Positions 1 through 64,000 of a stretch of 64,000 nucleotides of DNA are shown one piece after another; position 1 is the first letter of the stretch, and each line of letters begins with the position of its first letter. This DNA comes from Acidobacteriota bacterium. GTDB lineage: Bacteria; Acidobacteriota; Thermoanaerobaculia; Gp7-AA8. The notes under the pieces are model-generated. The model made no database searches, was not told the DNA's origin, and saw only the letters and a program-made list of their open reading frames with translations. The translations under genes were made by a program, and so were the position numbers. The stretch is taken from positions 433,334 through 497,333 of the forward strand of contig QHVT01000004.1 in NCBI GenBank assembly GCA_003223645.1, given 5' to 3'.

Positions 1-748
1 GCCCGAGAATTCGAAGAACCTCAGCGCGGGATTCGTGTGGCAGCCGCTGTCGAACCTCGAATTCACCGCCGACTACTTCCATATCGACATTGACGACCGC
101 ATCGTCTACTCCGGCAACTTCAATCAGACTTCGTTGCAGCCGATCCTCGAGCCGTTCGGCGTCGGCGGCGTGCGCTTCTTGACGAACGCGATCGACACCG
201 AGACGAACGGCTACGACCTCGTCGCGAACTATCAGCGTCCGTTCATCGGCGGACGCGTTGATCTCTCCGCGGCGTACAGCAACAACAAAACGGAAGTGAC
301 GAACGTGCAGCCGACGCCGGGACCGCTGCAGAATTTCGGCGCGACGCTGTTCGACCGGCAGGAGCTGCGGCGATTCGAATGCGGACAGCCGCGCGACAAC
401 GTTCGCCTGATGCAGAGCTGGAACCGCTCGGGCTGGAACGTGACGCTGCGCGAGGCGCGCTACGGCGAGTACTGCAGCCTCACGCTTCTGGCGGCCGACG
501 ATCAAACGTACGCGGCGGAATGGGTCGCCGACGCGGAGCTCTCGTATCGATGGCAGCAGTACACGCTGGCGATCGGCGCCGAGAATTTGTTCGACAACTT
601 CCCCGACCGCAATTTCCTCTTCCGTCCCGGCACGACGAACGTGCTCGCGCAGCAGGCGGGTGCGGGCGGAACGAACTCCTATCCGATCAACTCCGCGTTC
701 GGCATGAACGGACGGTTCGTCTACACGCGCGTGACGTACCGATTCTAA
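1..748 (+). CDS. TonB-dependent receptor, C-terminal part (5' end outside window)
   Basis: The reading frame is open from the window edge (codons in phase with base 2) and ends at TAA 746-748, so only the last ~248 residues are present. They show alternating short hydrophobic strands with YxRP, YSNNKTE and IGAENLFDNFPDRN segments. The last of these is the conserved 'NLFD.. P' motif near the end of TonB receptor barrels, and the protein ends in the aromatic outer-membrane signature VTYRF. This is the outer-membrane beta-barrel that imports a siderophore, vitamin or glycan using TonB energy. The plug domain and substrate clues are upstream of the window. It converges on the kinase gene with an 11-bp gap. 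Confidence 0.88.
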   Translation, partial: PENSKNLSAGFVWQPLSNLEFTADYFHIDIDDRIVYSGNFNQTSLQPILEPFGVGGVRFLTNAIDTETNGYDLVANYQRPFIGGRVDLSAAYSNNKTEVTNVQPTPGPLQNFGATLFDRQELRRFECGQPRDNVRLMQSWNRSGWNVTLREARYGEYCSLTLLAADDQTYAAEWVADAELSYRWQQYTLAIGAENLFDNFPDRNFLFRPGTTNVLAQQAGAGGTNSYPINSAFGMNGRFVYTRVTYRF

Positions 749-759
749 GGACGGCGTTC

Positions 760-3700
760 TTAAGTGAACGTCCACGGCGCGTACACGTACGCGAGCCTTT
801 CCGGCTCGCGTACGCCTTCCGCACGCATCAGCGCTTCGCTTTCCTCGATGAGCGCGCGCTCGCCTGTCAGCTCGCCGAGGCGGCGCTGCACGACGGAATG
901 ATGGAAGCGCATCTCCGCTTCGCCGAAACGACGCGCAGCGGATTGCAATCGACGGATCGCTGACTGTTTGTCTCTGCGACGCACGTCGATTCCCGCGCGC
1001 AGCAGCTCCGCGAGCGCGTGGCCCCAATGCGTCCGCTCGCGCTCGATCAGGAGCGCCGTGCGCTCCGCTTCGCCGAGAAGTCGCCGGCATTCTTCGGGCG
1101 TCTCCGTTCCTTCGTCGATCGCTGCGAGCGCGGAGCGTCCGCGAAGATCGAGCATGCTGATGTTGGTGAACTGCACGTGCAGCGAGAGCGCGGCTTTCAT
1201 CGCCGGCCAGCGCTGCTCGACGCCGATCCATGCATGCGAGCCGTGATGTTCGTAGATCGCGATGTCCGCCATCGCCCACAGCTCCCACATGTAATGGACC
1301 TGCGAGCCGGCCTGCGACCAGCGGGTGAACGCGTCGTGCGAGACGTCGCGCGCCTCCCGCGTGTCGCCGGCGTTGAGGTAGACGAAGTGCGAGTGCAGTC
1401 CGCGGAACATCGTCAGCGCGTAGAGGTCGCCGCGCTCCTGCGCGTCGTTGACGAGATGCGGATAACGCGCGGCCATCTCTTTCATTTCGCCGAGGTAAAG
1501 GAGACAGTAGAAGGAGAAAAAGCGCGCGCTGTCGAGCTCCCACGTCACGCCGGTGCAGCCGTCGAGCAGGATCCGTTCGGCGGCCACCGACGCTTCGAAT
1601 CCCTCTCGCCAGCGCCCTTCGAGAAATCCGCAGATGCCTTCGATCAGCGCGAGCAGTCCGCTGGCGTACGCGGAGTTCGCGCGCTCGACGAGCTCGCGCG
1701 CATACGCGCGCAGCTTCGTGGTCTTGCGCCGCGCGCGCGAGCCGCGGACGGCGCTGTATCCCGCTTCCATGCACATCGCCCGCGCCGCGCGATGCAGCTC
1801 TCCGGCGTTGAGCGCGCCGAGCGCGTGATGCGTTTGAAAGACGGCGCCGCGCATCGTGTCGACGACTCCGAGGCCGACGGAGACGGACCAACAGGTATCG
1901 ACGCGCATCAACAGCTCGGGACGGATGCTGATCTCGTCGCGCTCGCGAAATCTTTTTCCGCGCAATGCAAGACGCGCGCGTCCGAGGAGGATCGAGAACA
2001 TCATCCCGCGCCGCGTTTTCGGCAGGCGCATGCCGACCGAGTTCAGCACGCTTTCGACGACGCGCAGCCCTTCGTCGATGTGGCCGGTGAAGAGGAGTTG
2101 CTGCGCGGCTTTGTGTCGCAGCTCCAACCGTTCGCGAAGCGAGAGTCCGGTGACGGCGAGGTACGTCGCCGCCGCTTCCGCTCCGCGTCCCGCGTTGGTC
2201 AGCGCGTCGCCAAGCTTTACCTGCAGTTGCGCGAGGCGGTTCGACTCCGGCGCGATGAGATCGAGCGCGCGTCGATACAAACGCGCGGCGCGGTCGAACG
2301 CCAGCACGCGCTCCGCTTCTCCGGCCGCGACGATCGTGTACTCGATCGCGCGCTCTTCTTCGCCGCCGGCGATGAAGTGATCGGCCAGCATTTCCGCGTC
2401 GGCTCCGCCGCCCGCTTCGAATGCGGCGGCGAGACGTCGGTGATGATCGCGGCGCACTTCGTCGTCGAGGAAGCGCACGACCGTCTCGCGGATGCGGTCG
2501 TGATAGGTCTCGATCTCGACCTCGCCTTCCGTCTCACGCGTGCGGATGAGATGTTCGGTTCGCAGCAGCGCCAGCGCCGCCTCGGCGTCGCCGACCGGTT
2601 GCGCTGTGGAGCGGCGGCCGCTTCGGGCGCCGGGATCTCGCGAGTAATCGGCGGCCGACGCGGCCGCCGCTCCACTTTCGCTGGCCGCACGTTTGAGAAT
2701 GCGCGCCGGCACGGGCTGTCCGTTCACCGACACGAGCTGCAGCAATCGCTCGGCGTCGGGTGGGAGTCGCTCCAGACGCGGTCGAATCATTTCCGCGAGC
2801 GAGACTTTCCGCTGCAGCAGCGTCTCGCCTTCGGCTTCCGCCGATCGCACCAATTCGTCGATGAAGAACGGACTGCCGCCCGCCTCGGCGGCGATGCTCG
2901 CGGCGACCGCGCTGAAGCGCGGCGCGCGATCCTTCAGCAGCGCGGACGCGAGCTCCTGCGACTCTTCGACGGAGAGCTGATCGACTGTCAACTCACGGAC
3001 GTTCATCTGCCGCAGCGTCTCTTCCGCGCGGAACGCGCGCAGGAACGGACTGCTGTTCACTTCGTCGCTGCGATACGACGCGATGAACAGAATCGACGGC
3101 GCGTCGCGTCCGCGCACGATGTATGCGAGCAGGTCCGCGCTGTCGACGTCGCCCCACTGCAGGTCGTCGACAAACAGGACGGCCGGCTCCTTGTCGCCGA
3201 GGCGTGCGAAGAGATCGCGAAGGGCAGCGAAGGCGCGGCGGCGCAGCTCCTGCGAGTCGGGAACGGCGGCCGCGCGACGTCGCGAAGGCACGAGATCTTC
3301 GAGCTGCCGCAGCACCGGAAACAACTGCGCCAGCGAGAAAATATCGCGCGGCAACAGCGCCTCGGCCTCACCGCGCGGAAGGCGCAGCAAGTGGCGCGCG
3401 AGCGCGTCGATCAGGCTGTCGAGTCCCTTGTACGGCACCGACTCGCGCTCGAAGCAGCGGCCAGTGAGGATCGCCGCGCGCGGATGCTCCTGCCGCACGT
3501 CGTCGAGAAAGCGCCGAGCAAGCGACGTCTTGCCGATGCCGGAGAGGCCGTGCAGGCAGACCGTCACGCCGTTGCCGGCGAGCGTTTCGTCGAATGCCGC
3601 GCGCAACTCGCTCAGCTGCGCGTCGCGGCCGATGAAGAGCGTGCCGGGCGCAGTCGAGCGCACGGACTTTGTCTTTGCGACGCGGAACCACGACGTCGCG

Positions 3701-4560
3701 AGCCGCTGCAGGATTTCTTCGGCGCGCGGACGCTGCGACGGATCGCCTTGCAGCAGATCGCGGCAGAGCGCGTCGAGATGCCGCGGCACTCCGGACGCGA
3801 AACGGCTCGGCAACGGCGGATCGTCGGTCTGCTTCGCGGCGAGCAGCTCGAGGAAATTGCCGCCGTACGGAAGATCGCCGGTCAGACATTGAAAGAGCAT
3901 CACGCCGGCGCTGTACCAGTCGCTGGCCGGCGTGAGCGGAAGTCCCGCGGCCTGTTCCGGCGACATGTACGCCGGCGTGCCGACGACCTGCAGGCTCTGC
4001 GTCGTGTCGGTGGCGATCTCCATCAACAGGCCGAAGTCGAGCAGCACGACGCGGCCCGTCGCGGAGACGAGCACATTCGATGGTTTGAGATCGCGATGAA
4101 TGTTTCCCGCGCGATGCAGTGCGGCAACGCCTTCGACGAGCTGCGGGAGCGCGGCTTCGAGTCGCTCGATGTGCGCGGGCGAAGGCGGCGGCCCGTGAAG
4201 CTGGCGCGCGACTGCCGGCAGAAGCAGCGGATCATCGAGTCGCGCGGTCACGTCGTCGAGGAACCTGCCTCCCAGAACGTGCTCGATGAACTGCTTGCCG
4301 CTGACGAGCTCCATCGTGAAGAACCATTCGTCGGAGTCGGAGACGAGCTCGTAGAGCTGCACGAGATTCGGATGGGTGATGTCGGTGAGCGAGCGGAATT
4401 CGCGTTTGAAGCGATAGAGCGAGTCCGGCGTGAAGTGTCGCAGCGTCTTCAGCGCGACGACGGAATCGCTGCGAACGTCGCGCGCCTCGTAGACGACACC
4501 GAACCCCCCTTCGCCGAGCCGGCGCTGAATGACGAAGCGTTCGGTTCCGCGGAATTCCAT
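760..4560 (-). CDS. PknK-like Ser/Thr protein kinase with AAA ATPase and TPR-like C-terminus
   Basis: A 1266-residue cytoplasmic protein. Residues 1-290 are a Hanks-type kinase: GEGGFG loop 16-21, ATP Lys38, HRDLKPSN 155-162 (catalytic D157), DFG 175-177 and a TPAYMSPE activation segment near 195-202. Residues 308-500 carry an AAA/NACHT-like module with Walker A GLSGIGKT (338-345) and a Walker B FVDDLQW. The remainder is helical TPR-like. The layout matches the PknK/MalT-type kinase-ATPase family, which links phosphorylation to signalling; the target here is unknown. A REP-like palindrome (2606-2675) is read in frame as residues ~629-652, an Ala/Arg/Ser-rich insert. It is divergent from the gene at 4592 with a 31-bp gap. 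A TATACT hexamer (minus strand, 4583-4578) lies 17 bases before the ATG. Confidence 0.9.
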   Translation of the reverse strand: MEFRGTERFVIQRRLGEGGFGVVYEARDVRSDSVVALKTLRHFTPDSLYRFKREFRSLTDITHPNLVQLYELVSDSDEWFFTMELVSGKQFIEHVLGGRFLDDVTARLDDPLLLPAVARQLHGPPPSPAHIERLEAALPQLVEGVAALHRAGNIHRDLKPSNVLVSATGRVVLLDFGLLMEIATDTTQSLQVVGTPAYMSPEQAAGLPLTPASDWYSAGVMLFQCLTGDLPYGGNFLELLAAKQTDDPPLPSRFASGVPRHLDALCRDLLQGDPSQRPRAEEILQRLATSWFRVAKTKSVRSTAPGTLFIGRDAQLSELRAAFDETLAGNGVTVCLHGLSGIGKTSLARRFLDDVRQEHPRAAILTGRCFERESVPYKGLDSLIDALARHLLRLPRGEAEALLPRDIFSLAQLFPVLRQLEDLVPSRRRAAAVPDSQELRRRAFAALRDLFARLGDKEPAVLFVDDLQWGDVDSADLLAYIVRGRDAPSILFIASYRSDEVNSSPFLRAFRAEETLRQMNVRELTVDQLSVEESQELASALLKDRAPRFSAVAASIAAEAGGSPFFIDELVRSAEAEGETLLQRKVSLAEMIRPRLERLPPDAERLLQLVSVNGQPVPARILKRAASESGAAAASAADYSRDPGARSGRRSTAQPVGDAEAALALLRTEHLIRTRETEGEVEIETYHDRIRETVVRFLDDEVRRDHHRRLAAAFEAGGGADAEMLADHFIAGGEEERAIEYTIVAAGEAERVLAFDRAARLYRRALDLIAPESNRLAQLQVKLGDALTNAGRGAEAAATYLAVTGLSLRERLELRHKAAQQLLFTGHIDEGLRVVESVLNSVGMRLPKTRRGMMFSILLGRARLALRGKRFRERDEISIRPELLMRVDTCWSVSVGLGVVDTMRGAVFQTHHALGALNAGELHRAARAMCMEAGYSAVRGSRARRKTTKLRAYARELVERANSAYASGLLALIEGICGFLEGRWREGFEASVAAERILLDGCTGVTWELDSARFFSFYCLLYLGEMKEMAARYPHLVNDAQERGDLYALTMFRGLHSHFVYLNAGDTREARDVSHDAFTRWSQAGSQVHYMWELWAMADIAIYEHHGSHAWIGVEQRWPAMKAALSLHVQFTNISMLDLRGRSALAAIDEGTETPEECRRLLGEAERTALLIERERTHWGHALAELLRAGIDVRRRDKQSAIRRLQSAARRFGEAEMRFHHSVVQRRLGELTGERALIEESEALMRAEGVREPERLAYVYAPWTFT
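2606..2675. repeat. REPIN-like inverted repeat, GTGGAGCGG family, inside the kinase gene
   Basis: The 70-bp element begins GTGGAGCGGCGGCCGC and ends with the reverse complement GCGGCCGCCGCTCCAC. It is read through in the kinase frame. Related copies are at 38224-38294, 50697-50791, 55887-55957 and 59702-59759. Confidence 0.8.
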
Positions 4561-4591
4561 AGCGAGGGGATGCCGGTAGTATAGGCCCCAC

Positions 4592-6277
4592 GTGAAGTTG
4601 AATCGGTGGGACGCGTTCGCGCTGCCGGCGCTGGCGCTGCTGGTGACGATCGTCCTCGCCGCGTCGTGGGCGCGCTGGCTCGATCCGATTCTCGACTCCG
4701 GCCGCGATCTCTACATCCCGGAAAAACTCGTCACCGGGAAAGTGCTGTACCGCGACTTTCAGTATTACTACCCGCCGGTCGCGCCTTATCTGCTGGCGCT
4801 CGGAACGCTGATCGCCGGCTCCGATCTCGCCGGCTACACGTTCCTCGGCATCGCGATCGGCATCACGGCGATGCTCGCTCTGTATTTGCTCGTGCGCGAG
4901 CTCGCGGGAACGCTGGCCGCGACAATTGCGAGTGCGATGTTCGTGACGCTCAGCCTCACCGCGGCGACGAACTGGGGCTCGAACTTCATCTTCCCGTACG
5001 CGCACGCGGCGACCGTCGGGATGATGTTTCTCGTTTTGTACCTCGCGTTCATGGCGCGATTTCTCTTCCGGACCCAGGCGACGAGAGACTGGTCGATCGC
5101 CATTGCCTGCGGCATTCTCGCGGCGGGATCGAAGCTGGAGCTGGCAACGCTGTTCGCCGTGTCGCTGGTGTATGTCATCGCCATCCACCGTCCGCTGCGG
5201 AAGTTGGTGCTCGCGAGCGTCGCCGCGATCGTAGGATCGCTGGCGCTCGCGTGGATCGCGTTCAGCGGCGGCGGCCCCGGCCATCACTGGCTGTGGGACA
5301 ACATCTTTTTGCTGACACGGCAGCAGCGATCGATCGGCTTCTACGCCAACGTGCAGGGAACGAATCACATCGGCCCGAACGCGTTGCGCAGTCTCCTCGG
5401 CGCAGCAATCGTGATCGCCTTCGTGCTCTTGCTACGTGTGGCGACCGCTGCCCTCAGCGGTCGCGGTGCCGCTGAGGGCAGCGGCACCCACAAAGTCATC
5501 CTGACGCTCGTCGTCATCGCACTCGCCGTACTCTCGTTTTACGGAGGCGACGATAAATTCTTCCGCGCGTGGGCGCTTCTGCAGCTCGCGCTCATCCCGC
5601 TGGCGCTACGTAAACTGCGAACGCCCCTTCCATTTCTCCTCATCGCATCGCTGCTGATGTCGCTGCGCATCTTTCTCAACCTCACGCCCGATTGGTACGG
5701 CTTCTCGCTCATCGTTCCGCTGTACGCGCTCATCGCGTATGTGCTGTTCGAGCTGCTTCCCGCCAACGGCGTGTATTCGAAACGCGTCGCGCTCGCGTGG
5801 CTGCCGCTCCTCGCGATCCTCATCGTTCGCACGCAGATCCATCAGCGTTCCATCTGGTCGCACTGCGTGTATCCGGTCACGACGAGTCGCGGGACCTATT
5901 TCGATTGGTCCAAAGACCGAGCGGACATCGTGCAGGACTTCGTGCGCGGCGCGGGCGGAGCGCACAGCCTCGTCGTGATCCCGGAGTCGCCGACGCTGAA
6001 CTACTTCGCGCGCGTCGACAATCCGCTGTCGTATCAGATGTTCACGCCGTTCATCAGCGACATGGACTGGCTGGAACGCGACATGATCGCCGAGTTCGAC
6101 GCCCGCAAGCCGGACTACCTCGCGTTCGTGAGCCGCCCTGTCAACGAGTTCGGCTACCGCGGCTTCGGCATCGACTACAACCGCGCGCTGGCCGCGTACA
6201 TCCGCTCGCACTACGGCGTCGCGCGCGTGTGGCAGCGGCCGCGGTTCTCGCTCGTATTGATGAAGCGCCGCGTGTAG
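4592..6277 (+). CDS. Polytopic membrane protein, probable ArnT/GT39-like glycosyltransferase
   Basis: A 561-residue integral membrane protein starting at GTG 4592. About 11-12 hydrophobic segments begin with an N-terminal helix (residues ~8-25). A loop follows with DSGRDLYIPEKL and YRDFQYYYPP, which resembles the first periplasmic acidic loop of GT-C glycosyltransferases of the ArnT/PMT/GT39 clan. The soluble C-terminus (~residue 430 on) is periplasmic by inference. Such enzymes transfer sugars from a polyprenyl-phosphate donor; donor and acceptor cannot be read here. An 18-codon palindrome (5438-5491) interrupts a hydrophobic stretch in frame. The TAG stop lies inside a second repeat (6272-6332). 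Confidence 0.7.
   Translation: MKLNRWDAFALPALALLVTIVLAASWARWLDPILDSGRDLYIPEKLVTGKVLYRDFQYYYPPVAPYLLALGTLIAGSDLAGYTFLGIAIGITAMLALYLLVRELAGTLAATIASAMFVTLSLTAATNWGSNFIFPYAHAATVGMMFLVLYLAFMARFLFRTQATRDWSIAIACGILAAGSKLELATLFAVSLVYVIAIHRPLRKLVLASVAAIVGSLALAWIAFSGGGPGHHWLWDNIFLLTRQQRSIGFYANVQGTNHIGPNALRSLLGAAIVIAFVLLLRVATAALSGRGAAEGSGTHKVILTLVVIALAVLSFYGGDDKFFRAWALLQLALIPLALRKLRTPLPFLLIASLLMSLRIFLNLTPDWYGFSLIVPLYALIAYVLFELLPANGVYSKRVALAWLPLLAILIVRTQIHQRSIWSHCVYPVTTSRGTYFDWSKDRADIVQDFVRGAGGAHSLVVIPESPTLNYFARVDNPLSYQMFTPFISDMDWLERDMIAEFDARKPDYLAFVSRPVNEFGYRGFGIDYNRALAAYIRSHYGVARVWQRPRFSLVLMKRRV
5438..5491. repeat. In-frame palindromic element inside the GT39-like gene
   Basis: The 54-bp segment runs from GTGGCGACCGCTGCCCTCAG to GCGGCACCCAC. 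It has an inner hairpin (ACCGCTG...CAGCGGT) and a long-range inverted match (GCTGCCCTCAGCGG with CCGCTGAGGGCAGC). It is exactly 18 codons and encodes an Ala/Gly/Arg/Ser-rich stretch between two hydrophobic segments. Confidence 0.65.
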
Positions 6278-6332
6278 GGCAGGTTTTCTAACCTGCCCCC
6301 CCGGGAGGCAGGCTGGAAAGCCTGCCCCACAC
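6272..6332. repeat. REPIN-like double hairpin, GTGTAGGGCAGG family, copy 1
   Basis: Two adjacent hairpins, GGCAGGttttctaaCCTGCC and CAGGCTggaAAGCCTG, are separated by a CCCGGGAGG-like spacer and bounded by GTGTAGG and CCCACAC. The TAG at 6275-6277 is the stop codon of the upstream gene. No downstream T-run is present, so a terminator role is unproven. Confidence 0.85.
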
Positions 6333-6380
6333 GACATCTTCAAGTTCGCGCAAAGCATTCCGCTGTCGATGGACGACTCG

Positions 6381-6440
6381 GTGTAGGGCAGGTTTTCTAA
6401 CCTGCCCCCCGGAGCGCAGGCTGGAAAGCCTGCGCCACAC
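6381..6440. repeat. REPIN-like double hairpin, GTGTAGGGCAGG family, copy 2
   Basis: A near-identical direct second copy of the 6272-6332 element, 48 bp downstream and immediately upstream of the 6461 gene. Spacer bases differ (CCCGGAGCG) while both stems are kept. Confidence 0.85.
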
Positions 6441-6460
6441 CGGAACTACAATCACCGCGC

Positions 6461-7621
<1,161 letters not shown>

Positions 7622-7647
7622 GGCAATCCGTCGAGAGGGAGGCCCGC

Positions 7648-9405
7648 ATGCATCGCCTGTTCACCGGGATAGCCCTGGCTCTGCTCACTCCGATCGTCGC
7701 CAGCGCGCAGCATTTTCATCATCACTACGAAGCATCGCCGGACGACAACCGCCGTCCGTCCCCTTGCGCCGATCGCTACGCCGAGCCGGTGCTCGACGCG
7801 AGCATCCGCAGAGTGCCGTGGAAAGTGTCGACGTCGAACAAAGACGCGCAGGCGTTCTTCGAGCAGGGGATCACGCTGCTCTACGGCTTCAACTACGAAG
7901 GCGCGATGCAGAACTTCCGCGCCGCGAGGCGACGCGATCCCGAACTGGCGATGGCGTCGTGGGGGATCGCGCTCGGCGCCGGTCCGAACCTCAACATCAC
8001 GATGGACGGACCGTGCGGCGACGAGGCGATGAACGCCAGTGAAGCCGCACGCGGGCTCGCCGAACAGCAGCACAAGAGCGGAAAGATCACGGAGCTCGAA
8101 TACCGGATAATCCTGGCGCTGCCGCCGCGCTACGCCGGCAGGACGATCCACGCAGTCGACTATGCCGTGGCGATGCGCAAGGTCTGGGATCGATTTCCGT
8201 CCGACGCGAACATCGCCGCGCTCTATGCCGAGAGCCTCATGGATCTGCGGCCGTGGGCGCTGTTCAACGTCGCCAAACAGCCGGCCATCGACACGAACCA
8301 TGTCCTTCACGTGTTGAGCAGCGCGCTCGTGAAAAATCCGAAAGCAGTCGGCGCGAACCACTATTGGATCCACGCAGTCGAAGCGGGACCGAATCCCGGC
8401 AGCGCGAAGGCGAGCGCCGATTTTCTCAGCCACGACGTGCCGGGCTCCGGCCATCTGCTGCACATGCCGTCGCACACGTATCAACTGATCGGCGACTACG
8501 GCAGCGCCTTCGACATCAACAAGAAAGCCGTCGACGTCGACATCGCGCAATACGGCAAAGCCTGCGCGGGAACGTTCGAGCAGTACTCGAAGAATCCGCA
8601 TTGCCTGCAGTGGTACTTCGGACACTACGCCGCGCACAATCACTACTTCCGCGCCGTCGCGGGCGCGTTTCTCGGACGGCGCGTCGACTCGCTGCAGAGC
8701 GCGCGCGACACCGAAACGCACGTCCAGCATTTCGTCGCCAACGAGCCGGGGCTGCAGCGCTACATGACCGCGCCGCTCATGCTCATGGTCGCGCAACATG
8801 CATGGGACGCCGTGCTCAAAGAGCCGGAGCCGCCGGAGTCGTGCTACAGCGAGCCGTTCACACCGACCGGTTGCCGCATCCTCCGCTCGATCTGGTACTG
8901 GGCGCGCGGCATGGCACACGCCGCGAAAGGAAGTCCGGACATCGCGAGAGACGACTACCGCGAGTCAACCGACGAGCAGGCGAAAATCCTCCCGCCCGGC
9001 CCGACCGGCTGGGGCAACAACAACGCCTCCTCGGTGCTCACGATCGCGAACGAACAGCTACTCGCGCGCGTGGCCTGGGCCGAAAACAGACGCGACGCGG
9101 CGATCGAACATTTGAAGCTCGCCGTCACCGCCGAAGACGCGCTCGTCTACGACGAACCGCCGCAATGGGTCCATCCGTCGCGCCAATCCCTCGGCGGCGC
9201 CTATCTCGCGATGAAGCGCTACGACGACGCGCGGAGCGTCTTCAAGAAAGACCTCGAGATCCACACGGCCAACGGCCGCTCGCTCTACGGCCTCTATCGC
9301 GCGCTGTTGCACATCGACCCGCCGGAAGCCGAGAAGAAGAAAGCGGACTACGAGAAAGCGTGGACGCGCGCCGACTACAAGATGACCGACGCGGAGCTTT
9401 GGTAA
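7648..9405 (+). CDS. Secreted TPR-repeat protein of unknown function
   Basis: The 585-residue protein starts at ATG 7648, preceded by GAGAGGGAGG, and begins with a signal peptide (MHRLFTGIALALLTPIVASA). After a His-rich segment (QHFHHHYE) come helical tetratricopeptide-like repeats, for example the FNYEGAMQNFRAARRRDPEL segment and the C-terminal SLGGAYLAMKRYDDARSVFKKDLEI. Conserved HWIHAVEAGPNP- and HMPSHTYQLIGDY-like blocks lie mid-protein. It resembles uncharacterised TPR proteins common in Acidobacteriota and Bacteroidota. Function is unknown; a periplasmic scaffold is an inference. An upstream TTG at 7618 would add 10 residues before the signal peptide and is less likely. Confidence 0.8.
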   Translation: MHRLFTGIALALLTPIVASAQHFHHHYEASPDDNRRPSPCADRYAEPVLDASIRRVPWKVSTSNKDAQAFFEQGITLLYGFNYEGAMQNFRAARRRDPELAMASWGIALGAGPNLNITMDGPCGDEAMNASEAARGLAEQQHKSGKITELEYRIILALPPRYAGRTIHAVDYAVAMRKVWDRFPSDANIAALYAESLMDLRPWALFNVAKQPAIDTNHVLHVLSSALVKNPKAVGANHYWIHAVEAGPNPGSAKASADFLSHDVPGSGHLLHMPSHTYQLIGDYGSAFDINKKAVDVDIAQYGKACAGTFEQYSKNPHCLQWYFGHYAAHNHYFRAVAGAFLGRRVDSLQSARDTETHVQHFVANEPGLQRYMTAPLMLMVAQHAWDAVLKEPEPPESCYSEPFTPTGCRILRSIWYWARGMAHAAKGSPDIARDDYRESTDEQAKILPPGPTGWGNNNASSVLTIANEQLLARVAWAENRRDAAIEHLKLAVTAEDALVYDEPPQWVHPSRQSLGGAYLAMKRYDDARSVFKKDLEIHTANGRSLYGLYRALLHIDPPEAEKKKADYEKAWTRADYKMTDAELW

Positions 9406-9435
9406 GCGCCGGCTTCTGTTTGCCGCACGCTGATG

Positions 9436-9744
9436 TTAACCGCCCGGTTCGAGCAGTAGCCGATCAGCCCAATAGCCTGGACGTTTGTTCTGCTGTGCAA
9501 CAGCAACGATGAATAATTCCTGCGGCTCTACAACATACATGAGGCTGTAAGGGAACCGCACGAGTACCTTGGCTCTGACACCATATTCGATGACTGGTGC
9601 TATTTCCGGATACTGCTCGATGTATTTCGCTGCCGCCTTGATTTCAGCGAGGAACCGATCCCCCAGGCCCGACGCCTTCCCGTCGTAATACGCCACGGCT
9701 TCCGTGAGTTCAGCGTCTGCCGCCTCATGAAAGCGTGACTTCAT
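9436..9744 (-). CDS. RelE/ParE-family toxin
   Basis: A 102-residue protein with the compact RelE/ParE fold pattern: N-terminal helix FHEAADAELTEAVAYYD, second helix GLGDRFLAEIKAAAKYIEQYPE, and strands VRAKVLVRFPYSLMYVV and ELFIVAVAQQNKRPGYW. The terminal 'VAxxxRxPxYW' block is typical of this superfamily. Members inhibit gyrase (ParE) or cut ribosome-bound mRNA (RelE); sequence alone does not decide which. It overlaps the antitoxin gene by 4 bp (ATGA, 9741-9744), so the pair is translationally coupled. Confidence 0.88.
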   Translation of the reverse strand: MKSRFHEAADAELTEAVAYYDGKASGLGDRFLAEIKAAAKYIEQYPEIAPVIEYGVRAKVLVRFPYSLMYVVEPQELFIVAVAQQNKRPGYWADRLLLEPGG

Positions 9745-9974
9745 CCACGCGACCGTGCGTCCAATCTAGCGAATACCTGTTCCGATGGAGTAGAAGTGGC
9801 AGTGCCAGCTTTTAACTGTTGATATCGTCGTGCCGCTTCCTCCACCCACAATTGCTCATACTCGTCGGGATTCAAGTCATCGAGGCTATCGAGCAGGCGC
9901 TTCGCTAGCGCAGCCCGCGATTCGATACTCATCTGCAGCGCTTCCGAGGCTATCTCTTCAAGCTTCCGTTCCAT
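9741..9974 (-). CDS. Addiction-module antitoxin, TIGR02574-type
   Basis: A 77-residue acidic helical protein ([19 protein letters not shown]-type N-terminus, then [14 protein letters not shown]). This matches the short antitoxins paired with ParE/RelE toxins that contain an 'R..LA..LL.SL' helix. It binds and neutralises the toxin at 9436-9744. A TAGAAT hexamer (minus strand, 9986-9981) ends six bases before the ATG, which would suit a leaderless transcript; no convincing -35 box is seen. An RsbQ-like remnant lies directly upstream. Confidence 0.85.
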
Positions 9975-9989
9975 GACTGAATTCTATCG

Positions 9990-10200
9990 CTGTCGAGGCA
10001 GACGCGTGCTCCGCGGCAACCGCCTGCCGCAGACGTCGGCACGTCCCGCGCGTAGCCGTCGAGCGTTTCGTATTTCGCGGGATCGTACGCGGAGAGATCG
10101 CTTTTGCCGGAGCCGACGTAATCAAAGACGACGACGCGGTAGTCGCGAGCGAATACCGGCGCGACGAAGCGCCACATGTGCTGAACCCGAACCCGCGACC
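9990..10200 (-). pseudogene. Remnant of an RsbQ-like alpha/beta hydrolase gene
   Basis: On the minus strand, 10177-10040 encodes [20 protein letters not shown] followed by [20 protein letters not shown] and GYARDV. This strongly resembles residues ~30-75 of RsbQ, the alpha/beta hydrolase of the sigma-B/RsbP energy-stress pathway. Just upstream, bases encoding GFG and QH appear in another phase, as if a few bases were lost from the usual 'HGFG(C)DQxMW' motif. No catalytic Ser, Asp or His region follows; the frame becomes unrelated after DV. It is a decayed fragment of ~45 codons between a toxin-antitoxin pair and the GIN-domain gene, suggesting a deletion or insertion junction. Confidence 0.7.
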
Positions 10201-10206
10201 GGCCTG

Positions 10207-10872
10207 CTACACGTGCGGCGGACGCGGAGGCACCGGCGGAATCGGCGGCACGGGCGGGACCGGCATCGACTCCGTCCCGGGACCGCCCATCTCGGAGAGC
10301 GGCTTGTCCGCGTCTTCCTCCGCTCCTCGCGCGACGACTCCGCCGTTCCGCACCGCCTTCTTGACGGCCGGGTCTCCCCAGTACGTAATCCCTCCGCCCG
10401 ATTCGACGGCAGCGGACAGCGACTTGCGTGAGGTCGTGAAGATGCGTCCGCCCGAGTAAATCGCGGCGTGGACGGTGTCGGCGGCGACCGCACGAATGTC
10501 GATCATCCCACCCTGCTCGACGGCGGCATCGATCGACGATTGCGCGGGAAACTCGCCGGCCGCCTGCACGATCCCACCGTTGGAGACCGCGACGCCGTCG
10601 AGACGCGGCGTGACGACTTCAATCTGCCGGCGCTCTTCGTGATGACATGAGCTCACGCCGTGCTCGATGATCAGCCGCTCCTCGCGCACCGAGACGCGCG
10701 CGCACTCAAGGCCGCCGCTGACGAGGGAGACACGCTGGACCGCGCCGTAGCGCACGATGACGTGGCCTCCGTCGTTCAACTCGACCGTTCGAAATTCGCC
10801 GACGGGGATGTCCGTCGCGGCGGCGACAGACAACGCAACGACGAGAGACGCGAACAAAGACACGATCCGCAT
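10207..10872 (-). CDS. Secreted GIN-domain (DUF2807) protein with proline-rich tail
   Basis: A 221-residue protein with a signal peptide ([19 protein letters not shown]) and repeated short beta-strands with 'VSNGGIVQA', '[11 protein letters not shown]', 'YSGGRIF' and '[13 protein letters not shown]' turns. These are typical of the GIN (head-GIN/DUF2807) beta-helix fold. The final ~20 residues are a [16 protein letters not shown] tail. The start is supported by AAGGAG about 8 bases upstream of ATG 10872. It is probably periplasmic or surface-exposed; no enzymatic function is known. It follows the cupin gene by 43 bp and may belong to the same minus-strand transcript. Confidence 0.8.
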
Positions 10873-10915
10873 GGTGTCGCTCCTTAGGGATAAGGACGCA
10901 TGTCTGGCGAATTGG

Positions 10916-11281
10916 TTAGGGCGACTGCTTCAGCTCGACGACGATCAGATGAATCGTCGTCTTGCCGATGTTCTCCGCCCAATGCGTGAGCGGATCGCGA
11001 TAGATGACGTCGCCCGCTTTGTACGTCGCTTCGCTGGTCTTGCCGTCCGGAGTGTGGCTGCGCGCGCGTCCGCCCGACAACACGTAAATGATCGACGACG
11101 GATGCGAGTGCATCTGTTCCTTGTCGCCCGGATGCAGCGTCGCCTCGAACACGCGCACCTTCTCGTTGTCGAGCTTCACCTTGATCGTTTTCGGATTCAC
11201 CTTCGCGGCATCCTGCGCGGACGCCGTCAGCGCGAACAGTGCGATCGATCCGGCGATGAGCAATCGTCCGAGGGTGCTCAT
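10916..11281 (-). CDS. Secreted cupin-domain protein
   Basis: A 121-residue protein with a signal peptide (MSTLGRLLIAGSIALFALTASA) and a single small cupin barrel. The metal motif HPGDKEQMHSHPSSIIYVLSG supplies two His, and a second motif, DVIYRDPLTHWAENIG, supplies another. The ATG at 11281 overlaps the stop of the preceding gene (ATGA, 11278-11281), which fixes the start. The frame is open further upstream but that part is a shadow of the preceding gene. Small secreted cupins bind a metal or sugar; the role here is unknown. Confidence 0.82.
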   Translation of the reverse strand: MSTLGRLLIAGSIALFALTASAQDAAKVNPKTIKVKLDNEKVRVFEATLHPGDKEQMHSHPSSIIYVLSGGRARSHTPDGKTSEATYKAGDVIYRDPLTHWAENIGKTTIHLIVVELKQSP

Positions 11282-11727
11282 CGTCCCGCCTTTGCGATCA
11301 TCGGCGCGAAGAAGCCTTCGTACCAGTCGGAGGAGCTCGCGGTCATGTGATCGAGGAATTCGGTCGCCACCTGCTCGAGATTTCGGTACAGCTTCGGGTT
11401 TCTCTGCGCCGCGCGGACCTCGGGGATCAGGAGGCGGATCTTCTCCCACACGAATAGCATCTCCAGGTTCGACGCGTAGAAGAGCTCCGCGTTCAACACG
11501 CCGCTCGCGACGAGCGACGCCGCCATCTCCCAATATGTCACGACCATCCGGTACGACGCGTTCTCGTCGCTTCCCGGCGGCACGAGCTTCAGCCACTCCT
11601 CGCGCGATTGAAACTGCGGCGCGCCGCCGAACCACTTGCGCGCATCGCGCAGGCGCGGCTCGCGGCGCAGGTCGTACAGCTTGAGAATGAGATTCGCGTC
11701 TTCGTACGTCGCCGGACTTTTCATCAC
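11278..11727 (-). CDS. Conserved hypothetical protein (149 aa, alpha-helical)
   Basis: I do not recognise this family with certainty; it has the look of short DUF4760-like helical proteins. No signal peptide or transmembrane helix is evident. Visible features are a basic RREPRLRDARKWF segment and helices with many aromatic residues (YWEMAASLVASGVLNAELFY, LEMLFVWEKIR). Two adjacent ATGs (11727, 11724) follow AGGAG at ~11731-11735; the second has the better spacing. It is translationally coupled to the secreted cupin and lies 7 bp after the YciI-like gene, so the three form a likely operon. Confidence 0.7.
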   Translation of the reverse strand: MMKSPATYEDANLILKLYDLRREPRLRDARKWFGGAPQFQSREEWLKLVPPGSDENASYRMVVTYWEMAASLVASGVLNAELFYASNLEMLFVWEKIRLLIPEVRAAQRNPKLYRNLEQVATEFLDHMTASSSDWYEGFFAPMIAKAGR

Positions 11728-11734
11728 TCGACTC

Positions 11735-12199
11735 CTATTTCGTACTCTGCGGCTTTTGAATGCGCTTGTGCGTGTCGCTCACCACCATCATCGCTGCCGA
11801 ACCGTACCAGAGCGTGAGATCGGGGACGAACACTCCCGCCTTCACCGCCGGATCGAGCACCACCAGCTTGTCCGCCTCTTCGATCGTCGCGACATTGAAG
11901 ATGTACAGACCGCGCCACGCCTTGTCATTCGTTCCGAACGGACCGGCAACGGCGAGCTTCCCTTCGTCCGCGAGGCGCGAGATGTTCGCGAAATGACCGG
12001 CGAAGATTTCCTCGCGTTCCTTCCCCTTGATCTCCGCATCCTTCGGTCCGGTCTTGAGGATGCAGAGCACGAACGTCTTCATCCCGCGCTCATCGGCGCC
12101 GAGTTTCTTCGCAAGGTCGGGATCGAAGGCAGGCTCGCCGGCGATGGCGGAAATGCAAATGAGCGCGAGAACAAAGAGCAAGATCGGCGTGCGTTTCAT
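11735..12199 (-). CDS. Secreted YCII-related (YciI family) protein
   Basis: A 154-residue protein with a signal peptide (MKRTPILLFVLALICISAIA). The body follows the YciI ferredoxin-like fold: TFVLCILKTGPKD first strand, a helix around GHFANISRLADEGKLAVAGPF, GLYIFNVATIEEADKLVVLDPAVKAGVF, and a C-terminal LTLWYGSAAMM strand. The LDPAV(K) block is the part of YCII domains that usually holds the conserved Asp. The start could also be 12208 (MTLMKRT). It is the first gene of a compact minus-strand run (YciI, unknown, cupin, possibly GIN). Function is unknown. Confidence 0.8.
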   Translation of the reverse strand: MKRTPILLFVLALICISAIAGEPAFDPDLAKKLGADERGMKTFVLCILKTGPKDAEIKGKEREEIFAGHFANISRLADEGKLAVAGPFGTNDKAWRGLYIFNVATIEEADKLVVLDPAVKAGVFVPDLTLWYGSAAMMVVSDTHKRIQKPQSTK

Positions 12200-12233
12200 G
12201 AGCGTCACTATACGGTGCGGCGAGCGCCAGCCG

Positions 12234-12632
12234 TCACCGCCACCAATTCTCGAGCTTCAGTCCCGAGACGCGGCGGAACTCACGCTCGTTGTTCGAGACG
12301 AGCGTCAGCCTGCGCGCGACGGCTTGCGACGCGATGAGCGTATCCAGCGGACCGATCGGCGTGCCGGCGCGCTCCAGCTTCGCGCGCACACCTGCATACG
12401 CGATCGCATCAAGGGAGGTGAATTCGATCAGGGTAATCGGACGAAGAAAGTTCTCGACCAGGTGCAGAGTCTTGACCGGAGCCGAGCTTTTCGCGGCGCC
12501 GGTGCGAAGCTCCGCTTCCGTGATCACGCTGACGACCACATCTTCTCGTGCGGTTGAAAGCAGCCGCTGCACGACATGTTCATTCTGCTTGAGAGCGTAG
12601 ATACACGTGTCGGTATCCAGCAAAAACCTCAT
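12234..12632 (-). CDS. vapC: VapC-type PIN-domain toxin
   Basis: A 132-residue PIN-domain ribonuclease. The acidic site is visible as D6 in MRFLLDTDTC, Glu in the TEAELRTGA helix, DTLIA, and the late SNNEREFRRVSGLKLENW strand typical of VapC. VapC toxins cut tRNA or rRNA in an Mg-dependent way. The start at 12632 places the initiator Met directly before the first PIN strand; the frame is open further upstream but overlaps the antitoxin. It lies 4 bases after the antitoxin stop, a normal vapBC spacing. Confidence 0.9.
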   Translation of the reverse strand: MRFLLDTDTCIYALKQNEHVVQRLLSTAREDVVVSVITEAELRTGAAKSSAPVKTLHLVENFLRPITLIEFTSLDAIAYAGVRAKLERAGTPIGPLDTLIASQAVARRLTLVSNNEREFRRVSGLKLENWWR

Positions 12633-12636
12633 CGGC

Positions 12637-12894
12637 TCAGAGCTTCCGGCGTTTCTCGACGTTGCCCTGCGCAGGCCGCTCGAAGTCCTCGGGCACACCG
12701 GTAAACGATTCGACATACCCCGCCGGCCATTCGCGCACGGGCTCCAGAATCACGGCGCCGCCCTCTCGATGCACGAGCACGGTGTCGGTATCGAATCGGA
12801 ATTCCTTCGGGAGACGCACGGCCTGACTCCTTCCGGTCCTGAAAACGCGAGCGATTTGCCGTTTCGGTGAATCCTTGGCCATGGTAGCTATCAA
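12637..12894 (-). CDS. vapB: VapB/AbrB-type antitoxin
   Basis: An 85-residue protein with a SpoVT-AbrB-type N-terminus, RQIARVFRTGRSQAVRLPKEFRF, carrying the 'GrSqAvrLPkef' DNA-binding pattern of VapB antitoxins. A short acidic/aromatic C-terminus would wrap VapC. The start may be 12894 or the second Met at 12882 (MAKDSPKR). VapB represses its own operon and neutralises the adjacent PIN toxin. Confidence 0.88.
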   Translation of the reverse strand: MIATMAKDSPKRQIARVFRTGRSQAVRLPKEFRFDTDTVLVHREGGAVILEPVREWPAGYVESFTGVPEDFERPAQGNVEKRRKL

Positions 12895-13062
12895 TGGTAG
12901 GTCTCATGGATGAGATGTCAAGTCGAGAAGCACGGCGGAAGGAACCAGCTGGTCAGCGCGACAACCAGCCCAGAACGATCTCGACCGACCGCCGGTCTCC
13001 GCGCGTGATGCTGCTGCGCGAGCTCGCGGGCGCGCTGCGGATGTGAGGTACTGAGCTATGAG
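12895..13062. other. Intergenic region between vapBC and the AraC gene
   Basis: 168 bp with no supported gene. Short open frames here are shadows. It must contain the vapBC promoter (minus strand), but I see no convincing -35/-10 pair. Confidence 0.5.
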
Positions 13063-14064
13063 CTACTGATTGAGGCGCGGACTGTGTCCCGTCCACCGCT
13101 TGTATGCGCGGGAGAAGGCGGCGGGATCGGAGAAACCGAGGAGGTAGGCGGTCTCGTTGACCGCCAACTTCTGCGTGCTGAGGTATTGGTTGGCCATCGT
13201 GCGGCGCAGCTCGTTCAGCACCTGCGTGAACGTCACGCCTTCGGCTCTCAGCTTGCGGAAGAGCGTGTGGCGGCCCATGCCGAGCTTGCACGCCACCGCG
13301 TCGACGCTGGCGTTGTCGGTGTGCAGGAGAGTCGCGAGCAGCGCCTCGACGCGGCCACGTGTGGAGCTCGCGTGCTCGATGCGCTGCCGCTGCGTCTCCG
13401 CGCGCGTCTTCACGATCTCGAGCACGGATTGCGACGGCGCCGCCGCGAGCTGGTCCAGCCATCGCGCGTCGCCGATCACTGCATAGCAGTCGCTGCGAAA
13501 GACGAGCGGCATGCGGAAGATGCGGTCGTACTCGGCGCGATACGGCGGCTCGGCATGGATGAAGTGAATCGCCCGGAAGAATTCCGTTCCGCCGAAAATA
13601 CGGCGCGCCGCGCAGACGGCGCGCGCGCAACTCGACTCCGCACCCTCCGGAAAGTCGTCGTGGCCCGTGTCGACAATGCGGACCTCGTCCCCATTCCGCG
13701 TCATCTGATAGCGATCGCTGTTCGCGGCAGGACCGTCCGCGAGCGCCAGCCGCATCGTCGGCGAGTAAACGCCCATCATGCAGGCGAACGTGCTCTCCAT
13801 CCCTTCGTCCGACTCGCCGAAGTGCAGTGCGAACGCCGCATCGCCGGACAACTCCTTGCCGGCTTTCATCAGCGCGACGTACGTGGCGAACGGAAGGCGA
13901 TTCTCGATGTCGCTCAATTCGTGGAGGTCGAGGGCGGAGCGTTCGACGAGCTGCGCGTGACTGCAACCCTTCGAGAGCGCGAAGTCCATCAACGCGCGCA
14001 CGGCGGACGCGGCAACCGTGCGCTCGCTGCAACCGGCGATCATGCTTTTGTCACGCGGCGTCAT
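13063..14064 (-). CDS. AraC-family transcriptional regulator (Arabinose_bd N-terminal type)
   Basis: A 333-residue protein. The N-terminal ~200 residues follow the 'arabinose-binding AraC' type seen in OruR-like regulators (DLHELSDIENRLPFATYVALM, then GDAAFALHFGE). The C-terminus is a two-HTH AraC domain: ASVDAVACKLGMGRHTLFRKL, then LNELRRTMANQYLSTQKLAVNETAYLLGFSDPAAFSRAYKRWTGHSP, with the second recognition helix intact. It lies divergent to the DUF4386 gene with only 34 bp between starts, so it probably controls that gene and itself from a shared operator; no clear operator is visible in that gap. Confidence 0.88.
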   Translation of the reverse strand: MTPRDKSMIAGCSERTVAASAVRALMDFALSKGCSHAQLVERSALDLHELSDIENRLPFATYVALMKAGKELSGDAAFALHFGESDEGMESTFACMMGVYSPTMRLALADGPAANSDRYQMTRNGDEVRIVDTGHDDFPEGAESSCARAVCAARRIFGGTEFFRAIHFIHAEPPYRAEYDRIFRMPLVFRSDCYAVIGDARWLDQLAAAPSQSVLEIVKTRAETQRQRIEHASSTRGRVEALLATLLHTDNASVDAVACKLGMGRHTLFRKLRAEGVTFTQVLNELRRTMANQYLSTQKLAVNETAYLLGFSDPAAFSRAYKRWTGHSPRLNQ

Positions 14065-14098
14065 GTCGATCGATGTTCGTCAAGCTTAAGGTACTCGC

Positions 14099-14812
14099 AT
14101 GACGATCGACGCGGAAATGTCGCCAAAGTTCAAGGCCAGGCTTGCCGGATTTTTCTACGTGCTGATGCTGCCGATCGGCGCGCTCCAGGTGGCGTTCGGA
14201 CGTCTTCCTGCATCGAGCGGCGCAGCGTCGTATGCGGCCAACATCCTCGCGCATCCATCGGCGGTCTACGCCGCATTTGCCACCGACTTGCTCGTCATCG
14301 CGTCCTACATTGCGGTCACGGCGCTGCTCTACCAGCTTTTCAAGCCCGTGAACAGCGCGCTCTCGCTGACCGCGGCGTTTTTCAGTCTCATGGGGTGCGC
14401 GACGCAGGCAGGTGCGGCGTTGTTTCGCATCGCTCCGCTGACGCTTCTGACCGGAGCCGCCCGGCAGGACGTCGTGACGATCGCGTATCTGCTGTCCAAG
14501 CTCTACAGGCCGGCCTACTGCATCGCGATGGTGTTCTTCGGCTTCTACCTCGTCCTGATCGGCTGCCTCATTTTCAAATCGACGTTCATGCCGCGGCTGA
14601 TCGGCGTGCTGGTGGTGCTCGCCGGCCTCGGAGGAACGACGTTCCTCTGGCCGCCGCTGGCGAGCGCTCTCTGGCCGACCGTCATCATGGGCCTCCTCGC
14701 CGCCGGCGAAGGCTCGATGATGTTCTGGCTTCTGATCGCCGGCGTGAACCCGGAGAGATGGATGGAGCGAGCAAAAAACAGTCGCGCTTGCTCCGGGAAT
14801 AATTCTGTCTAG
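14099..14812 (+). CDS. DUF4386-domain membrane protein
   Basis: A 237-residue integral membrane protein with about six hydrophobic helices. It matches the DUF4386 pattern: ARLAGFFYVLMLPIG opening, a YAANILAHPSAVYAAFATDLLVIASYIAVTALLY block, the LYRPAYCIAMVFFGFYLVLIGCLI helix, and a last helix with LLIAGV. Function is unknown for the family. It is divergent from the AraC regulator at 14064, its likely controller. Confidence 0.85.
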   Translation: MTIDAEMSPKFKARLAGFFYVLMLPIGALQVAFGRLPASSGAASYAANILAHPSAVYAAFATDLLVIASYIAVTALLYQLFKPVNSALSLTAAFFSLMGCATQAGAALFRIAPLTLLTGAARQDVVTIAYLLSKLYRPAYCIAMVFFGFYLVLIGCLIFKSTFMPRLIGVLVVLAGLGGTTFLWPPLASALWPTVIMGLLAAGEGSMMFWLLIAGVNPERWMERAKNSRACSGNNSV

Positions 14813-14845
14813 ACTTCAAAGCCGACTTAATAGAAGGAGGCTTTG

Positions 14846-15151
14846 ATGCAGAAAATAGCTCGTCTCTCCCTCGCCGTCCTGCTGCTCATCGCGTCGGTCA
14901 CGTTCGCGCCGCCGATGAAGGCAGCACCGTGTCAGGACATCTTCACGACGTACTACGACTGTGCCCTAAACGAGGTCGGCCACCGATACATTTTCTGCGG
15001 CGGCGGATCGAACACGTCGGGAACGCTGAGCGGCGCGTTCAAGGAAATCGAGACAGACCCGTGCAGCTGCGGCGACTTCAGCGACACGTGGTATCAGTGG
15101 AACGGCTCGAGCTGGGTGCTGATCTCCGGTCCGCCGTCGCCGACGTGTTGA
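14846..15151 (+). CDS. Small secreted Cys-rich hypothetical protein
   Basis: A 101-residue protein starting at ATG 14846, directly after a strong AAGGAGG (14834-14840). A signal peptide (MQKIARLSLAVLLLIASVTF, cleavage near APPMKAA) is followed by a short mature part with six Cys (PCQD, YDCA, IFCGG, DPCSCGD, PTC-end) and aromatic residues. This suggests a disulfide-bonded periplasmic or secreted domain. I do not recognise the family. The two upstream in-frame bases (TTG 14843) are unlikely as a start. Confidence 0.65.
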   Translation: MQKIARLSLAVLLLIASVTFAPPMKAAPCQDIFTTYYDCALNEVGHRYIFCGGGSNTSGTLSGAFKEIETDPCSCGDFSDTWYQWNGSSWVLISGPPSPTC

Positions 15152-15323
15152 TCCTGCAATGAGGCGGGTGAGCGGCGACGTGGCACGAGTCGACGCTCAC
15201 CGCCGTATGCTGCCCGCTGCCGGTCGGATGTTGATGGACTGCGGCTCTCGCATAAACTGATCCGCCGTCGCTCGCCATTCATCACCGCACGCACATCCGG
15301 CGAAGCACGAGGAGCATACGAGC

Positions 15324-15800
15324 ATGAAGCCGAAGAACACGATTTGTCTCTGGTTCGACAAGGACGCGGTTGACGCGGCGCGCTTCTACGCCGCCACCTT
15401 TCCGGATAGTGAAGTGACCGCTGTTCACAAGGCGCCCGCCGACTACCCAAGTGGGAAGAAGGGCGACGTACTGACAGTGGAGTTCACTGTTCTGGGCATT
15501 CCCTGCCTCGGTCTCAACGGCGGCCCGCAGTTCAGGCACAGCGAGGCCTTCTCGTTTCAGATCGCGACGGATGATCAGGAAGAGACGGACCGTTACTGGA
15601 ATGCGATCGTCAACAATGGAGGAAAGGAAAGCCAATGCGGTTGGTGCAAAGACCGCTGGGGCCTCTCCTGGCAGATCACCCCGCGCGTTCTGACCGACGC
15701 GCTCGCGGCCGGCGGCGATGAGGCAAGGCGTGCCTTCGAAGCGATGATGCCGATGCAGAAAATCGATATTGCCGCCATCGAGGCAGCGCGCCGGGGCTGA
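15324..15800 (+). CDS. PhnB-like VOC-superfamily protein (3-demethylubiquinone methyltransferase-type domain)
   Basis: A 158-residue cytoplasmic protein with the 'PhnB/3-DMU-9-3-mt' form of the VOC fold: ICLWFDKDAVDAARFYAATF opening, TVEFTVLGIPCLGLNGGPQF, EAFSFQIATDDQEETDRYWN, and ESQCGWCKDRWGLSWQITPRVL. The last is the signature segment 'CGWxKDRWGxSWQ'. Despite the family name these are usually not methyltransferases; activity is unknown. The start is supported by ACGAGGAG about 8 bases upstream. Confidence 0.88.
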   Translation: MKPKNTICLWFDKDAVDAARFYAATFPDSEVTAVHKAPADYPSGKKGDVLTVEFTVLGIPCLGLNGGPQFRHSEAFSFQIATDDQEETDRYWNAIVNNGGKESQCGWCKDRWGLSWQITPRVLTDALAAGGDEARRAFEAMMPMQKIDIAAIEAARRG

Positions 15801-15814
15801 CGACGCTGTAGCCT

Positions 15815-16174
15815 TCAGTCCTTCGGCGGTTCTTCGTACAATCCGAACTCGTTGCCGACCGGATCGGTGAATGCCGCGAACGCGCCCATACCCGCACCGA
15901 TCTCAGTGCGCGGCGTGAGCGTGCGTCCGCCCGCGGCGACGATCTGGTCGAGCGTGGCGCGAATGTCGTCCACCATGATGTACGTGCGCGTGCGCTCATC
16001 GGGTGTCCGATCGCTCTCCTTCACCCACGTTCCGCTCACCCCGGCCGGATCGTCGAACGCCAGCTCTCCATCGCCGCGCCGCCGGACCTTCCAGCCGAAG
16101 ATGCGGTGATAAAAGTCCGCGGAGTCTTCCGCCTTGTTCGCGGGTATTTCGAGATAACAGATCTTTCCGTGCAT
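15815..16174 (-). CDS. VOC-family (glyoxalase-like) protein
   Basis: A 119-residue single VOC domain pair: ICYLEIPANKAEDSADFYHRIFGWKV opening, a GVSGTWVKE middle, TYIMVDDIRATLDQIVAAGGRTL, and GAFAAFTDPVGNEFGLYEEP at the end. This is the usual layout of small glyoxalase/bleomycin-resistance-type proteins. It converges with the PhnB-like gene (14-bp gap), another VOC protein of a different subfamily. Substrate unknown. Confidence 0.88.
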   Translation of the reverse strand: MHGKICYLEIPANKAEDSADFYHRIFGWKVRRRGDGELAFDDPAGVSGTWVKESDRTPDERTRTYIMVDDIRATLDQIVAAGGRTLTPRTEIGAGMGAFAAFTDPVGNEFGLYEEPPKD

Positions 16175-16300
16175 GCTGATGATTCTGGCACTGTAGGACG
16201 GTGAAACGTCGTGGAATTCTCAGCGCTCGTGAGTTTGCGCGACCGATCCGCATCGACGCTTCAGACCGGCGTGACTGCTTTCGTCATAGACTGACTGCAC

Positions 16301-16654
16301 ATGTCCAAACGAGCGCTGTGGCTCCTGGCCTGCCTGGCTCTCTGTGCGTCGTGCCAGAAGCTTACGCTGTTTCGCGACATGATGTCCCTGCGCGGCCAGA
16401 TCGCAACGCAGTTCCACGAGGCGCGTGTCCAGGTCAATGTCATCGGCAACGGAACAGTCGTCGTTACGTTCATCAACTCGCCGCTCAACGCCGCATCGGT
16501 GGAGGAGAAGCAGAAGCGAGCCGACGAGGTGGCGGCGTTCGTGATGAAGAAACATCAGGTCCCGGAGGTTCGCACCTTTTTCGTTTCGCAACCTGGCGGT
16601 GCCGGCGGATCCGTCACTGACCTGGAGCGCTACACCGGGCACCCGAAGTCGTGA
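16301..16654 (+). CDS. Small putative lipoprotein
   Basis: A 117-residue protein with an N-terminal signal (MSKRALWLLACLALCASC). The Cys at 18 is followed by QKL, so lipidation is possible although the -3 residue is not the preferred Leu. The body (VQVNVIGNGTVVVTFINSPL, then EEKQKRADEVAAFVMKKH, then VRTFFVSQ) suggests a small alpha/beta domain. I do not recognise a named family. It lies alone between convergent and divergent neighbours. Confidence 0.6.
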   Translation: MSKRALWLLACLALCASCQKLTLFRDMMSLRGQIATQFHEARVQVNVIGNGTVVVTFINSPLNAASVEEKQKRADEVAAFVMKKHQVPEVRTFFVSQPGGAGGSVTDLERYTGHPKS

Positions 16655-16699
16655 AGCCGCCGGTCGCTCACTTGCTGGTTCGCACGATTTTTCCGTACG

Positions 16700-18895
16700 T
16701 CACTTGACGCCACTGCGCAACTCGGCGATGTGCGCTGTTTTCGCGACCGTGGATCCGACTGTGATCGTGGAATCGCTGTACGGCACCGCCGGTAAGCCGA
16801 TCGCAGTGCGCGCGGCGTCGAGCGCGGTGCGAAGCTGCGTGAGGTGAGTCGCCTTGATCGCCACTCCGGCGAGTGACGGGTCGGCGAAGGACTGTGGAGC
16901 GAGACCGGCTGCGGCGCGCATGGCGTTCACCGCGGTGCGCAACTGCGTGATGTGCACCGCTTTCACCGAGGACCCGCTGACCAACGGATCGTCGGTGAAG
17001 ATAGTCGTCGTCGCGGCATCGGTGGCGAACGCTGACGCTGCGGCGCCGGCGACGGCGCGAACCTGGTAGAGGTACGTCGTGTCGGCAGTGAGGGCGGTGT
17101 CGCTCGTCGACGTTGCGCTCGTCGATTTGAGCAGCGCGTACGCGCTGTGGTTGACGCTGCGATAAATGTCGTAGCTCGATGCGCCGGGGCTCGCGTTCCA
17201 CGACAGGTTCACCTGAGTCGTGCTCGTGGCGGTGGCAACAAAGCCGGTCGGCGCAGGAGGCGCCGCGACGCCGGGAATCACGAGCAGCGTGATGCTCTGC
17301 GCCGGCAGCGTGAGGGACAGCGAAGAACCCGAGAAGGTTACGTCCGCGAGATGCGCGATGCTGTTCGATGCGTCGAACTGCCAGCGCTGCGCGGATGCGC
17401 CGGGAGTGAAATTCGCCAGGCTCACGGTGGTCGCCGTCGAGCCGCTCAGCACCTTCGCCACGATCATCAGCGTCAGCGCACCGTCGGAGGAGCGAATGGC
17501 TGCGAACGCGGCGACATTGTCGGGATTCGGCACCGTGGCCGCTACGCTGACGTCGCCGAACTTCGAGTGCGCGCCGTCGTAGTTGCGGTACATCTTGTAC
17601 GCGTTGTAGACGTGCGAGCCTGCCGGCGGCACTTCCCAGCGCGTGGCCATGTCGAGCCCTTCACGCCCGAAGATGCCGAGGACGTCGGCCTGTGCGGTGG
17701 CGCCGTTGATGTGATGCTCCGCGCCCCAGCTGTACTCCGTGATGCCGATCTTCGTGCCGGGATAGTGATCGGTGACCCACGACTCGAGGCGCGGGATCAA
17801 CTGAACTTTTCCCTCATGAAATGTAGCGCCGATCCACGACTCGTCGACGTAGTTCGTGTCCCACAGCGAGCGCGTCGAACGGTTGCGCAGTTGCTGCATG
17901 CTCGCCGACACGTCGTCCGAAAACTCGCCGCTCTGCGGGTAGTAGTGCACGGTGAGGATGTCGAAAATCCGTACGCCGTGCGCATCCTGGTAGGCCTTGG
18001 CCTGATCGAGCATGTAGTCGTACCACTCTTTGCCGCCGTGCGCATCGCGGTCGGCGTTGTCGCCGTTCTCCATGTCCTTGCCGCTCATGAAGTATCCCGA
18101 CCACCCCCATTCCTCGCCGCCGGTGATGATGGCGTTCGCGTCCTTCGAACGAATGAGGGCGCCGTACTCCTGCATCTTTCCCCACACCTCGTCGTAGGTC
18201 GCGCCGTCGGGATGGACGTCCCAATGATCGAAGCTCCAGAGACCGGGCTCGTTGTCGAGCGAGTAGTAGGTCATGCCTCCCGCGCCGGCATTGCCCCACG
18301 TGTCGATCATGTGCTGCACCCAGTTGCCCTGGTGCGCCGAGGTGTAGCTCGTGGCGATGTTGTTCGGGTCGGCAATGGTGAGGATGCGATCACCGTCGCC
18401 GGTGATGCCGTTGCCATCGTCATGACGTCCGTTCCCGCAAGTGATCGGCTCGAAAGTGGAGAACTCCTCCTGATCCATGAACGCCGACTGCGGAAACGAA
18501 CAGCGCTTGGCGCGGTCTTTCGGCAGGAGCGACATCATCGGAATCGTCATGACCGGCTGCGCGCCCGCGGCACGCGTGAAGCTGATGAAATCGTCGGCGG
18601 ACTTTCCGTTCGAGCCGTCGCCCGAAGAGACGGAGTCGGGGATGTTGAAAAAGTAATAGTCCTTGCAGCGGTTGGCGGTGCTGAACGCCCAGTTGTAGCG
18701 GCTCATCGCATTCCCGCCCCAACGGTTCAGAGGGATGGAAAGGTCCGTGATGGCAGCGGCATTCGCCCACGCCACTCCATAAATGCGCGGGTCGATGGCG
18801 TGCCGGTTCCCGTTGGCGTCGACGCTGATGTTGATCGCCGCATCTGCCTGCGGCACGGCGAGCATTACGGCGAAAGAGAGGAGAAACGCGCGCAT
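16700..18895 (-). CDS. Secreted GH44-family glycoside hydrolase with FnIII and C-terminal HxxxLR repeats
   Basis: A 731-residue exported enzyme: signal peptide 1-19, then a TIM-barrel with GH44 hallmarks. These are NRWGGNAMSRYNW near 57-69, YYSLDNEPGLW with acid/base Glu216, and GITEYSWG with nucleophile Glu387. GH44 enzymes are endo-beta-1,4-glucanases/xyloglucanases. A beta-sandwich runs to ~540, a fibronectin III domain spans ~547-628, and three ~36-residue repeats occupy 633-731. Each repeat has a D..[LI]....[VI]KA.H[IL]..LR pattern; the last is cut short. These repeats look like an anchoring or secretion module found in related bacteria, but their role is unknown. It probably feeds on plant glucans. 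Confidence 0.88.
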   Translation of the reverse strand: MRAFLLSFAVMLAVPQADAAINISVDANGNRHAIDPRIYGVAWANAAAITDLSIPLNRWGGNAMSRYNWAFSTANRCKDYYFFNIPDSVSSGDGSNGKSADDFISFTRAAGAQPVMTIPMMSLLPKDRAKRCSFPQSAFMDQEEFSTFEPITCGNGRHDDGNGITGDGDRILTIADPNNIATSYTSAHQGNWVQHMIDTWGNAGAGGMTYYSLDNEPGLWSFDHWDVHPDGATYDEVWGKMQEYGALIRSKDANAIITGGEEWGWSGYFMSGKDMENGDNADRDAHGGKEWYDYMLDQAKAYQDAHGVRIFDILTVHYYPQSGEFSDDVSASMQQLRNRSTRSLWDTNYVDESWIGATFHEGKVQLIPRLESWVTDHYPGTKIGITEYSWGAEHHINGATAQADVLGIFGREGLDMATRWEVPPAGSHVYNAYKMYRNYDGAHSKFGDVSVAATVPNPDNVAAFAAIRSSDGALTLMIVAKVLSGSTATTVSLANFTPGASAQRWQFDASNSIAHLADVTFSGSSLSLTLPAQSITLLVIPGVAAPPAPTGFVATATSTTQVNLSWNASPGASSYDIYRSVNHSAYALLKSTSATSTSDTALTADTTYLYQVRAVAGAAASAFATDAATTTIFTDDPLVSGSSVKAVHITQLRTAVNAMRAAAGLAPQSFADPSLAGVAIKATHLTQLRTALDAARTAIGLPAVPYSDSTITVGSTVAKTAHIAELRSGVK

Positions 18896-18986
18896 CTACG
18901 GCCGCGGATCGTTTCATGCTGGTGAATCGCGAGAAGTGACGCACCGCACGGAACGCGCTCGCGGCGAGACGGGCGTCGTCAATCGG

Positions 18987-21053
18987 TCAAATCGACAGCC
19001 CGACGTCCCCTTCGAGAACCGATGTCTTCAGCTTCGGGCGCTCTCCGCTCTTCCACAGTGCAGCGGTGAGGACGACGCGATACCTGATTGGTCCGCCGTC
19101 GGGTCGTTCGCTGCGCGTAATGGGGCGCGGGATGCAGACGAACTCGGTGCGCATCTCTTTGGACGACAATCGGACCTTCGCATAACCGTGTCCTCCGAGA
19201 TCGAGAAACTCGAGGTGCGGAGCCAGATCGGGGTTGGACAGCGACCGTGCGCGCTTGAGGTCGAAGCTCTTTGCATACTCGAGACACGAGCGGACGCCGT
19301 GCCTTAGCAGCATGTTGTAAGTCCACTCCGGTTTCGCCCCTTCCTTGTCCGCAAGAAACAGAGGTCGCAGCGGAGCGTCCTTCGGAAGATTGTGCTCATT
19401 GGCCTCCATCGGGCCGGGGCTGCTGAGTGACGCGCCCACGAAGCTCAAGCCGATCGGCTCGAACCTGCCGGGCGGAAGGTCTTTGGCCGCATATCCGGCC
19501 CAGAAGCTGTGGAGATCGCCCGAGACGATGGCGAAGCCTGTAATCTTCGAGTCGCGAACGAGATCGTAGATCTCCCCGCGCTCCAGGTACGCGGTACCGT
19601 AGTCGCCGCCGCCCATGCATGCGTAAGCGTCTTTCGGCCAGGACTCCTTGGTGAGACCCGCGGGCAGGTTCTGCGGGTCGGCGCGATGATCCAGCGTGCC
19701 CTGCGAGTTGCCCCAGATTTTCCACGCCGCCGTAGAGCTCTTGAGCCTCTCTTTGAACCACGCCTTCTGCTCCGCTCCGAGGATGGTTTGCGGCGGCGCG
19801 TTCCGTTGTGGGTTTGCAACGTGCGCTTCATTGAACGTGACTTCGGCCGGTGGTTCGCCGCCGTTGAAGGCGCGCCCGCCGTCGAGGATCCGCATGAGAA
19901 TCTCGGGAGCCATTGCGATGAACTCGTCGCCCCCGAGCTTTCCGAGCGACGGATCGCTGAAGGGGTCCGCGCTCCGATAGCTGTGCTGGTCGGTAATGAT
20001 CAGATCGAGGTTCTGGCCGTACCGCAATGCCCGATAACCTTTGAGGCTGTTGATCGCGACGAGGTTGTTCGGTTCCGCTCCGAGTCCATTGCGATCGAAC
20101 TCGGTGATCGGGACGTCTTTTACATCTGGCGCATCGAACCGCTCGAACGACCCGTTCCGCTGAGGGACACGGGCCGGGATGTACTCGAACCAGGCCTGAT
20201 TCGCAGCAACCTTGATGCTCTGGCCGGGCCGCTCGAACCGCCCCGCTTTCACGATGCTTTGCCACCCCTGCCACGAGAATTCGTGGTTGTCCCAGATACA
20301 GACAAACGGCCAGCGCGCGCGCGCGTCCTGGAGGTCGGGATCGGTGAGATAGCCTTTGTAGACGGCCCGATAGCCATCGAGGGACAGCGGTATGTGGAAG
20401 TTGCTGACCTTGTGACTGTGATCCTCCGGGAAGCGCGCAACCTCATAGATCGTGCGGTCGTAGCGCGTCTTCACCTCGTCGGGATACTCGACCACCTCGT
20501 AGATGAAATCGCCAAGGTGGAGAACGAAAGCGACTTGCTCGGCGGCGGGAGCGCGTTCATCTTCGTAGATCATCCGCCGATAGGCGTTGAGCTTTCCCTC
20601 ATTGACGTCCTGACAGCTCACGAATGCGAAGTTCACCGTGCGGGGATCGTTCGGCAACGGCGCTGTGATCGTGCGCCCGACCCGGCTGCCGTTTCCGTCG
20701 GCGTCGGTAAACCGATACCAGTACGGGTGCGCCGGCTTGAGCCCGCCGACCAGAACGCGCGCCGTCCAGTCCGCGGCGCTCGAGACCGGCACCTGCTCGT
20801 GCGCAATGACTCGACGGAACGCCTCATCCTCGGCAACCTCGACGGTCAGGAGCTGGCGTGTGCCCTCGGCGAACGGACGCCTCGTCCACAGGATGACGCT
20901 GTGCGCGTCGGGATCACCCGAGGCGACTCCGTGAGGATAGAGATCACGCCGCTCATGCCATTGGACGCGTGAACCGCGGGCCGGTCCGACCCACGCGAGC
21001 GAAGCACCCATGGCTGCTGCAGCTTTGAGAAAGGAACGTCGGCTGATCGTCAT
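18987..21053 (-). CDS. phoD: PhoD-like alkaline phosphatase/phosphodiesterase, Tat-exported
   Basis: A 688-residue protein with a Tat signal (SRRSFLKAAAAMGASLAW) and an N-terminal Fn-like domain: ASGDPDAHSVILWTR opening, VLVGGLKPAHPYWYRF, then FAFVSCQDVNEGKLNAYRRM. The metallophosphatase core has VLHLGDFIYE, CIWDNHEFSWQGWQ, LIITDQHSYR, WGNSQGTLD-like and IVSGDLHSFWAGY blocks. The Asp/His/Asn residues match the Fe/Ca site of PhoD. It releases phosphate from phosphodiesters in the periplasm or outside. An unusual 820-bp gene-free region with tandem dyads lies upstream. Confidence 0.88.
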   Translation of the reverse strand: MTISRRSFLKAAAAMGASLAWVGPARGSRVQWHERRDLYPHGVASGDPDAHSVILWTRRPFAEGTRQLLTVEVAEDEAFRRVIAHEQVPVSSAADWTARVLVGGLKPAHPYWYRFTDADGNGSRVGRTITAPLPNDPRTVNFAFVSCQDVNEGKLNAYRRMIYEDERAPAAEQVAFVLHLGDFIYEVVEYPDEVKTRYDRTIYEVARFPEDHSHKVSNFHIPLSLDGYRAVYKGYLTDPDLQDARARWPFVCIWDNHEFSWQGWQSIVKAGRFERPGQSIKVAANQAWFEYIPARVPQRNGSFERFDAPDVKDVPITEFDRNGLGAEPNNLVAINSLKGYRALRYGQNLDLIITDQHSYRSADPFSDPSLGKLGGDEFIAMAPEILMRILDGGRAFNGGEPPAEVTFNEAHVANPQRNAPPQTILGAEQKAWFKERLKSSTAAWKIWGNSQGTLDHRADPQNLPAGLTKESWPKDAYACMGGGDYGTAYLERGEIYDLVRDSKITGFAIVSGDLHSFWAGYAAKDLPPGRFEPIGLSFVGASLSSPGPMEANEHNLPKDAPLRPLFLADKEGAKPEWTYNMLLRHGVRSCLEYAKSFDLKRARSLSNPDLAPHLEFLDLGGHGYAKVRLSSKEMRTEFVCIPRPITRSERPDGGPIRYRVVLTAALWKSGERPKLKTSVLEGDVGLSI

Positions 21054-21874
21054 GGTCCGGCAGTTTCACACACGTTGCGGATCTCTCGACGCTTCGAGTC
21101 TGCAAACGTTCGATCGATGAATTTGCAACGCGGTGACAGTGTCATGGCACCACCGCCAGCCATCAATTCCTCGCGAGCACGAACGGTGACCTCTGCAGAA
21201 GACATCGATGATTCCGCGGAAGTCAAATTGACTTGTTCGGAAGTCAAATTGACTTGCCCGGAAGTCAAATTGAGTTGCCCGGAAGTGAACGTTGACTTAT
21301 TCGGAAGTTAAATTGACTTGCCCGGAAGTGAACGCTGACTTGCCCGGAAGTCAAATTGACTTGCCCGGAAGTGAACGTTGACTTGTTCGGAAGTCAAATT
21401 GACTTGCCCGGAAGTGAACGCTGACTTGTCGGGAAGTCAAATTGACTTGCCCGGAGGTGAACGCTGACTTGTCCGGAAGTCAAATTGACTTGCCCGGAAG
21501 TGAACGGTGACTTGTTCCGAAGTAAGCGTTGACTTGTCCGGAAATGAAGATTGACTTGTCCCGAAGTCAACGACGACTTACCCCGAACTCAACGACGACT
21601 TACCCCGCAGTCAACGACGACTCACGTTGAGTCACTGTCGTCCGCACGAAAGGAACAAAGCACGTGAAACGACCCGTCTTTGAACCGCGCATTGATCTAT
21701 GAAGCGGAGTCGTTAAGCAACAGTTGACATAACCCGCCGCCTCGAGCCAGAAGCTGTCACGGCCCGGCGCTGGCCCGGCAGCCTAGCCAAGATAAGCGGT
21801 ATCGGGCAAAAAATTGAGCTATTCAGGCAAAGCGTGGCCGCGTTCGGGTCCTGATTTAGCAATCCTCACGACGT
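21054..21874. other. Long gene-free region containing the dyad array
   Basis: 821 bp separate divergent genes (phoD, minus; AraC regulator, plus). 21217-21626 is a tandem repeat array (separate entry). 21619-21633 contains one more dyad, GACTCA-CGT-TGAGTC. The remainder (21054-21216, 21634-21874) holds no supported gene. Promoters for both flanking genes must be here but none is convincing. Confidence 0.7.
21217..21626. repeat. Tandem array of 19 phased palindromic units (21/22 bp)
   Basis: Units start at 21217, 21238, 21259, 21280, 21302, 21323, 21345, 21366, 21388, 21409, 21431, 21452, 21474, 21495, 21517, 21539, 21561, 21583 and 21605. Type A (21 bp) has the core AAGTCAAATTGACTT, a perfect dyad of 7-bp arms around one base. 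Type B (22 bp) has AAGTGAACGTTGACTT, 8-bp arms with one mismatch. From unit 4 to unit 14 the types alternate B-A-B-A strictly, giving a 43-bp higher-order period. Units 15-19 drift. Dyad centres are therefore spaced by about two helical turns on one DNA face. Confidence 0.9.
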
Positions 21875-25025
<3,151 letters not shown>

Positions 25026-25133
25026 GCTCAAACATGGCCGCGGTGAAAGTTGCCGTCTGGTCGGCAGGCTGTTGACTCGAGTCCCTGTCTCTCTCGACGT
25101 CGTAAGTCAGAGATTCGACAGGGCTGAAAACGT

Positions 25134-25207
25134 TGGCTGGGAGACAGGGAGTCGAACCCCGATTCATCGGTCCAGAGCCGATTGTCCTACCATTGAACGA
25201 TCTCCCA
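25134..25207 (-). tRNA. tRNA-Gln (anticodon CTG)
   Basis: Read on the minus strand, the acceptor arms TGGGAGA and TCTCCCA pair. The anticodon stem ATCGG/CCGAT encloses loop CTCTGGA with anticodon CTG at 34-36. The T arm contains GGTTCGACTCC, and the D loop AATGGTA. The discriminator is G and CCA is encoded (25136-25134). This decodes CAG. Confidence 0.93.
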
Positions 25208-25321
25208 GCAATGAGCGCGCGAGGGGGCGGGATGCTACAGGGCGGCTAACGCCAGCGTCAAGGGGAGCATTCCACCGGGAAATCGGCCGCGTGTGGCACA
25301 ATCTTCGAGAGAAGAACGCGC

Positions 25322-25651
25322 ATGTTGCCCGAAGTCTTCGAGTGTCCGAATTGCCAGCGACAGTTCGTCGTCGAACTGGTCGAATCGGCCTCGGACCGTT
25401 CGGTGTACTGCCCGCAATGCAAGCACTACCTCGGCGAGAAGGACTTGCACTTCGTTCTGCTCAGCGAGATCGAGGAGCTCACCGAGCGCCTTCGTTTCGA
25501 GCGCGACCGTCTCGAAAAAGATGAGGCGGTTTACACGATGACGGACTGCGATGCCGAGCTCCGCACGTACGGCACGGAGATCCACAAAGTCGTCAGCATC
25601 CTCCGGAAGACGCTGGCCGATCTCGACGCGTTGAAGTCGACTTACCGGTGA
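25322..25651 (+). CDS. Zinc-ribbon and coiled-coil hypothetical protein
   Basis: A 109-residue protein. Residues 8-37 hold two CxxC knuckles (CPNC, CPQC) separated by a hydrophobic strand, giving a zinc ribbon. The rest is a charged helix likely to form a coiled coil (LLSEIEELTERLRFERDRLEKD, then a helix to the end). It has no recognised family. Its TGA overlaps the GTG start of the CoA transferase (GTGA, 25648-25651), so the two are translationally coupled, although a functional link is not obvious. Confidence 0.7.
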   Translation: MLPEVFECPNCQRQFVVELVESASDRSVYCPQCKHYLGEKDLHFVLLSEIEELTERLRFERDRLEKDEAVYTMTDCDAELRTYGTEIHKVVSILRKTLADLDALKSTYR

Positions 25652-26799
25652 CCACGCTCCCACTCGACGGCATCCTCGTCGCCGATTTTTCGCGCGTTCT
25701 GGCCGGCCCGTTCTGCACGCAGCTGCTCGCCGACCAGGGAGCGCGCGTGATCAAAGTCGAAGAGCCGCAGCGCGGCGACGAGACGCGCCATTGGGGACCG
25801 CCGTTCCTCGGCGAGACGAGCACGTACTTTTTGTCCGTCAATCGCAACAAAGAGTCGCTGGCGATCGACTTGCGAACGGACGAAGGGGCGGAGCTCGCGC
25901 GGCTGCTCATCGCGCGCGCGGACGTCGTCGTCGAGAACTTTCTTCCCGCGCAGCGCGCGATGCTGCTTCCGGAAATCGGCGACGACAAGATCCACTGCTC
26001 GATTACCGGCTACGACGCCGACACGAAAGAGGCGGACACGCCGGGCTACGATCTCCTCGCGCAGGCTGGCGCGGGACTGATGTCGATCACCGGCGATCCC
26101 ACCGGCGATCCGATGAAGACCGGCGTCGCGCTCACCGACATCCTCACCGCGCAGTACGCGCACGGCGCGATCTGCGCCGCGCTCTATGCGCGCGAGAAGA
26201 GCGGACGCGGCGCGCGCATCGAAGTCTCGCTTTTCGCCGCCACGCTCGCGTCGCTCGTGCATGTCGCGCAGGGCGCGCTCTCTACCGGCAACGAGGCGCA
26301 GCGTTACGGCAACGGCCATCCGTCGATCGTGCCGTACGGCGTGTTCCACGCGCGCGACCGCATCTTCGCGATGGGCGGCGCGACCGACCGGCACTTCATT
26401 CTTCTCTGCGAGCGCGTGATCGAGCGGCCCGAGCTCGCGCGCGACGAGAGGTTCGCGACGAATGCGAAGCGCGTCGTGAATCGCGACACGCTGCTCGCGA
26501 TTCTTGACGACATCTTTCGAACAAGAGAAGCATCCGAATGGATCGCGCGCTGCCGCGCGGCATCGATTCCCGTCTCGCTCGTCGAAGGCGTGCTGGAGGC
26601 GCTGCGCAGCGAGATCGCACGGCCGCTCATCGCGCGCGTCGAACATCCGGCCATCGGCAGCTACGACACGGTGAAGAATCCCGTCCGCTTCGACCACGAT
26701 CGCCTGCCGATCCGCAGGCCGCCGCCGATGTTAGGCGAGCAGACGGAGGCGCTCATTCGCGAGATACGAGAAGGAGCGCCACGCAGCAAGCGGCAATGA
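25648..26799 (+). CDS. Family III CoA transferase (CaiB/BaiF)
   Basis: A 383-residue enzyme starting at GTG. It has the full-length family pattern: LDGILVADFSRVLAGPFCTQLLADQGARVIKVE opening, FLSVNRNKESLAIDLR, ADVVVENF, SITGYDADT, PGYDLLAQAGAGLMSITG, then GVALTDILTAQYAHGAICAAL with the catalytic Asp164 that forms the acyl-CoA anhydride. YGNGHPSIVPYGVF follows. It moves CoA between organic acids; the substrates cannot be told. It is coupled to the upstream zinc-ribbon gene. The last 47 bp overlap the convergent small membrane-protein gene. Confidence 0.93.
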   Translation: MTTLPLDGILVADFSRVLAGPFCTQLLADQGARVIKVEEPQRGDETRHWGPPFLGETSTYFLSVNRNKESLAIDLRTDEGAELARLLIARADVVVENFLPAQRAMLLPEIGDDKIHCSITGYDADTKEADTPGYDLLAQAGAGLMSITGDPTGDPMKTGVALTDILTAQYAHGAICAALYAREKSGRGARIEVSLFAATLASLVHVAQGALSTGNEAQRYGNGHPSIVPYGVFHARDRIFAMGGATDRHFILLCERVIERPELARDERFATNAKRVVNRDTLLAILDDIFRTREASEWIARCRAASIPVSLVEGVLEALRSEIARPLIARVEHPAIGSYDTVKNPVRFDHDRLPIRRPPPMLGEQTEALIREIREGAPRSKRQ

Positions 26800-26950
26800 A
26801 CAGCGTGAGCACGGCGATGAGGATGCCGTGCGATTTGCCTCCGAATCTGCGGAACAGCAGAAACAGCACGAGCGTGACGACGGAAGCGATCCCGCTCCCC
26901 ACGCCGAGGACCGTCAGGAGCATGTGTTGAAACTCGGGGTCCATTTTCAC
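26753..26950 (-). CDS. Small two-helix membrane protein
   Basis: A 65-residue protein with two predicted transmembrane helices (LLTVLGVGSGIASVVTLVLF and ILIAVLTLFIAACCVALLLV) joined by a basic loop, FRRFGGKSHG. No family is recognised. Its start overlaps the stop of the PilZ gene by 4 bp (ATGA, 26947-26950), supporting a coupled pair. Its 3' end runs 47 bp into the convergent CoA-transferase gene. Confidence 0.65.
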   Translation of the reverse strand: MKMDPEFQHMLLTVLGVGSGIASVVTLVLFLLFRRFGGKSHGILIAVLTLFIAACCVALLLVSRE

Positions 26951-27597
26951 TTTGCGGAGAGCACGCTGAGCTCCGCGACGAGGCGGATCAATCGCCGCGA
27001 CTCTTCGTTCGCGCGCTCGTAGGCGGCGCAGAGTGTATGCACTTCTTCTTCATCCTCGTACGCCGCGACGGTGAATCCGTCGCTCGGCTGCGCGGTCGAT
27101 CGCGTCGGAATGCGCCACCACTTGCCGTCTTTCAGGCGATACGAAACGAAGCCGCTCGTGCGCATGCGCCGCGCGCGCCCGAGGTCTTCGAGGATCATGT
27201 CGCCGGCATCGAGGGACATCCATTCGCCGGCTGCATTCGCGCGCTGCGCGGCGAGCACGCGTCCGACCTGCGTCGCGATCAGGTCCTTCAGCAATTCCAG
27301 CGAGTCGCCCTTCGCGCCGGTGAAGTGCACGCCGGTGTGCGAGACCGGGCTCACGTGATCGCCGCCGATCGGCCGCACGACCTCGGAACGCACCACTTCA
27401 CACGCCAGGTCGACGTCGTTGCTCATCCATCGAAACAAAAGATTCATCCGCTCGCCGGGCGCGGCCTCTCCATAATGTTCGAGGAGCGCGCCGGTGATGC
27501 CGAGGTCGAGGATCAGCGCGCTCGTGCCGCGGGCGAGCGCCAGGATTGGCTTCGTGAGAAGCAATCGCTGAAAGTGGCGGCGTTCGTCGGTCGGCAT
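26947..27597 (-). CDS. PilZ-domain protein with a conserved C-terminal extension (paralogue 1)
   Basis: A 216-residue protein. The N-terminus (DERRHFQRLLLTKPILALA, then LILDLGITGALLEH, then GVHFTG) follows the PilZ pattern RxxxR...DxSxxG for cyclic-di-GMP, with Gly-Ile replacing the usual Ser, so nucleotide binding is uncertain. The C-terminal ~75 residues (FVSYRLKDGKWWR, GFTVAAYEDEEEVHTLCAAYE, EESRRLIRLVAELSV) recur in the protein at 29611-30237 and are not part of PilZ. The gene is divergent from the histidine kinase with 65 bp between. A regulatory partnership is inferred. Confidence 0.75.
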   Translation of the reverse strand: MPTDERRHFQRLLLTKPILALARGTSALILDLGITGALLEHYGEAAPGERMNLLFRWMSNDVDLACEVVRSEVVRPIGGDHVSPVSHTGVHFTGAKGDSLELLKDLIATQVGRVLAAQRANAAGEWMSLDAGDMILEDLGRARRMRTSGFVSYRLKDGKWWRIPTRSTAQPSDGFTVAAYEDEEEVHTLCAAYERANEESRRLIRLVAELSVLSAK

Positions 27598-27662
27598 GCA
27601 GAATGACGGAAATGGTAAGCAGCTTGCTGGCGGTCTGGCGTCAGTAGCGGCGCAATAGAAGC

Positions 27663-29645
27663 ATGAAACCGGCGAGAGGCTATCGACGCAGCATCTGGCG
27701 TGTCGGCCCGCAGAGCACGTGGACGACCGTCCTGCCGGTGTTGTTCATCATCGTATCGCTGCTGTCGATGGTGATCCTGCCGCTCGTCGTGCGCAACAAG
27801 ACGGCGAAGATGCGCAACGAGATCTTCAAGGTCGCCATCCCCGCCGGACGCATCGCGAAACAGATTCAGATCCACCTTTCCGGGGAGCTGGACAAGATCA
27901 TCGGCTACCAGGTCACGGGACAGAAGCATTACGCGGCCGATTTCTATCGACTGGTCAACGAGGAAGAGGCGCGCCGCGCGGAGCTGATGCGTCTCCTTCC
28001 CGCGCTCAAGAACGACGACCTCGGGCAGCACCTCACCGCCGTCTTCGTGCAGACCAGCGCCTGGCACGATGCCGTGCGGCGCGGCGAGTTTCTCGACCGG
28101 CAGCTTCCGGCGGAAGTGTTTCTCGCGCGCCTGTTCGAAGCGCACGCCGTCTACGAGGCATCGCTGAAGGCCGCCTCGGAGCTCGAGATCGAACTGCAGG
28201 ACGTGACCGAGTCGCGCATGCAGCGCATCCGCGAAGCGGAGCGTCTCAATCTCTCGCTCACGATCGTGCTGACGCTCCTCGCGCTGACGTCGGCGATGCT
28301 CGTGGCCGGACTCGGACGGCAGATGCGCCTCCTCGCGAAGGAGGCGATGCAGCGCCGCCGCGATGCGGAGCGCGACGCGCGCGAGGCGAAGCTGGCGCGC
28401 GAAGCGGCGGAGCGCGAAGAGCGGCGCACGGCGTTTCTCGCGGCGGCGGCCGAGCAGCTTGCGGCGTCGCTCGACTACGAACAAACGATCGCGTCGCTGG
28501 CGCGCCTCATCGTGCCGAACCTCGCGGAGATGTGCGTCGTCGACATGACCGACGCCGAAGGCGCGCTGCGACGAGCGGCCGTCGCACATCGCAATCCGGA
28601 AGACGAAACGGTGCTCGCGCCGATGGTCGGAAGAGTGCGGCACGACATTCCCGAGCCGCTGATCCGCATCATCCGCTCGGGCGAGCCGGCGCTCGTCGGC
28701 GCGACGTCGCCGCTCTTCGAGTACATCACCGGACAAGCCGAAGGCGGCACGCGCACGCTGGTGTTCCTGCCGCTGGTGAGCCGCGGACAAACGATCGGCG
28801 TCGTCTCCGCTGTCTCCGCGGCGCAGAAGCCGTTCACGACCGACGACCTTCCGCTGTTTCTCGATCTCTCGCGGCGCGCGTCGCTGGCGATCGACAATGC
28901 GCGGCTCTATCTCGAATCGCAGCAGGCCGTGCGCGCGCGCGAAGAAGTGCTCGCGGTCGTGTCGCACGATCTGCGCAATCCGCTGAGCGCGATCACGCTC
29001 GGCGCGTCATTGCTCTTGATGTCGAAGAGTCTTTCAGACGAAGACCGCGAGCAGGTCGAGACGATGCAGGTGTCGGCGGAGCGGATGGCGCGGCTCATCG
29101 CCGATCTCCTCGATGTCACCCGGCTCGAAGGCGGCAAGCGATTGCCGATCGAGCCGGCGCCGGTACCGGTCGCGGAGCTGCTCGACGAGGCGCGGGAGAT
29201 TTTCCGCGCGCAGGCCGCGGTGGCGAGCGTGTCGATCGACAGCAACTGCGGGGAGCGCGTCGACGCGGTGTTCGCCGATCATCACCGCGTGATGCAGGTG
29301 CTGTCGAACCTGATCGGCAACTCGCTGAAGTTCACGCCGCCCGGCGGCACGATCCGCGTCTGCGCGGAGCCGCACGATGACGGAGTGCTGTTCATGATCG
29401 CGGACACGGGACCGGGCATTCCGAAGGAACACCTCAGCCACATCTTCACTCCCTACTGGCAAGCAAAACGCGCCGAGCGTCTCGGCGCCGGCCTCGGTCT
29501 TCCGATCGCGCGCGGCATCGTCGAAGCGCACGGCGGACGCATTTGGGCGGAGAGCGAGCCGGGTGAGGGAACGCGTTTCTACTTCACGCTTCCGGCCGCG
29601 AATATCCCCGTCAAGTCGACGGAGGAATCTGCAGCACGGAACTGA
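27663..29645 (+). CDS. Membrane sensor histidine kinase with GAF domain
   Basis: A 660-residue kinase. Transmembrane helices are at ~22-43 and ~195-218, bounding a helical periplasmic sensor (~150 residues, four-helix-bundle look). A charged coiled coil follows to ~260, then a GAF domain (LARLIVPNLAEMCVVDM ... LVFLPLVSRGQTIGVVSAVSA). HisKA has the phospho-acceptor His near residue 434 in VVSHDLRNPLSAI. HATPase_c has NLIGNSLKFTPPGG, DTGPGIP and GLGLPIARGIVEAHGG. No response regulator is adjacent; instead two paralogous PilZ genes flank it on the opposite strand, the second overlapping its last 35 bp. Confidence 0.92.
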   Translation: MKPARGYRRSIWRVGPQSTWTTVLPVLFIIVSLLSMVILPLVVRNKTAKMRNEIFKVAIPAGRIAKQIQIHLSGELDKIIGYQVTGQKHYAADFYRLVNEEEARRAELMRLLPALKNDDLGQHLTAVFVQTSAWHDAVRRGEFLDRQLPAEVFLARLFEAHAVYEASLKAASELEIELQDVTESRMQRIREAERLNLSLTIVLTLLALTSAMLVAGLGRQMRLLAKEAMQRRRDAERDAREAKLAREAAEREERRTAFLAAAAEQLAASLDYEQTIASLARLIVPNLAEMCVVDMTDAEGALRRAAVAHRNPEDETVLAPMVGRVRHDIPEPLIRIIRSGEPALVGATSPLFEYITGQAEGGTRTLVFLPLVSRGQTIGVVSAVSAAQKPFTTDDLPLFLDLSRRASLAIDNARLYLESQQAVRAREEVLAVVSHDLRNPLSAITLGASLLLMSKSLSDEDREQVETMQVSAERMARLIADLLDVTRLEGGKRLPIEPAPVPVAELLDEAREIFRAQAAVASVSIDSNCGERVDAVFADHHRVMQVLSNLIGNSLKFTPPGGTIRVCAEPHDDGVLFMIADTGPGIPKEHLSHIFTPYWQAKRAERLGAGLGLPIARGIVEAHGGRIWAESEPGEGTRFYFTLPAANIPVKSTEESAARN

Positions 29646-30237
29646 CGCTGAGCTCTGCGAAGAGCCGGATGAGCCGCCGTCCCTCTTCGTCGGACGCTTC
29701 GTAGACTTCACACAGGCGGCGCATCTCTTCGACGTCTTCGCCGCGTGCGACCGTGAATCCGACCGACGGCTGCTCCGGCAAAAACACGTGCCGCCGTTTC
29801 CATCCGGCGTCTTCGAAGCGATAGCTGATGAATTGCGCGTCGGTGCCGCGCACGGTCTTGTCGCCGTCGACGAGCCGCCGCACTTTCATCTTCGTCGCCG
29901 AGTCGTCGTAGCGCCGCGCGAACTCCTGCGTCACCAGCTGCGCGAGCAGCGAGCGCAGACGCTCGCCGGAGTCTTCGAGCGCGGCGATGAAGCGGAGGCC
30001 GGACGCGCCGTTGACCGAGCGCACGACTTCACAGCGCATCGCGACCGATTCACCGCCGGACGTGAATCGCAAATCGCCGCGATCCGATGCCAGCGGCTCG
30101 TTGTGATGCACGCGCGCGCCGAGGATTCCGACCTCCTGGATCGCGACGGGAACGGAGCCGAACATGCCTTGAATCGGCGACGCCAGATGCAGGCGCTGAA
30201 ACTCGCGCCGCTCGTCGCCCCGCGTAGAAGACTGCAT
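29611..30237 (-). CDS. PilZ-domain protein with a conserved C-terminal extension (paralogue 2)
   Basis: A 208-residue protein starting at ATG 30237 (MQSSTRGDERREFQRLHLAS). PilZ features: RRxFQR, IQEVGILGARVHH and GLRFIAAL. The C-terminal block (FISYRFEDAGWKRR, QPSVGFTVARGEDVEEMRRL, CEVYEASDEEGRRLIRLFAE) matches the end of the 26947-27597 protein nearly position by position. The frame is open upstream to 30402, but that part is low-complexity repeat (AKPPTAKPPT) and is not included. It converges on the histidine kinase, overlapping it by 35 bp. Confidence 0.75.
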   Translation of the reverse strand: MQSSTRGDERREFQRLHLASPIQGMFGSVPVAIQEVGILGARVHHNEPLASDRGDLRFTSGGESVAMRCEVVRSVNGASGLRFIAALEDSGERLRSLLAQLVTQEFARRYDDSATKMKVRRLVDGDKTVRGTDAQFISYRFEDAGWKRRHVFLPEQPSVGFTVARGEDVEEMRRLCEVYEASDEEGRRLIRLFAELSVSSVLQIPPST

Positions 30238-30244
30238 GCGGGGA

Positions 30245-30405
30245 TTGTACAGGGGCTGCGCTGTTGGCGGCTTCGCCGTTGGCGGCTTCGCTGTTGGCGG
30301 CTTCGCGGATGGCGGATGGCAGCTTCGCTGATGGCGATGGTGGCCCGAACTAACGTTGCCATCGGCGCAGCCGCCATCCGCCATCAGCGAAGCCGCCATC
30401 ACGCG
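30245..30405. repeat. GGCGGATGGCAG-type repeat cluster, locus 1
   Basis: A run of short direct repeats (GTTGGCGGCTTCGC three times) is followed by inverted arms, GATGGCGGATGGCAGCTTCG and GCGAAGCCGCCATC with GCCATCCGCCATCAGC between. The same motif family is seen at 39057-39121 and 50110-50268. It lies between the PilZ gene and the lytic transglycosylase gene. Confidence 0.75.
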
Positions 30406-30411
30406 CAGCGT

Positions 30412-31074
30412 TCAGTGCGCAGTGTCCGGACGGATCCGCATCATCGCCAAGTATCCGTTCTGCACTCGCTGGCGATAGCGGCTCGCTCGCGCGTGGACTT
30501 TGTCGACGTACTGCTCGGTCTCGTCGATCGACGGGACGCAGTTGCAGCGCTCGACTTTCCCTTCGCCGGCGTTGTACGCGGCGAGGGCGATGCGCTCGTT
30601 CTCGAAGCGATTGAGGAGGTAGCGGAAGTAGCGCGTGCCGGCGGCGATGTTCTCGGCGGGGTCGAAGACGTTGGCGAGTCCGAGGTCGCGCGCGGTCTCG
30701 GGGACGATCTGCATCAAGCCCTGCGCGCTGCGATGCGACACGAGGCTGGGACGGAAATCGGATTCGGTGTGCACCATCGCGGCGACGAGCTCCGGCGCGA
30801 GTCCGTTCTTGCGCGCCTCGCGATAGATGATCGAGCCGTACGGCACGTGCGCGCGGAAGAACTGTTCTTTGAACGAATCGACCGTCACGGCCTGTTGGAC
30901 GGTCAGCGCGGAGAGAAACTGCTCGCTCATCGAAGGCGTCGTGAAGACCGGCATGTTGCTCTGTTGCTCGCGCGGTTTTTCCGCTTTGTGAATCTGCCTG
31001 ACCGGGTGCAGCGGGATGTCGGTGGAGTACGCGAACGGCACGATCGCCAGAACGGTGGTGCAGCGCAGGATCAT
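30412..31074 (-). CDS. Lytic transglycosylase, SLT family
   Basis: A 220-residue protein. The start at ATG 31074 puts a signal-like segment (MILRCTTVLAIVPFAYS) at the N-terminus; the frame stays open to 31245 but the extra 57 residues are Arg-rich and implausible. The SLT/goose-lysozyme-like core shows LAPELVAAMVHTESDFRPSL (catalytic Glu in HTES), SAQGLMQIVPETARDLG, NIAAGTRYFRYLL and ALAAYNAGEGKVER. It cleaves peptidoglycan with 1,6-anhydro-MurNAc formation in the periplasm. The next gene upstream on the same strand is the peptidoglycan glycosyltransferase MtgA. Confidence 0.88.
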   Translation of the reverse strand: MILRCTTVLAIVPFAYSTDIPLHPVRQIHKAEKPREQQSNMPVFTTPSMSEQFLSALTVQQAVTVDSFKEQFFRAHVPYGSIIYREARKNGLAPELVAAMVHTESDFRPSLVSHRSAQGLMQIVPETARDLGLANVFDPAENIAAGTRYFRYLLNRFENERIALAAYNAGEGKVERCNCVPSIDETEQYVDKVHARASRYRQRVQNGYLAMMRIRPDTAH

Positions 31075-31264
31075 GCGCACCGTGCGATCCCAGCGTTGCC
31101 GCCTGTGCGCGTGTCGCTGGCAATCGCAGATAATCCGGAAATCGGATCCCGTCACACGCGCCCGCGATGTTGTTCGTTGCAAATGCGTCACGACATCGAG
31201 CCGCAAGGGCAAGATGCGGACCAATCCGGTTTGCATGTAGCGCAAAACAGCGGCGTGTCGCCGG

Positions 31265-32170
31265 CTAAGAGTTTGTCGTGTCGCCAGTTGTGGTCGTTGT
31301 GACTGTATCTGTCGAAACCGTGTCGGTCGCGACCGTATCGCTCGTATCGGTCGTGTCGGTCGTCGCGGTGTCCGGCGGAGGAAGGTCGGTGTCCGTCACC
31401 GGCGCCGTCGTCGTCGCGGTGTCGAGCGCCGTCGTGGTCGCGGTTTCCGGCTCCGGCTTTTTCTCGGCAAGTACTTGGCGTTCGAACAAGTAGCCCCAGC
31501 GACGCAAGCGGGAAAGAATCATGCGCTGACGCCAGCGCAATCGCTTGTTCGGATTTCCCGGAATCATCAAGCGTGGATTGGGAAGGCATCCCGCGAGCAG
31601 CGCGGCTTGCGCGGGCGTTAGCGCGGACGCCGATTCGTGAAAGTAGTAACGCGCGCCTGCTTCCGCGCCGTACACGCGCTCGCCCAATTCCACGACGTTG
31701 AGGTAGATCTCGAGGATGCGCTTCTTCGTCAGATGTTTTTCGAGCGCGCGCGCGATGAAGTACTCCTTGATCTTGCGGATCGGATTGCGCGAGGGCGAGA
31801 GATAGAGGTTCTTTGCGAGCTGCTGCGTGATCGTCGAGCCGCCCGCCGAAACTTTCTTCCGCTTCCAGTTGCGCTCGAACGCTTCCTTCATCGCGTCGAC
31901 GTCCACGCCTTTGTGCTCGTAGAACGAATCGTCTTCCGCGACGAGCACCGCGCGGCGCAAATACGGCGAGATGCGGCCGTACGGCACCCACGTCCACTGC
32001 AGCTCGTCGCTCTGGCCGTTCGCGCGCAGCTGTTTCTTGCGCTGCTCCATGAACGCGGTCGTCTTCGGCGGCTCTTTCGCGAGCGCCGACACGTCGGGAA
32101 ACGTGAAGATCTCGTACGCCAGCCACAGCAACACGGCGACGACCAGGAGCAGGAAGATCTTTTTCAGCAC
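31265..32170 (-). CDS. mtgA: Monofunctional peptidoglycan glycosyltransferase with Thr/Asp-rich tail
   Basis: A 301-residue inner-membrane enzyme. An N-terminal helix (LKKIFLLLVVAVLLWLAYEI) precedes the GT51 domain: AVLVAEDDSFYEHKGVD (catalytic Glu), SAGGSTITQQLAKNLYLSPS, KRILEIYLNVVELGERVYGAEAGARYYF (second Glu) and AALLAGCLPNPR. It polymerises lipid II glycan strands. The last ~60 residues are an almost pure Thr/Asp/Ala/Val tail (TATTTALDTA..., TDTTDTSDTVATDTVSTDTV) that normal MtgA lacks. It would be disordered, and given an N-in topology it is probably periplasmic. The coding DNA of the tail is made of GTGTCGGTC-like repeats. Confidence 0.9.
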   Translation of the reverse strand: MLKKIFLLLVVAVLLWLAYEIFTFPDVSALAKEPPKTTAFMEQRKKQLRANGQSDELQWTWVPYGRISPYLRRAVLVAEDDSFYEHKGVDVDAMKEAFERNWKRKKVSAGGSTITQQLAKNLYLSPSRNPIRKIKEYFIARALEKHLTKKRILEIYLNVVELGERVYGAEAGARYYFHESASALTPAQAALLAGCLPNPRLMIPGNPNKRLRWRQRMILSRLRRWGYLFERQVLAEKKPEPETATTTALDTATTTAPVTDTDLPPPDTATTDTTDTSDTVATDTVSTDTVTTTTTGDTTNS

Positions 32171-32191
32171 GGCGGAGTTAGACTACATCAC

Positions 32192-32797
32192 ATGAAACGG
32201 GTTCTCCTCGCCGCGTCGCTGCTCCTCGTTGCAAGCTCTGCGTTTGCGTTCAATCCGAAGGCGCAGTCGCCGGTCGCATCCGACTCGCCGCGCGTCGGCG
32301 TGCTGCGGATGTCCGAGCAGTACGAGCACGCGGAAGGCTCCGTCGCGCGCATGGTCGTGCGCTATCTGCGCGACGAGCTGCGCTCGCGCGGAATCGATGC
32401 GTACGACACCGGGCTGACGTACGAAGAAGTCGCGAACGGCAAAGGCGACCAGGCCGACTATTACGTCGAGATCATCGGCACCGATGCCGACAGCATTTCG
32501 TACGCGGGCCTCGACGTCGGCAGCTGGGACGCCGGCGTCTCCGTCGATCTCGTCGTGTCGCACGTCGCCGGCGAGCTGCGTCTCTACGACGGCAGCACCG
32601 GAAAACTCGTCATCAGCGAAAACCTGAAGAAGCGCAAGCACACCCTCATGCCGACCTCCGTCTACCTCGGCGGCTCGCGCGTCTTCGCCGCGCTGACCGT
32701 GCCGTTCGTGCAGCACGCGCAGATGAAGTCGGTCACGCGCTCGGCCGCGCGCGACGCGGCGCAGGTGGTCGTCGCGGCGCTGCAGCCGCACGAATGA
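32192..32797 (+). CDS. Secreted hypothetical protein
   Basis: The 201-residue protein starts at ATG 32192 with a signal peptide (MKRVLLAASLLLVASSAFAF). The mature part has a helix with EGSVARMVVRYLRDELRSRGI, then alternating strands (DYYVEIIGTDADSISYAGLD, VSVDLVVSHVAGELRLYDGS, GKLVISENLKKRKHTLMP). It resembles periplasmic proteins with a lipoprotein-like (LptE/GNA1162-type) fold, but I do not assign a family. The open frame extends upstream to 31637 only as a shadow of mtgA. Divergent from mtgA, 21 bp apart. Confidence 0.7.
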   Translation: MKRVLLAASLLLVASSAFAFNPKAQSPVASDSPRVGVLRMSEQYEHAEGSVARMVVRYLRDELRSRGIDAYDTGLTYEEVANGKGDQADYYVEIIGTDADSISYAGLDVGSWDAGVSVDLVVSHVAGELRLYDGSTGKLVISENLKKRKHTLMPTSVYLGGSRVFAALTVPFVQHAQMKSVTRSAARDAAQVVVAALQPHE

Positions 32798-32802
32798 CCT
32801 CC

Positions 32803-32941
32803 AGTTTATCCCTCGCGAAGACGAGGGATCTCCCGTCTGCACCGCGTCAAGCGTGTGATGCATCGCGGTGCCGCCGGTCGCGCATGACTCACCCTCTTCG
32901 CGGTGCCACCGGAGATGCCTCGTCTTCGCGAGGCATAAACT
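32803..32941. repeat. Large inverted-repeat element (AGTTTAT...ATAAACT), copy 1
   Basis: The ends AGTTTATCCCTCG and CGAGGCATAAACT are inverted. Each arm contains its own hairpin: CCCTCG-CGAAGA-CGAGGG on the left, and GCCTCG-CGAAGA-CGAGGC as the complement of the right. The change at the stem end is base-pair preserving. Inner GCACCG/CGGTGC segments also pair. It is 139 bp long and sits 9 bp upstream of cutA. Confidence 0.85.
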
Positions 32942-32949
32942 AAGAGGCA

Positions 32950-33264
32950 ATGAAATTCGCCCTCGTGCTCACGACCGTGGGCGCGGACTTCAACGCGCGC
33001 GAGCTCGCGCACACCCTCGTCGAATTGCGCCTCGCCGCGTGCGTGAACATCGTTCCCGCCGTGCAGTCGATTTATCGATGGGAAGGCAGCGTGACCGAAG
33101 ACGGCGAACAGCTGCTCATCATCAAGACCGCCGAGGATCGCATTGCGCCGCTGCGTGAAGAGCTGATGCGGCGGCATCCGTACTCCGTGCCGGAGTTCGT
33201 CGTGCTGCGGGTCGGCGAGACGTCGGATTCATACGGCGCGTGGCTCCTGGAATCGCTTTCGTAA
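32950..33264 (+). CDS. cutA: CutA1 divalent-cation tolerance protein
   Basis: A 104-residue protein matching CutA1 along its length: FALVLTTVGADFNARELAHTLVELRLAACVNIVPAVQSIYRWEG, then EQLLIIKTAEDRIAPLREELMRRHPYSVPEFVVLRV and SYGAWL at the end. CutA1 forms a very stable ferredoxin-like trimer linked to metal tolerance, with a debated role. The start at ATG 32950 lies 8 bp after the 139-bp inverted element, whose end supplies only a weak AGAGG ribosome site. Confidence 0.95.
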   Translation: MKFALVLTTVGADFNARELAHTLVELRLAACVNIVPAVQSIYRWEGSVTEDGEQLLIIKTAEDRIAPLREELMRRHPYSVPEFVVLRVGETSDSYGAWLLESLS

Positions 33265-33300
33265 CCGGTGACGCGTCCCCTCACCAGGCGCTTGCCGAGA

Positions 33301-33350
33301 AGAGCGGGCATCCTGCCCGCCTCCCGGGGGCGGGCGGGACGCCCGCTCTC
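33301..33350. repeat. REPIN-like double hairpin (AGAGCGGGC family)
   Basis: AGAGCGGGCATCCTGCCCGC, a CTCCCGGGGG spacer, then GCGGGCGGGACGCCCGCTCT. It contains two hairpins and an overall inverted symmetry. It lies between the convergent cutA and YfhO genes and could act as a bidirectional terminator-like structure, though no T-run is present. Confidence 0.75.
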
Positions 33351-33379
33351 CTCCGTGCGGGGAAGGTGCCCGAAGGGCG

Positions 33380-35575
33380 TTACAACGCGAATCGCTTTCG
33401 TAGCGCGGCGTAAATCGCGAGCGCGATGAGCGCGGCGAGCGTGATGTTGCGGCCGCGCGTGAACGACTCCGGCAGGTAGACGAGGCGCACGCGGTGGCGG
33501 CCGGCGGGAACGTGCACGCCGAGGAACGCGTGATTCGCGAAATGCGGCTGCACGCGATGATTGTCGATGTACGCGCGCCACCCTTTCCACGCGGTCTGCG
33601 AGATCACGACCCATCCGGCGCCTTGCATGTCGGCGTCGAGATCGATGTCGAGTCCCTTGCGCTGAAACGCGACGCGTCCCGGTCCGTTGCCGGCGTCCTG
33701 CGGCGGAGTCTCCGGCGCTTCGATCCACGCGACCTGCGAGAAGTCGGTCGCGCTCTTCATCGCCTCGAGCACGGCGTGTCCGTCGCGCTCGTAGCGGACG
33801 CGCGGCGGTACGAACGCGCGCGGCAGCGCGTGCGGGTTTTCGATCACGCGCGTGCCGTCGAGGACGTGGCGCACGCCGAGGAACGAGACGAACGGCTTCG
33901 ACGGATCTTCGATCATGTTGAACCACGCGGCGAGCGGCGTGGACCACAGCGGATACGTCTCGTGCAGACGCTTGAACGTCATCGCCTCGTAGCCGCGCAC
34001 GTCTTCGAGCTCGTACATCGCGGACGTGTTGGCGATGAGCGTGAAGCCGGCGCCGGCGATGCGCTCGCCTTTCGGAATGTTCGCGCGGATCGGCGGATAG
34101 AACATCGACGTTGGCAACGACGGATAGATGCCGCCGTCGACGATCACGCGCTGCACGAGGATGAGCGCGAAGATCGCGATCGCGGTGAAGCGCCAGCGCG
34201 TCATCAGCAGCACGGCAATGATCGCGAGCGGCAGCAGTTCGGCGAGCATCAGCGCGCGGACGTTCGTCACGAGCATCGCGATGGTGAGCGCGGCGCCGGT
34301 AATGATCACCGCGATTACTACGCGAGGATGTTCCGTTGCTGTCGAAGCGAGCATTGCGACCGCGAACACTGCGACGTACGCGAAGCGCTCGTTGATCGCG
34401 ATATTGAAGAGCGGCATCGCGTGCAGCGCATGCGCGAACGGCCAACTGCCGCACGTCAGAAAAATCGAAACGACCGCCGTGACGAAGTAGAACCACGTTT
34501 CCGCGCGTCGCGGCGCGACGAGGAGCGCGCCGATGGCGAGCGCGAACGCGACGGAGCCGGCGCGCGCGGAAAGCGGGTCCCAGCGCGGCACGGTCGAGCC
34601 GCGCCACGGCAGGCCGTCGAAGGCCGGCAGAAACGTGCGGCCGAAGCGGTGCAGTTGGGTGTCGCGATTCGCGAGCTTGTCGTAGGAAGTGTGCGCGTAC
34701 AACTTCGAGCGCACTTCGTGCTCGATGGTCTGCGTGCCCGCTTCCGCAAACGGCAAAAGGTAGATCGCGGTCAGCGCCAGCGCGATGATTCCGGCGACGA
34801 TCGCCGACGCGATCACGCGCACGACGTGTTTGCGTGTGACGCAAATCTCGAACACGCCGTAGGCGACGCCGAAGGCGACGACGTGCAGGATCGACTCGGG
34901 ATGTCCGGCCACGATCTCGAGCACGAGCGCGACCAGCAGCACGCCCCATTTGCGCGCGTGCACGACGCGATGCACGCCGAAGAGGACGAGCGGCAACAGC
35001 GCCCATGCGCGTCCGAGGGGCCAGCCGACGAAGAACGTGATCATGCCGCTGCACGTGTAGATCGCGGCCGCGATCAGCGACGCGATCTCACCGCGGCCGC
35101 ACGCCCGCGCGAACGCGTACGTGAAAAACGCGGCGAGAAAAAACGTGAGGCTCGCGCCGAACGTGATCGCGTGCGGCAGCGGCAGCACGAGCGCGATCCA
35201 TTGAAACGGATCGTAGACGGCCGGCTGGGCGGCGGCGGCGAGAATGTCGCCGCAGAGGATGAACGGGTTCCACAGCGGCCACTGCCGCTGCGCCAGCGCG
35301 TAGCGGACCGCCTTCTGCCACGGAATGATCTGGCACCAGAGATCGGACAGCGCGATGTCGTGCGGCACGATGCCCGGTTGCTGCGATGCGAGCGGCTCGT
35401 ACGCGAACGCGAGATCGACCGGCGCGTACACGCGTCCCGTGAACAGCGCGCGTCCGGTGAAAAGCATCGGCAGCAGAATCAGGACGAGCGCGACCGCCGG
35501 AGCGATGCGCTGGAGGAAGCGCGACCAGAGCGCGATCAGCGCGATGCACACGATCAGATACAGGAGGAGGGACAT
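33380..35575 (-). CDS. YfhO-family membrane protein (paralogue 1)
   Basis: A 731-residue protein with about 12-13 transmembrane helices. YfhO/GT-C-like blocks: FTGRALFTGRVYAPVDLAFAYEPL in the first periplasmic loop, [42 protein letters not shown] (the conserved 'PLWNPxxxxGxPLxA' region), VLEIVAGHPESILH, and a C-terminal periplasmic domain ending [36 protein letters not shown]. YfhO proteins are linked to lipoteichoic-acid glycosylation in Firmicutes; the function here is unknown. It is about 30-40% similar by eye to 37166-39607. The next gene upstream is divergent, with a 138-bp repeat between. Confidence 0.88.
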   Translation of the reverse strand: MSLLLYLIVCIALIALWSRFLQRIAPAVALVLILLPMLFTGRALFTGRVYAPVDLAFAYEPLASQQPGIVPHDIALSDLWCQIIPWQKAVRYALAQRQWPLWNPFILCGDILAAAAQPAVYDPFQWIALVLPLPHAITFGASLTFFLAAFFTYAFARACGRGEIASLIAAAIYTCSGMITFFVGWPLGRAWALLPLVLFGVHRVVHARKWGVLLVALVLEIVAGHPESILHVVAFGVAYGVFEICVTRKHVVRVIASAIVAGIIALALTAIYLLPFAEAGTQTIEHEVRSKLYAHTSYDKLANRDTQLHRFGRTFLPAFDGLPWRGSTVPRWDPLSARAGSVAFALAIGALLVAPRRAETWFYFVTAVVSIFLTCGSWPFAHALHAMPLFNIAINERFAYVAVFAVAMLASTATEHPRVVIAVIITGAALTIAMLVTNVRALMLAELLPLAIIAVLLMTRWRFTAIAIFALILVQRVIVDGGIYPSLPTSMFYPPIRANIPKGERIAGAGFTLIANTSAMYELEDVRGYEAMTFKRLHETYPLWSTPLAAWFNMIEDPSKPFVSFLGVRHVLDGTRVIENPHALPRAFVPPRVRYERDGHAVLEAMKSATDFSQVAWIEAPETPPQDAGNGPGRVAFQRKGLDIDLDADMQGAGWVVISQTAWKGWRAYIDNHRVQPHFANHAFLGVHVPAGRHRVRLVYLPESFTRGRNITLAALIALAIYAALRKRFAL

Positions 35576-35590
35576 CTTCGGCCTTTTTTT

Positions 35591-35728
35591 AGTTTATCCC
35601 GCGCGCAGACGCGGGATCTCTGGTTACACCGCGGCTCGATTGCCCACAGACGAAGGCACGTGCATTCGCGTTTCGGATTGCCGGTGGCGGTGTAACCGGA
35701 GATCCCGCGTCTGCGCGCGGGATAAACT
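35591..35728. repeat. Large inverted-repeat element (AGTTTAT...ATAAACT), copy 2
   Basis: 138 bp with near-perfect inverted arms of ~40 bp (AGTTTATCCCGCGCGCAGAC start, GGTTACACCGC inner end). They are flanked by T-run (35584-35590) and A-run (35729-35737) extensions that continue the symmetry. Each arm has the hairpin CCCGCG-CGCAGA-CGCGGG. Relative to copy 1 (CCCTCG...CGAGGG) both sides of a base pair changed. It lies in the divergent promoter region of the YfhO and molybdoenzyme genes. Confidence 0.88.
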
Positions 35729-35761
35729 AAAAAAAAAGCGCGAGATAAACTGGGAAACGCA

Positions 35762-36853
35762 ATGGATCGCCGCACCTTCCTCGGCATCACCGCAGCGACC
35801 GCCGTGATGCCGAAGCGCCTCCTCCAGATGAACGGCTATCCGCTCAATCTCGAGACGCCACTCGAATTGCTCACCGACTACCTCACGCCGAACGATCTCT
35901 TCTTCGTCCGCAGTCATTGGATTCCGCGCATGCCCGATCTGAAAACGTGGCGGCTGACGGTCGACGGCGAAGTGAAGAAGCCTCTCAAGTTGTCGCTCGC
36001 CGATCTCAAGAAAATGCCGCTCGCCGAAACGACGTGCGTCTTGCAGTGCGCCGGCAACGGGCGCGGTCTGCAGAATCCGCCGATGCCGGGCGTGCAGTGG
36101 CGTTACGGCGCGGTCGGCAACGCGCTCTGGCGCGGCGTGCGCGTGAAAGACGTGCTCGATCGCGCGGGAGTGAACGCGGGCGCTGCGCATCTGCACACGT
36201 TCGGCAGCGACGATCCTCCCGGAAAAGTTCCGCCGTTTCAGCGCAGCATCGAAATGGAGAAATCGCTCGACGACTGCATCCTCGCGTGGGAAATGAACGG
36301 CGTGCCGCTGCCGCCGCAGCACGGCGCACCGCTGCGCCTCATCGTGCCGGGATGGGCCGGCGATCATTGGATGAAATGGCTCGTGCGCCTTTCGCCGCAA
36401 AAGGCGCCGCAGAGCGGCTTCTACATGGACACGGCGTATCGCTGGCCGCTGAATCCCGGCGCGCCCGGCGTCGCGTTCAAACCGGAGGAGATGAAGCCGC
36501 TGACCGAGCTCGCGGTGAAGTCGAACATCACGACCGCGCCGAAAGCCGTGACGATGCGCGGCATCTACGACATCCGCGGCTTCGCCTTCTCCGGCGCGCC
36601 GGACATCGCGAAGGTCGAGATCAGCGACGACAACGGCGCGACGTGGAAGGCCGCGCAGCTCGACGCGCGTCACTCGCCGCACGCGTGGCGGCTCTGGCAC
36701 TACCGCTGGACGCCGGCGAAGCCAGGACGCGCCACGCTCCTCGCCCGCGCGACCGACAGCCGCGGCGCAACGCAGCCGCGCGAGACAGTCTGGAACCAGA
36801 GCGGATATCTGTTCAACGGCTGGCACTCGGTCGACATCGAGGTGAAGGCATGA
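35762..36853 (+). CDS. Sulfite-oxidase-family molybdopterin oxidoreductase
   Basis: A 363-residue enzyme with a short N-terminal segment, MDRRTFLGITAATAVMP (a weak Tat-like signal with a single RR). The oxidoreductase molybdopterin domain has LTPNDLFFVRSHWIPRMPDL, LQCAGNGRG with molybdenum-ligand Cys96, VQWRYGAVGNALWRGVRVKDVL, and LRLIVPGWAGDHWMKWLVRL. A C-terminal Mo-co dimerisation (Ig-like) domain has YDIRGFAFSGAPDIAKVEIS and HAWRLWHYRWTPAKPGRATL. It is probably periplasmic, oxidising sulfite or a related substrate and passing electrons to the c-type cytochrome encoded by the overlapping next gene, as in SorAB. Confidence 0.9.
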   Translation: MDRRTFLGITAATAVMPKRLLQMNGYPLNLETPLELLTDYLTPNDLFFVRSHWIPRMPDLKTWRLTVDGEVKKPLKLSLADLKKMPLAETTCVLQCAGNGRGLQNPPMPGVQWRYGAVGNALWRGVRVKDVLDRAGVNAGAAHLHTFGSDDPPGKVPPFQRSIEMEKSLDDCILAWEMNGVPLPPQHGAPLRLIVPGWAGDHWMKWLVRLSPQKAPQSGFYMDTAYRWPLNPGAPGVAFKPEEMKPLTELAVKSNITTAPKAVTMRGIYDIRGFAFSGAPDIAKVEISDDNGATWKAAQLDARHSPHAWRLWHYRWTPAKPGRATLLARATDSRGATQPRETVWNQSGYLFNGWHSVDIEVKA

Positions 36854-37149
36854 CCTGGCTCCTCCTCGCAATCCTTGCGGCGCTTCCGATGCCCGGAACG
36901 CAGTTCAAGCAGCTTCCGGACAGCAAAGGAAAAGCGGAGATCGAGCACGCCTGCTACACCTGCCACTCCCCCGACCTCCTTGCGCAGCAGCGCCTCACGC
37001 CGAAGCAGTGGACCGCGACGGTGGAGAAGATGATGCGCTGGGGCGCCGAGCTGAAGGAATCGGACAAGCAGGTCGCGATCGATTACCTGTCGCGCCACTT
37101 CGGTCCGGAGAATCGCTTCACGCCGACGGCGACGACGCCGATGAAGTAG
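36850..37149 (+). CDS. Small monohaem c-type cytochrome, electron acceptor of the molybdoenzyme
   Basis: A 99-residue protein with an N-terminal signal (MTWLLLAILAALPMPG) and one haem-binding CxxCH at 35-39 (HACYTCHSP). Later Met residues in VEKMMRWGAEL could provide the distal ligand. The layout resembles SorB-like and 'quinohemoprotein-linked' small cytochromes in which a helix AIDYLSRHFGP follows. ATG 36850 overlaps the stop of the molybdoenzyme gene (ATGA), so the two are translationally coupled and probably form one periplasmic electron-transfer unit. Confidence 0.85.
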   Translation: MTWLLLAILAALPMPGTQFKQLPDSKGKAEIEHACYTCHSPDLLAQQRLTPKQWTATVEKMMRWGAELKESDKQVAIDYLSRHFGPENRFTPTATTPMK

Positions 37150-37165
37150 TGGCGCGGTCGCGCAG

Positions 37166-39607
37166 TTACGCGGTTGCTCGGCGACTACCACTGCGCAACC
37201 GCGCAACCGCGTAACCGATCAACAGCACGAACATCGTTACGCTGCTCACCCAAGCGCCGATCACGAACGACTGCGGTAGATACTGCATCCGCACCGTGTG
37301 CTCCCCCTGCGGCACGTAGACGGCGAGGAGCGTGTGATCGGCGTAGCGAAGCGGCGCACGTTTGCCGTCGACGAACGCGCGCCATCCTTTCCACGCCGTC
37401 TCCGACACCACCATCCATCCGCCGCCGTCCATCGACGACCTGATCCGCAGCTCGCCGCGCGCAACGCGTTCGACGCGCGCGCGTCCCGGCCCGTTCACCT
37501 CGTCGCGCGGCACCGTGGTCTGCGCATCGATCCACGCTTCGTCCGCGAAGTCGCGCGCGAGTTTCATCTGCGCGAGGACGGTGTCTTTCGGATAGCCGAT
37601 GTGCGTGCGACGTGGCACGAACGCGCGGCCTAACGCGCGCGTGTTCTCCAGCAGATTCGTCCCCGGCTGTTCGGCGATCTTGCGCCATCCGGGCGGCGGC
37701 GGCTCTTTCACCGACCACGGCGAAAGCGCGTAGCGGACGTTGAGCAATGACAGGAACGGCGCGCTCAGGTTTTCGACGCGCCGCCACCACACGCCCTGCT
37801 CGATCGACCAGATGCGGCTCGTCTCCACCCACCGGTTGAGCTTCAGCGCCTGATAGCCGCGCACGTCTTCGAGCCCGTACAACGTCGCCGAGTTCGGAAT
37901 CAGCTCGTACATGTGGCCGACGATGCGAAACGGCTCGCCCGTTTTCGGCAGCTTCTCGAACACGGCGATCGGCGGATAAAACGCGCGCACCGGCAGCGTC
38001 GGATACAGGTCGCCGACTTCGAGCGTGCGCTGCGCGACGATCGCCAACAACAGTAGACCGCAAGCGACGCGGCCGCGCGTGGTGAGCGCGATCAGCGCGA
38101 CCACGATCGGGCCGGCGACGAGGATGATCGCTTGCGTGCGGATGAACTGGGGCGTGAGGCCGATCGCGAGCATGCGGTGCCACGCGTTTGCCGTCGCGAC
38201 GCCGAGAATGATCGCGACGAGTAGTGGAGCGGCGGCCGCTCTCGGCCGCCAATTTGCGCGAGAGGCCGGCGGCCGAGGGCGGCCGCCGCTCCACAAGTCG
38301 ACTCCAAGAGCCGCCAGTAGCGAAATGCCGAATGCCGCCGCCACCACCAGGCGGTCATTGAGCGCGACGTCGAAGAGCGGCAGCTTGCCTAACAAATCCG
38401 GCAGCGGCCAAAGGCGCACACCAAACCACAAGCCAAAGACCACGAACGCGAGCGCGATCCACTTCGCGCGTGAGCGCGAGCGCCACGTGCCGAACACCGC
38501 CAGCGCGAGCGCGACGCTGCCGCAATACGCGCTCTCCAGTGGCGGCTCGAACTTCAAATTCTCCGGCCACTCGCGGTGCGGCATGCCGTGGATGAACGGC
38601 ACGAGCTGCGACTCCAGCTTCGCGATCGCGAGCGGCAGCGGCGCGGACTTTTTCATCGGTATGTACACGACGCGCCGCAGTTCATGCTCGTACGTCTGCG
38701 GCAGCGCATCCATCACCGGAAAGAGATAGACCGCGCACATCAGCACCGCGACGACGCCCGCTCCGATCGCGAGCAGCGCCGGCCGCAGGAATCGCTTCAC
38801 GACCCACAACTCCGCTACCGCCCACACCGCAGCGAGCGATACCAGATGTAGAGCCGTTTCCGGATGTCCGGCCAGCAGGACCATCACGAAAACGAAGAGC
38901 AGCAGCGATGCATCGCGCAGCGACTGTCCGCGGATCACGCGACGCACGGCGAAGATGAGCAGCGGCAGCCAGACCGTCGTCGCGCCGAGGGACCATTCGA
39001 GCCAGAACGCGACGAAGGTGCAGAACATGAACGCGGCGGAGGCGGCTAGCGCCGCCTCATGGCAGATGGCCGATGGCCGATGGCCGCCGGAAACATCGCC
39101 ATCTGCCATCCGCCATCCGCCATCCCCGCTCGGCAGGGAGCGCACCAACAGGTACATGCCGAGTCCCGCAATGAACAGCGCCGTCGTCGCGAGAAACGTG
39201 AGGCTGTTCGCCAGCGGCAGCAGGAAGCTGAGCAGCAGCAAGGGATCGTAGGCCGCGGGCTGCGCCGCGGCCGCGAGAATGTCGCCGGCGAAGATGTGCG
39301 GGTTCCAGAGCGGCAGCTCGCCGTGTTTGTACGCGTCGCGCACCGCCCACTTCCACGGGATGTTGTGCGAGTACACGTCCGACAGCAGTCCGTTGTGCAA
39401 ATCGCCGACGCCGTACTGCTGCTTCATCCACGACAGCGGCTCCGCGCCGTACGGCAAATCGATCGGCGCATAGACCTGTCCGGTGAGCAGCGCGCGGCCC
39501 GTGAAGGCGAGCGGAAGCAGCAGGAGAACGATCGCGACCTGCCAGCGAATGCGTGCGATGGCGGACGCGGCCGCGCTTACCACAAAGTACAAAAGCGCCG
39601 TCGTCAC
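37166..39607 (-). CDS. YfhO-family membrane protein (paralogue 2)
   Basis: An 813-residue protein with ~13 transmembrane helices, paralogous to 33380-35575: [92 protein letters not shown] and [19 protein letters not shown]. Two repeat-derived inserts are read in frame. One is a GTGGAGCGG-family element at 38224-38294 (residues ~438-462, [11 protein letters not shown]...). The other is a GGCGGATGGCAG-type element at 39057-39121 ([20 protein letters not shown]). They account for part of its extra length over paralogue 1. Confidence 0.88.
38224..38294. repeat. REPIN-like inverted repeat, GTGGAGCGG family, inside YfhO paralogue 2
   Basis: The 71-bp element runs from GTGGAGCGGCGGCCGC to GCGGCCGCCGCTCCAC with an inner GGCGGCCGAGGGC arm. 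It is read in frame within a cytoplasmic or periplasmic loop of the membrane protein. Confidence 0.82.
39057..39121. repeat. GGCGGATGGCAG-type repeat, locus 2, inside YfhO paralogue 2
   Basis: GGCAGATGGCCGATGGCCGA faces GCCATCTGCCATCCGCCATC around a central GCCGGAAACATCG, giving an inverted arrangement. It stays in frame in the YfhO gene. Confidence 0.75.
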
Positions 39608-39664
39608 CCTACGCCTCGTAGAACGGGAACACCCCTGCCCGCTCCGGAGTTAGATTGATACCTC

Positions 39665-42514
<2,850 letters not shown>

Positions 42515-44133
42515 CTGTTCCAGGATCTGGCGCGCGGGCGCGAAGTTCGGATCGATCGCCAGCGCCTGGTAAAAGTGCGGCACGGCCTCGGACATCTTTC
42601 CCTGTCGCGCCAGCGCGACGCCGAGGTTGTTGTGGATGTCGGGGAGGTCGGGATCGATCTCGAGGACTTTCTGATACGCGGCGATCGCGTCGTCGACGCG
42701 GTCCTGCCGCGCGAGCGCGTTGGCGAGGTTCGCGCGCGCGTCGAGCAGGATCGGATTGATCGCCAGCGCTTTGCGAAATTCCTGTTCCGCGTGGACGACG
42801 TCGCCGTCTTCGACGTACGCGCCGCCTAACGAGTTGTGCGCGATGGCGCTCGAACCGGCGACGGCGAGCGTGTGCGTGAACAGCTCTTTGCTGCTGTGCC
42901 AGTAGCGAAGTTGATCCCATGTGCGAACACTGAGCGCGCCGATCACGAGGAGTGCAAATGCAAGCTGCAGTGCGCGCCGCTGCACGAGCTCGGCGGCGAG
43001 CCACACGACGGCGATGAAAACTCCGATCACCGGAACGTACGTGTAGCGGTCGGCCATCGACTGCTCGCCGACCTGAATGATTCCGATCATCGGCACGAGC
43101 GTGCCGAGGAACCACAGCCAGCCGATGAGGAGGAACGGCCAGCGTTTGCGCAGCACGAACGCGCCCGCGGTGATCGCGATGAGCCCAAGCGCGGACACGG
43201 CGACCATCGCGGCGGATGGATGGCCGAACGGATAAAACGCCGCGAGATTGCGCGGCCAGAAGGTCTTGCCGAGGTAGTCGATGTAGGAGACCGCGGCGTT
43301 CGACACGCGCACCGCGAGCGGCAGTCTCTCCAGCGAGCGCACGGCGCCGCCCGCGCTTTGCGCCTGCAGCGTGATGATGCTGGCGATCGCGGACATCGCG
43401 AAGAGCGGGATCTTTTCCGCGATGCGCGGGCGGCGGTTGAGCGGCCAGTAATCGATGAGCAACAGCGCGGCAGGAAACGTGACCGCCATCGGCTTCGACA
43501 ACAGCGACAGCGCGAAGAAGAGCATCACCAGCGCGAAGTCGCGCGAACGTTTCGTGCGCGCGTAGTGCGCGTATTTCCAGAGCGCAAGAAACCAGAAGAG
43601 CGCGCAGAGAACGTTCTTCCGCTCCGAGATCCACGCGGCCGATTCGACCGCAAGCGGATGCAGCGCGAAGAGCGCGGCGACGGCGAGGCTGCGCCCCGGC
43701 GTGCCGGTGAGCGCGAACAGCGCCGCGAACAACGCTGCCGCCGCAAGCGCGTGCAGCAGCGCATTCATGAAGTGATGCGCGCCCGGCTTCGCATCGAACA
43801 GCGAAGCGTCCATCATGTGCGAGATCCACGTCAGCGGATGCCAGTTCGCGGCATGGAATGTCGAGAACGCCCAACCGATCCCGCTCGCACTGATGCCGGC
43901 CAGCACGTTGTCGTTGTGCGAGACGTACTCGTGATCGTCGAGAGTGATGAACGGGTCGCTCGCGACCGATGCGTACACGATGAGCGTGACGACGATCAGC
44001 GCGAGGACGCCGAGGAGATGCTTCGGTTTGCGAGGCGGAGACGCGGCGGGAGCGGGCGCTGTCGCCTTCTTGCGTTTTTGTTTCGCCATGGACGGCCCAC
44101 ATTCTTGCGCAACTCTTCGCGAACCGATACGTA

Positions 44134-45171
44134 GTGGCCTGTATGCGCCGCTTCGCACTTGTTGCTCTTCTGGCTTCCGCCTGCGCGTCGACGCCGCCGC
44201 AACGCGACTACACGCAGGCCATCGACGCATCGCGCAAACAGATGGAGGTGCTCGTCGCGAAGGAGAAGATTCCGACCGCGACGATCGCCGTCACGGCCGG
44301 CGACCACATCGTGTGGCATGACACGTTCGGCGGCGCGACGATCCACACACGCTTCCGCGGCGGCAGTCTCACCAAGCTCGTCACCGCGGCGGCGCTGATG
44401 CGGCTCGTCGATCAACATCGCGTGTCGCTCGATGATCCGGTTAGCAAATTCCTCCCGGATTTTCTGCACGGCGAGATCACGCTGCGCCAGCTCGCGGGAC
44501 ACCTGAGCGGCATTCGCCACTACACGAACGATGAGTTTCTCAACAAAACACGCTACACCAGCGCGACCGATTCGCTGCGCAAATTCGCAAACGCTCCGCT
44601 GCTCTCAAAGCCGGGCGAAAAGTATTTCTATTCGAGCTACGGCTACGACGTCCTCGGCGCGGTGATCGAGCGCGCAACCGGTAAACACTTCACCGAAGCC
44701 GTGAGCGCTCTCGTCTTCCGCCCGCTGCAGATGAACGAGACGACGTTCGCCGACGACGCGAACTCCGCGACGCTGTTCGACCTCGGCAAAAACGGTCCCG
44801 AGCCGTCGCCGGAGACCGATCTCAGCGACCGCCTTCCTGCCGGCGCGATCGTGACCACCGCGCGCGACTTCGCACGCTTTCTCATCGCGATGAGCGGCGG
44901 CAACTTCCTCACCAATTCCTCGCGAGCGACCATGTTTGCGACGCAATCGACGTCCGACGAAAAACCGACAAACGTCGGCATCGCTTGGCGTATCGCCATC
45001 GACGACGCGCAGCGCACGTTCCTCCATCACGGCGGCGCCGTCACCGGAGGCCGCGGCGTCGCGCTCGTCTATCCAAAAGAGCGCGTCAGCGTCATCATTC
45101 TGACGAACCTCGGCTTCGCCCGCTTCAACGAACGCGACGCCGGCGAGATCGCGCGAAGATTCCTCCCATGA
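44134..45171 (+). CDS. Serine hydrolase, class C beta-lactamase/D-Ala-D-Ala peptidase family
   Basis: A 345-residue exported protein. Start GTG 44134 or ATG 44143; the N-terminus (RRFALVALLASAC) is a signal with a possible lipid-attachment Cys. The beta-lactamase fold has the nucleophile motif SLTK in FRGGSLTKLVTAAALMRLV, HLSGIRHYTND, a YSSYGYDVLGAVIERATGK segment with the YxS/N Tyr, and a C-terminal HHGGAVTGG (KTG-like HxG). These proteins act on D-amino-acid esters or peptides; resistance activity is not implied. It is the first gene of a tight plus-strand run and overlaps the next by 4 bp. Confidence 0.88.
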   Translation: MACMRRFALVALLASACASTPPQRDYTQAIDASRKQMEVLVAKEKIPTATIAVTAGDHIVWHDTFGGATIHTRFRGGSLTKLVTAAALMRLVDQHRVSLDDPVSKFLPDFLHGEITLRQLAGHLSGIRHYTNDEFLNKTRYTSATDSLRKFANAPLLSKPGEKYFYSSYGYDVLGAVIERATGKHFTEAVSALVFRPLQMNETTFADDANSATLFDLGKNGPEPSPETDLSDRLPAGAIVTTARDFARFLIAMSGGNFLTNSSRATMFATQSTSDEKPTNVGIAWRIAIDDAQRTFLHHGGAVTGGRGVALVYPKERVSVIILTNLGFARFNERDAGEIARRFLP

Positions 45172-45803
45172 ACATCGTCTGCGACCTCTTCCCCAATCTC
45201 ACGCAGCTCGACCTCACCGGTCCGTTCGAGGTGTTTCATCGCATTCCGGGCGCGCGCGTGCATCTTGCCGCGAGAACGCCGGAGCCGGTGCGGGCGGAGG
45301 GCGGGCTCACGATTCTGCCGACGATCGCGTTTGCGGATGCGCCGCAGGCGGACATTCTTTGCGTGCCCGGCGGGTGGGGTGTGAATGAGGCGATGCTCGA
45401 TGACGAACTGCTCGCGTTTGTGCGGCGTCCGGCGACGTGGGTCACGTCCGTTTGCACGGGCGCGCTGGTGCTGGGCGCGGCGGGGCTGCTCGACGGCTAT
45501 GGCGCCGCGACGCATTGGGCGGCGATGGAGTACCTCTCACTGTTCGGCGCGCGAGCGACCGAGCGGCGTGTGGTCGTCGATCGCAATCGCATCACCGGCG
45601 GCGGCGTGACGGCCGGGATCGACATCGCGCTGCGGATCGTGCGTGAGATTTACGGCGGCACGCTGGCTGACGAGATTTCGCTGGCGATCGAGTATGGGCC
45701 GGCCAACGATGAGGTTCGCGAGCGTGTTCTCGAACGGCTGGGCCCGATTACAAAGAAGCGTCTCGGCGCGGTAGCGTTGGCTGCGCAGAAATTGCGCGCA
45801 TGA
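45168..45803 (+). CDS. DJ-1/PfpI-family protein (GlxA-like amidotransferase fold)
   Basis: A 211-residue protein starting at ATG 45168, which overlaps the previous stop (ATGA). The DJ-1/PfpI pattern is FPNLTQLDLTGPFEVFHRIPG, ADILCVPGGWGVNEAM, WVTSVCTGALVLGAAGLLDG with the nucleophile-elbow Cys in VCTGA, YGAATHWAAMEYL (following His) and ITGGGVTAGIDIALRIV. It lacks the AraC HTH domain of GlxA regulators, so it is the free-standing type, similar to isonitrile hydratase-like DJ-1 proteins. Activity is unknown. Confidence 0.9.
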   Translation: MNIVCDLFPNLTQLDLTGPFEVFHRIPGARVHLAARTPEPVRAEGGLTILPTIAFADAPQADILCVPGGWGVNEAMLDDELLAFVRRPATWVTSVCTGALVLGAAGLLDGYGAATHWAAMEYLSLFGARATERRVVVDRNRITGGGVTAGIDIALRIVREIYGGTLADEISLAIEYGPANDEVRERVLERLGPITKKRLGAVALAAQKLRA

Positions 45804-45828
45804 TTCCGCCGTTTTCATCGGCGGTCCG

Positions 45829-46449
45829 ATGTCCACGAGACTCTTTCTCCTGTCGCCGGCGAATCTGTCGGGCACGCGCGCGAAGCAGCTCGCGTCGCCG
45901 CGCGCGACGTTCAGGACCGCGCTGCGCTTTCAGTCGCCGGACGGCGTTCCGATCGCGGACGCGTTCGAGTTCATGAGCTCTCTCTACTTCCGCGGAAAGA
46001 TCGCCTACGCGCGGCGCTTCGCGGTTCCTTCGCCGCTCATCGGCGGCGACGGCATCTTCGTCATCACCTCGGGATTCGGGCTTGTGCCGCCGAACTGGGC
46101 GTTCACGGAAGAGCGGATGAAGCGGATGCAGAAGATCGACGTCGACGTCTCGACGCGCAATTACACGAAGCCGCTGAAGGAACACGCGCAGCTCATCTCG
46201 CGCGCGCTCGACGAGGACGCGCAAGTCGTCCTGTTAGGTAGCGTCGCCACCGGAAAATACGTCGACGTCCTCCTGCCGATCTTCGGCAATCGCCTGCGCT
46301 TTCCGACGCTCTTCGCGGGACTCGGCGACATGTCGCGCGGCGGCCTCATGCTTCGCGCCGCGCGCGAAAGACACGAGCTGCAGTACACGACGCTGGATGC
46401 ACCACGACACCGTGTCGGCGGTGACGGCAAGATGCCGACAGTTTGGTAG
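45829..46449 (+). CDS. Conserved-looking hypothetical protein preceding the LigD polymerase gene
   Basis: A 206-residue soluble protein I cannot assign. It opens with RLFLLSPANLSGTRAKQLAS, has PDGVPIADAFEFMSSLYFRG, a Gly-rich GIFVITSGFGLVPPNW, DAQVVLLGSVATGKYVDVLLP and ends in a basic region. The alternating strand-helix pattern suggests an alpha/beta domain. It lies 25 bp after the DJ-1 gene and 10 bp before the LigD-type gene on the same strand, so it is likely co-transcribed. A DNA-repair role by association is only an inference. Base use matches its neighbours. Confidence 0.65.
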   Translation: MSTRLFLLSPANLSGTRAKQLASPRATFRTALRFQSPDGVPIADAFEFMSSLYFRGKIAYARRFAVPSPLIGGDGIFVITSGFGLVPPNWAFTEERMKRMQKIDVDVSTRNYTKPLKEHAQLISRALDEDAQVVLLGSVATGKYVDVLLPIFGNRLRFPTLFAGLGDMSRGGLMLRAARERHELQYTTLDAPRHRVGGDGKMPTVW

Positions 46450-46459
46450 TCTCGCGCGC

Positions 46460-47401
46460 GTGGCGGCGAAGGCGAAACGCAGCATCGAAATCCCGGTGAC
46501 TCTCAACGACGTCATCCTGAAGTTCGGCGAGCGCGAAGTCCGCCTCACGAATCTCCGCAAAGTCTTCTGGAAGAACCTCGGCATCACGAAGCGCGATCTG
46601 CTGCAGTTCTACGCCGACGTCTCGCCGTGGCTGCTCCCGCACATCGAAGACCGGGCGATGGTGATGAAGCGCTATCCCAACGGCGCGGAAGGCGACTTCT
46701 TTTACATGAAGCGCGCGCCCGATCCGCGGCCGGAGTGGATCGAGATCTGCGAGATCGATCACGGCAGTGCGGGCGTCATCAACTTTCCGATCGTGCAGGA
46801 CCTGCCGGCGCTGCTCTGGCTCATCAACCTCGGCTGCATCGATCTGAATCCGTGGTACGCGCGCTGTGACGACACCGATCGCCCAGATTTCCTCCACTTC
46901 GATCTCGATCCCGGTCCCGGGGCGAACTTCGAGAAGGTGCGGCGCGTCGCACTGTATGTGCGCGACATCCTTTCGGCGCTGAAGATGCCGAGCTATCCGA
47001 AGACGACCGGCTCGAAAGGAATCCACGTCTACGTTCCGATCCAGCGCGGGCCGACGCAGAAGGAAGTGTGGGCATTCGCGAAGGCGCTCGCGATCGAGCT
47101 GGAGTCGCGGCACAAGCAGGACGTCACCGCCGAATACATGAAAGCGAAGCGCCCGCACGGACGCGTGCTCGTCGACTACAACCAGAACGCATGGAGCCGC
47201 ACGCTGGCGTCGATCTACTCGATTCGCCCGACGCCCGTCGCGAGCGTGTCGATGCCGGTGACGTGGGAAGAAGTCGAGCGCGGCGTGAAGATTGAAGACT
47301 TCCGCATCGACAACGCGGTCGCGAGATTGAAAAAGACGGGCGATCTCTGGAAACCGGTGCTGGCGAAAAAGCGTATCGATCTCTACAAGGTATTCAAGTG
47401 A
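46460..47401 (+). CDS. Stand-alone LigD-type polymerase/primase domain protein
   Basis: About 313 residues. The start is uncertain: GTG 46460 clears the previous gene, while ATG 46397 would overlap it by 53 bp. The archaeo-eukaryotic primase fold of the LigD polymerase domain is complete: VRLTNLRKVFWKNLGITKRDLLQFY, AMVMKRYPNGAEGDFFYMKR, FLHFDLDPGPGANFEKV with the metal-binding DLD, YPKTTGSKGIHVYVPI, and GRVLVDYNQNAWSRTLASIYSIRP. In bacterial end joining this domain adds nucleotides at breaks beside ligase and Ku. Here ligase and nuclease domains are absent, and no Ku gene is in the window. The stop TGA lies inside a palindromic repeat start. Confidence 0.9.
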   Translation: MAAKAKRSIEIPVTLNDVILKFGEREVRLTNLRKVFWKNLGITKRDLLQFYADVSPWLLPHIEDRAMVMKRYPNGAEGDFFYMKRAPDPRPEWIEICEIDHGSAGVINFPIVQDLPALLWLINLGCIDLNPWYARCDDTDRPDFLHFDLDPGPGANFEKVRRVALYVRDILSALKMPSYPKTTGSKGIHVYVPIQRGPTQKEVWAFAKALAIELESRHKQDVTAEYMKAKRPHGRVLVDYNQNAWSRTLASIYSIRPTPVASVSMPVTWEEVERGVKIEDFRIDNAVARLKKTGDLWKPVLAKKRIDLYKVFK

Positions 47402-47411
47402 CGGCGTAGCC

Positions 47412-47505
47412 GTCATCCTGAGCCGCGCAGACGGCGAAGGATCTCTAAATTGCAGGCTCTTCGCATGTTGAGATCCTTCGTCGCGCTTCGCCGACTCAGG
47501 ATGAC
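47412..47505. repeat. GTCATCCTGAG-type inverted repeat
   Basis: Left arm 47412-47445 (GTCATCCTGAGC ... GGATCTC) and right arm 47470-47505 (GAGATCCTTCG ... CTCAGGATGAC) are inverted copies of ~34 bp around a 24-bp loop. It fills the gap between the LigD gene and the VWFA gene. As far as I recall, repeats of this sequence type are abundant in Acidobacteriota and some Chloroflexota genomes. Confidence 0.85.
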
Positions 47506-47528
47506 GGCGGTATTTCACAACTCTCAGC

Positions 47529-48917
47529 ATGACGATGAAAAACCGATTCCTCATCCTCGCCCTTTTTGTTGCGCCAACGCTCCTCGCGCAAACCGTCCGC
47601 ATCACGCAGAAGCCGACCGGTCTCATTTACGGAAAGCTCAACGTGCCGATCGTCGCGACCGATCCGGTCGTGCGGCTCCAACTCGTCATCAACGGCGTGC
47701 CGTTCAAGGAAGTGAGCTCGAAGGTGCTCGTCGCGCCGGTCAACATCGGCTACTACATTCGAAGACTGCGGATGCGTGCGGTCGGATACGACGCGCAGGG
47801 AAATGTCGTCGGCGAAGACGAGATGGTCGTCAACGATCCGCGGCCGCCGTTTCGCGTGCGACTGCAGGCGCCGCTGCAATGGCCGGAAAGCGGGACGGTC
47901 GAATTGCACGCGAACGTAATTCGTCCCGCGGAGATCGTCGTGCACGCGGTCGACTTTTACGTCGGCGAAGAAAAGGTCGCGACGGTCGAGGCGCCGCCGT
48001 ACACGGCGAGCGTCGACGCGTCGAAGTTTCCGAACGCCGTCTACACGCGCGTGGTCGCGCGCACGGCCGACAATCAGGAATCGAATGACGTCGTCTTCTT
48101 CGGCGAGCGCGTGCAGGAACAGATCGACGTCACGATTCAACAGATCCCCGTCTCCGTCGCCGAAGGTCCGTCCGATCTGCGGCTCGAAGATTTGACGCTC
48201 ACCGACGAAGGCGAGCCGCGCCAAATCGAAGGACTGATCGGCGCGAACGATCAGCCGCTGCACGTCATCCTGCTCATCGACTACTCGCAGAGCATGCTCA
48301 AAGAATTGCCGGTGGTAAAAACCGCGGCCAAGCAGTTCGCGCGCGCGCTCTTGCGGCCGCAGGACCGGCTCGCGGTCGTCGGCTTCAATCAGAGAACGTT
48401 CTGGCTCACGGGATACACGAACGACTGGAACCAGGCCGCACAGGCGGTCGACCGCATCCAGCCCTCGGGCGAGACGCATCTGTACGACAGCGCGATCGAG
48501 ATGCTATACGAGCTGCAGAAAACGCCGGGCCGCCACGCGCTCGTCATCCTCACCGACGGCGTCGATCAGGGGAGCCGCTTCAAGCTCGATCACCTCGTGC
48601 ACTACGGCCGCTACGCCGGCGTGCCGGTGTATCCGATCGTGAAGAACAAGCGCCTCTCGACGTGGATGAGGCTCGGCGTCGGACGACTGGAAGCGAAACG
48701 CCTCGACAAGATCGCCGAGGACACGGGGGCGACGTACTTCATCATCCAGAGCGAGCACGAGCTCGCCAACGTCTACAGCCGCATCGCCGGGGAACTGCGC
48801 CAGCAGTATCTCGTGGTGTTCCACTCCGACATGTCGATGCCGGATCAGTGGAGATCGATCACCATCACGTCGTCGCGCGGGCACACGCTGCGCGCGCCGC
48901 GAGGGTATTTTCCGTAG
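47529..48917 (+). CDS. Secreted VWFA-related acidobacterial-domain protein
   Basis: A 462-residue exported protein with signal peptide (MKNRFLILALFVAPTLLA). The first ~230 residues are beta-rich, Ig-like (VRLQLVINGVPFKEVS, VELHANVIRPAEIVVHAVDF). A von Willebrand factor A domain follows, with LHVILLIDYSQSMLKELPVVKTAAKQFARALL and a MIDAS motif DYSQS, then DRLAVVGFNQ, GETHLYDSAIEMLYEL, HALVILTDGVDQGS and a final YSRIAGELRQQYLVVF. This matches the family named for Acidobacteria (TIGR03436-type). Function is unknown; metal-dependent protein binding in the periplasm or at the surface is inferred. Confidence 0.9.
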   Translation: MTMKNRFLILALFVAPTLLAQTVRITQKPTGLIYGKLNVPIVATDPVVRLQLVINGVPFKEVSSKVLVAPVNIGYYIRRLRMRAVGYDAQGNVVGEDEMVVNDPRPPFRVRLQAPLQWPESGTVELHANVIRPAEIVVHAVDFYVGEEKVATVEAPPYTASVDASKFPNAVYTRVVARTADNQESNDVVFFGERVQEQIDVTIQQIPVSVAEGPSDLRLEDLTLTDEGEPRQIEGLIGANDQPLHVILLIDYSQSMLKELPVVKTAAKQFARALLRPQDRLAVVGFNQRTFWLTGYTNDWNQAAQAVDRIQPSGETHLYDSAIEMLYELQKTPGRHALVILTDGVDQGSRFKLDHLVHYGRYAGVPVYPIVKNKRLSTWMRLGVGRLEAKRLDKIAEDTGATYFIIQSEHELANVYSRIAGELRQQYLVVFHSDMSMPDQWRSITITSSRGHTLRAPRGYFP

Positions 48918-48951
48918 CGACAGGCACGACGCGTGAACTTGCCGGACCTGA

Positions 48952-50106
48952 ATGACCTGGCCCGGCGCGCCGCTCTATCCCGAGCAGCGACGAATCCATC
49001 GCATCCATCGCGGCCTCCTGACCGAGCGGCAGGAGCACATCTTCACGTGGGTGGCGGTCGTGGTGGTGATGCTCTATGTGACGGCGTGGATTGCCGCGGT
49101 CGCGGACATTTACCGCATCCGCAACACGCCGACATTCATCGCGCCGGGTGAGCACACCGAGCCTGCCGGTCCGCCCGCCACACCCGTGCAGCAGGTGACG
49201 TCGATGTTCGGGCCGATGACGCCGGCCGCGCCTCACCTCCTCAGCGACGCGATGCTGTCGTTTCTCCATCCGCTGCGCGGCGAGAGCGGCGACATTCGTT
49301 TCGTCTCCGCGCTTCCAGGCTCGCGCTTCGTCGAAGCGCCCGGCGGCGCGAACGTGGTCATCGAAGGACAGGACGCCACGCCGTTCGTCGCGCCGCGGCA
49401 GCCCGGCATCTACGACTTCGCCGTGCAGATGAACGACGCGCAGAAGCCGATCGAAGACTTCGCGATCATCACGCTCGTCCCGCGCTCCGCGCGACGCGGC
49501 GGGCAAATCGGCCGCTATCGCCTCGGCTTCTGGCCGTTCGAGAACGGCAGCATGCCGCGCACCGATCGCTACGCGCCGCCGCGCGGCTTCATCCAGGTCA
49601 CGCCGCAGAACGAGGACTTCCAGGTGTCGTCGCATTTCCGAATGCAGCAGTTCCTGACGAAAGACCAGTACGGCGTCTGGCCGAAATACCTCCTCCTCGA
49701 TCCCATGCTGCTCGACAAACTCGAATTGACGATCGACGAGCTGCGGCGCGAAGGTGTGCGCGTCGATCACGTCCACATCATGAGCGGCTTTCGCACGCCG
49801 ACGTACAACCGCGGCGGCGGCAACACGCAGGGCCGCGCGAACCTGAGCCGTCACATGTACGGCGACGCGTCCGACGTTTATGTCGACAACAATCAAGACG
49901 GATATCCCGACGACATCACCGGCGACGGCCGCGTGACGATTGCGGACGCGGAGAAATTCGCGCGCGCGGCCGAGCGCGTGGAGAACGCGCACGGGTCGCT
50001 CGTCGGAGGAATCGGAATCTATCCCGCGTGCTGCGGGCACGGACCTTTCACGCACGTCGATGTGCGGGGGTTTCGCGCCCGTTGGCGCGGCACCGGCAGT
50101 GGATGA
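48952..50106 (+). CDS. Membrane-anchored M15-type peptidase-like protein with EF-hand-like loop
   Basis: A 384-residue protein. One transmembrane helix (~residues 30-52, WVAVVVVMLYVTAWIAAVAD) follows a basic cytoplasmic N-terminus. A beta-rich domain (~100-190) precedes a D,D-carboxypeptidase-like C-terminus: HIMSGFRTPTYN, SRHMYGDASDVYVDN and GHGPFTHVDVRG supply His/Asp/His ligands as in peptidase M15A. Between the second and third ligands is NNQDGYPDDITGDGRVTIADAE, a Ca-binding dockerin/EF-hand-like loop. The fold suggests peptidoglycan peptide cleavage in the periplasm, but the insert could make it a binding protein. Start at ATG 48952; weak ribosome site. Confidence 0.8.
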   Translation: MTWPGAPLYPEQRRIHRIHRGLLTERQEHIFTWVAVVVVMLYVTAWIAAVADIYRIRNTPTFIAPGEHTEPAGPPATPVQQVTSMFGPMTPAAPHLLSDAMLSFLHPLRGESGDIRFVSALPGSRFVEAPGGANVVIEGQDATPFVAPRQPGIYDFAVQMNDAQKPIEDFAIITLVPRSARRGGQIGRYRLGFWPFENGSMPRTDRYAPPRGFIQVTPQNEDFQVSSHFRMQQFLTKDQYGVWPKYLLLDPMLLDKLELTIDELRREGVRVDHVHIMSGFRTPTYNRGGGNTQGRANLSRHMYGDASDVYVDNNQDGYPDDITGDGRVTIADAEKFARAAERVENAHGSLVGGIGIYPACCGHGPFTHVDVRGFRARWRGTGSG

Positions 50107-50109
50107 GGG

Positions 50110-50268
50110 GTCGCACGATGGCGGCTACGCGGGTGGCAGATGGCAGCTCCGCTGATGGCGGATGGCAGATGGCAGATGGCAAGCGAGTTCCAGGCGCGCT
50201 ATCCGCCATCGGCCATCTGCCATCAGCAGAGCCGCGATCCGCCATCCGCGCAGCTGCGATCGGCGCAG
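50110..50268. repeat. GGCGGATGGCAG-type repeat cluster, locus 3
   Basis: Repeated GGCAGATGGCAG/GGCGGATGGCAG on the left face GCCATCGGCCATCTGCCATC and GATCCGCCATCCGCGC on the right, giving imperfect inverted arms around a non-repetitive core. It lies directly upstream of the zinc-ribbon gene at 50284. Confidence 0.75.
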
Positions 50269-50283
50269 CCGACAGGAGGTACT

Positions 50284-50697
50284 GTGGTTGAAACCGTGAA
50301 TTGTCCTGAATGTCATGCGGCGCGCACCGATCCTTCGGTGGTCTGTCCGGATTGCGGCGCGCCGCCCGTGCACCCGGGCGATCAGCGCGGCGCCGTGGAG
50401 GAAGTGCGCGAGCACGATCTCGAGCCGTACGTGACGCTGCGCTACATCGCGCGCCTCTTCAAGATCCTCGCGGCGCTGATGGTGATCATGCTCATCGGCG
50501 AGATCGTGACCGGCTTGTCGAATGATCTCCCGTCCCTGATCGGCGAGATTACGAAGACGCTCGTGCTCGCGGGACTGATGTGGGGCGGCGGCGATCTGAC
50601 GATGCTGATGATCGATGCCGGCCACGATCTCCGCGTCGCGCGCATTCTCCTCGGCCGCATCAACGCGGAGCTGCATCGCAAGGCGAACGAGAAATAG
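50284..50697 (+). CDS. Zinc-ribbon membrane protein of unknown function
   Basis: A 137-residue protein starting at GTG 50284, directly after a strong AGGAGGT (50274-50280). The N-terminal zinc ribbon has CPEC...CPDC (residues ~6-25). After a charged linker come two hydrophobic segments (IARLFKILAALMVIMLIGEI and TLVLAGLMWGGGDLTMLMI) and a short basic tail. The frame is open to 50140 but that part is repeat DNA. The TAG stop (50695-50697) forms the start of a TAGTGGAGCGG repeat element. No function is assigned. Confidence 0.75.
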   Translation: MVETVNCPECHAARTDPSVVCPDCGAPPVHPGDQRGAVEEVREHDLEPYVTLRYIARLFKILAALMVIMLIGEIVTGLSNDLPSLIGEITKTLVLAGLMWGGGDLTMLMIDAGHDLRVARILLGRINAELHRKANEK

Positions 50698-50791
50698 TGG
50701 AGCGGCGCCCGCCCCCGGGCGCCGGGAGGAAGCAGGTTCCTCGTGCGCGGAACGAGTTTGTTTCGGCGGCCGAGGGCGGCCGCCGCTCCAC
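50697..50791. repeat. REPIN-like inverted repeat, GTGGAGCGG family, with internal filler
   Basis: Begins GTGGAGCGGCGCCCGCCCCC immediately at the stop of the zinc-ribbon gene and ends GGCGGCCGCCGCTCCAC. At 95 bp it is the longest of the family here. The remaining 120 bp to the Doc-like gene (50792-50911) hold no supported gene. Confidence 0.78.
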
Positions 50792-50911
50792 TAGCCGCCA
50801 CGGGCGGCTGCGTGGATTGCTCCGCCTCGCGGCATGCTTGTCGCCACGTCACGACCTGCGACTTCGAGCGGCGCAACGCGCCTGAGATCGTCGTTTCTGC
50901 CGCGCAGGCTC

Positions 50912-51403
50912 CTAGATCGAAACGATTGCGCGCCCCAACGTCTCGCGGATTTCGCGGAAGACATTCTCCGGGGGAATCCCGAGCTCGCGGAACGCGGCCA
51001 CGCGTTTGATCAGCGTCTCCGCGGTTTTCTCGTCGACGATGCGCGTGTCGATCGTCCGGTTGTTCAACTCGCACATTGCGAACAGCGACGCCAGCGCGAC
51101 GCGGCGATTGCCTCCGCGGAACGGCCGGTTCGACAACAGCGCGAAGAGAAACGCCGCGACTTTGTCCGGAAACTCGCGATAGGCCTCCCGTCCGAGCGTC
51201 GTGATCTGCGGACGCTGCACGGCATTGAGCAATCCGAATTGCGAGTCGACGACACCGGGATGCGCCTGGTTGCCGCCGAACTCCGACGACACCGCGCGAT
51301 GCAGCTCGATCAGGTCCTGCACGCTGAGGTAGCGAATGCCGCCGTCAGTCGGTGAGCTTGCGGAAAGCGTTTGGAAACTTCTTGAGGGCGCGCTTGAAGG
51401 CAT
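50912..51403 (-). CDS. Doc/Fic-like protein with degraded active-site motif (start uncertain)
   Basis: The C-terminal ~140 residues follow the death-on-curing (Doc) pattern: IRYLSVQDLIELHRAVSSEFGG, a VVDSQFGLLNAVQRPQ helix, and AFLFALLSNRPFRGGNRRVALASLFAMCELN. The last is the Fic/Doc active-site loop, normally HPFxDGNKR. Here His is Arg and Asp is Gly (51101-51130), so AMPylation or kinase activity is doubtful. The start is uncertain: ATG 51403 gives 163 residues, but the same frame is open to 51709 through a Lys/Pro-rich stretch. It overlaps the upstream Lys-rich gene in a different frame. Confidence 0.68.
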   Translation of the reverse strand: MPSSAPSRSFQTLSASSPTDGGIRYLSVQDLIELHRAVSSEFGGNQAHPGVVDSQFGLLNAVQRPQITTLGREAYREFPDKVAAFLFALLSNRPFRGGNRRVALASLFAMCELNNRTIDTRIVDEKTAETLIKRVAAFRELGIPPENVFREIRETLGRAIVSI

Positions 51404-51716
51404 TGGCGATGACGGGGTTGCTGAAGCCGCCTTCGCCGCTGCCGCCGTAGGGCGCGGACTTTCCATTCGAGCCTTTGGCGGAGCTGCCGGCTTTCGGGGC
51501 GCTGGCTTTCGGGGGGGGGCTGGCTTGCTGCTTTTTGGGGGCTTCGACGGCTTTGGGGCGGGCTTGCTCGGCTTTTTTGCCGCTGCTTTCTTTTCCGCTT
51601 TTGGCGCTTTTACTGCCTTTTGCGGCTTTGCCGGCTTCGACGGCTTTGCTGCTTTTTTTGCTCCCTGAGGCTTTGCTGGCTGTTTTTTTCCCTTTTGCTT
51701 TGTCGCCATGCGTCAT
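51345..51716 (-). CDS. Lys/Ala/Ser-rich histone-H1-like protein
   Basis: A 123-residue highly basic protein (MTHGDKAKGKKTASKASGSK start) with repeated KA/KS/KG motifs, a QASPPPKASAPKAG hinge and a more ordered end (FSNPVIANAFKRALKKFPNA, ending FRKLTD). Third codon positions are mostly C (GCC, AGC, GGC, CTC, TTC, AAC), which supports this frame as the coding one over the overlapping frame of the Doc-like ORF. A 9-G tract (51511-51519; 9 C on the coding strand) lies inside and could cause slippage between the two frames. It may bind DNA through its charge; no other evidence. Confidence 0.6.
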   Translation of the reverse strand: MTHGDKAKGKKTASKASGSKKSSKAVEAGKAAKGSKSAKSGKESSGKKAEQARPKAVEAPKKQQASPPPKASAPKAGSSAKGSNGKSAPYGGSGEGGFSNPVIANAFKRALKKFPNAFRKLTD

Positions 51717-51879
51717 TTCAGTCCTCAGGCCGACATCCTAATCCCGTTAAGTGCTTGAGTCAACAAAGTTTAGGAGGGAGTCAGCGGTTGACCCGCCGAA
51801 AAAGGAAATCGGCTCAGCCGTCTAAGTAACTGAAAAGTCTCTATTTATGCGATTTGCAGAGTGCACTGATCCTTGTGCA
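51717..51879. other. Intergenic region upstream of the Lys-rich gene
   Basis: 163 bp, less GC-rich than its surroundings (AGTCAACAAAGTTTAG, AACTGAAAAGTCTC). It is between two minus-strand genes and presumably carries the promoter of the Lys-rich gene. No clear promoter or RNA feature seen. Confidence 0.4.
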
Positions 51880-52185
51880 TCAAACGCCTTCCGCTTCGGC
51901 GTCCTCTGCGGATGAGCCCGCGCCGCCAGTTTCCTCAAACATCGGTTTCGGATCGATGGCGAGCAGGTCTTTCGCTTTCTGGGTGACGCTGAACGATTCC
52001 TTGTCGCCGTTCGTCGTCAGCCAAGCCTTGTCGACCAGCGACACCGCGGGCGCTTCGCCGCCGCCGGCAGGGTGCTTGATCGCCTTGATCTGCTCGAGCG
52101 TGAGCGACTCCGCGTTGAGACGCCGGAACTCCTGCAGGACGCGGAGCTCCTGCGGCGTCAGACCGTTCGGCATGATGATGGCCAT
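51880..52185 (-). CDS. Small hypothetical protein with possible winged-helix fold
   Basis: A 101-residue acidic protein. The start was set at ATG 52185 (MAIIMPNGLTPQELRVLQEF), because the open frame upstream to 52239 is Arg-rich and overlaps nei. The pattern LTPQELRVLQEFRRLN, ESLTLEQIKAIKHP, VSLVDKAWLTTNGDKESFSV and TQKAKDLLAID suggests helix-helix-wing order as in winged-helix DNA-binding domains, but no family is recognised. It lies 10 bp after nei on the same strand, so co-transcription is likely. Confidence 0.6.
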   Translation of the reverse strand: MAIIMPNGLTPQELRVLQEFRRLNAESLTLEQIKAIKHPAGGGEAPAVSLVDKAWLTTNGDKESFSVTQKAKDLLAIDPKPMFEETGGAGSSAEDAEAEGV

Positions 52186-52195
52186 CGCCCGCGCA

Positions 52196-52954
52196 TTATA
52201 AAGGCTGACACCGCGGACACCAGTACGTCGAGCGTGCATCGCGTCCCTGCTTCGCGAACGCGATCGCGGTTCCGCACTTGCGGCAGCGCTGGCCGCCGCG
52301 TCCGTACACGTTCTTCGGCCGCACGCTCGCGAGCATGTACTTGCGCGCGAAGCGCAGCAGCTCGCGGAGCTTTTCGTCGCCGAGGCTGCTCACATGTGCG
52401 AACGGATGCACGCGTCCGAGGAAGAGGACCTCGGATTTGTATTCGTTGCCGATGCCGGCGACGATGCGCTGATCGAGCAGGACGTCCGCGATCTCGAAGT
52501 CCGTGCGCTCGCGAATGCGGCGGAGCGCTTCATCCTCATCGAAGGATTCGCCGAGGAGATCGGGACCGATGTGCCGGAGATCGTCCTGGCGAGCGAGCGA
52601 CTGCGCGTCGTGAAACGCCGCCACCGGAATCGTGAAGCCGACGGCGACCCAGGCATCGGTCTCGATCACGATGCGCATGTCGCGGCGCGGCCGCCTCCAT
52701 TTTTCGCCCGGCTTGTACAAGTGCCACGAGCCGTTCATTCGCATGTGCGTGTGCAGATGGAGATCGCCGGAGAAGTCAATGATGAGGTTCTTCCCCTCTG
52801 GCCGCACGCTCTCGATCGTCCGCCCGGCCAGCGGCGACTGGTCGTCGACGCGCGCAAGCTGCGGCAGCACGCTCTCGAACCGCGTAACCACGCGTCCGGC
52901 CAGCGCGGCGTGCATCGTGCGCGCCGCGCGATAGATCGTGTCGCCTTCAGGCAC
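52196..52954 (-). CDS. nei: Fpg/Nei-family DNA glycosylase (endonuclease VIII type)
   Basis: A 252-residue base-excision repair enzyme starting at GTG 52954: MPEGDTIYRAARTMHAALAG with catalytic Pro2 and Glu3 (N-terminal Pro is the Schiff-base nucleophile). The LHLHTHMRMNGSWHLY segment, the helix-two-turn-helix with DQRIVAGIGNEYKSEVLF, and the zinc finger CRKCGTAIAFAKQGRDARSTYWCPRC (C-x2-C...C-x2-C) follow. It removes oxidised pyrimidines and nicks the strand. The start codon abuts an AGCAGAAAGC repeat, so the usual ribosome site is missing. Confidence 0.93.
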   Translation of the reverse strand: MPEGDTIYRAARTMHAALAGRVVTRFESVLPQLARVDDQSPLAGRTIESVRPEGKNLIIDFSGDLHLHTHMRMNGSWHLYKPGEKWRRPRRDMRIVIETDAWVAVGFTIPVAAFHDAQSLARQDDLRHIGPDLLGESFDEDEALRRIRERTDFEIADVLLDQRIVAGIGNEYKSEVLFLGRVHPFAHVSSLGDEKLRELLRFARKYMLASVRPKNVYGRGGQRCRKCGTAIAFAKQGRDARSTYWCPRCQPL

Positions 52955-53246
52955 CTTGAAAAGCAGAAAGCAAAAAGCAGAAAGCAGAAATCCCCCTCAG
53001 GGCGAGTGTCATGTCCCGATTGAAAGCGGGGGTCGCATCGACGCGATGGATGAAGGCGTTGACGGCAACGATTGACCCATCGATGGCAACGATGGAGCCA
53101 TCGATGGCAACAATCGACGCATCGATGCGACCGAACACCAGGCCGCTGACGTGCTCAACTGGCGACGTGTCCCCGATTGAAGACAGATCGATCGTCAACC
53201 GCTTCCCATTTCTGCTTTTTGCTTTCTGCTTTCTGCTCTTTGAAAC
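52955..53246. repeat. Terminal-inverted-repeat element with three internal 21-bp tandem units
   Basis: Left end 52955-52990 consists of AGCAGAAAGCA-type repeats; right end 53208-53245 is the inverted form (TTTCTGCTTTTTGCTTTCTG). Inside, three 21-bp units start at 53064, 53085 and 53106 (GGCAACGAT...CATCGAT pattern). TGTCCCGATTGAA (near 53012) recurs as TGTCCCCGATTGAA near 53168. No gene is supported; short frames on both strands are repeat translations. The remaining 56 bp to 53302 hold nothing recognised. Confidence 0.7.
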
Positions 53247-53302
53247 ATCTCGCTTCCGTATTGTGACTCGCGCGAACAGCGGATCGGTCCTACAGTCGCA
53301 GC

Positions 53303-53767
53303 GTGCGCTACTCGATCACGATCAACGGCTCTGCAAAGTCCGTCGACGTCGCACCGGACATGCCGCTCCTCTGGATCCTCCGCGACGTCCTCGGCATGAC
53401 CGGCACGAAGTTCGGCTGCGGCGTCGGCGTCTGCGGCGCGTGCACAGTGCTGCAGAACGGCGAAGCCGTCCGCTCGTGCCAGATCGCGGCGAGCGACGCC
53501 AACGGAAAGCGGTTCACGACGATCGAAGGACTCTCGCGCGATGCGTCGCATCCGTGTCAGCGCGCTTGGATCGCGGAAGACGTCGCGCAGTGCGGCTACT
53601 GCCAGGCCGGGATGATCATGACGGCGTGCGCGCTCCTGCGCGACAAGCCGAATCCGAGTGACGCCGACATCGACGCGGTGATGAGCGATCTCGTCTGCCG
53701 CTGCGGAACGTATCCGCGCATTCGCAAGGCGATTCATCTCGCGGCGAAACTGGGAGCGCAGAAATGA
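53303..53767 (+). CDS. (2Fe-2S)-binding subunit of a molybdenum hydroxylase (IorA-like)
   Basis: A 154-residue protein starting at GTG 53303. The plant-type [2Fe-2S] domain is [20 protein letters not shown] with [11 protein letters not shown] (four-Cys motif C-x4-C-x2-C...C). The second helical [2Fe-2S] domain has [15 protein letters not shown] and [13 protein letters not shown]. This is the small subunit of xanthine-oxidase-family enzymes such as isoquinoline 1-oxidoreductase or nicotinate/aldehyde dehydrogenases. It overlaps the large-subunit gene by 4 bp (ATGA), so the pair is coupled. Electrons pass from molybdenum through these clusters to an unidentified acceptor. Confidence 0.93.
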
Positions 53768-55887
53768 GGCGCCGCGAGTTTCTCAAGCTCTCGGCCGCCG
53801 GCGGCGCGGCACTCGTCGTCGGGTTTCGTATCGACGCCGAGCCGTCGTCGTTTCAGCCGAACGGTTGGGTGCGCATCGAGCCGGGCGGCAAGATCGTGCT
53901 CACCGTCGGCAAGCAGGAAATGGGACAAGGCGTGCGCACGTCGCTGCCGATGATTCTCGCCGACGAACTGGATGCGGACTGGCAGTCGATCGAGCTCCTT
54001 CAAGCCGAGCCCTCCCCGCAATTCCAACGCCTCGGCACCGGCGGCAGTGGCAGCGTGTACGGAAGCTGGAAGCCGCTGCGCACCGCGGGCGCAGCCGCGC
54101 GCACGATGCTCATCGGCGCTGCGGCAGCGAAGTGGAACGTTGACGCCGCGTCGCTTCGCACCGAAAAAGGATTCGTGATCAACACGAAGACGAACGAGCG
54201 CCTCAGCTACGGCGCGCTCGCGTCGGACGCCGCGAAGCAGCCCGTTCCCGCCGAGCCGAAACTGAAGGCGATGAGCGAGCTGCGCATCGTCGGTCAGCGC
54301 GTGAAGAAAGTCGACGCACCCGACGTCGTCAGCGGCAAAGCGATCTACGGCATCGACGCGCGCATGCCGGGAATGTTGTACGCATCGATCGAGCGGCCCC
54401 CAACCGTCGGCGGCACGCTCGTGAAGTTCGATGCGACGAAGGCGATGAAAGTGCGCGGTGTGCGCAGCGTCGTCGCGATCAAAGCCGGAGTCGCCGTCGT
54501 CGCCGAGAACTCGTGGGCCGCGATGAAGGGACGCGAAGCGCTCGCCATCACGTGGGAGCCGGGACCGAATCGCGCGTTCAATTCCGACGCGCACATCAAA
54601 GCGCTGGAGGCGGCGGCGAGCGAGCCGGGCGTCACGATTCGCAAGGAAGGCGAAGGCGCAGCCGCGCTCGCTCGCGCGGCGAAGACGATCGAGGCGCGCT
54701 ACCACTATCCGTTCTACGCGCACGCGCCGGTCGAGCCGATGAATTGCGTCGCGTCGTTCCGCGACGGCACGTGCGAGCTGCGCGTACCGACGCAGGCACC
54801 CAACCGCGCGCAGCAACTCGTCGCCGAGTTCCTCGGCATCAAGCCGGAGAACGTCATCGTGCATCCGACGCTGATCGGCGGCGGATTCGGACGGCGATTG
54901 TGGATCGACTACGCGATCGAAGCGGCGGAGCTGTCGCGCGCGATCGCGAATCCGGTGCAGGTGTTGTGGACGCGGCAGGACGACATGCGCCACGGCCACT
55001 TCCAGGCCGCGTCGGTGCATCAGCTGCGCGCGGCATTCGACGAGAACAACGCGCCGCTGTTCTGGGGACACAAGAAGGTCTCGTCGTATCACAACCTGCG
55101 CGGCGCGCCGACGGCGCAGGAGCGTGCGGACGTCGAGTACAACCAGGACTCCGCGTGGGGCGTGTACGACGTGCCGTACGCGTTTCCGTCGATCGAAGCG
55201 ACGTACCTCTCGATCGACGTGCCGGTGCCGATCGGTCCGTGGCGCGCGGTCTTCTCTCCGTCGTCGACCTTCGCGCGCGAATGTTTCGTCGACGAAGTCG
55301 CACAACACCTCGGCAAAGACCCGCTGCAGTCCCGACTCGACATGCTCGGCGAGCCTTACGACATCACCGCGGGCTCGTTGAAGATCGATCGCACGCGGCT
55401 GCGGCGCGTGCTCGAAGTCGTGCGCGAAAAGTCAAAGTGGGGATCGCCGCTCGCGCAAGGCCGCGGACGCGGCGTCGCCTGCAACGTCTACGACGGCGAC
55501 ACGCACATCGCGTATGTCGTCGAAGTGACGGCGCACGAAAACAGCGTGCGCGTCGATCGCGTCGTCGCGGCAGTCGACTGCGGCGTCGTCATCAATCCGA
55601 CGGGAATCGAGCAGCAAATCGAAGGCGGCATCATCTGGGGCCTCTCGTCCGCGCTCAAGGGACACATCACCTTCCGCGACGGCCACGCCGAACAGAGCAC
55701 GTATCGCGACTTCGAAGTACTGCGCATGAACGAGACGCCCGCGATCGAGATCCACATCGTCCCGAGCCACGGCGAGCAGCCGTTCGGCATGGGCGAGCCG
55801 CCGGTGCCGCCGATCGTGCCCGCGGTCGTGAACGCGATTTTCGCGGCGACGGGAAAACGAATTCGCGCGCTGCCGATCCGCCTCTAG
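53764..55887 (+). CDS. Molybdopterin-binding large subunit of molybdenum hydroxylase (IorB-like), Tat-exported
   Basis: A 707-residue protein. The N-terminus [20 protein letters not shown] is a Tat signal. The body has [99 protein letters not shown] and [19 protein letters not shown]. The catalytic Glu of the family would lie in the late [19 protein letters not shown] segment. It is similar to IorB and membrane-bound aldehyde dehydrogenases. Co-export with the cluster subunit by piggy-back through Tat is inferred. The TAG stop is part of the 55887-55957 repeat. Confidence 0.93.
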
Positions 55888-55957
55888 TGGAGCGGCGGCC
55901 GCTTCGGCCGCCGGATTTTCGCGAGGGGTCGGCGGCCGAGGGCGGCCGCCGCTCCAC
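55887..55957. repeat. REPIN-like inverted repeat, GTGGAGCGG family, between convergent genes
   Basis: 71 bp, GTGGAGCGGCGGCCGC to GCGGCCGCCGCTCCAC, preceded by TA and followed by TA. TAG at 55885-55887 ends the molybdoenzyme gene and CTA at 55957-55959 (TAG on minus) ends the Lhr gene. The element therefore fills the whole gap and supplies both stops. Confidence 0.88.
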
Positions 55958-58900
55958 TATGACGTCGGCAAGCGCCGCATCTGATAGCCCAATCCCGTCG
56001 CGGCGAATCCTGCTTCGACGAGAAACGGCGCGAGCGGGCTGCGCGACGCGGGTTCGTCGTTGATTTCTGCGATGAGGAGCGCGCGGCGATGTCCTTCGCG
56101 CACGATGTCCGCGATCGCGTTCGCGACTTCGCGCGCGACCGTCGATCGCAGCGGCTCGTCGTCGGGAAGAAAAACGTAGAGCTGCTTCTCGCCGCGCGAG
56201 ATGTAGCAGGCCATCAAGCCGTTGACGAGAATCACCTGCGCGCCGACGCTGCGCGAGAGCGTCCACTGCGACTCCGGCCACTTCACGATCCCGCCGTACG
56301 GATTCGCGGGATCGGTCGCGGCGAGCATCACGGTCTCCGGCTGCTCGGGCTCGATGCGCAGCGAGCGGAGGAGATCGATCGCGCCCGCGGCTGCGAATTG
56401 CGTGGCGCCGAGGCCGGCGACGAAGTAGCCGCGGCGAATGCGGCCGGCGTCTTCCATTCCTTTGAGCACAGGATAGGCGGCGGCGAAGCCGGGCGCTTCG
56501 CGCGTGACGATGCCATAACGCGCGATCAGTTGGTGCGCGAGCGCGTTTGCACGCTCCGTCTCGGTGCCGCGCGGCGGCGGAACGAGCGACCAGCGGCCCT
56601 GCGTCGACGCGGGCGCGACGCGGCGCGAGCGGAAGCCGCTGGCGCGCGGCTGCTTCGGGCGCGTGTACGCGCGCAGCGCGTGGAAGGTGTCGTTCGTGAT
56701 CGCGCCCTGCCAGACGAGGTCCCAGAGAGCATCGACGAGGTCTTTGGGGAAACCACCGAGGGCCGATTGGATTTGATCGAAGAATGAGGCGCCGTGGGCG
56801 CGGAGGTGGTCTTCGATAGGAGTGGTAGGACCGATAGGACTGATAGGACGATGTAGGAGCGGCAGGTGATCGGTGAGATAGAGCGCGATGCGGCCGTCTT
56901 TTTCGCCTAGCGGCTCCACGCCCGCCCATACGATCTCGCCGGCTGCGCTGAGCGTGTCGAGATCGGTGGGTTTGTAGTTCTCGATGCGAGCGGCGAGGAT
57001 CTCGCTTTCAAAAATCGATGCGGCCATCGGAAAGCCCTGCAGCGACTCGACGACTTCGAGGAGCGCGTCGAGGCCGCGGCGCTTCTTCGTCGCGCGCTGC
57101 CAGTTCGTGAAGAGCCGCGCCAGCACCGGCGGATCGACCGGCTCCGCCTCCTTGCGCAGCTTCGCCAGCGATCTCCTGCGAATGGTTCGCAGCACTTCCG
57201 CGTCGCACCACTCGCGTTGCGTTCCTTCGGGGCGGAACTCGCCTTCGATCAGGCGGCCGCGCTCGACGAAGCGCTCCATCGATCCGAGAACGATGGCGAC
57301 GCCGAGTCCGTAGCGGCGCGCGACGTCCGGCGGCGTGAACGGACCGTGCGTGCGCGCGAAGCGGAGGACGAGATCGCCGACCGGATCGGCGACCGGTTGC
57401 AGGTAGCGCTCCGCGAGGCCGTGCGGGATCGGCGTGCCGAGGGAGTCGCGGTAGCGGGCGGCGTCCTCGACGGCGATGAAGCGCTTCTCGCGCGCGATCG
57501 TGACTTCGAGGATGCGGCGCTGTTTGACGAGCTCTTTGACGTCCAACGATCCGGCCGATCGCTGCGCGATCTCGTCGCGTGTGAGATCGCCGATGCGCAG
57601 GAGCAGGTCGTGAATCGCGTCGAGTGAGCGCGCTTTGCGTTCTTCAACGAGATGCTGCAGCTCGAGCTCCGTCTGTTCGAGCGCGGCCGGATCGAGGAGC
57701 TCGCGCAACTCGGGCTCGCCGAGCAATTCGCGCAGTTGTGACTGATCGATGGCCAGCGCCTGCGCGCGACGTTCGGCAAGTGGTGCGTCTCCGTCATAGA
57801 GAAAATTCGCGACGTAGCGAAAGAGGACGGATGCCGCGAACGGCGACGGCTTGTCGGTGTCGGCGGTGACGACGCGGATTGCGCGCGCGCGGATGCGCTT
57901 AGTGATTTCGACGAGCGCGGGGACGTCGAAGGCGTCGCGCAGCGTCTCGCGATAGGCCTCGAGGATGATCGGAAACGAGCCGAAGCGCGACGCGACTTGC
58001 AGCAGGTCGTACGCGCGTTTGCGTTGCTGCCACAGGGGCGTGCGTCCCTGCACGCGCATGCGCGGAAGCAGCAGCGCGCGCGCGGCGGCCTCGCGAAATT
58101 TCGCAGCGAACATCGAGCTCGCGCCGAGCTGGCGCAACAACAGTTGTTCGACTTCGTCCGGATCGGGCAGCACCAGTTCGGCGGCGGGAGGATTGTCCGT
58201 TTCAGGAAAGCGGACGATGAATCCGTCGTCGCTCCACATTGTCTCGACGTCGATCGCCAGCTCGTTGCGCACCTTCGCGGTCACGGCCATCGCCCACGGC
58301 GCGTGAATTTTTCCGCCGAACGGCGAGAGCACGCAGACGCGCCAGTCGCCCAGCTCGTCGGTCACGCGCTCGACGACGATCGTGCGATCGTCCGGCACCG
58401 CGCCGGTCGCCTCTTCCTGGTCGGCGAGGTACTGCAGGAAATTCTCGGCGGCCAGCTTGTCGAGGTCGTGCCTCTTCACGAGCCGCTTGATCGCGTCGGC
58501 GCGCTTCGATTCGCGAATCTCGCGCACGAGTTTTCCGATTGCCTCGCCGAACGGAACGGTTCGTTCCGCGGCGTCCGCTTTCCAGAACGGCATTTTCCCC
58601 GGCTGTCCCGGCGCGGGCGTGACGATCACTTTGTCGTGTGTGATCTCTTCGATGCGCCACGTCGACGCGCCGAGGACGAACGTCTCGCCAACCGCGGTCT
58701 CGAAGACCATTTCTTCATCGAGCTCGCCGACGCGCGCGGACTGGTTCTTCTGCGCGCCGGCGAGAAAGACGCCGTACAGGCCGCGATCGGGAATCGTGCC
58801 GCCGCTCGTGATGGCGACGCGCTTCGCGCCTTCACGCGCCGTCAGCGTGTTCGCGACGCGGTCCCACGTGAGGCGCGGCCGCAGCTCCGCGAATTCGTCG

Positions 58901-60423
58901 GACGGATACATGCCGCTCAGCATGTCGAGCACGCCGTCAAACGCGGTGCGGCTCAACTCCGCGAACGGTGCCGCGCCGCGAATCGTTGCGAACAATTCGT
59001 CCGCGTTCCACGTGTCGACCGCGACCATCGCCACGATCTGCTGCGCCAGCACGTCGAGCGGATTGCGCGGATATCTCGTCGGCTCGATCGCCGCCTCATG
59101 CATCGCCTCGGCCACCGCCGCGCACGCAACGAGATCGCCGCGAAATTTCGGGACGATGATTCCGTTCGACGCCGCGCCCACCTGATGGCTCGCGCGTCCG
59201 ATGCGCTGCAATCCCGACGCGATCGATGGCGGCGCCTCGATCTGGATCACGAGATCGATCGCGCCCATGTCGATGCCGAGCTCCAGCGACGACGTCGCGA
59301 CGAGCGCGGGCAACCGTCCCGACTTCAGCGCGTCTTCGATCTCGACGCGTTGTGATCGAGCAATGGATCCGTGATGCGACTGCACGAGCGTCTCACCCGC
59401 GAGCTCGTTCAGCGCGGCGGCGAGCCGCTCGGCGAGCCGCCGCGAGTTGACGAAGATCAGCGTCGACGTGTGCGCGCGGATCAGCTCGAGGAGGCGAGGA
59501 TGAATCGCGGGCCAGATCGAAGGCGCGCGCGGCCCCTGCGCAGCGGGACCGCTTGCGATCTCCGTGGCCGCGACTTTGGCCATGTCCGCGACGGGGACTT
59601 CGACTTTGAGGGTGAGTAGTTTTTTCTCGCCGGTATCGATGATGGTGACGGGGCGGAATTTTGCTTTCGCATGTCCCGCGAATTCGTCATGAATCTGTTC
59701 CGTGGAGCGGTGGGCTCTTAGCCCACCGGAATCGGCGGACTGAGAGCCCGCCGCTCCACCAAGAAAGCGCGCGACCTCTTCCAACGGCCTTTGCGTCGCC
59801 GACAACCCGATCCTCTGCGGCGCCGCAACACACCGCATCGCGAGGCGCTCCAGCGACAGCGCCATGTGCGCGCCGCGTTTGTTCGGAACGAGCGCGTGGA
59901 TCTCGTCGATGATGATCGTCTGGACGCCGCGCAACGTTTCGCGCACGTTGGACGTCAGCATCAGATACAGCGACTCCGGCGTGGTGATGAGGATGTCGGC
60001 CGGGTCGCGAGCGAATTTCGCGCGCTCGGACTGCGGCGTGTCGCCGGTGCGGATCGCGATCTGCGGCAGCGTCACGTCGTCGCCGCGCGACTGCGCCACG
60101 TTCGCGATTCCGATCAGCGGCGCGCGCAGGTTTCGCTCGACGTCGACGGCGAGCGCTTTCAGCGGCGAGACGTACACCACGCGGCATCGCAATTCCTTTT
60201 CCGGCCGCGGCGCGAACATCAACTGATGGATCGCCCAGAGGAACGCGGTCAGTGTTTTGCCGCTGCCGGTCGGCGCGGTAATGAGCGTCGCGTCGCCGCG
60301 CCCGATGGCCGGCCAGCCGAGTTGCTGCGCGCGCGTCGGGCCCGCGAATGATGCCGCAAACCACTCCCGAACGGCGGGATGGAACGGCGCGAGCGCGGGA
60401 TCGTCAATGGAACTGCGAGGCAT
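55957..60423 (-). CDS. lhr: Lhr-family ATP-dependent helicase
   Basis: A 1488-residue superfamily 2 DNA helicase starting at ATG 60423 (MPRSSIDDPALAPFHPAVRE). Helicase motifs are Q-motif FAGPTRAQQLGWPAI, Walker A LITAPTGSGKT (~48-58), IIIDEIHALVPNKRG (DEIH), GLSATQRPLEEVARFLGG, TLIFVNSRRLAERLAAAL, ATSSLELGIDMGAIDLVIQI and QRIGRASHQVG. The long C-terminal half resembles Lhr-core winged-helix and AlkZ-like domains. Lhr unwinds 3'-5' and is linked to DNA repair. A repeat element (59702-59759) is read in frame near residues 222-242, next to motif III. It lacks the extra upstream 40 residues of the longest frame. Confidence 0.94.
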   Translation of the reverse strand: MPRSSIDDPALAPFHPAVREWFAASFAGPTRAQQLGWPAIGRGDATLITAPTGSGKTLTAFLWAIHQLMFAPRPEKELRCRVVYVSPLKALAVDVERNLRAPLIGIANVAQSRGDDVTLPQIAIRTGDTPQSERAKFARDPADILITTPESLYLMLTSNVRETLRGVQTIIIDEIHALVPNKRGAHMALSLERLAMRCVAAPQRIGLSATQRPLEEVARFLGGAAGSQSADSGGLRAHRSTEQIHDEFAGHAKAKFRPVTIIDTGEKKLLTLKVEVPVADMAKVAATEIASGPAAQGPRAPSIWPAIHPRLLELIRAHTSTLIFVNSRRLAERLAAALNELAGETLVQSHHGSIARSQRVEIEDALKSGRLPALVATSSLELGIDMGAIDLVIQIEAPPSIASGLQRIGRASHQVGAASNGIIVPKFRGDLVACAAVAEAMHEAAIEPTRYPRNPLDVLAQQIVAMVAVDTWNADELFATIRGAAPFAELSRTAFDGVLDMLSGMYPSDEFAELRPRLTWDRVANTLTAREGAKRVAITSGGTIPDRGLYGVFLAGAQKNQSARVGELDEEMVFETAVGETFVLGASTWRIEEITHDKVIVTPAPGQPGKMPFWKADAAERTVPFGEAIGKLVREIRESKRADAIKRLVKRHDLDKLAAENFLQYLADQEEATGAVPDDRTIVVERVTDELGDWRVCVLSPFGGKIHAPWAMAVTAKVRNELAIDVETMWSDDGFIVRFPETDNPPAAELVLPDPDEVEQLLLRQLGASSMFAAKFREAAARALLLPRMRVQGRTPLWQQRKRAYDLLQVASRFGSFPIILEAYRETLRDAFDVPALVEITKRIRARAIRVVTADTDKPSPFAASVLFRYVANFLYDGDAPLAERRAQALAIDQSQLRELLGEPELRELLDPAALEQTELELQHLVEERKARSLDAIHDLLLRIGDLTRDEIAQRSAGSLDVKELVKQRRILEVTIAREKRFIAVEDAARYRDSLGTPIPHGLAERYLQPVADPVGDLVLRFARTHGPFTPPDVARRYGLGVAIVLGSMERFVERGRLIEGEFRPEGTQREWCDAEVLRTIRRRSLAKLRKEAEPVDPPVLARLFTNWQRATKKRRGLDALLEVVESLQGFPMAASIFESEILAARIENYKPTDLDTLSAAGEIVWAGVEPLGEKDGRIALYLTDHLPLLHRPISPIGPTTPIEDHLRAHGASFFDQIQSALGGFPKDLVDALWDLVWQGAITNDTFHALRAYTRPKQPRASGFRSRRVAPASTQGRWSLVPPPRGTETERANALAHQLIARYGIVTREAPGFAAAYPVLKGMEDAGRIRRGYFVAGLGATQFAAAGAIDLLRSLRIEPEQPETVMLAATDPANPYGGIVKWPESQWTLSRSVGAQVILVNGLMACYISRGEKQLYVFLPDDEPLRSTVAREVANAIADIVREGHRRALLIAEINDEPASRSPLAPFLVEAGFAATGLGYQMRRLPTS
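59702..59759. repeat. REPIN-like inverted repeat, GTGGAGCGG family, inside the Lhr gene
   Basis: 58 bp from GTGGAGCGGTGGGCTC to GAGCCCGCCGCTCCAC, with inner hairpins GTGGGCTCTTAGCCCAC and GGCGGACTGAGAGCCCGCC. It is read in frame and encodes AAGSQSADSGGLRAHRST-like residues in the helicase. Confidence 0.82.
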
Positions 60424-60598
60424 TGTGAGCAGTGTCACTCCGCTGGACAACCCAGGGGAGCGCTGCAAGAATAGTGGCTTATAGTCTGTCCGAGCAGAGG
60501 GTTTGTTTTGTGCGAGGCTCGTGCACAAGCCTTGGGCAATCAACGCTGCCGGCCGGGCCGGCCCCCATCGCGCAAGAGAGTGAAGTGAAGGACGGGAG
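60424..60598. other. Divergent intergenic region between lhr and the MBL gene
   Basis: 175 bp with no supported gene. GGCCGGGCCGGCC (60551-60563) is a GC palindrome. GGGAGATG directly at 60593-60601 would serve as the ribosome site and start of the MBL gene. Confidence 0.5.
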
Positions 60599-61363
60599 AT
60601 GCGGCTGAAGGTGCTCGGCGCCTATGGGGCGTCGGATGCGGAACACAACTTGACCGGCTACCTTCTCGACGACTGGCTGGCCGTCGATGCCGGGACGCTT
60701 ACCTCCAAACTCTCCTTCGCGCAGCAGGCGCGCATCCAGGGCGTCTTCATCACCCACCCGCACGCCGACCACATTCGCGACCTCCCGCATCTCATTCACA
60801 ATCGCTTCAGCCAGCAGGCCGGCACACTGACGGTGTTCGCTTCGAAAGAAGTGATGGACCTCCTCGCGAAGAACGTCTTCAACGGAATCGTCTGGCCCGA
60901 CTTCTCCGAGATCATCTCGCCGCTGACCAACAAGCCCGCTCTTCAATACCGAGCGCTGACACCGGGAAAACGAATCGTCTTCAACGACGTCGGCCTAACA
61001 GCCGTCAACGTCGACCACCAGATCCCCGCGGCCGGAGTGATCGTCGAAATGGGCGGCCAGACGATCGTCTTCACCGGCGACACCGGCCCGACGCAGGAAA
61101 TCTGGAAGCGGACGAACAAAATGCAGAACGTCGTCGCCATCGTGACCGAGGCATCGTTCCCGAACGATCAACAGTCACTGGCAGACGAAACCGCCCACCT
61201 CTCCCCACAAACGTTCGGCGAGGAGCTCAAGAAGATCACCGTCGACGCGCCGGTGTACGCGAGCCATCGGAAGATTCCATACGAGCGGGACATCGAGTCG
61301 CAGATTCGGAACCTGCGCGACCGGCGCGCGCGGGTCTTGCTAGAGAAAAATTACACGCTGTAG
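60599..61363 (+). CDS. MBL-fold metallo-hydrolase, class II cAMP phosphodiesterase type
   Basis: A 254-residue protein. Metallo-beta-lactamase fold: YLLDDWLAVDAGTLTSKLSF, the metal site THPHADHIRDLPHLIHNR (HxHxDH), VNVDHQIPAAGVIVE, TIVFTGDTGPTQEIW (Asp ligand) and APVYASHRKIPYE (last His). The length and order match class II cyclic-nucleotide phosphodiesterases (CpdP/PDE1-like), which cleave 3',5'-cAMP. The substrate is inferred from family only. Its TAG stop (61361-61363) lies at the edge of a palindromic repeat shared with the convergent amidohydrolase gene. Confidence 0.88.
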   Translation: MRLKVLGAYGASDAEHNLTGYLLDDWLAVDAGTLTSKLSFAQQARIQGVFITHPHADHIRDLPHLIHNRFSQQAGTLTVFASKEVMDLLAKNVFNGIVWPDFSEIISPLTNKPALQYRALTPGKRIVFNDVGLTAVNVDHQIPAAGVIVEMGGQTIVFTGDTGPTQEIWKRTNKMQNVVAIVTEASFPNDQQSLADETAHLSPQTFGEELKKITVDAPVYASHRKIPYERDIESQIRNLRDRRARVLLEKNYTL

Positions 61364-61417
61364 GAGTGCGGGCGTCTCGCCCGCCCCCGGGAGGCGGCCG
61401 AGACGGCCGCTCTCCTA
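61361..61417. repeat. REPIN-like double hairpin (TAGGAG...CTCCTA) between convergent genes
   Basis: 57 bp. It begins TAGGAGTGCGGGCG and ends GGCCGCTCTCCTA, with two inner hairpins (GCGGGCGTCTCGCCCGC and GGCGGCCGAGACGGCCGC-like). TAG 61361-61363 is the stop of the MBL gene and CTA 61415-61417 is the stop of the amidohydrolase gene on the minus strand. Confidence 0.85.
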
Positions 61418-63370
61418 GCGTATCCCTAACTCCGCATACACCGCCTTCGAGTCGTACACCTTCCCGTCCTTTACCACCGTCACCACCTTCCGGATGTCGC
61501 TGATGTTCGTCGTCGGATCGCCGTCGACGAGGATGAAGTCGGCGAGTTTGCCGGGCTCGATCCAACCGAGGCCTTTTTCGCGCTTGAGGATTTGTGCGGG
61601 GACGAGGGTGGCGATGCGCAGGACTTCGGGGGCGGGGATGCCGGCGAGGGCGTAGAGCTCGAGCTCGCGGTGCAAGGCGAAGCCCGAGAAAGCGTCGGTG
61701 CCGGCGACGATCGTCACTCCCGCGTCATGCGCGGCTTTGATGAAGTCGAGCATGCGCTGGAACGACGCGCGATATTGAATGTCCTTGCCGTCCGGCACCG
61801 GCAGGCCGCCGGTGTAGAGGCCGCGGCGCACTTGCGGCGGGAGGCGGTCGGCGATCATCGCGTAGCTCGGATCCAAGGATCCCGTACGCGCGGTGAACAT
61901 GTTCTCGAACACGTTCACCGTCGGATCGATGGCGATGTTGTTTGCTCTCAGCTTCTCGAGAAACGCGCGCACTTCCGGCGAATTCACGTCGAGATCCGCT
62001 CCGCGATTCGCGGGCTCGGTGAAGCGCGCCGGCGTGCGCGTCTCCTTGATCTCCGGCCAGAAGTTGAGGAACAGCATGTTGATGTGCTGGATCTCGTTGT
62101 ATCCGGCATCGACGGCCTGCGACGCGGTCATGCCCGCCGGAATGTGGCCGCTGACGCGCAGCCCTTTTTCGTGCGCGTAGCGCGTCATCATCGGCACGAG
62201 CTCGGGCTTGATCGAGCTGTAAATCTTCAGCCCCTCGTAGCCGTGCGACGCGAAGAAGTCGATCGCTGTTTTTGCTTCCTCTTCGTTGTCGACGAGAAAC
62301 TTCGTCGGACCTTGGTATGGTCCGCGTCCGTCGACGAGGCCGGCCATGACGATGCGCGGACCAATCGCCTCGCCGCTCTCGATTTTGCGCTTCAGCTCGC
62401 GGAGAGTGGTGTCGTCGTTGCCGAGGTCGCGGCCGGAGGTGATGCCGGCAGCGATGTCGAGGACGGCGTCGGTGTCGCCGAAGTGCTGATGCATGTCCCA
62501 CAGACCCGGCAGCAGCATCATTCCGTGGGCGTCGATCACTTCGCCGGCCGGCGTCACCGCGGATCCCGGTGACACGCTGACGATGCGATTTCCTTCGACG
62601 ACGATCGTCATCCCGTCGGCAACGCCCAGCGTCCGCGGATCGAACACGCGCGCGTTCGTCACCGTCAGCCGGTCATTCGCGGCGCGATGCGTGAGCTTCG
62701 CCGTCAGCGCTTTGCCGCGCTCGAGCTGCCGCGCGTCCTCGGCGTCGACGAGCTGTTTGATGTCGCCCTCGAAGCCCTGGCGAATCGTCGAGAACCACGA
62801 CGACACGACCGCGAAGAAATTGTTTTGATCGTCGAGCCACACCTCGGAGGGCGTAAGGCCGAAGCCGCGGAACTCGTACGCGGTGACGTGCGTGCCGTGC
62901 AGCGTCATGTCGCCGACTTTCGTGATCGTCGCTTCGCCGCCGCCCGCGAGCGGGAGCTTGCCGCCGCTCTTCAGCAGCGCGTTGGCGATGATGCCGATCT
63001 CCTCGGGCGGACCGTACATGCTGCTGTACAACTTGCCGGGCTGGTCCTCGCCGGTCTCCGCCGTGTTCTTCCACGCCGCGACGCCGTTCTCGACTGTGAA
63101 CTGCTCTTCGATCTTCTGCTTCAGGTAATCGTTGCCGGTCGTCTTCATCGACACCGGCAGCGCGTGATCGATCTTCATCACGGTGTGTGTCTTCGGTCCG
63201 CGGCCGCGGTCGTTGTATTCGTAGTCAACGGTGACGTCGTTGCCGCGCGTCGTGACGACTTGCGTGCCGGCGTTGTGGCCGCTCATCACGACCGTGTACT
63301 TGCGCTGCTGCTGCGTCGCGCACGAAGCAAAGAGAAGGGCGGCGAGGAAAAGGGCGCGTTTGTCGAGCAT
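61415..63370 (-). CDS. Amidohydrolase-family lipoprotein
   Basis: A 651-residue exported protein starting at ATG 63370 (MLDKRALFLAALLFASCATQ), with a lipobox-like FASC. The first ~210 residues are beta-rich (VVMSGHNAGTQVVTTRGNDVTVDYEYND). The C-terminal ~400 are a metal-dependent amidohydrolase: VIDAHGMMLLPGLWDMHQHFGDTD (HxH-like MHQHF), GITSGRDLGND, GLKIYSSIKPELVPM, GLRVSGHIPAGM, YNEIQHINM, TIVAGTDAFSGFALHRELEL, and LGWIEPGKLADFILVDGDP. It resembles imidazolonepropionase/prolidase-like amidohydrolases; the substrate is unknown. Longer frames upstream lack the signal. Confidence 0.88.
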   Translation of the reverse strand: MLDKRALFLAALLFASCATQQQRKYTVVMSGHNAGTQVVTTRGNDVTVDYEYNDRGRGPKTHTVMKIDHALPVSMKTTGNDYLKQKIEEQFTVENGVAAWKNTAETGEDQPGKLYSSMYGPPEEIGIIANALLKSGGKLPLAGGGEATITKVGDMTLHGTHVTAYEFRGFGLTPSEVWLDDQNNFFAVVSSWFSTIRQGFEGDIKQLVDAEDARQLERGKALTAKLTHRAANDRLTVTNARVFDPRTLGVADGMTIVVEGNRIVSVSPGSAVTPAGEVIDAHGMMLLPGLWDMHQHFGDTDAVLDIAAGITSGRDLGNDDTTLRELKRKIESGEAIGPRIVMAGLVDGRGPYQGPTKFLVDNEEEAKTAIDFFASHGYEGLKIYSSIKPELVPMMTRYAHEKGLRVSGHIPAGMTASQAVDAGYNEIQHINMLFLNFWPEIKETRTPARFTEPANRGADLDVNSPEVRAFLEKLRANNIAIDPTVNVFENMFTARTGSLDPSYAMIADRLPPQVRRGLYTGGLPVPDGKDIQYRASFQRMLDFIKAAHDAGVTIVAGTDAFSGFALHRELELYALAGIPAPEVLRIATLVPAQILKREKGLGWIEPGKLADFILVDGDPTTNISDIRKVVTVVKDGKVYDSKAVYAELGIR

Positions 63371-63481
63371 GGGACGTAATTCTAGCTGGCACGGCCGGCA
63401 GCCATTGGTTGCCCAAGGCTTCTTCAGGAGCGTCGCCGGATCGGAACGCTTCTGCCGACAATCTCCTAAAATGCGCCCGCG
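63371..63481. other. Divergent intergenic region
   Basis: 111 bp between the amidohydrolase (minus) and the glycosyltransferase (plus). No gene or recognisable promoter seen. Confidence 0.4.
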
Positions 63482-64000
63482 ATGCCTCGCACGCCCTTTA
63501 CGGCGATCATCCACACGCTCAACGAGATCGAGAACATCGAGGACTGCATCCGCTCGGTCGATTTCGCGGACGAGGTCTATCTCGTCGACTCGTTCTCGAC
63601 CGACGGCACGATCGAGCTCGTTCGCCGGAAGTTTCCGCGCGTCCGCATCGAGCAGCGCGAATACCTCGGCGCCGCGTCACAGAAAAACTGGGCGATCGAC
63701 CGCGCGACGCACGACTGGATTTTCGTCATCGACGCCGACGAGCGCGTGACGCCGAAGCTGCGCGACGAAATGCAGCGCACGCTCGAAGGCCCGCTCGATC
63801 ACTGGGCATACTCCGTCGGGCGCCGCAATTTCATGCTCGGCAGGGAAGTGAAGTACAGCGGACTGCAGCGCGATCGCGTGACACGCCTCTTCCACCGAGG
63901 ACACGCGCGCTATCCGAACAAGCGCGTGCACGCGGACCTCGTCGTCGACGGACCGACGTTCGATCTGCGCGAGAAGATGGAGCACTACTACATCCGCGCG
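63482..64000 (+). CDS. Family 2 glycosyltransferase, N-terminal part (runs off the window)
   Basis: Starts at ATG 63482 (MPRTPFTAIIHTLNEIENIE) and stays open for 173 codons to the window edge. The GT-A nucleotide-sugar fold is clear: IIHTLNEIENIEDCIRSVDF, FADEVYLVDSFSTDGTIELV, QKNWAIDRATHDWIFVIDAD with the DAD metal motif, ERVTPKLRDEM, and RNFMLGREVKYSG. The pattern is that of WaaE/KdtX-like LPS core or O-antigen glucosyltransferases. The C-terminus is outside the window. The 111-bp gap separates it from the divergent amidohydrolase. Confidence 0.88.
   Translation, partial: MPRTPFTAIIHTLNEIENIEDCIRSVDFADEVYLVDSFSTDGTIELVRRKFPRVRIEQREYLGAASQKNWAIDRATHDWIFVIDADERVTPKLRDEMQRTLEGPLDHWAYSVGRRNFMLGREVKYSGLQRDRVTRLFHRGHARYPNKRVHADLVVDGPTFDLREKMEHYYIRA

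Follow-up and report, generated by a model that had tools for sequence, protein, structure and literature searches.

Dispersed DNA arrays with a near-constant ~21-bp step and fast-evolving units, linked to a lineage-restricted bacterial gene family

Repeats in bacterial genomes are usually attributed either to the copying of a sequence, as with REP and IS-derived elements, or to recognition of a fixed site, as with parS and operators. In eukaryotes, centromeric satellites display fast concerted evolution of their units along with a conserved unit length. Several described bacterial systems invite comparison with the arrays analyzed here. REP and BIME repeats, which are associated with RAYT transposases, are dispersed intergenic palindromes whose copies occur with or without the gene (PMC2817692, PMC3116915). 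The sopC/parS site of plasmid F is a tandem series of twelve 43-bp units that contain inverted repeats of 16 bp (PMC6238139). In type III toxin-antitoxin systems (ToxIN, CptIN, and TenpIN), repeats are located upstream of a small protein gene (PMC4627078).

The window array and its neighbors

The array under study is contained in a stretch of 64,000 nucleotides (the window) and comprises 19 tandem units at positions 21214 to 21623, delineated with TRF and by unit-by-unit reading; neither the array nor any part of it is assigned a strand. The unit lengths are, in order, 21, 21, 21, 22, (21, 22) × 5, 22, 22, 22, 22, and 22 bp. Units 1 to 3 (21214 to 21276), each of 21 bp, carry the 15-bp odd dyad AAGTCAAATTGACTT; in units 4 to 14 (21277 to 21513), 22-bp units of the AAGTGAACGyTGACTT type alternate with 21-bp units of the AAGTCAAATTGACTT type, with a period of 43 bp; and units 15 to 19 (21514 to 21623), each of 22 bp, are increasingly degenerate. 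TRF reported 8.2 copies of a 43-bp period (score, 503), followed by 3.2 copies of a 22-bp period. The unit lengths and the TRF output thus confirm the count of 19 units and the strict alternation in units 4 to 14 that were proposed in the initial annotation. Its description of the dyads holds in part: of the eight 15-bp copies, six form a perfect 7-1-7 dyad and two an imperfect one, and the 16-bp form, described as an 8-8 dyad with one mismatch, matches that description in units 4 and 8 alone, with two or three mismatches in the others among units 4 to 14. The dyad symmetry of the array as a whole marginally exceeds a column-permutation null (P ~ 0.03, which is near the resolution of 60 permutations). 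The center-to-center spacing shifts from 21.0 to 21.5 to 22.0 bp along the array (mean, 21.58 bp), so that, on a helix of 10.5 bp per turn, the face presented by the dyads turns through ~326 degrees from end to end; the idea that all dyads face one side of the DNA fails at this pitch and holds only near 10.8 bp per turn.

The array separates two divergent genes. A PhoD-like phosphatase with a Tat signal (18987 to 21053, minus strand; Pfam PF09423 and PF16655) starts 160 bp from the array on the left, and an AraC-type regulator with AraC_N and HTH_18 domains (21875 to 22930, plus strand; Pfam PF06719 and PF12833) starts 251 bp from it on the right. The Pfam matches agree with the location given initially, as does the lack of any convincing coding frame across the array among the open reading frames of the window. 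Farther left, at 16700 to 18895 on the minus strand, a 731-aa secreted-looking protein is encoded that, by eye, looks like a glycoside hydrolase and includes what looks like a fibronectin type III part.

Like sopC/parS, the window array is a tandem repeat of 43-bp period with inverted repeats; unlike sopC/parS, it contains two dyads per 43 bp and belongs with arrays at many chromosomal loci whose sequences differ. The suggestion of a partition or iteron-like site found no support in Pfam searches of the immediate neighbors, PhoD and AraC: in contrast to a partition centromere, no ParA/ParB or ParM/ParR genes adjoin the array, and in contrast to an iteron origin, no initiator (Rep) gene does so on this 510-kb contig. 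The array also differs from CRISPR, in that both unit types recur and unique spacers are absent.

The window contains a second, small array of three copies with a 21-bp step (53064 to 53127; TRF; no strand), which shares nine 10-mers (shuffled mean, 0.17; shuffled maximum, 5) with a gene-linked array at C8:167 kb. Short, mutually inverted repeats of AAAGCAG (52960 to 52990) and TTTCTGC (53209 to 53237) lie on either side of it. Dispersed short GGATGGCAGATGGC-like runs, locally opposing their inverse (GCCATC), were also seen, both in the window (30254 to 30400 and 50108 to 50181) and elsewhere in the collection of loci (L012, 799 to 1020; L018, 1544 to 1683).

Related arrays and the linked protein family

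A search of the genome from which the window comes (G000; 6.38 Mb in 51 contigs) with AAGTCAAATTGACTT, allowing up to 2 mismatches, yielded 95 matches, most of them in arrays at about 10 places, whereas the reversed control yielded 5. The arrays fetched from this genome form two related classes. The 43-bp class includes the window array, L010, and L014, together with L009, which consists of mixed 21- and 22-bp units; in the 41-bp class (L011, L012, L013, L015, and L016), CAAATTGAC units alternate with GGATCGATG units. Among 18 genomes of the bacterial family, the paired CAAATTGAC pattern was found only in G000, and in viral contigs its matches were scattered and nearly all single, without a 21- or 43-bp series. 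Unit edges in the arrays of this genome decay gradually. The genes beside the related arrays are unrelated and include convergent gene ends (L014 and L015), a cytochrome oxidase operon, and an ABC permease. An array fragment of 1.5 units (C21:496 kb; L250, 4411 to 6745) lies at the junction of a STAND-type ATPase frame and another frame, a placement that looks like a rearrangement breakpoint. A further, partly tandem repeat resembling GAGCGAGGGA(C/T)CTGGGGCTCGGGTGG occurs in the same genome (L014, 99 to 389; L253, 5211 to 6001; L277, 9460 to 9640; L429, 8164 to 8350).

A partner protein family was spotted beside four arrays of G000, two of which have similar proteins of ~200 aa downstream and two of which have decayed copies; decayed copies of the gene adjoin intact arrays at L011 and L016. 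A profile built from 19 paralogs gave 35 matches in G000, 56 in G005, 54 in G014, 9 in G017, and 2 in G001, some of these matches being fragments, and none in 56 other relatives; in a sample of 396 genomes from the phylum, with 8 candidates scored per genome, no additional genome had a match. The protein family is lineage restricted, with expansion to 35 to 56 matches in three genomes of one bacterial family. Its members, called from simple codon-usage predictions, average 184 aa and are basic (median pI, 9.6), with a C-terminal basic tail that is rich in proline, alanine, or lysine and has a pI above 9.5 in 54 of 57 proteins. The dN/dS ratio of 0.28 to 0.50 in 15 pairs indicates purifying selection. 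Conserved residues are chiefly hydrophobic, small, or arginine, and the alignment contains no obvious set of catalytic-looking residues. Comparisons with Pfam and NCBIfam (19 members scanned), PHROGs, PDB, PADLOC, and plasmids produced chance-level matches only; profile and PDB searches identified no recognized DNA-binding domain, and a family protein used as a query had no relative in the viral contigs.

The arrays are linked to the genes of this family in a strictly oriented manner. Among genes preceded by 400 bp or more of sequence, 37 of 53 had an array, defined by an ungapped identity of 70% or higher across 126 bp, within 1.7 kb upstream, and 0 of 57 had one downstream (Fisher P = 6e-17; five related genomes); five genes too close to a contig end were left out. 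Most genes with no qualifying array have weaker repeats with lags near multiples of 21. The distance from array to gene is specific to the gene lineage, for example, 822 to 856 bp in seven G014 copies, with a reading frame between, and ~330 to 350 bp in another lineage; it reaches ~1.2 kb, often with an intervening frame. This slot is kept within gene lineages while the unit sequence changes.

Several features of the interval between array and gene were recorded along the way. One gene lineage, spanning two genera, has an upstream reading frame in common (mostly ~230 aa long, with the ending GRAPP(L/F)...), which was found between array and gene at L012 (5159 to 6085), L331 to L336, and L346; its codon scores are low, and two copies of it had no significant Pfam match. 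At L275 and L272, the same position is occupied by a divergent pair of frames, one for an HTH_3 regulator (the L275 copy of which has a Pfam match) and the other a small frame that, by eye, looks toxin-antitoxin-like. In one lineage, a well-conserved leader, CCAGCCGGTGGCCGC...CCTCCGGCCT, lies ~100 bp upstream of the gene (L317, L318, L319, L322, L340, L343, and L347 to L349), and base pairing between a CCTCC motif and the ribosome-binding site is conceivable. Rfam searches of four loci returned only partial 16S rRNA.

Across loci, the step is nearly constant. With candidate steps of 14 to 31 bp, the fundamental step was 20.4 to 22.1 bp in 51 of 52 arrays (median, 20.99 bp), a set made up of gene-linked arrays as TRF found them and of array-only loci, several of which had been picked by period or sequence. 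Units are alike within an array and different between loci. For example, the proteins at L330 and L331 are 92% identical (dS, 0.11), and their arrays are in register, differing at ~7 of 21 unit positions; each difference is fixed throughout its array, which indicates concerted evolution. The unit sequences thus evolve much faster than the proteins, and a strictly sequence-specific pairing of protein and array is strained accordingly. Dyad symmetry is not universal among the arrays: the column-permutation null (60 replicates) was exceeded by 18 of 52 (2.6 expected).

Many arrays have no adjoining family gene; several of these orphans are similar to an array that, in the same genome, is linked to a gene. 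The window contains neither a family gene nor a recognizable relic of one; its array shares 36 10-mers (shuffled maximum, 5) with the gene-linked L010 array and is most similar to the array that lies upstream of the C21:118,259 family gene. Other likenesses involving orphan arrays of G000 amount to 118 shared 10-mers (L254 and L274), 30 (L253 and L016), and 26 (L253 and L267). Few of the orphan arrays in G005 and G014 resembled gene-linked arrays, only part of which entered the comparison. Density was estimated in samples of 20-kb stretches away from known family genes. In 400 kb of G005 and G014 combined, there were 12 intergenic arrays with a ~21-bp step (15 when periods of 126 to 173 bp are included), none of them near a family gene; G000 contained 1 in 280 kb (3 when periods of 126 and 168 bp are included); and none were found in 120 kb of G017 or in 344 kb of G001, G009, G011, and G012. 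Per sampled kilobase, array density follows the copy number of the family gene, a relation drawn from few genomes, three of them in one genus.

Function and origin of the arrays

The best explanation, on which our judgment is evenly balanced, is that the window array is an orphan of this dispersed, fast-evolving, satellite-like class of arrays with a ~21-bp step, tied to the basic protein family, and that such arrays are DNA platforms. Two turns of B-DNA correspond to ~21 bp. The array would act as duplex DNA, offering multiple sites on which the basic family protein, or another protein, may assemble at two-turn spacing; such a platform would serve autoregulation of the family gene, local structuring of the nucleoid, or both. 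Orphan arrays, the window array included, would either serve as further platforms or have arisen as by-products when the arrays spread. The phased multi-site DNA scaffold that was proposed initially accords with these observations and is the reading favored here. Recurrence at unrelated loci, which the initial annotation had regarded as the mark of a random minisatellite, was indeed found, as was drift of the unit sequence; however, the window array is not a random minisatellite, given that the step of ~21 bp persists and that the link is to a single gene family. In a more far-reaching version, which we advance tentatively, the lineage-specific basic protein family maintains, and possibly propagates, the fast-evolving two-helical-turn arrays, with spacing rather than sequence as the conserved signal.

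Array and gene might instead constitute an autonomous mobile or selfish element, with orphans as its nonautonomous copies and with the protein or a host enzyme driving the copying in the manner of REP and its transposase. This origin appears rather unlikely to us, even though several observations point to it. Paralogs have in common the segment from the array to the terminator, a GC-rich hairpin that closely follows the gene, and their outer flanks differ; orphan arrays resemble a gene-linked array; and decayed genes sit by intact arrays, as described above for L011 and L016. In seven relatives, the L014 array has no counterpart in the sequence read next to the ortholog of its neighboring gene. 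For L015, five relatives that share the gene neighbor lack an array, and in G005 the orthologous PEPCK gene is accompanied by an array with another sequence. However, the linked gene has neither a transposase-type match nor conserved catalytic-looking residues, the one pair of ends that was closely inspected has no common terminal repeats or target site duplications, and the differences between units are far above the expectation for recent copies.

A purely mutational origin, through slippage or the repair of staggered breaks with a ~21-bp footprint, would make the arrays functionless and place the gene family in a permissive region. The largely arbitrary unit sequence and the gradual decay of the edges fit such a process, and a constant step with free sequence could be the trace of a molecular ruler. 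We nevertheless consider this origin doubtful in the face of the strict upstream bias (37 of 53 versus 0 of 57), the conservation of the slot within lineages, and the lack of arrays in 344 kb of relatives with 0 to 2 family matches.

It is more doubtful still that the repeats are transcribed, in the style of type III toxin-antitoxin systems, as a hairpin or antitoxin RNA for the downstream protein. The order is the same, repeats followed by a gene for ~190 aa, and single-strand folding of the arrays is stronger than that of shuffled sequence, but the antisense strand folds as well as the sense strand (sense favored in 18 of 42; P = 0.31). Symmetry that works at the level of duplex DNA would be expected to show no strand preference of this kind, and the comparison leaves the RNA-hairpin idea unsupported. 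Furthermore, the gap to the gene extends to ~1.2 kb, often with another frame in it, no known toxin family is matched, and many arrays have no gene. Least probable by our estimate is a cooperative operator dedicated to phoD and/or araC, which the position between two divergent starts would suit but which is unsupported given that related arrays adjoin unrelated genes, convergent gene ends included, that the 17 array-only loci comprise 6 convergent, 8 tandem, and 3 divergent gene settings, and that two relatives with an AraC ortholog have neither phoD nor an array within the few kilobases read around it.

Comparison with described systems

No earlier description of the array and protein family was found in the databases and literature searched, the latter with incomplete coverage and narrow terms. 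It shares with REP/RAYT the many dispersed, intergenic, palindromic copies, with and without a linked gene, and repeat types that follow the gene lineage. Unlike the single or paired REP palindromes, however, the arrays described here are long, head to tail, and of a fixed ~21-bp step; the linked protein has no match to an HuH (Y1) tyrosine transposase (19 members, Pfam and NCBIfam); and the repeats are not inverted on both sides of the gene, with 37 of 53 upstream and 0 of 57 downstream. The likeness to type III toxin-antitoxin systems lies in short tandem repeats 5′ of a small protein gene that are highly variable among loci. The differences are that there is no strand-specific RNA fold, that gene-less arrays are abundant, that the window array has no adjoining family gene and the gaps at family loci reach ~1.2 kb, and that the family protein has no ToxN, CptN, or TenpN match in Pfam, NCBIfam, or PDB.

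With eukaryotic centromeric satellites, the arrays have in common the fast concerted evolution of the unit sequence at conserved unit length; they differ from them in being bacterial, short, and scattered through intergenic DNA. In contrast to the usual bacterial repeats, the sequence here is free, the spacing is fixed, and the abundance tracks an uncharacterized gene family. If confirmed, the system would make the origin of concerted evolution and helical phasing testable in a small genome and would represent a bacterial counterpart of satellite DNA with a protein partner of its own.
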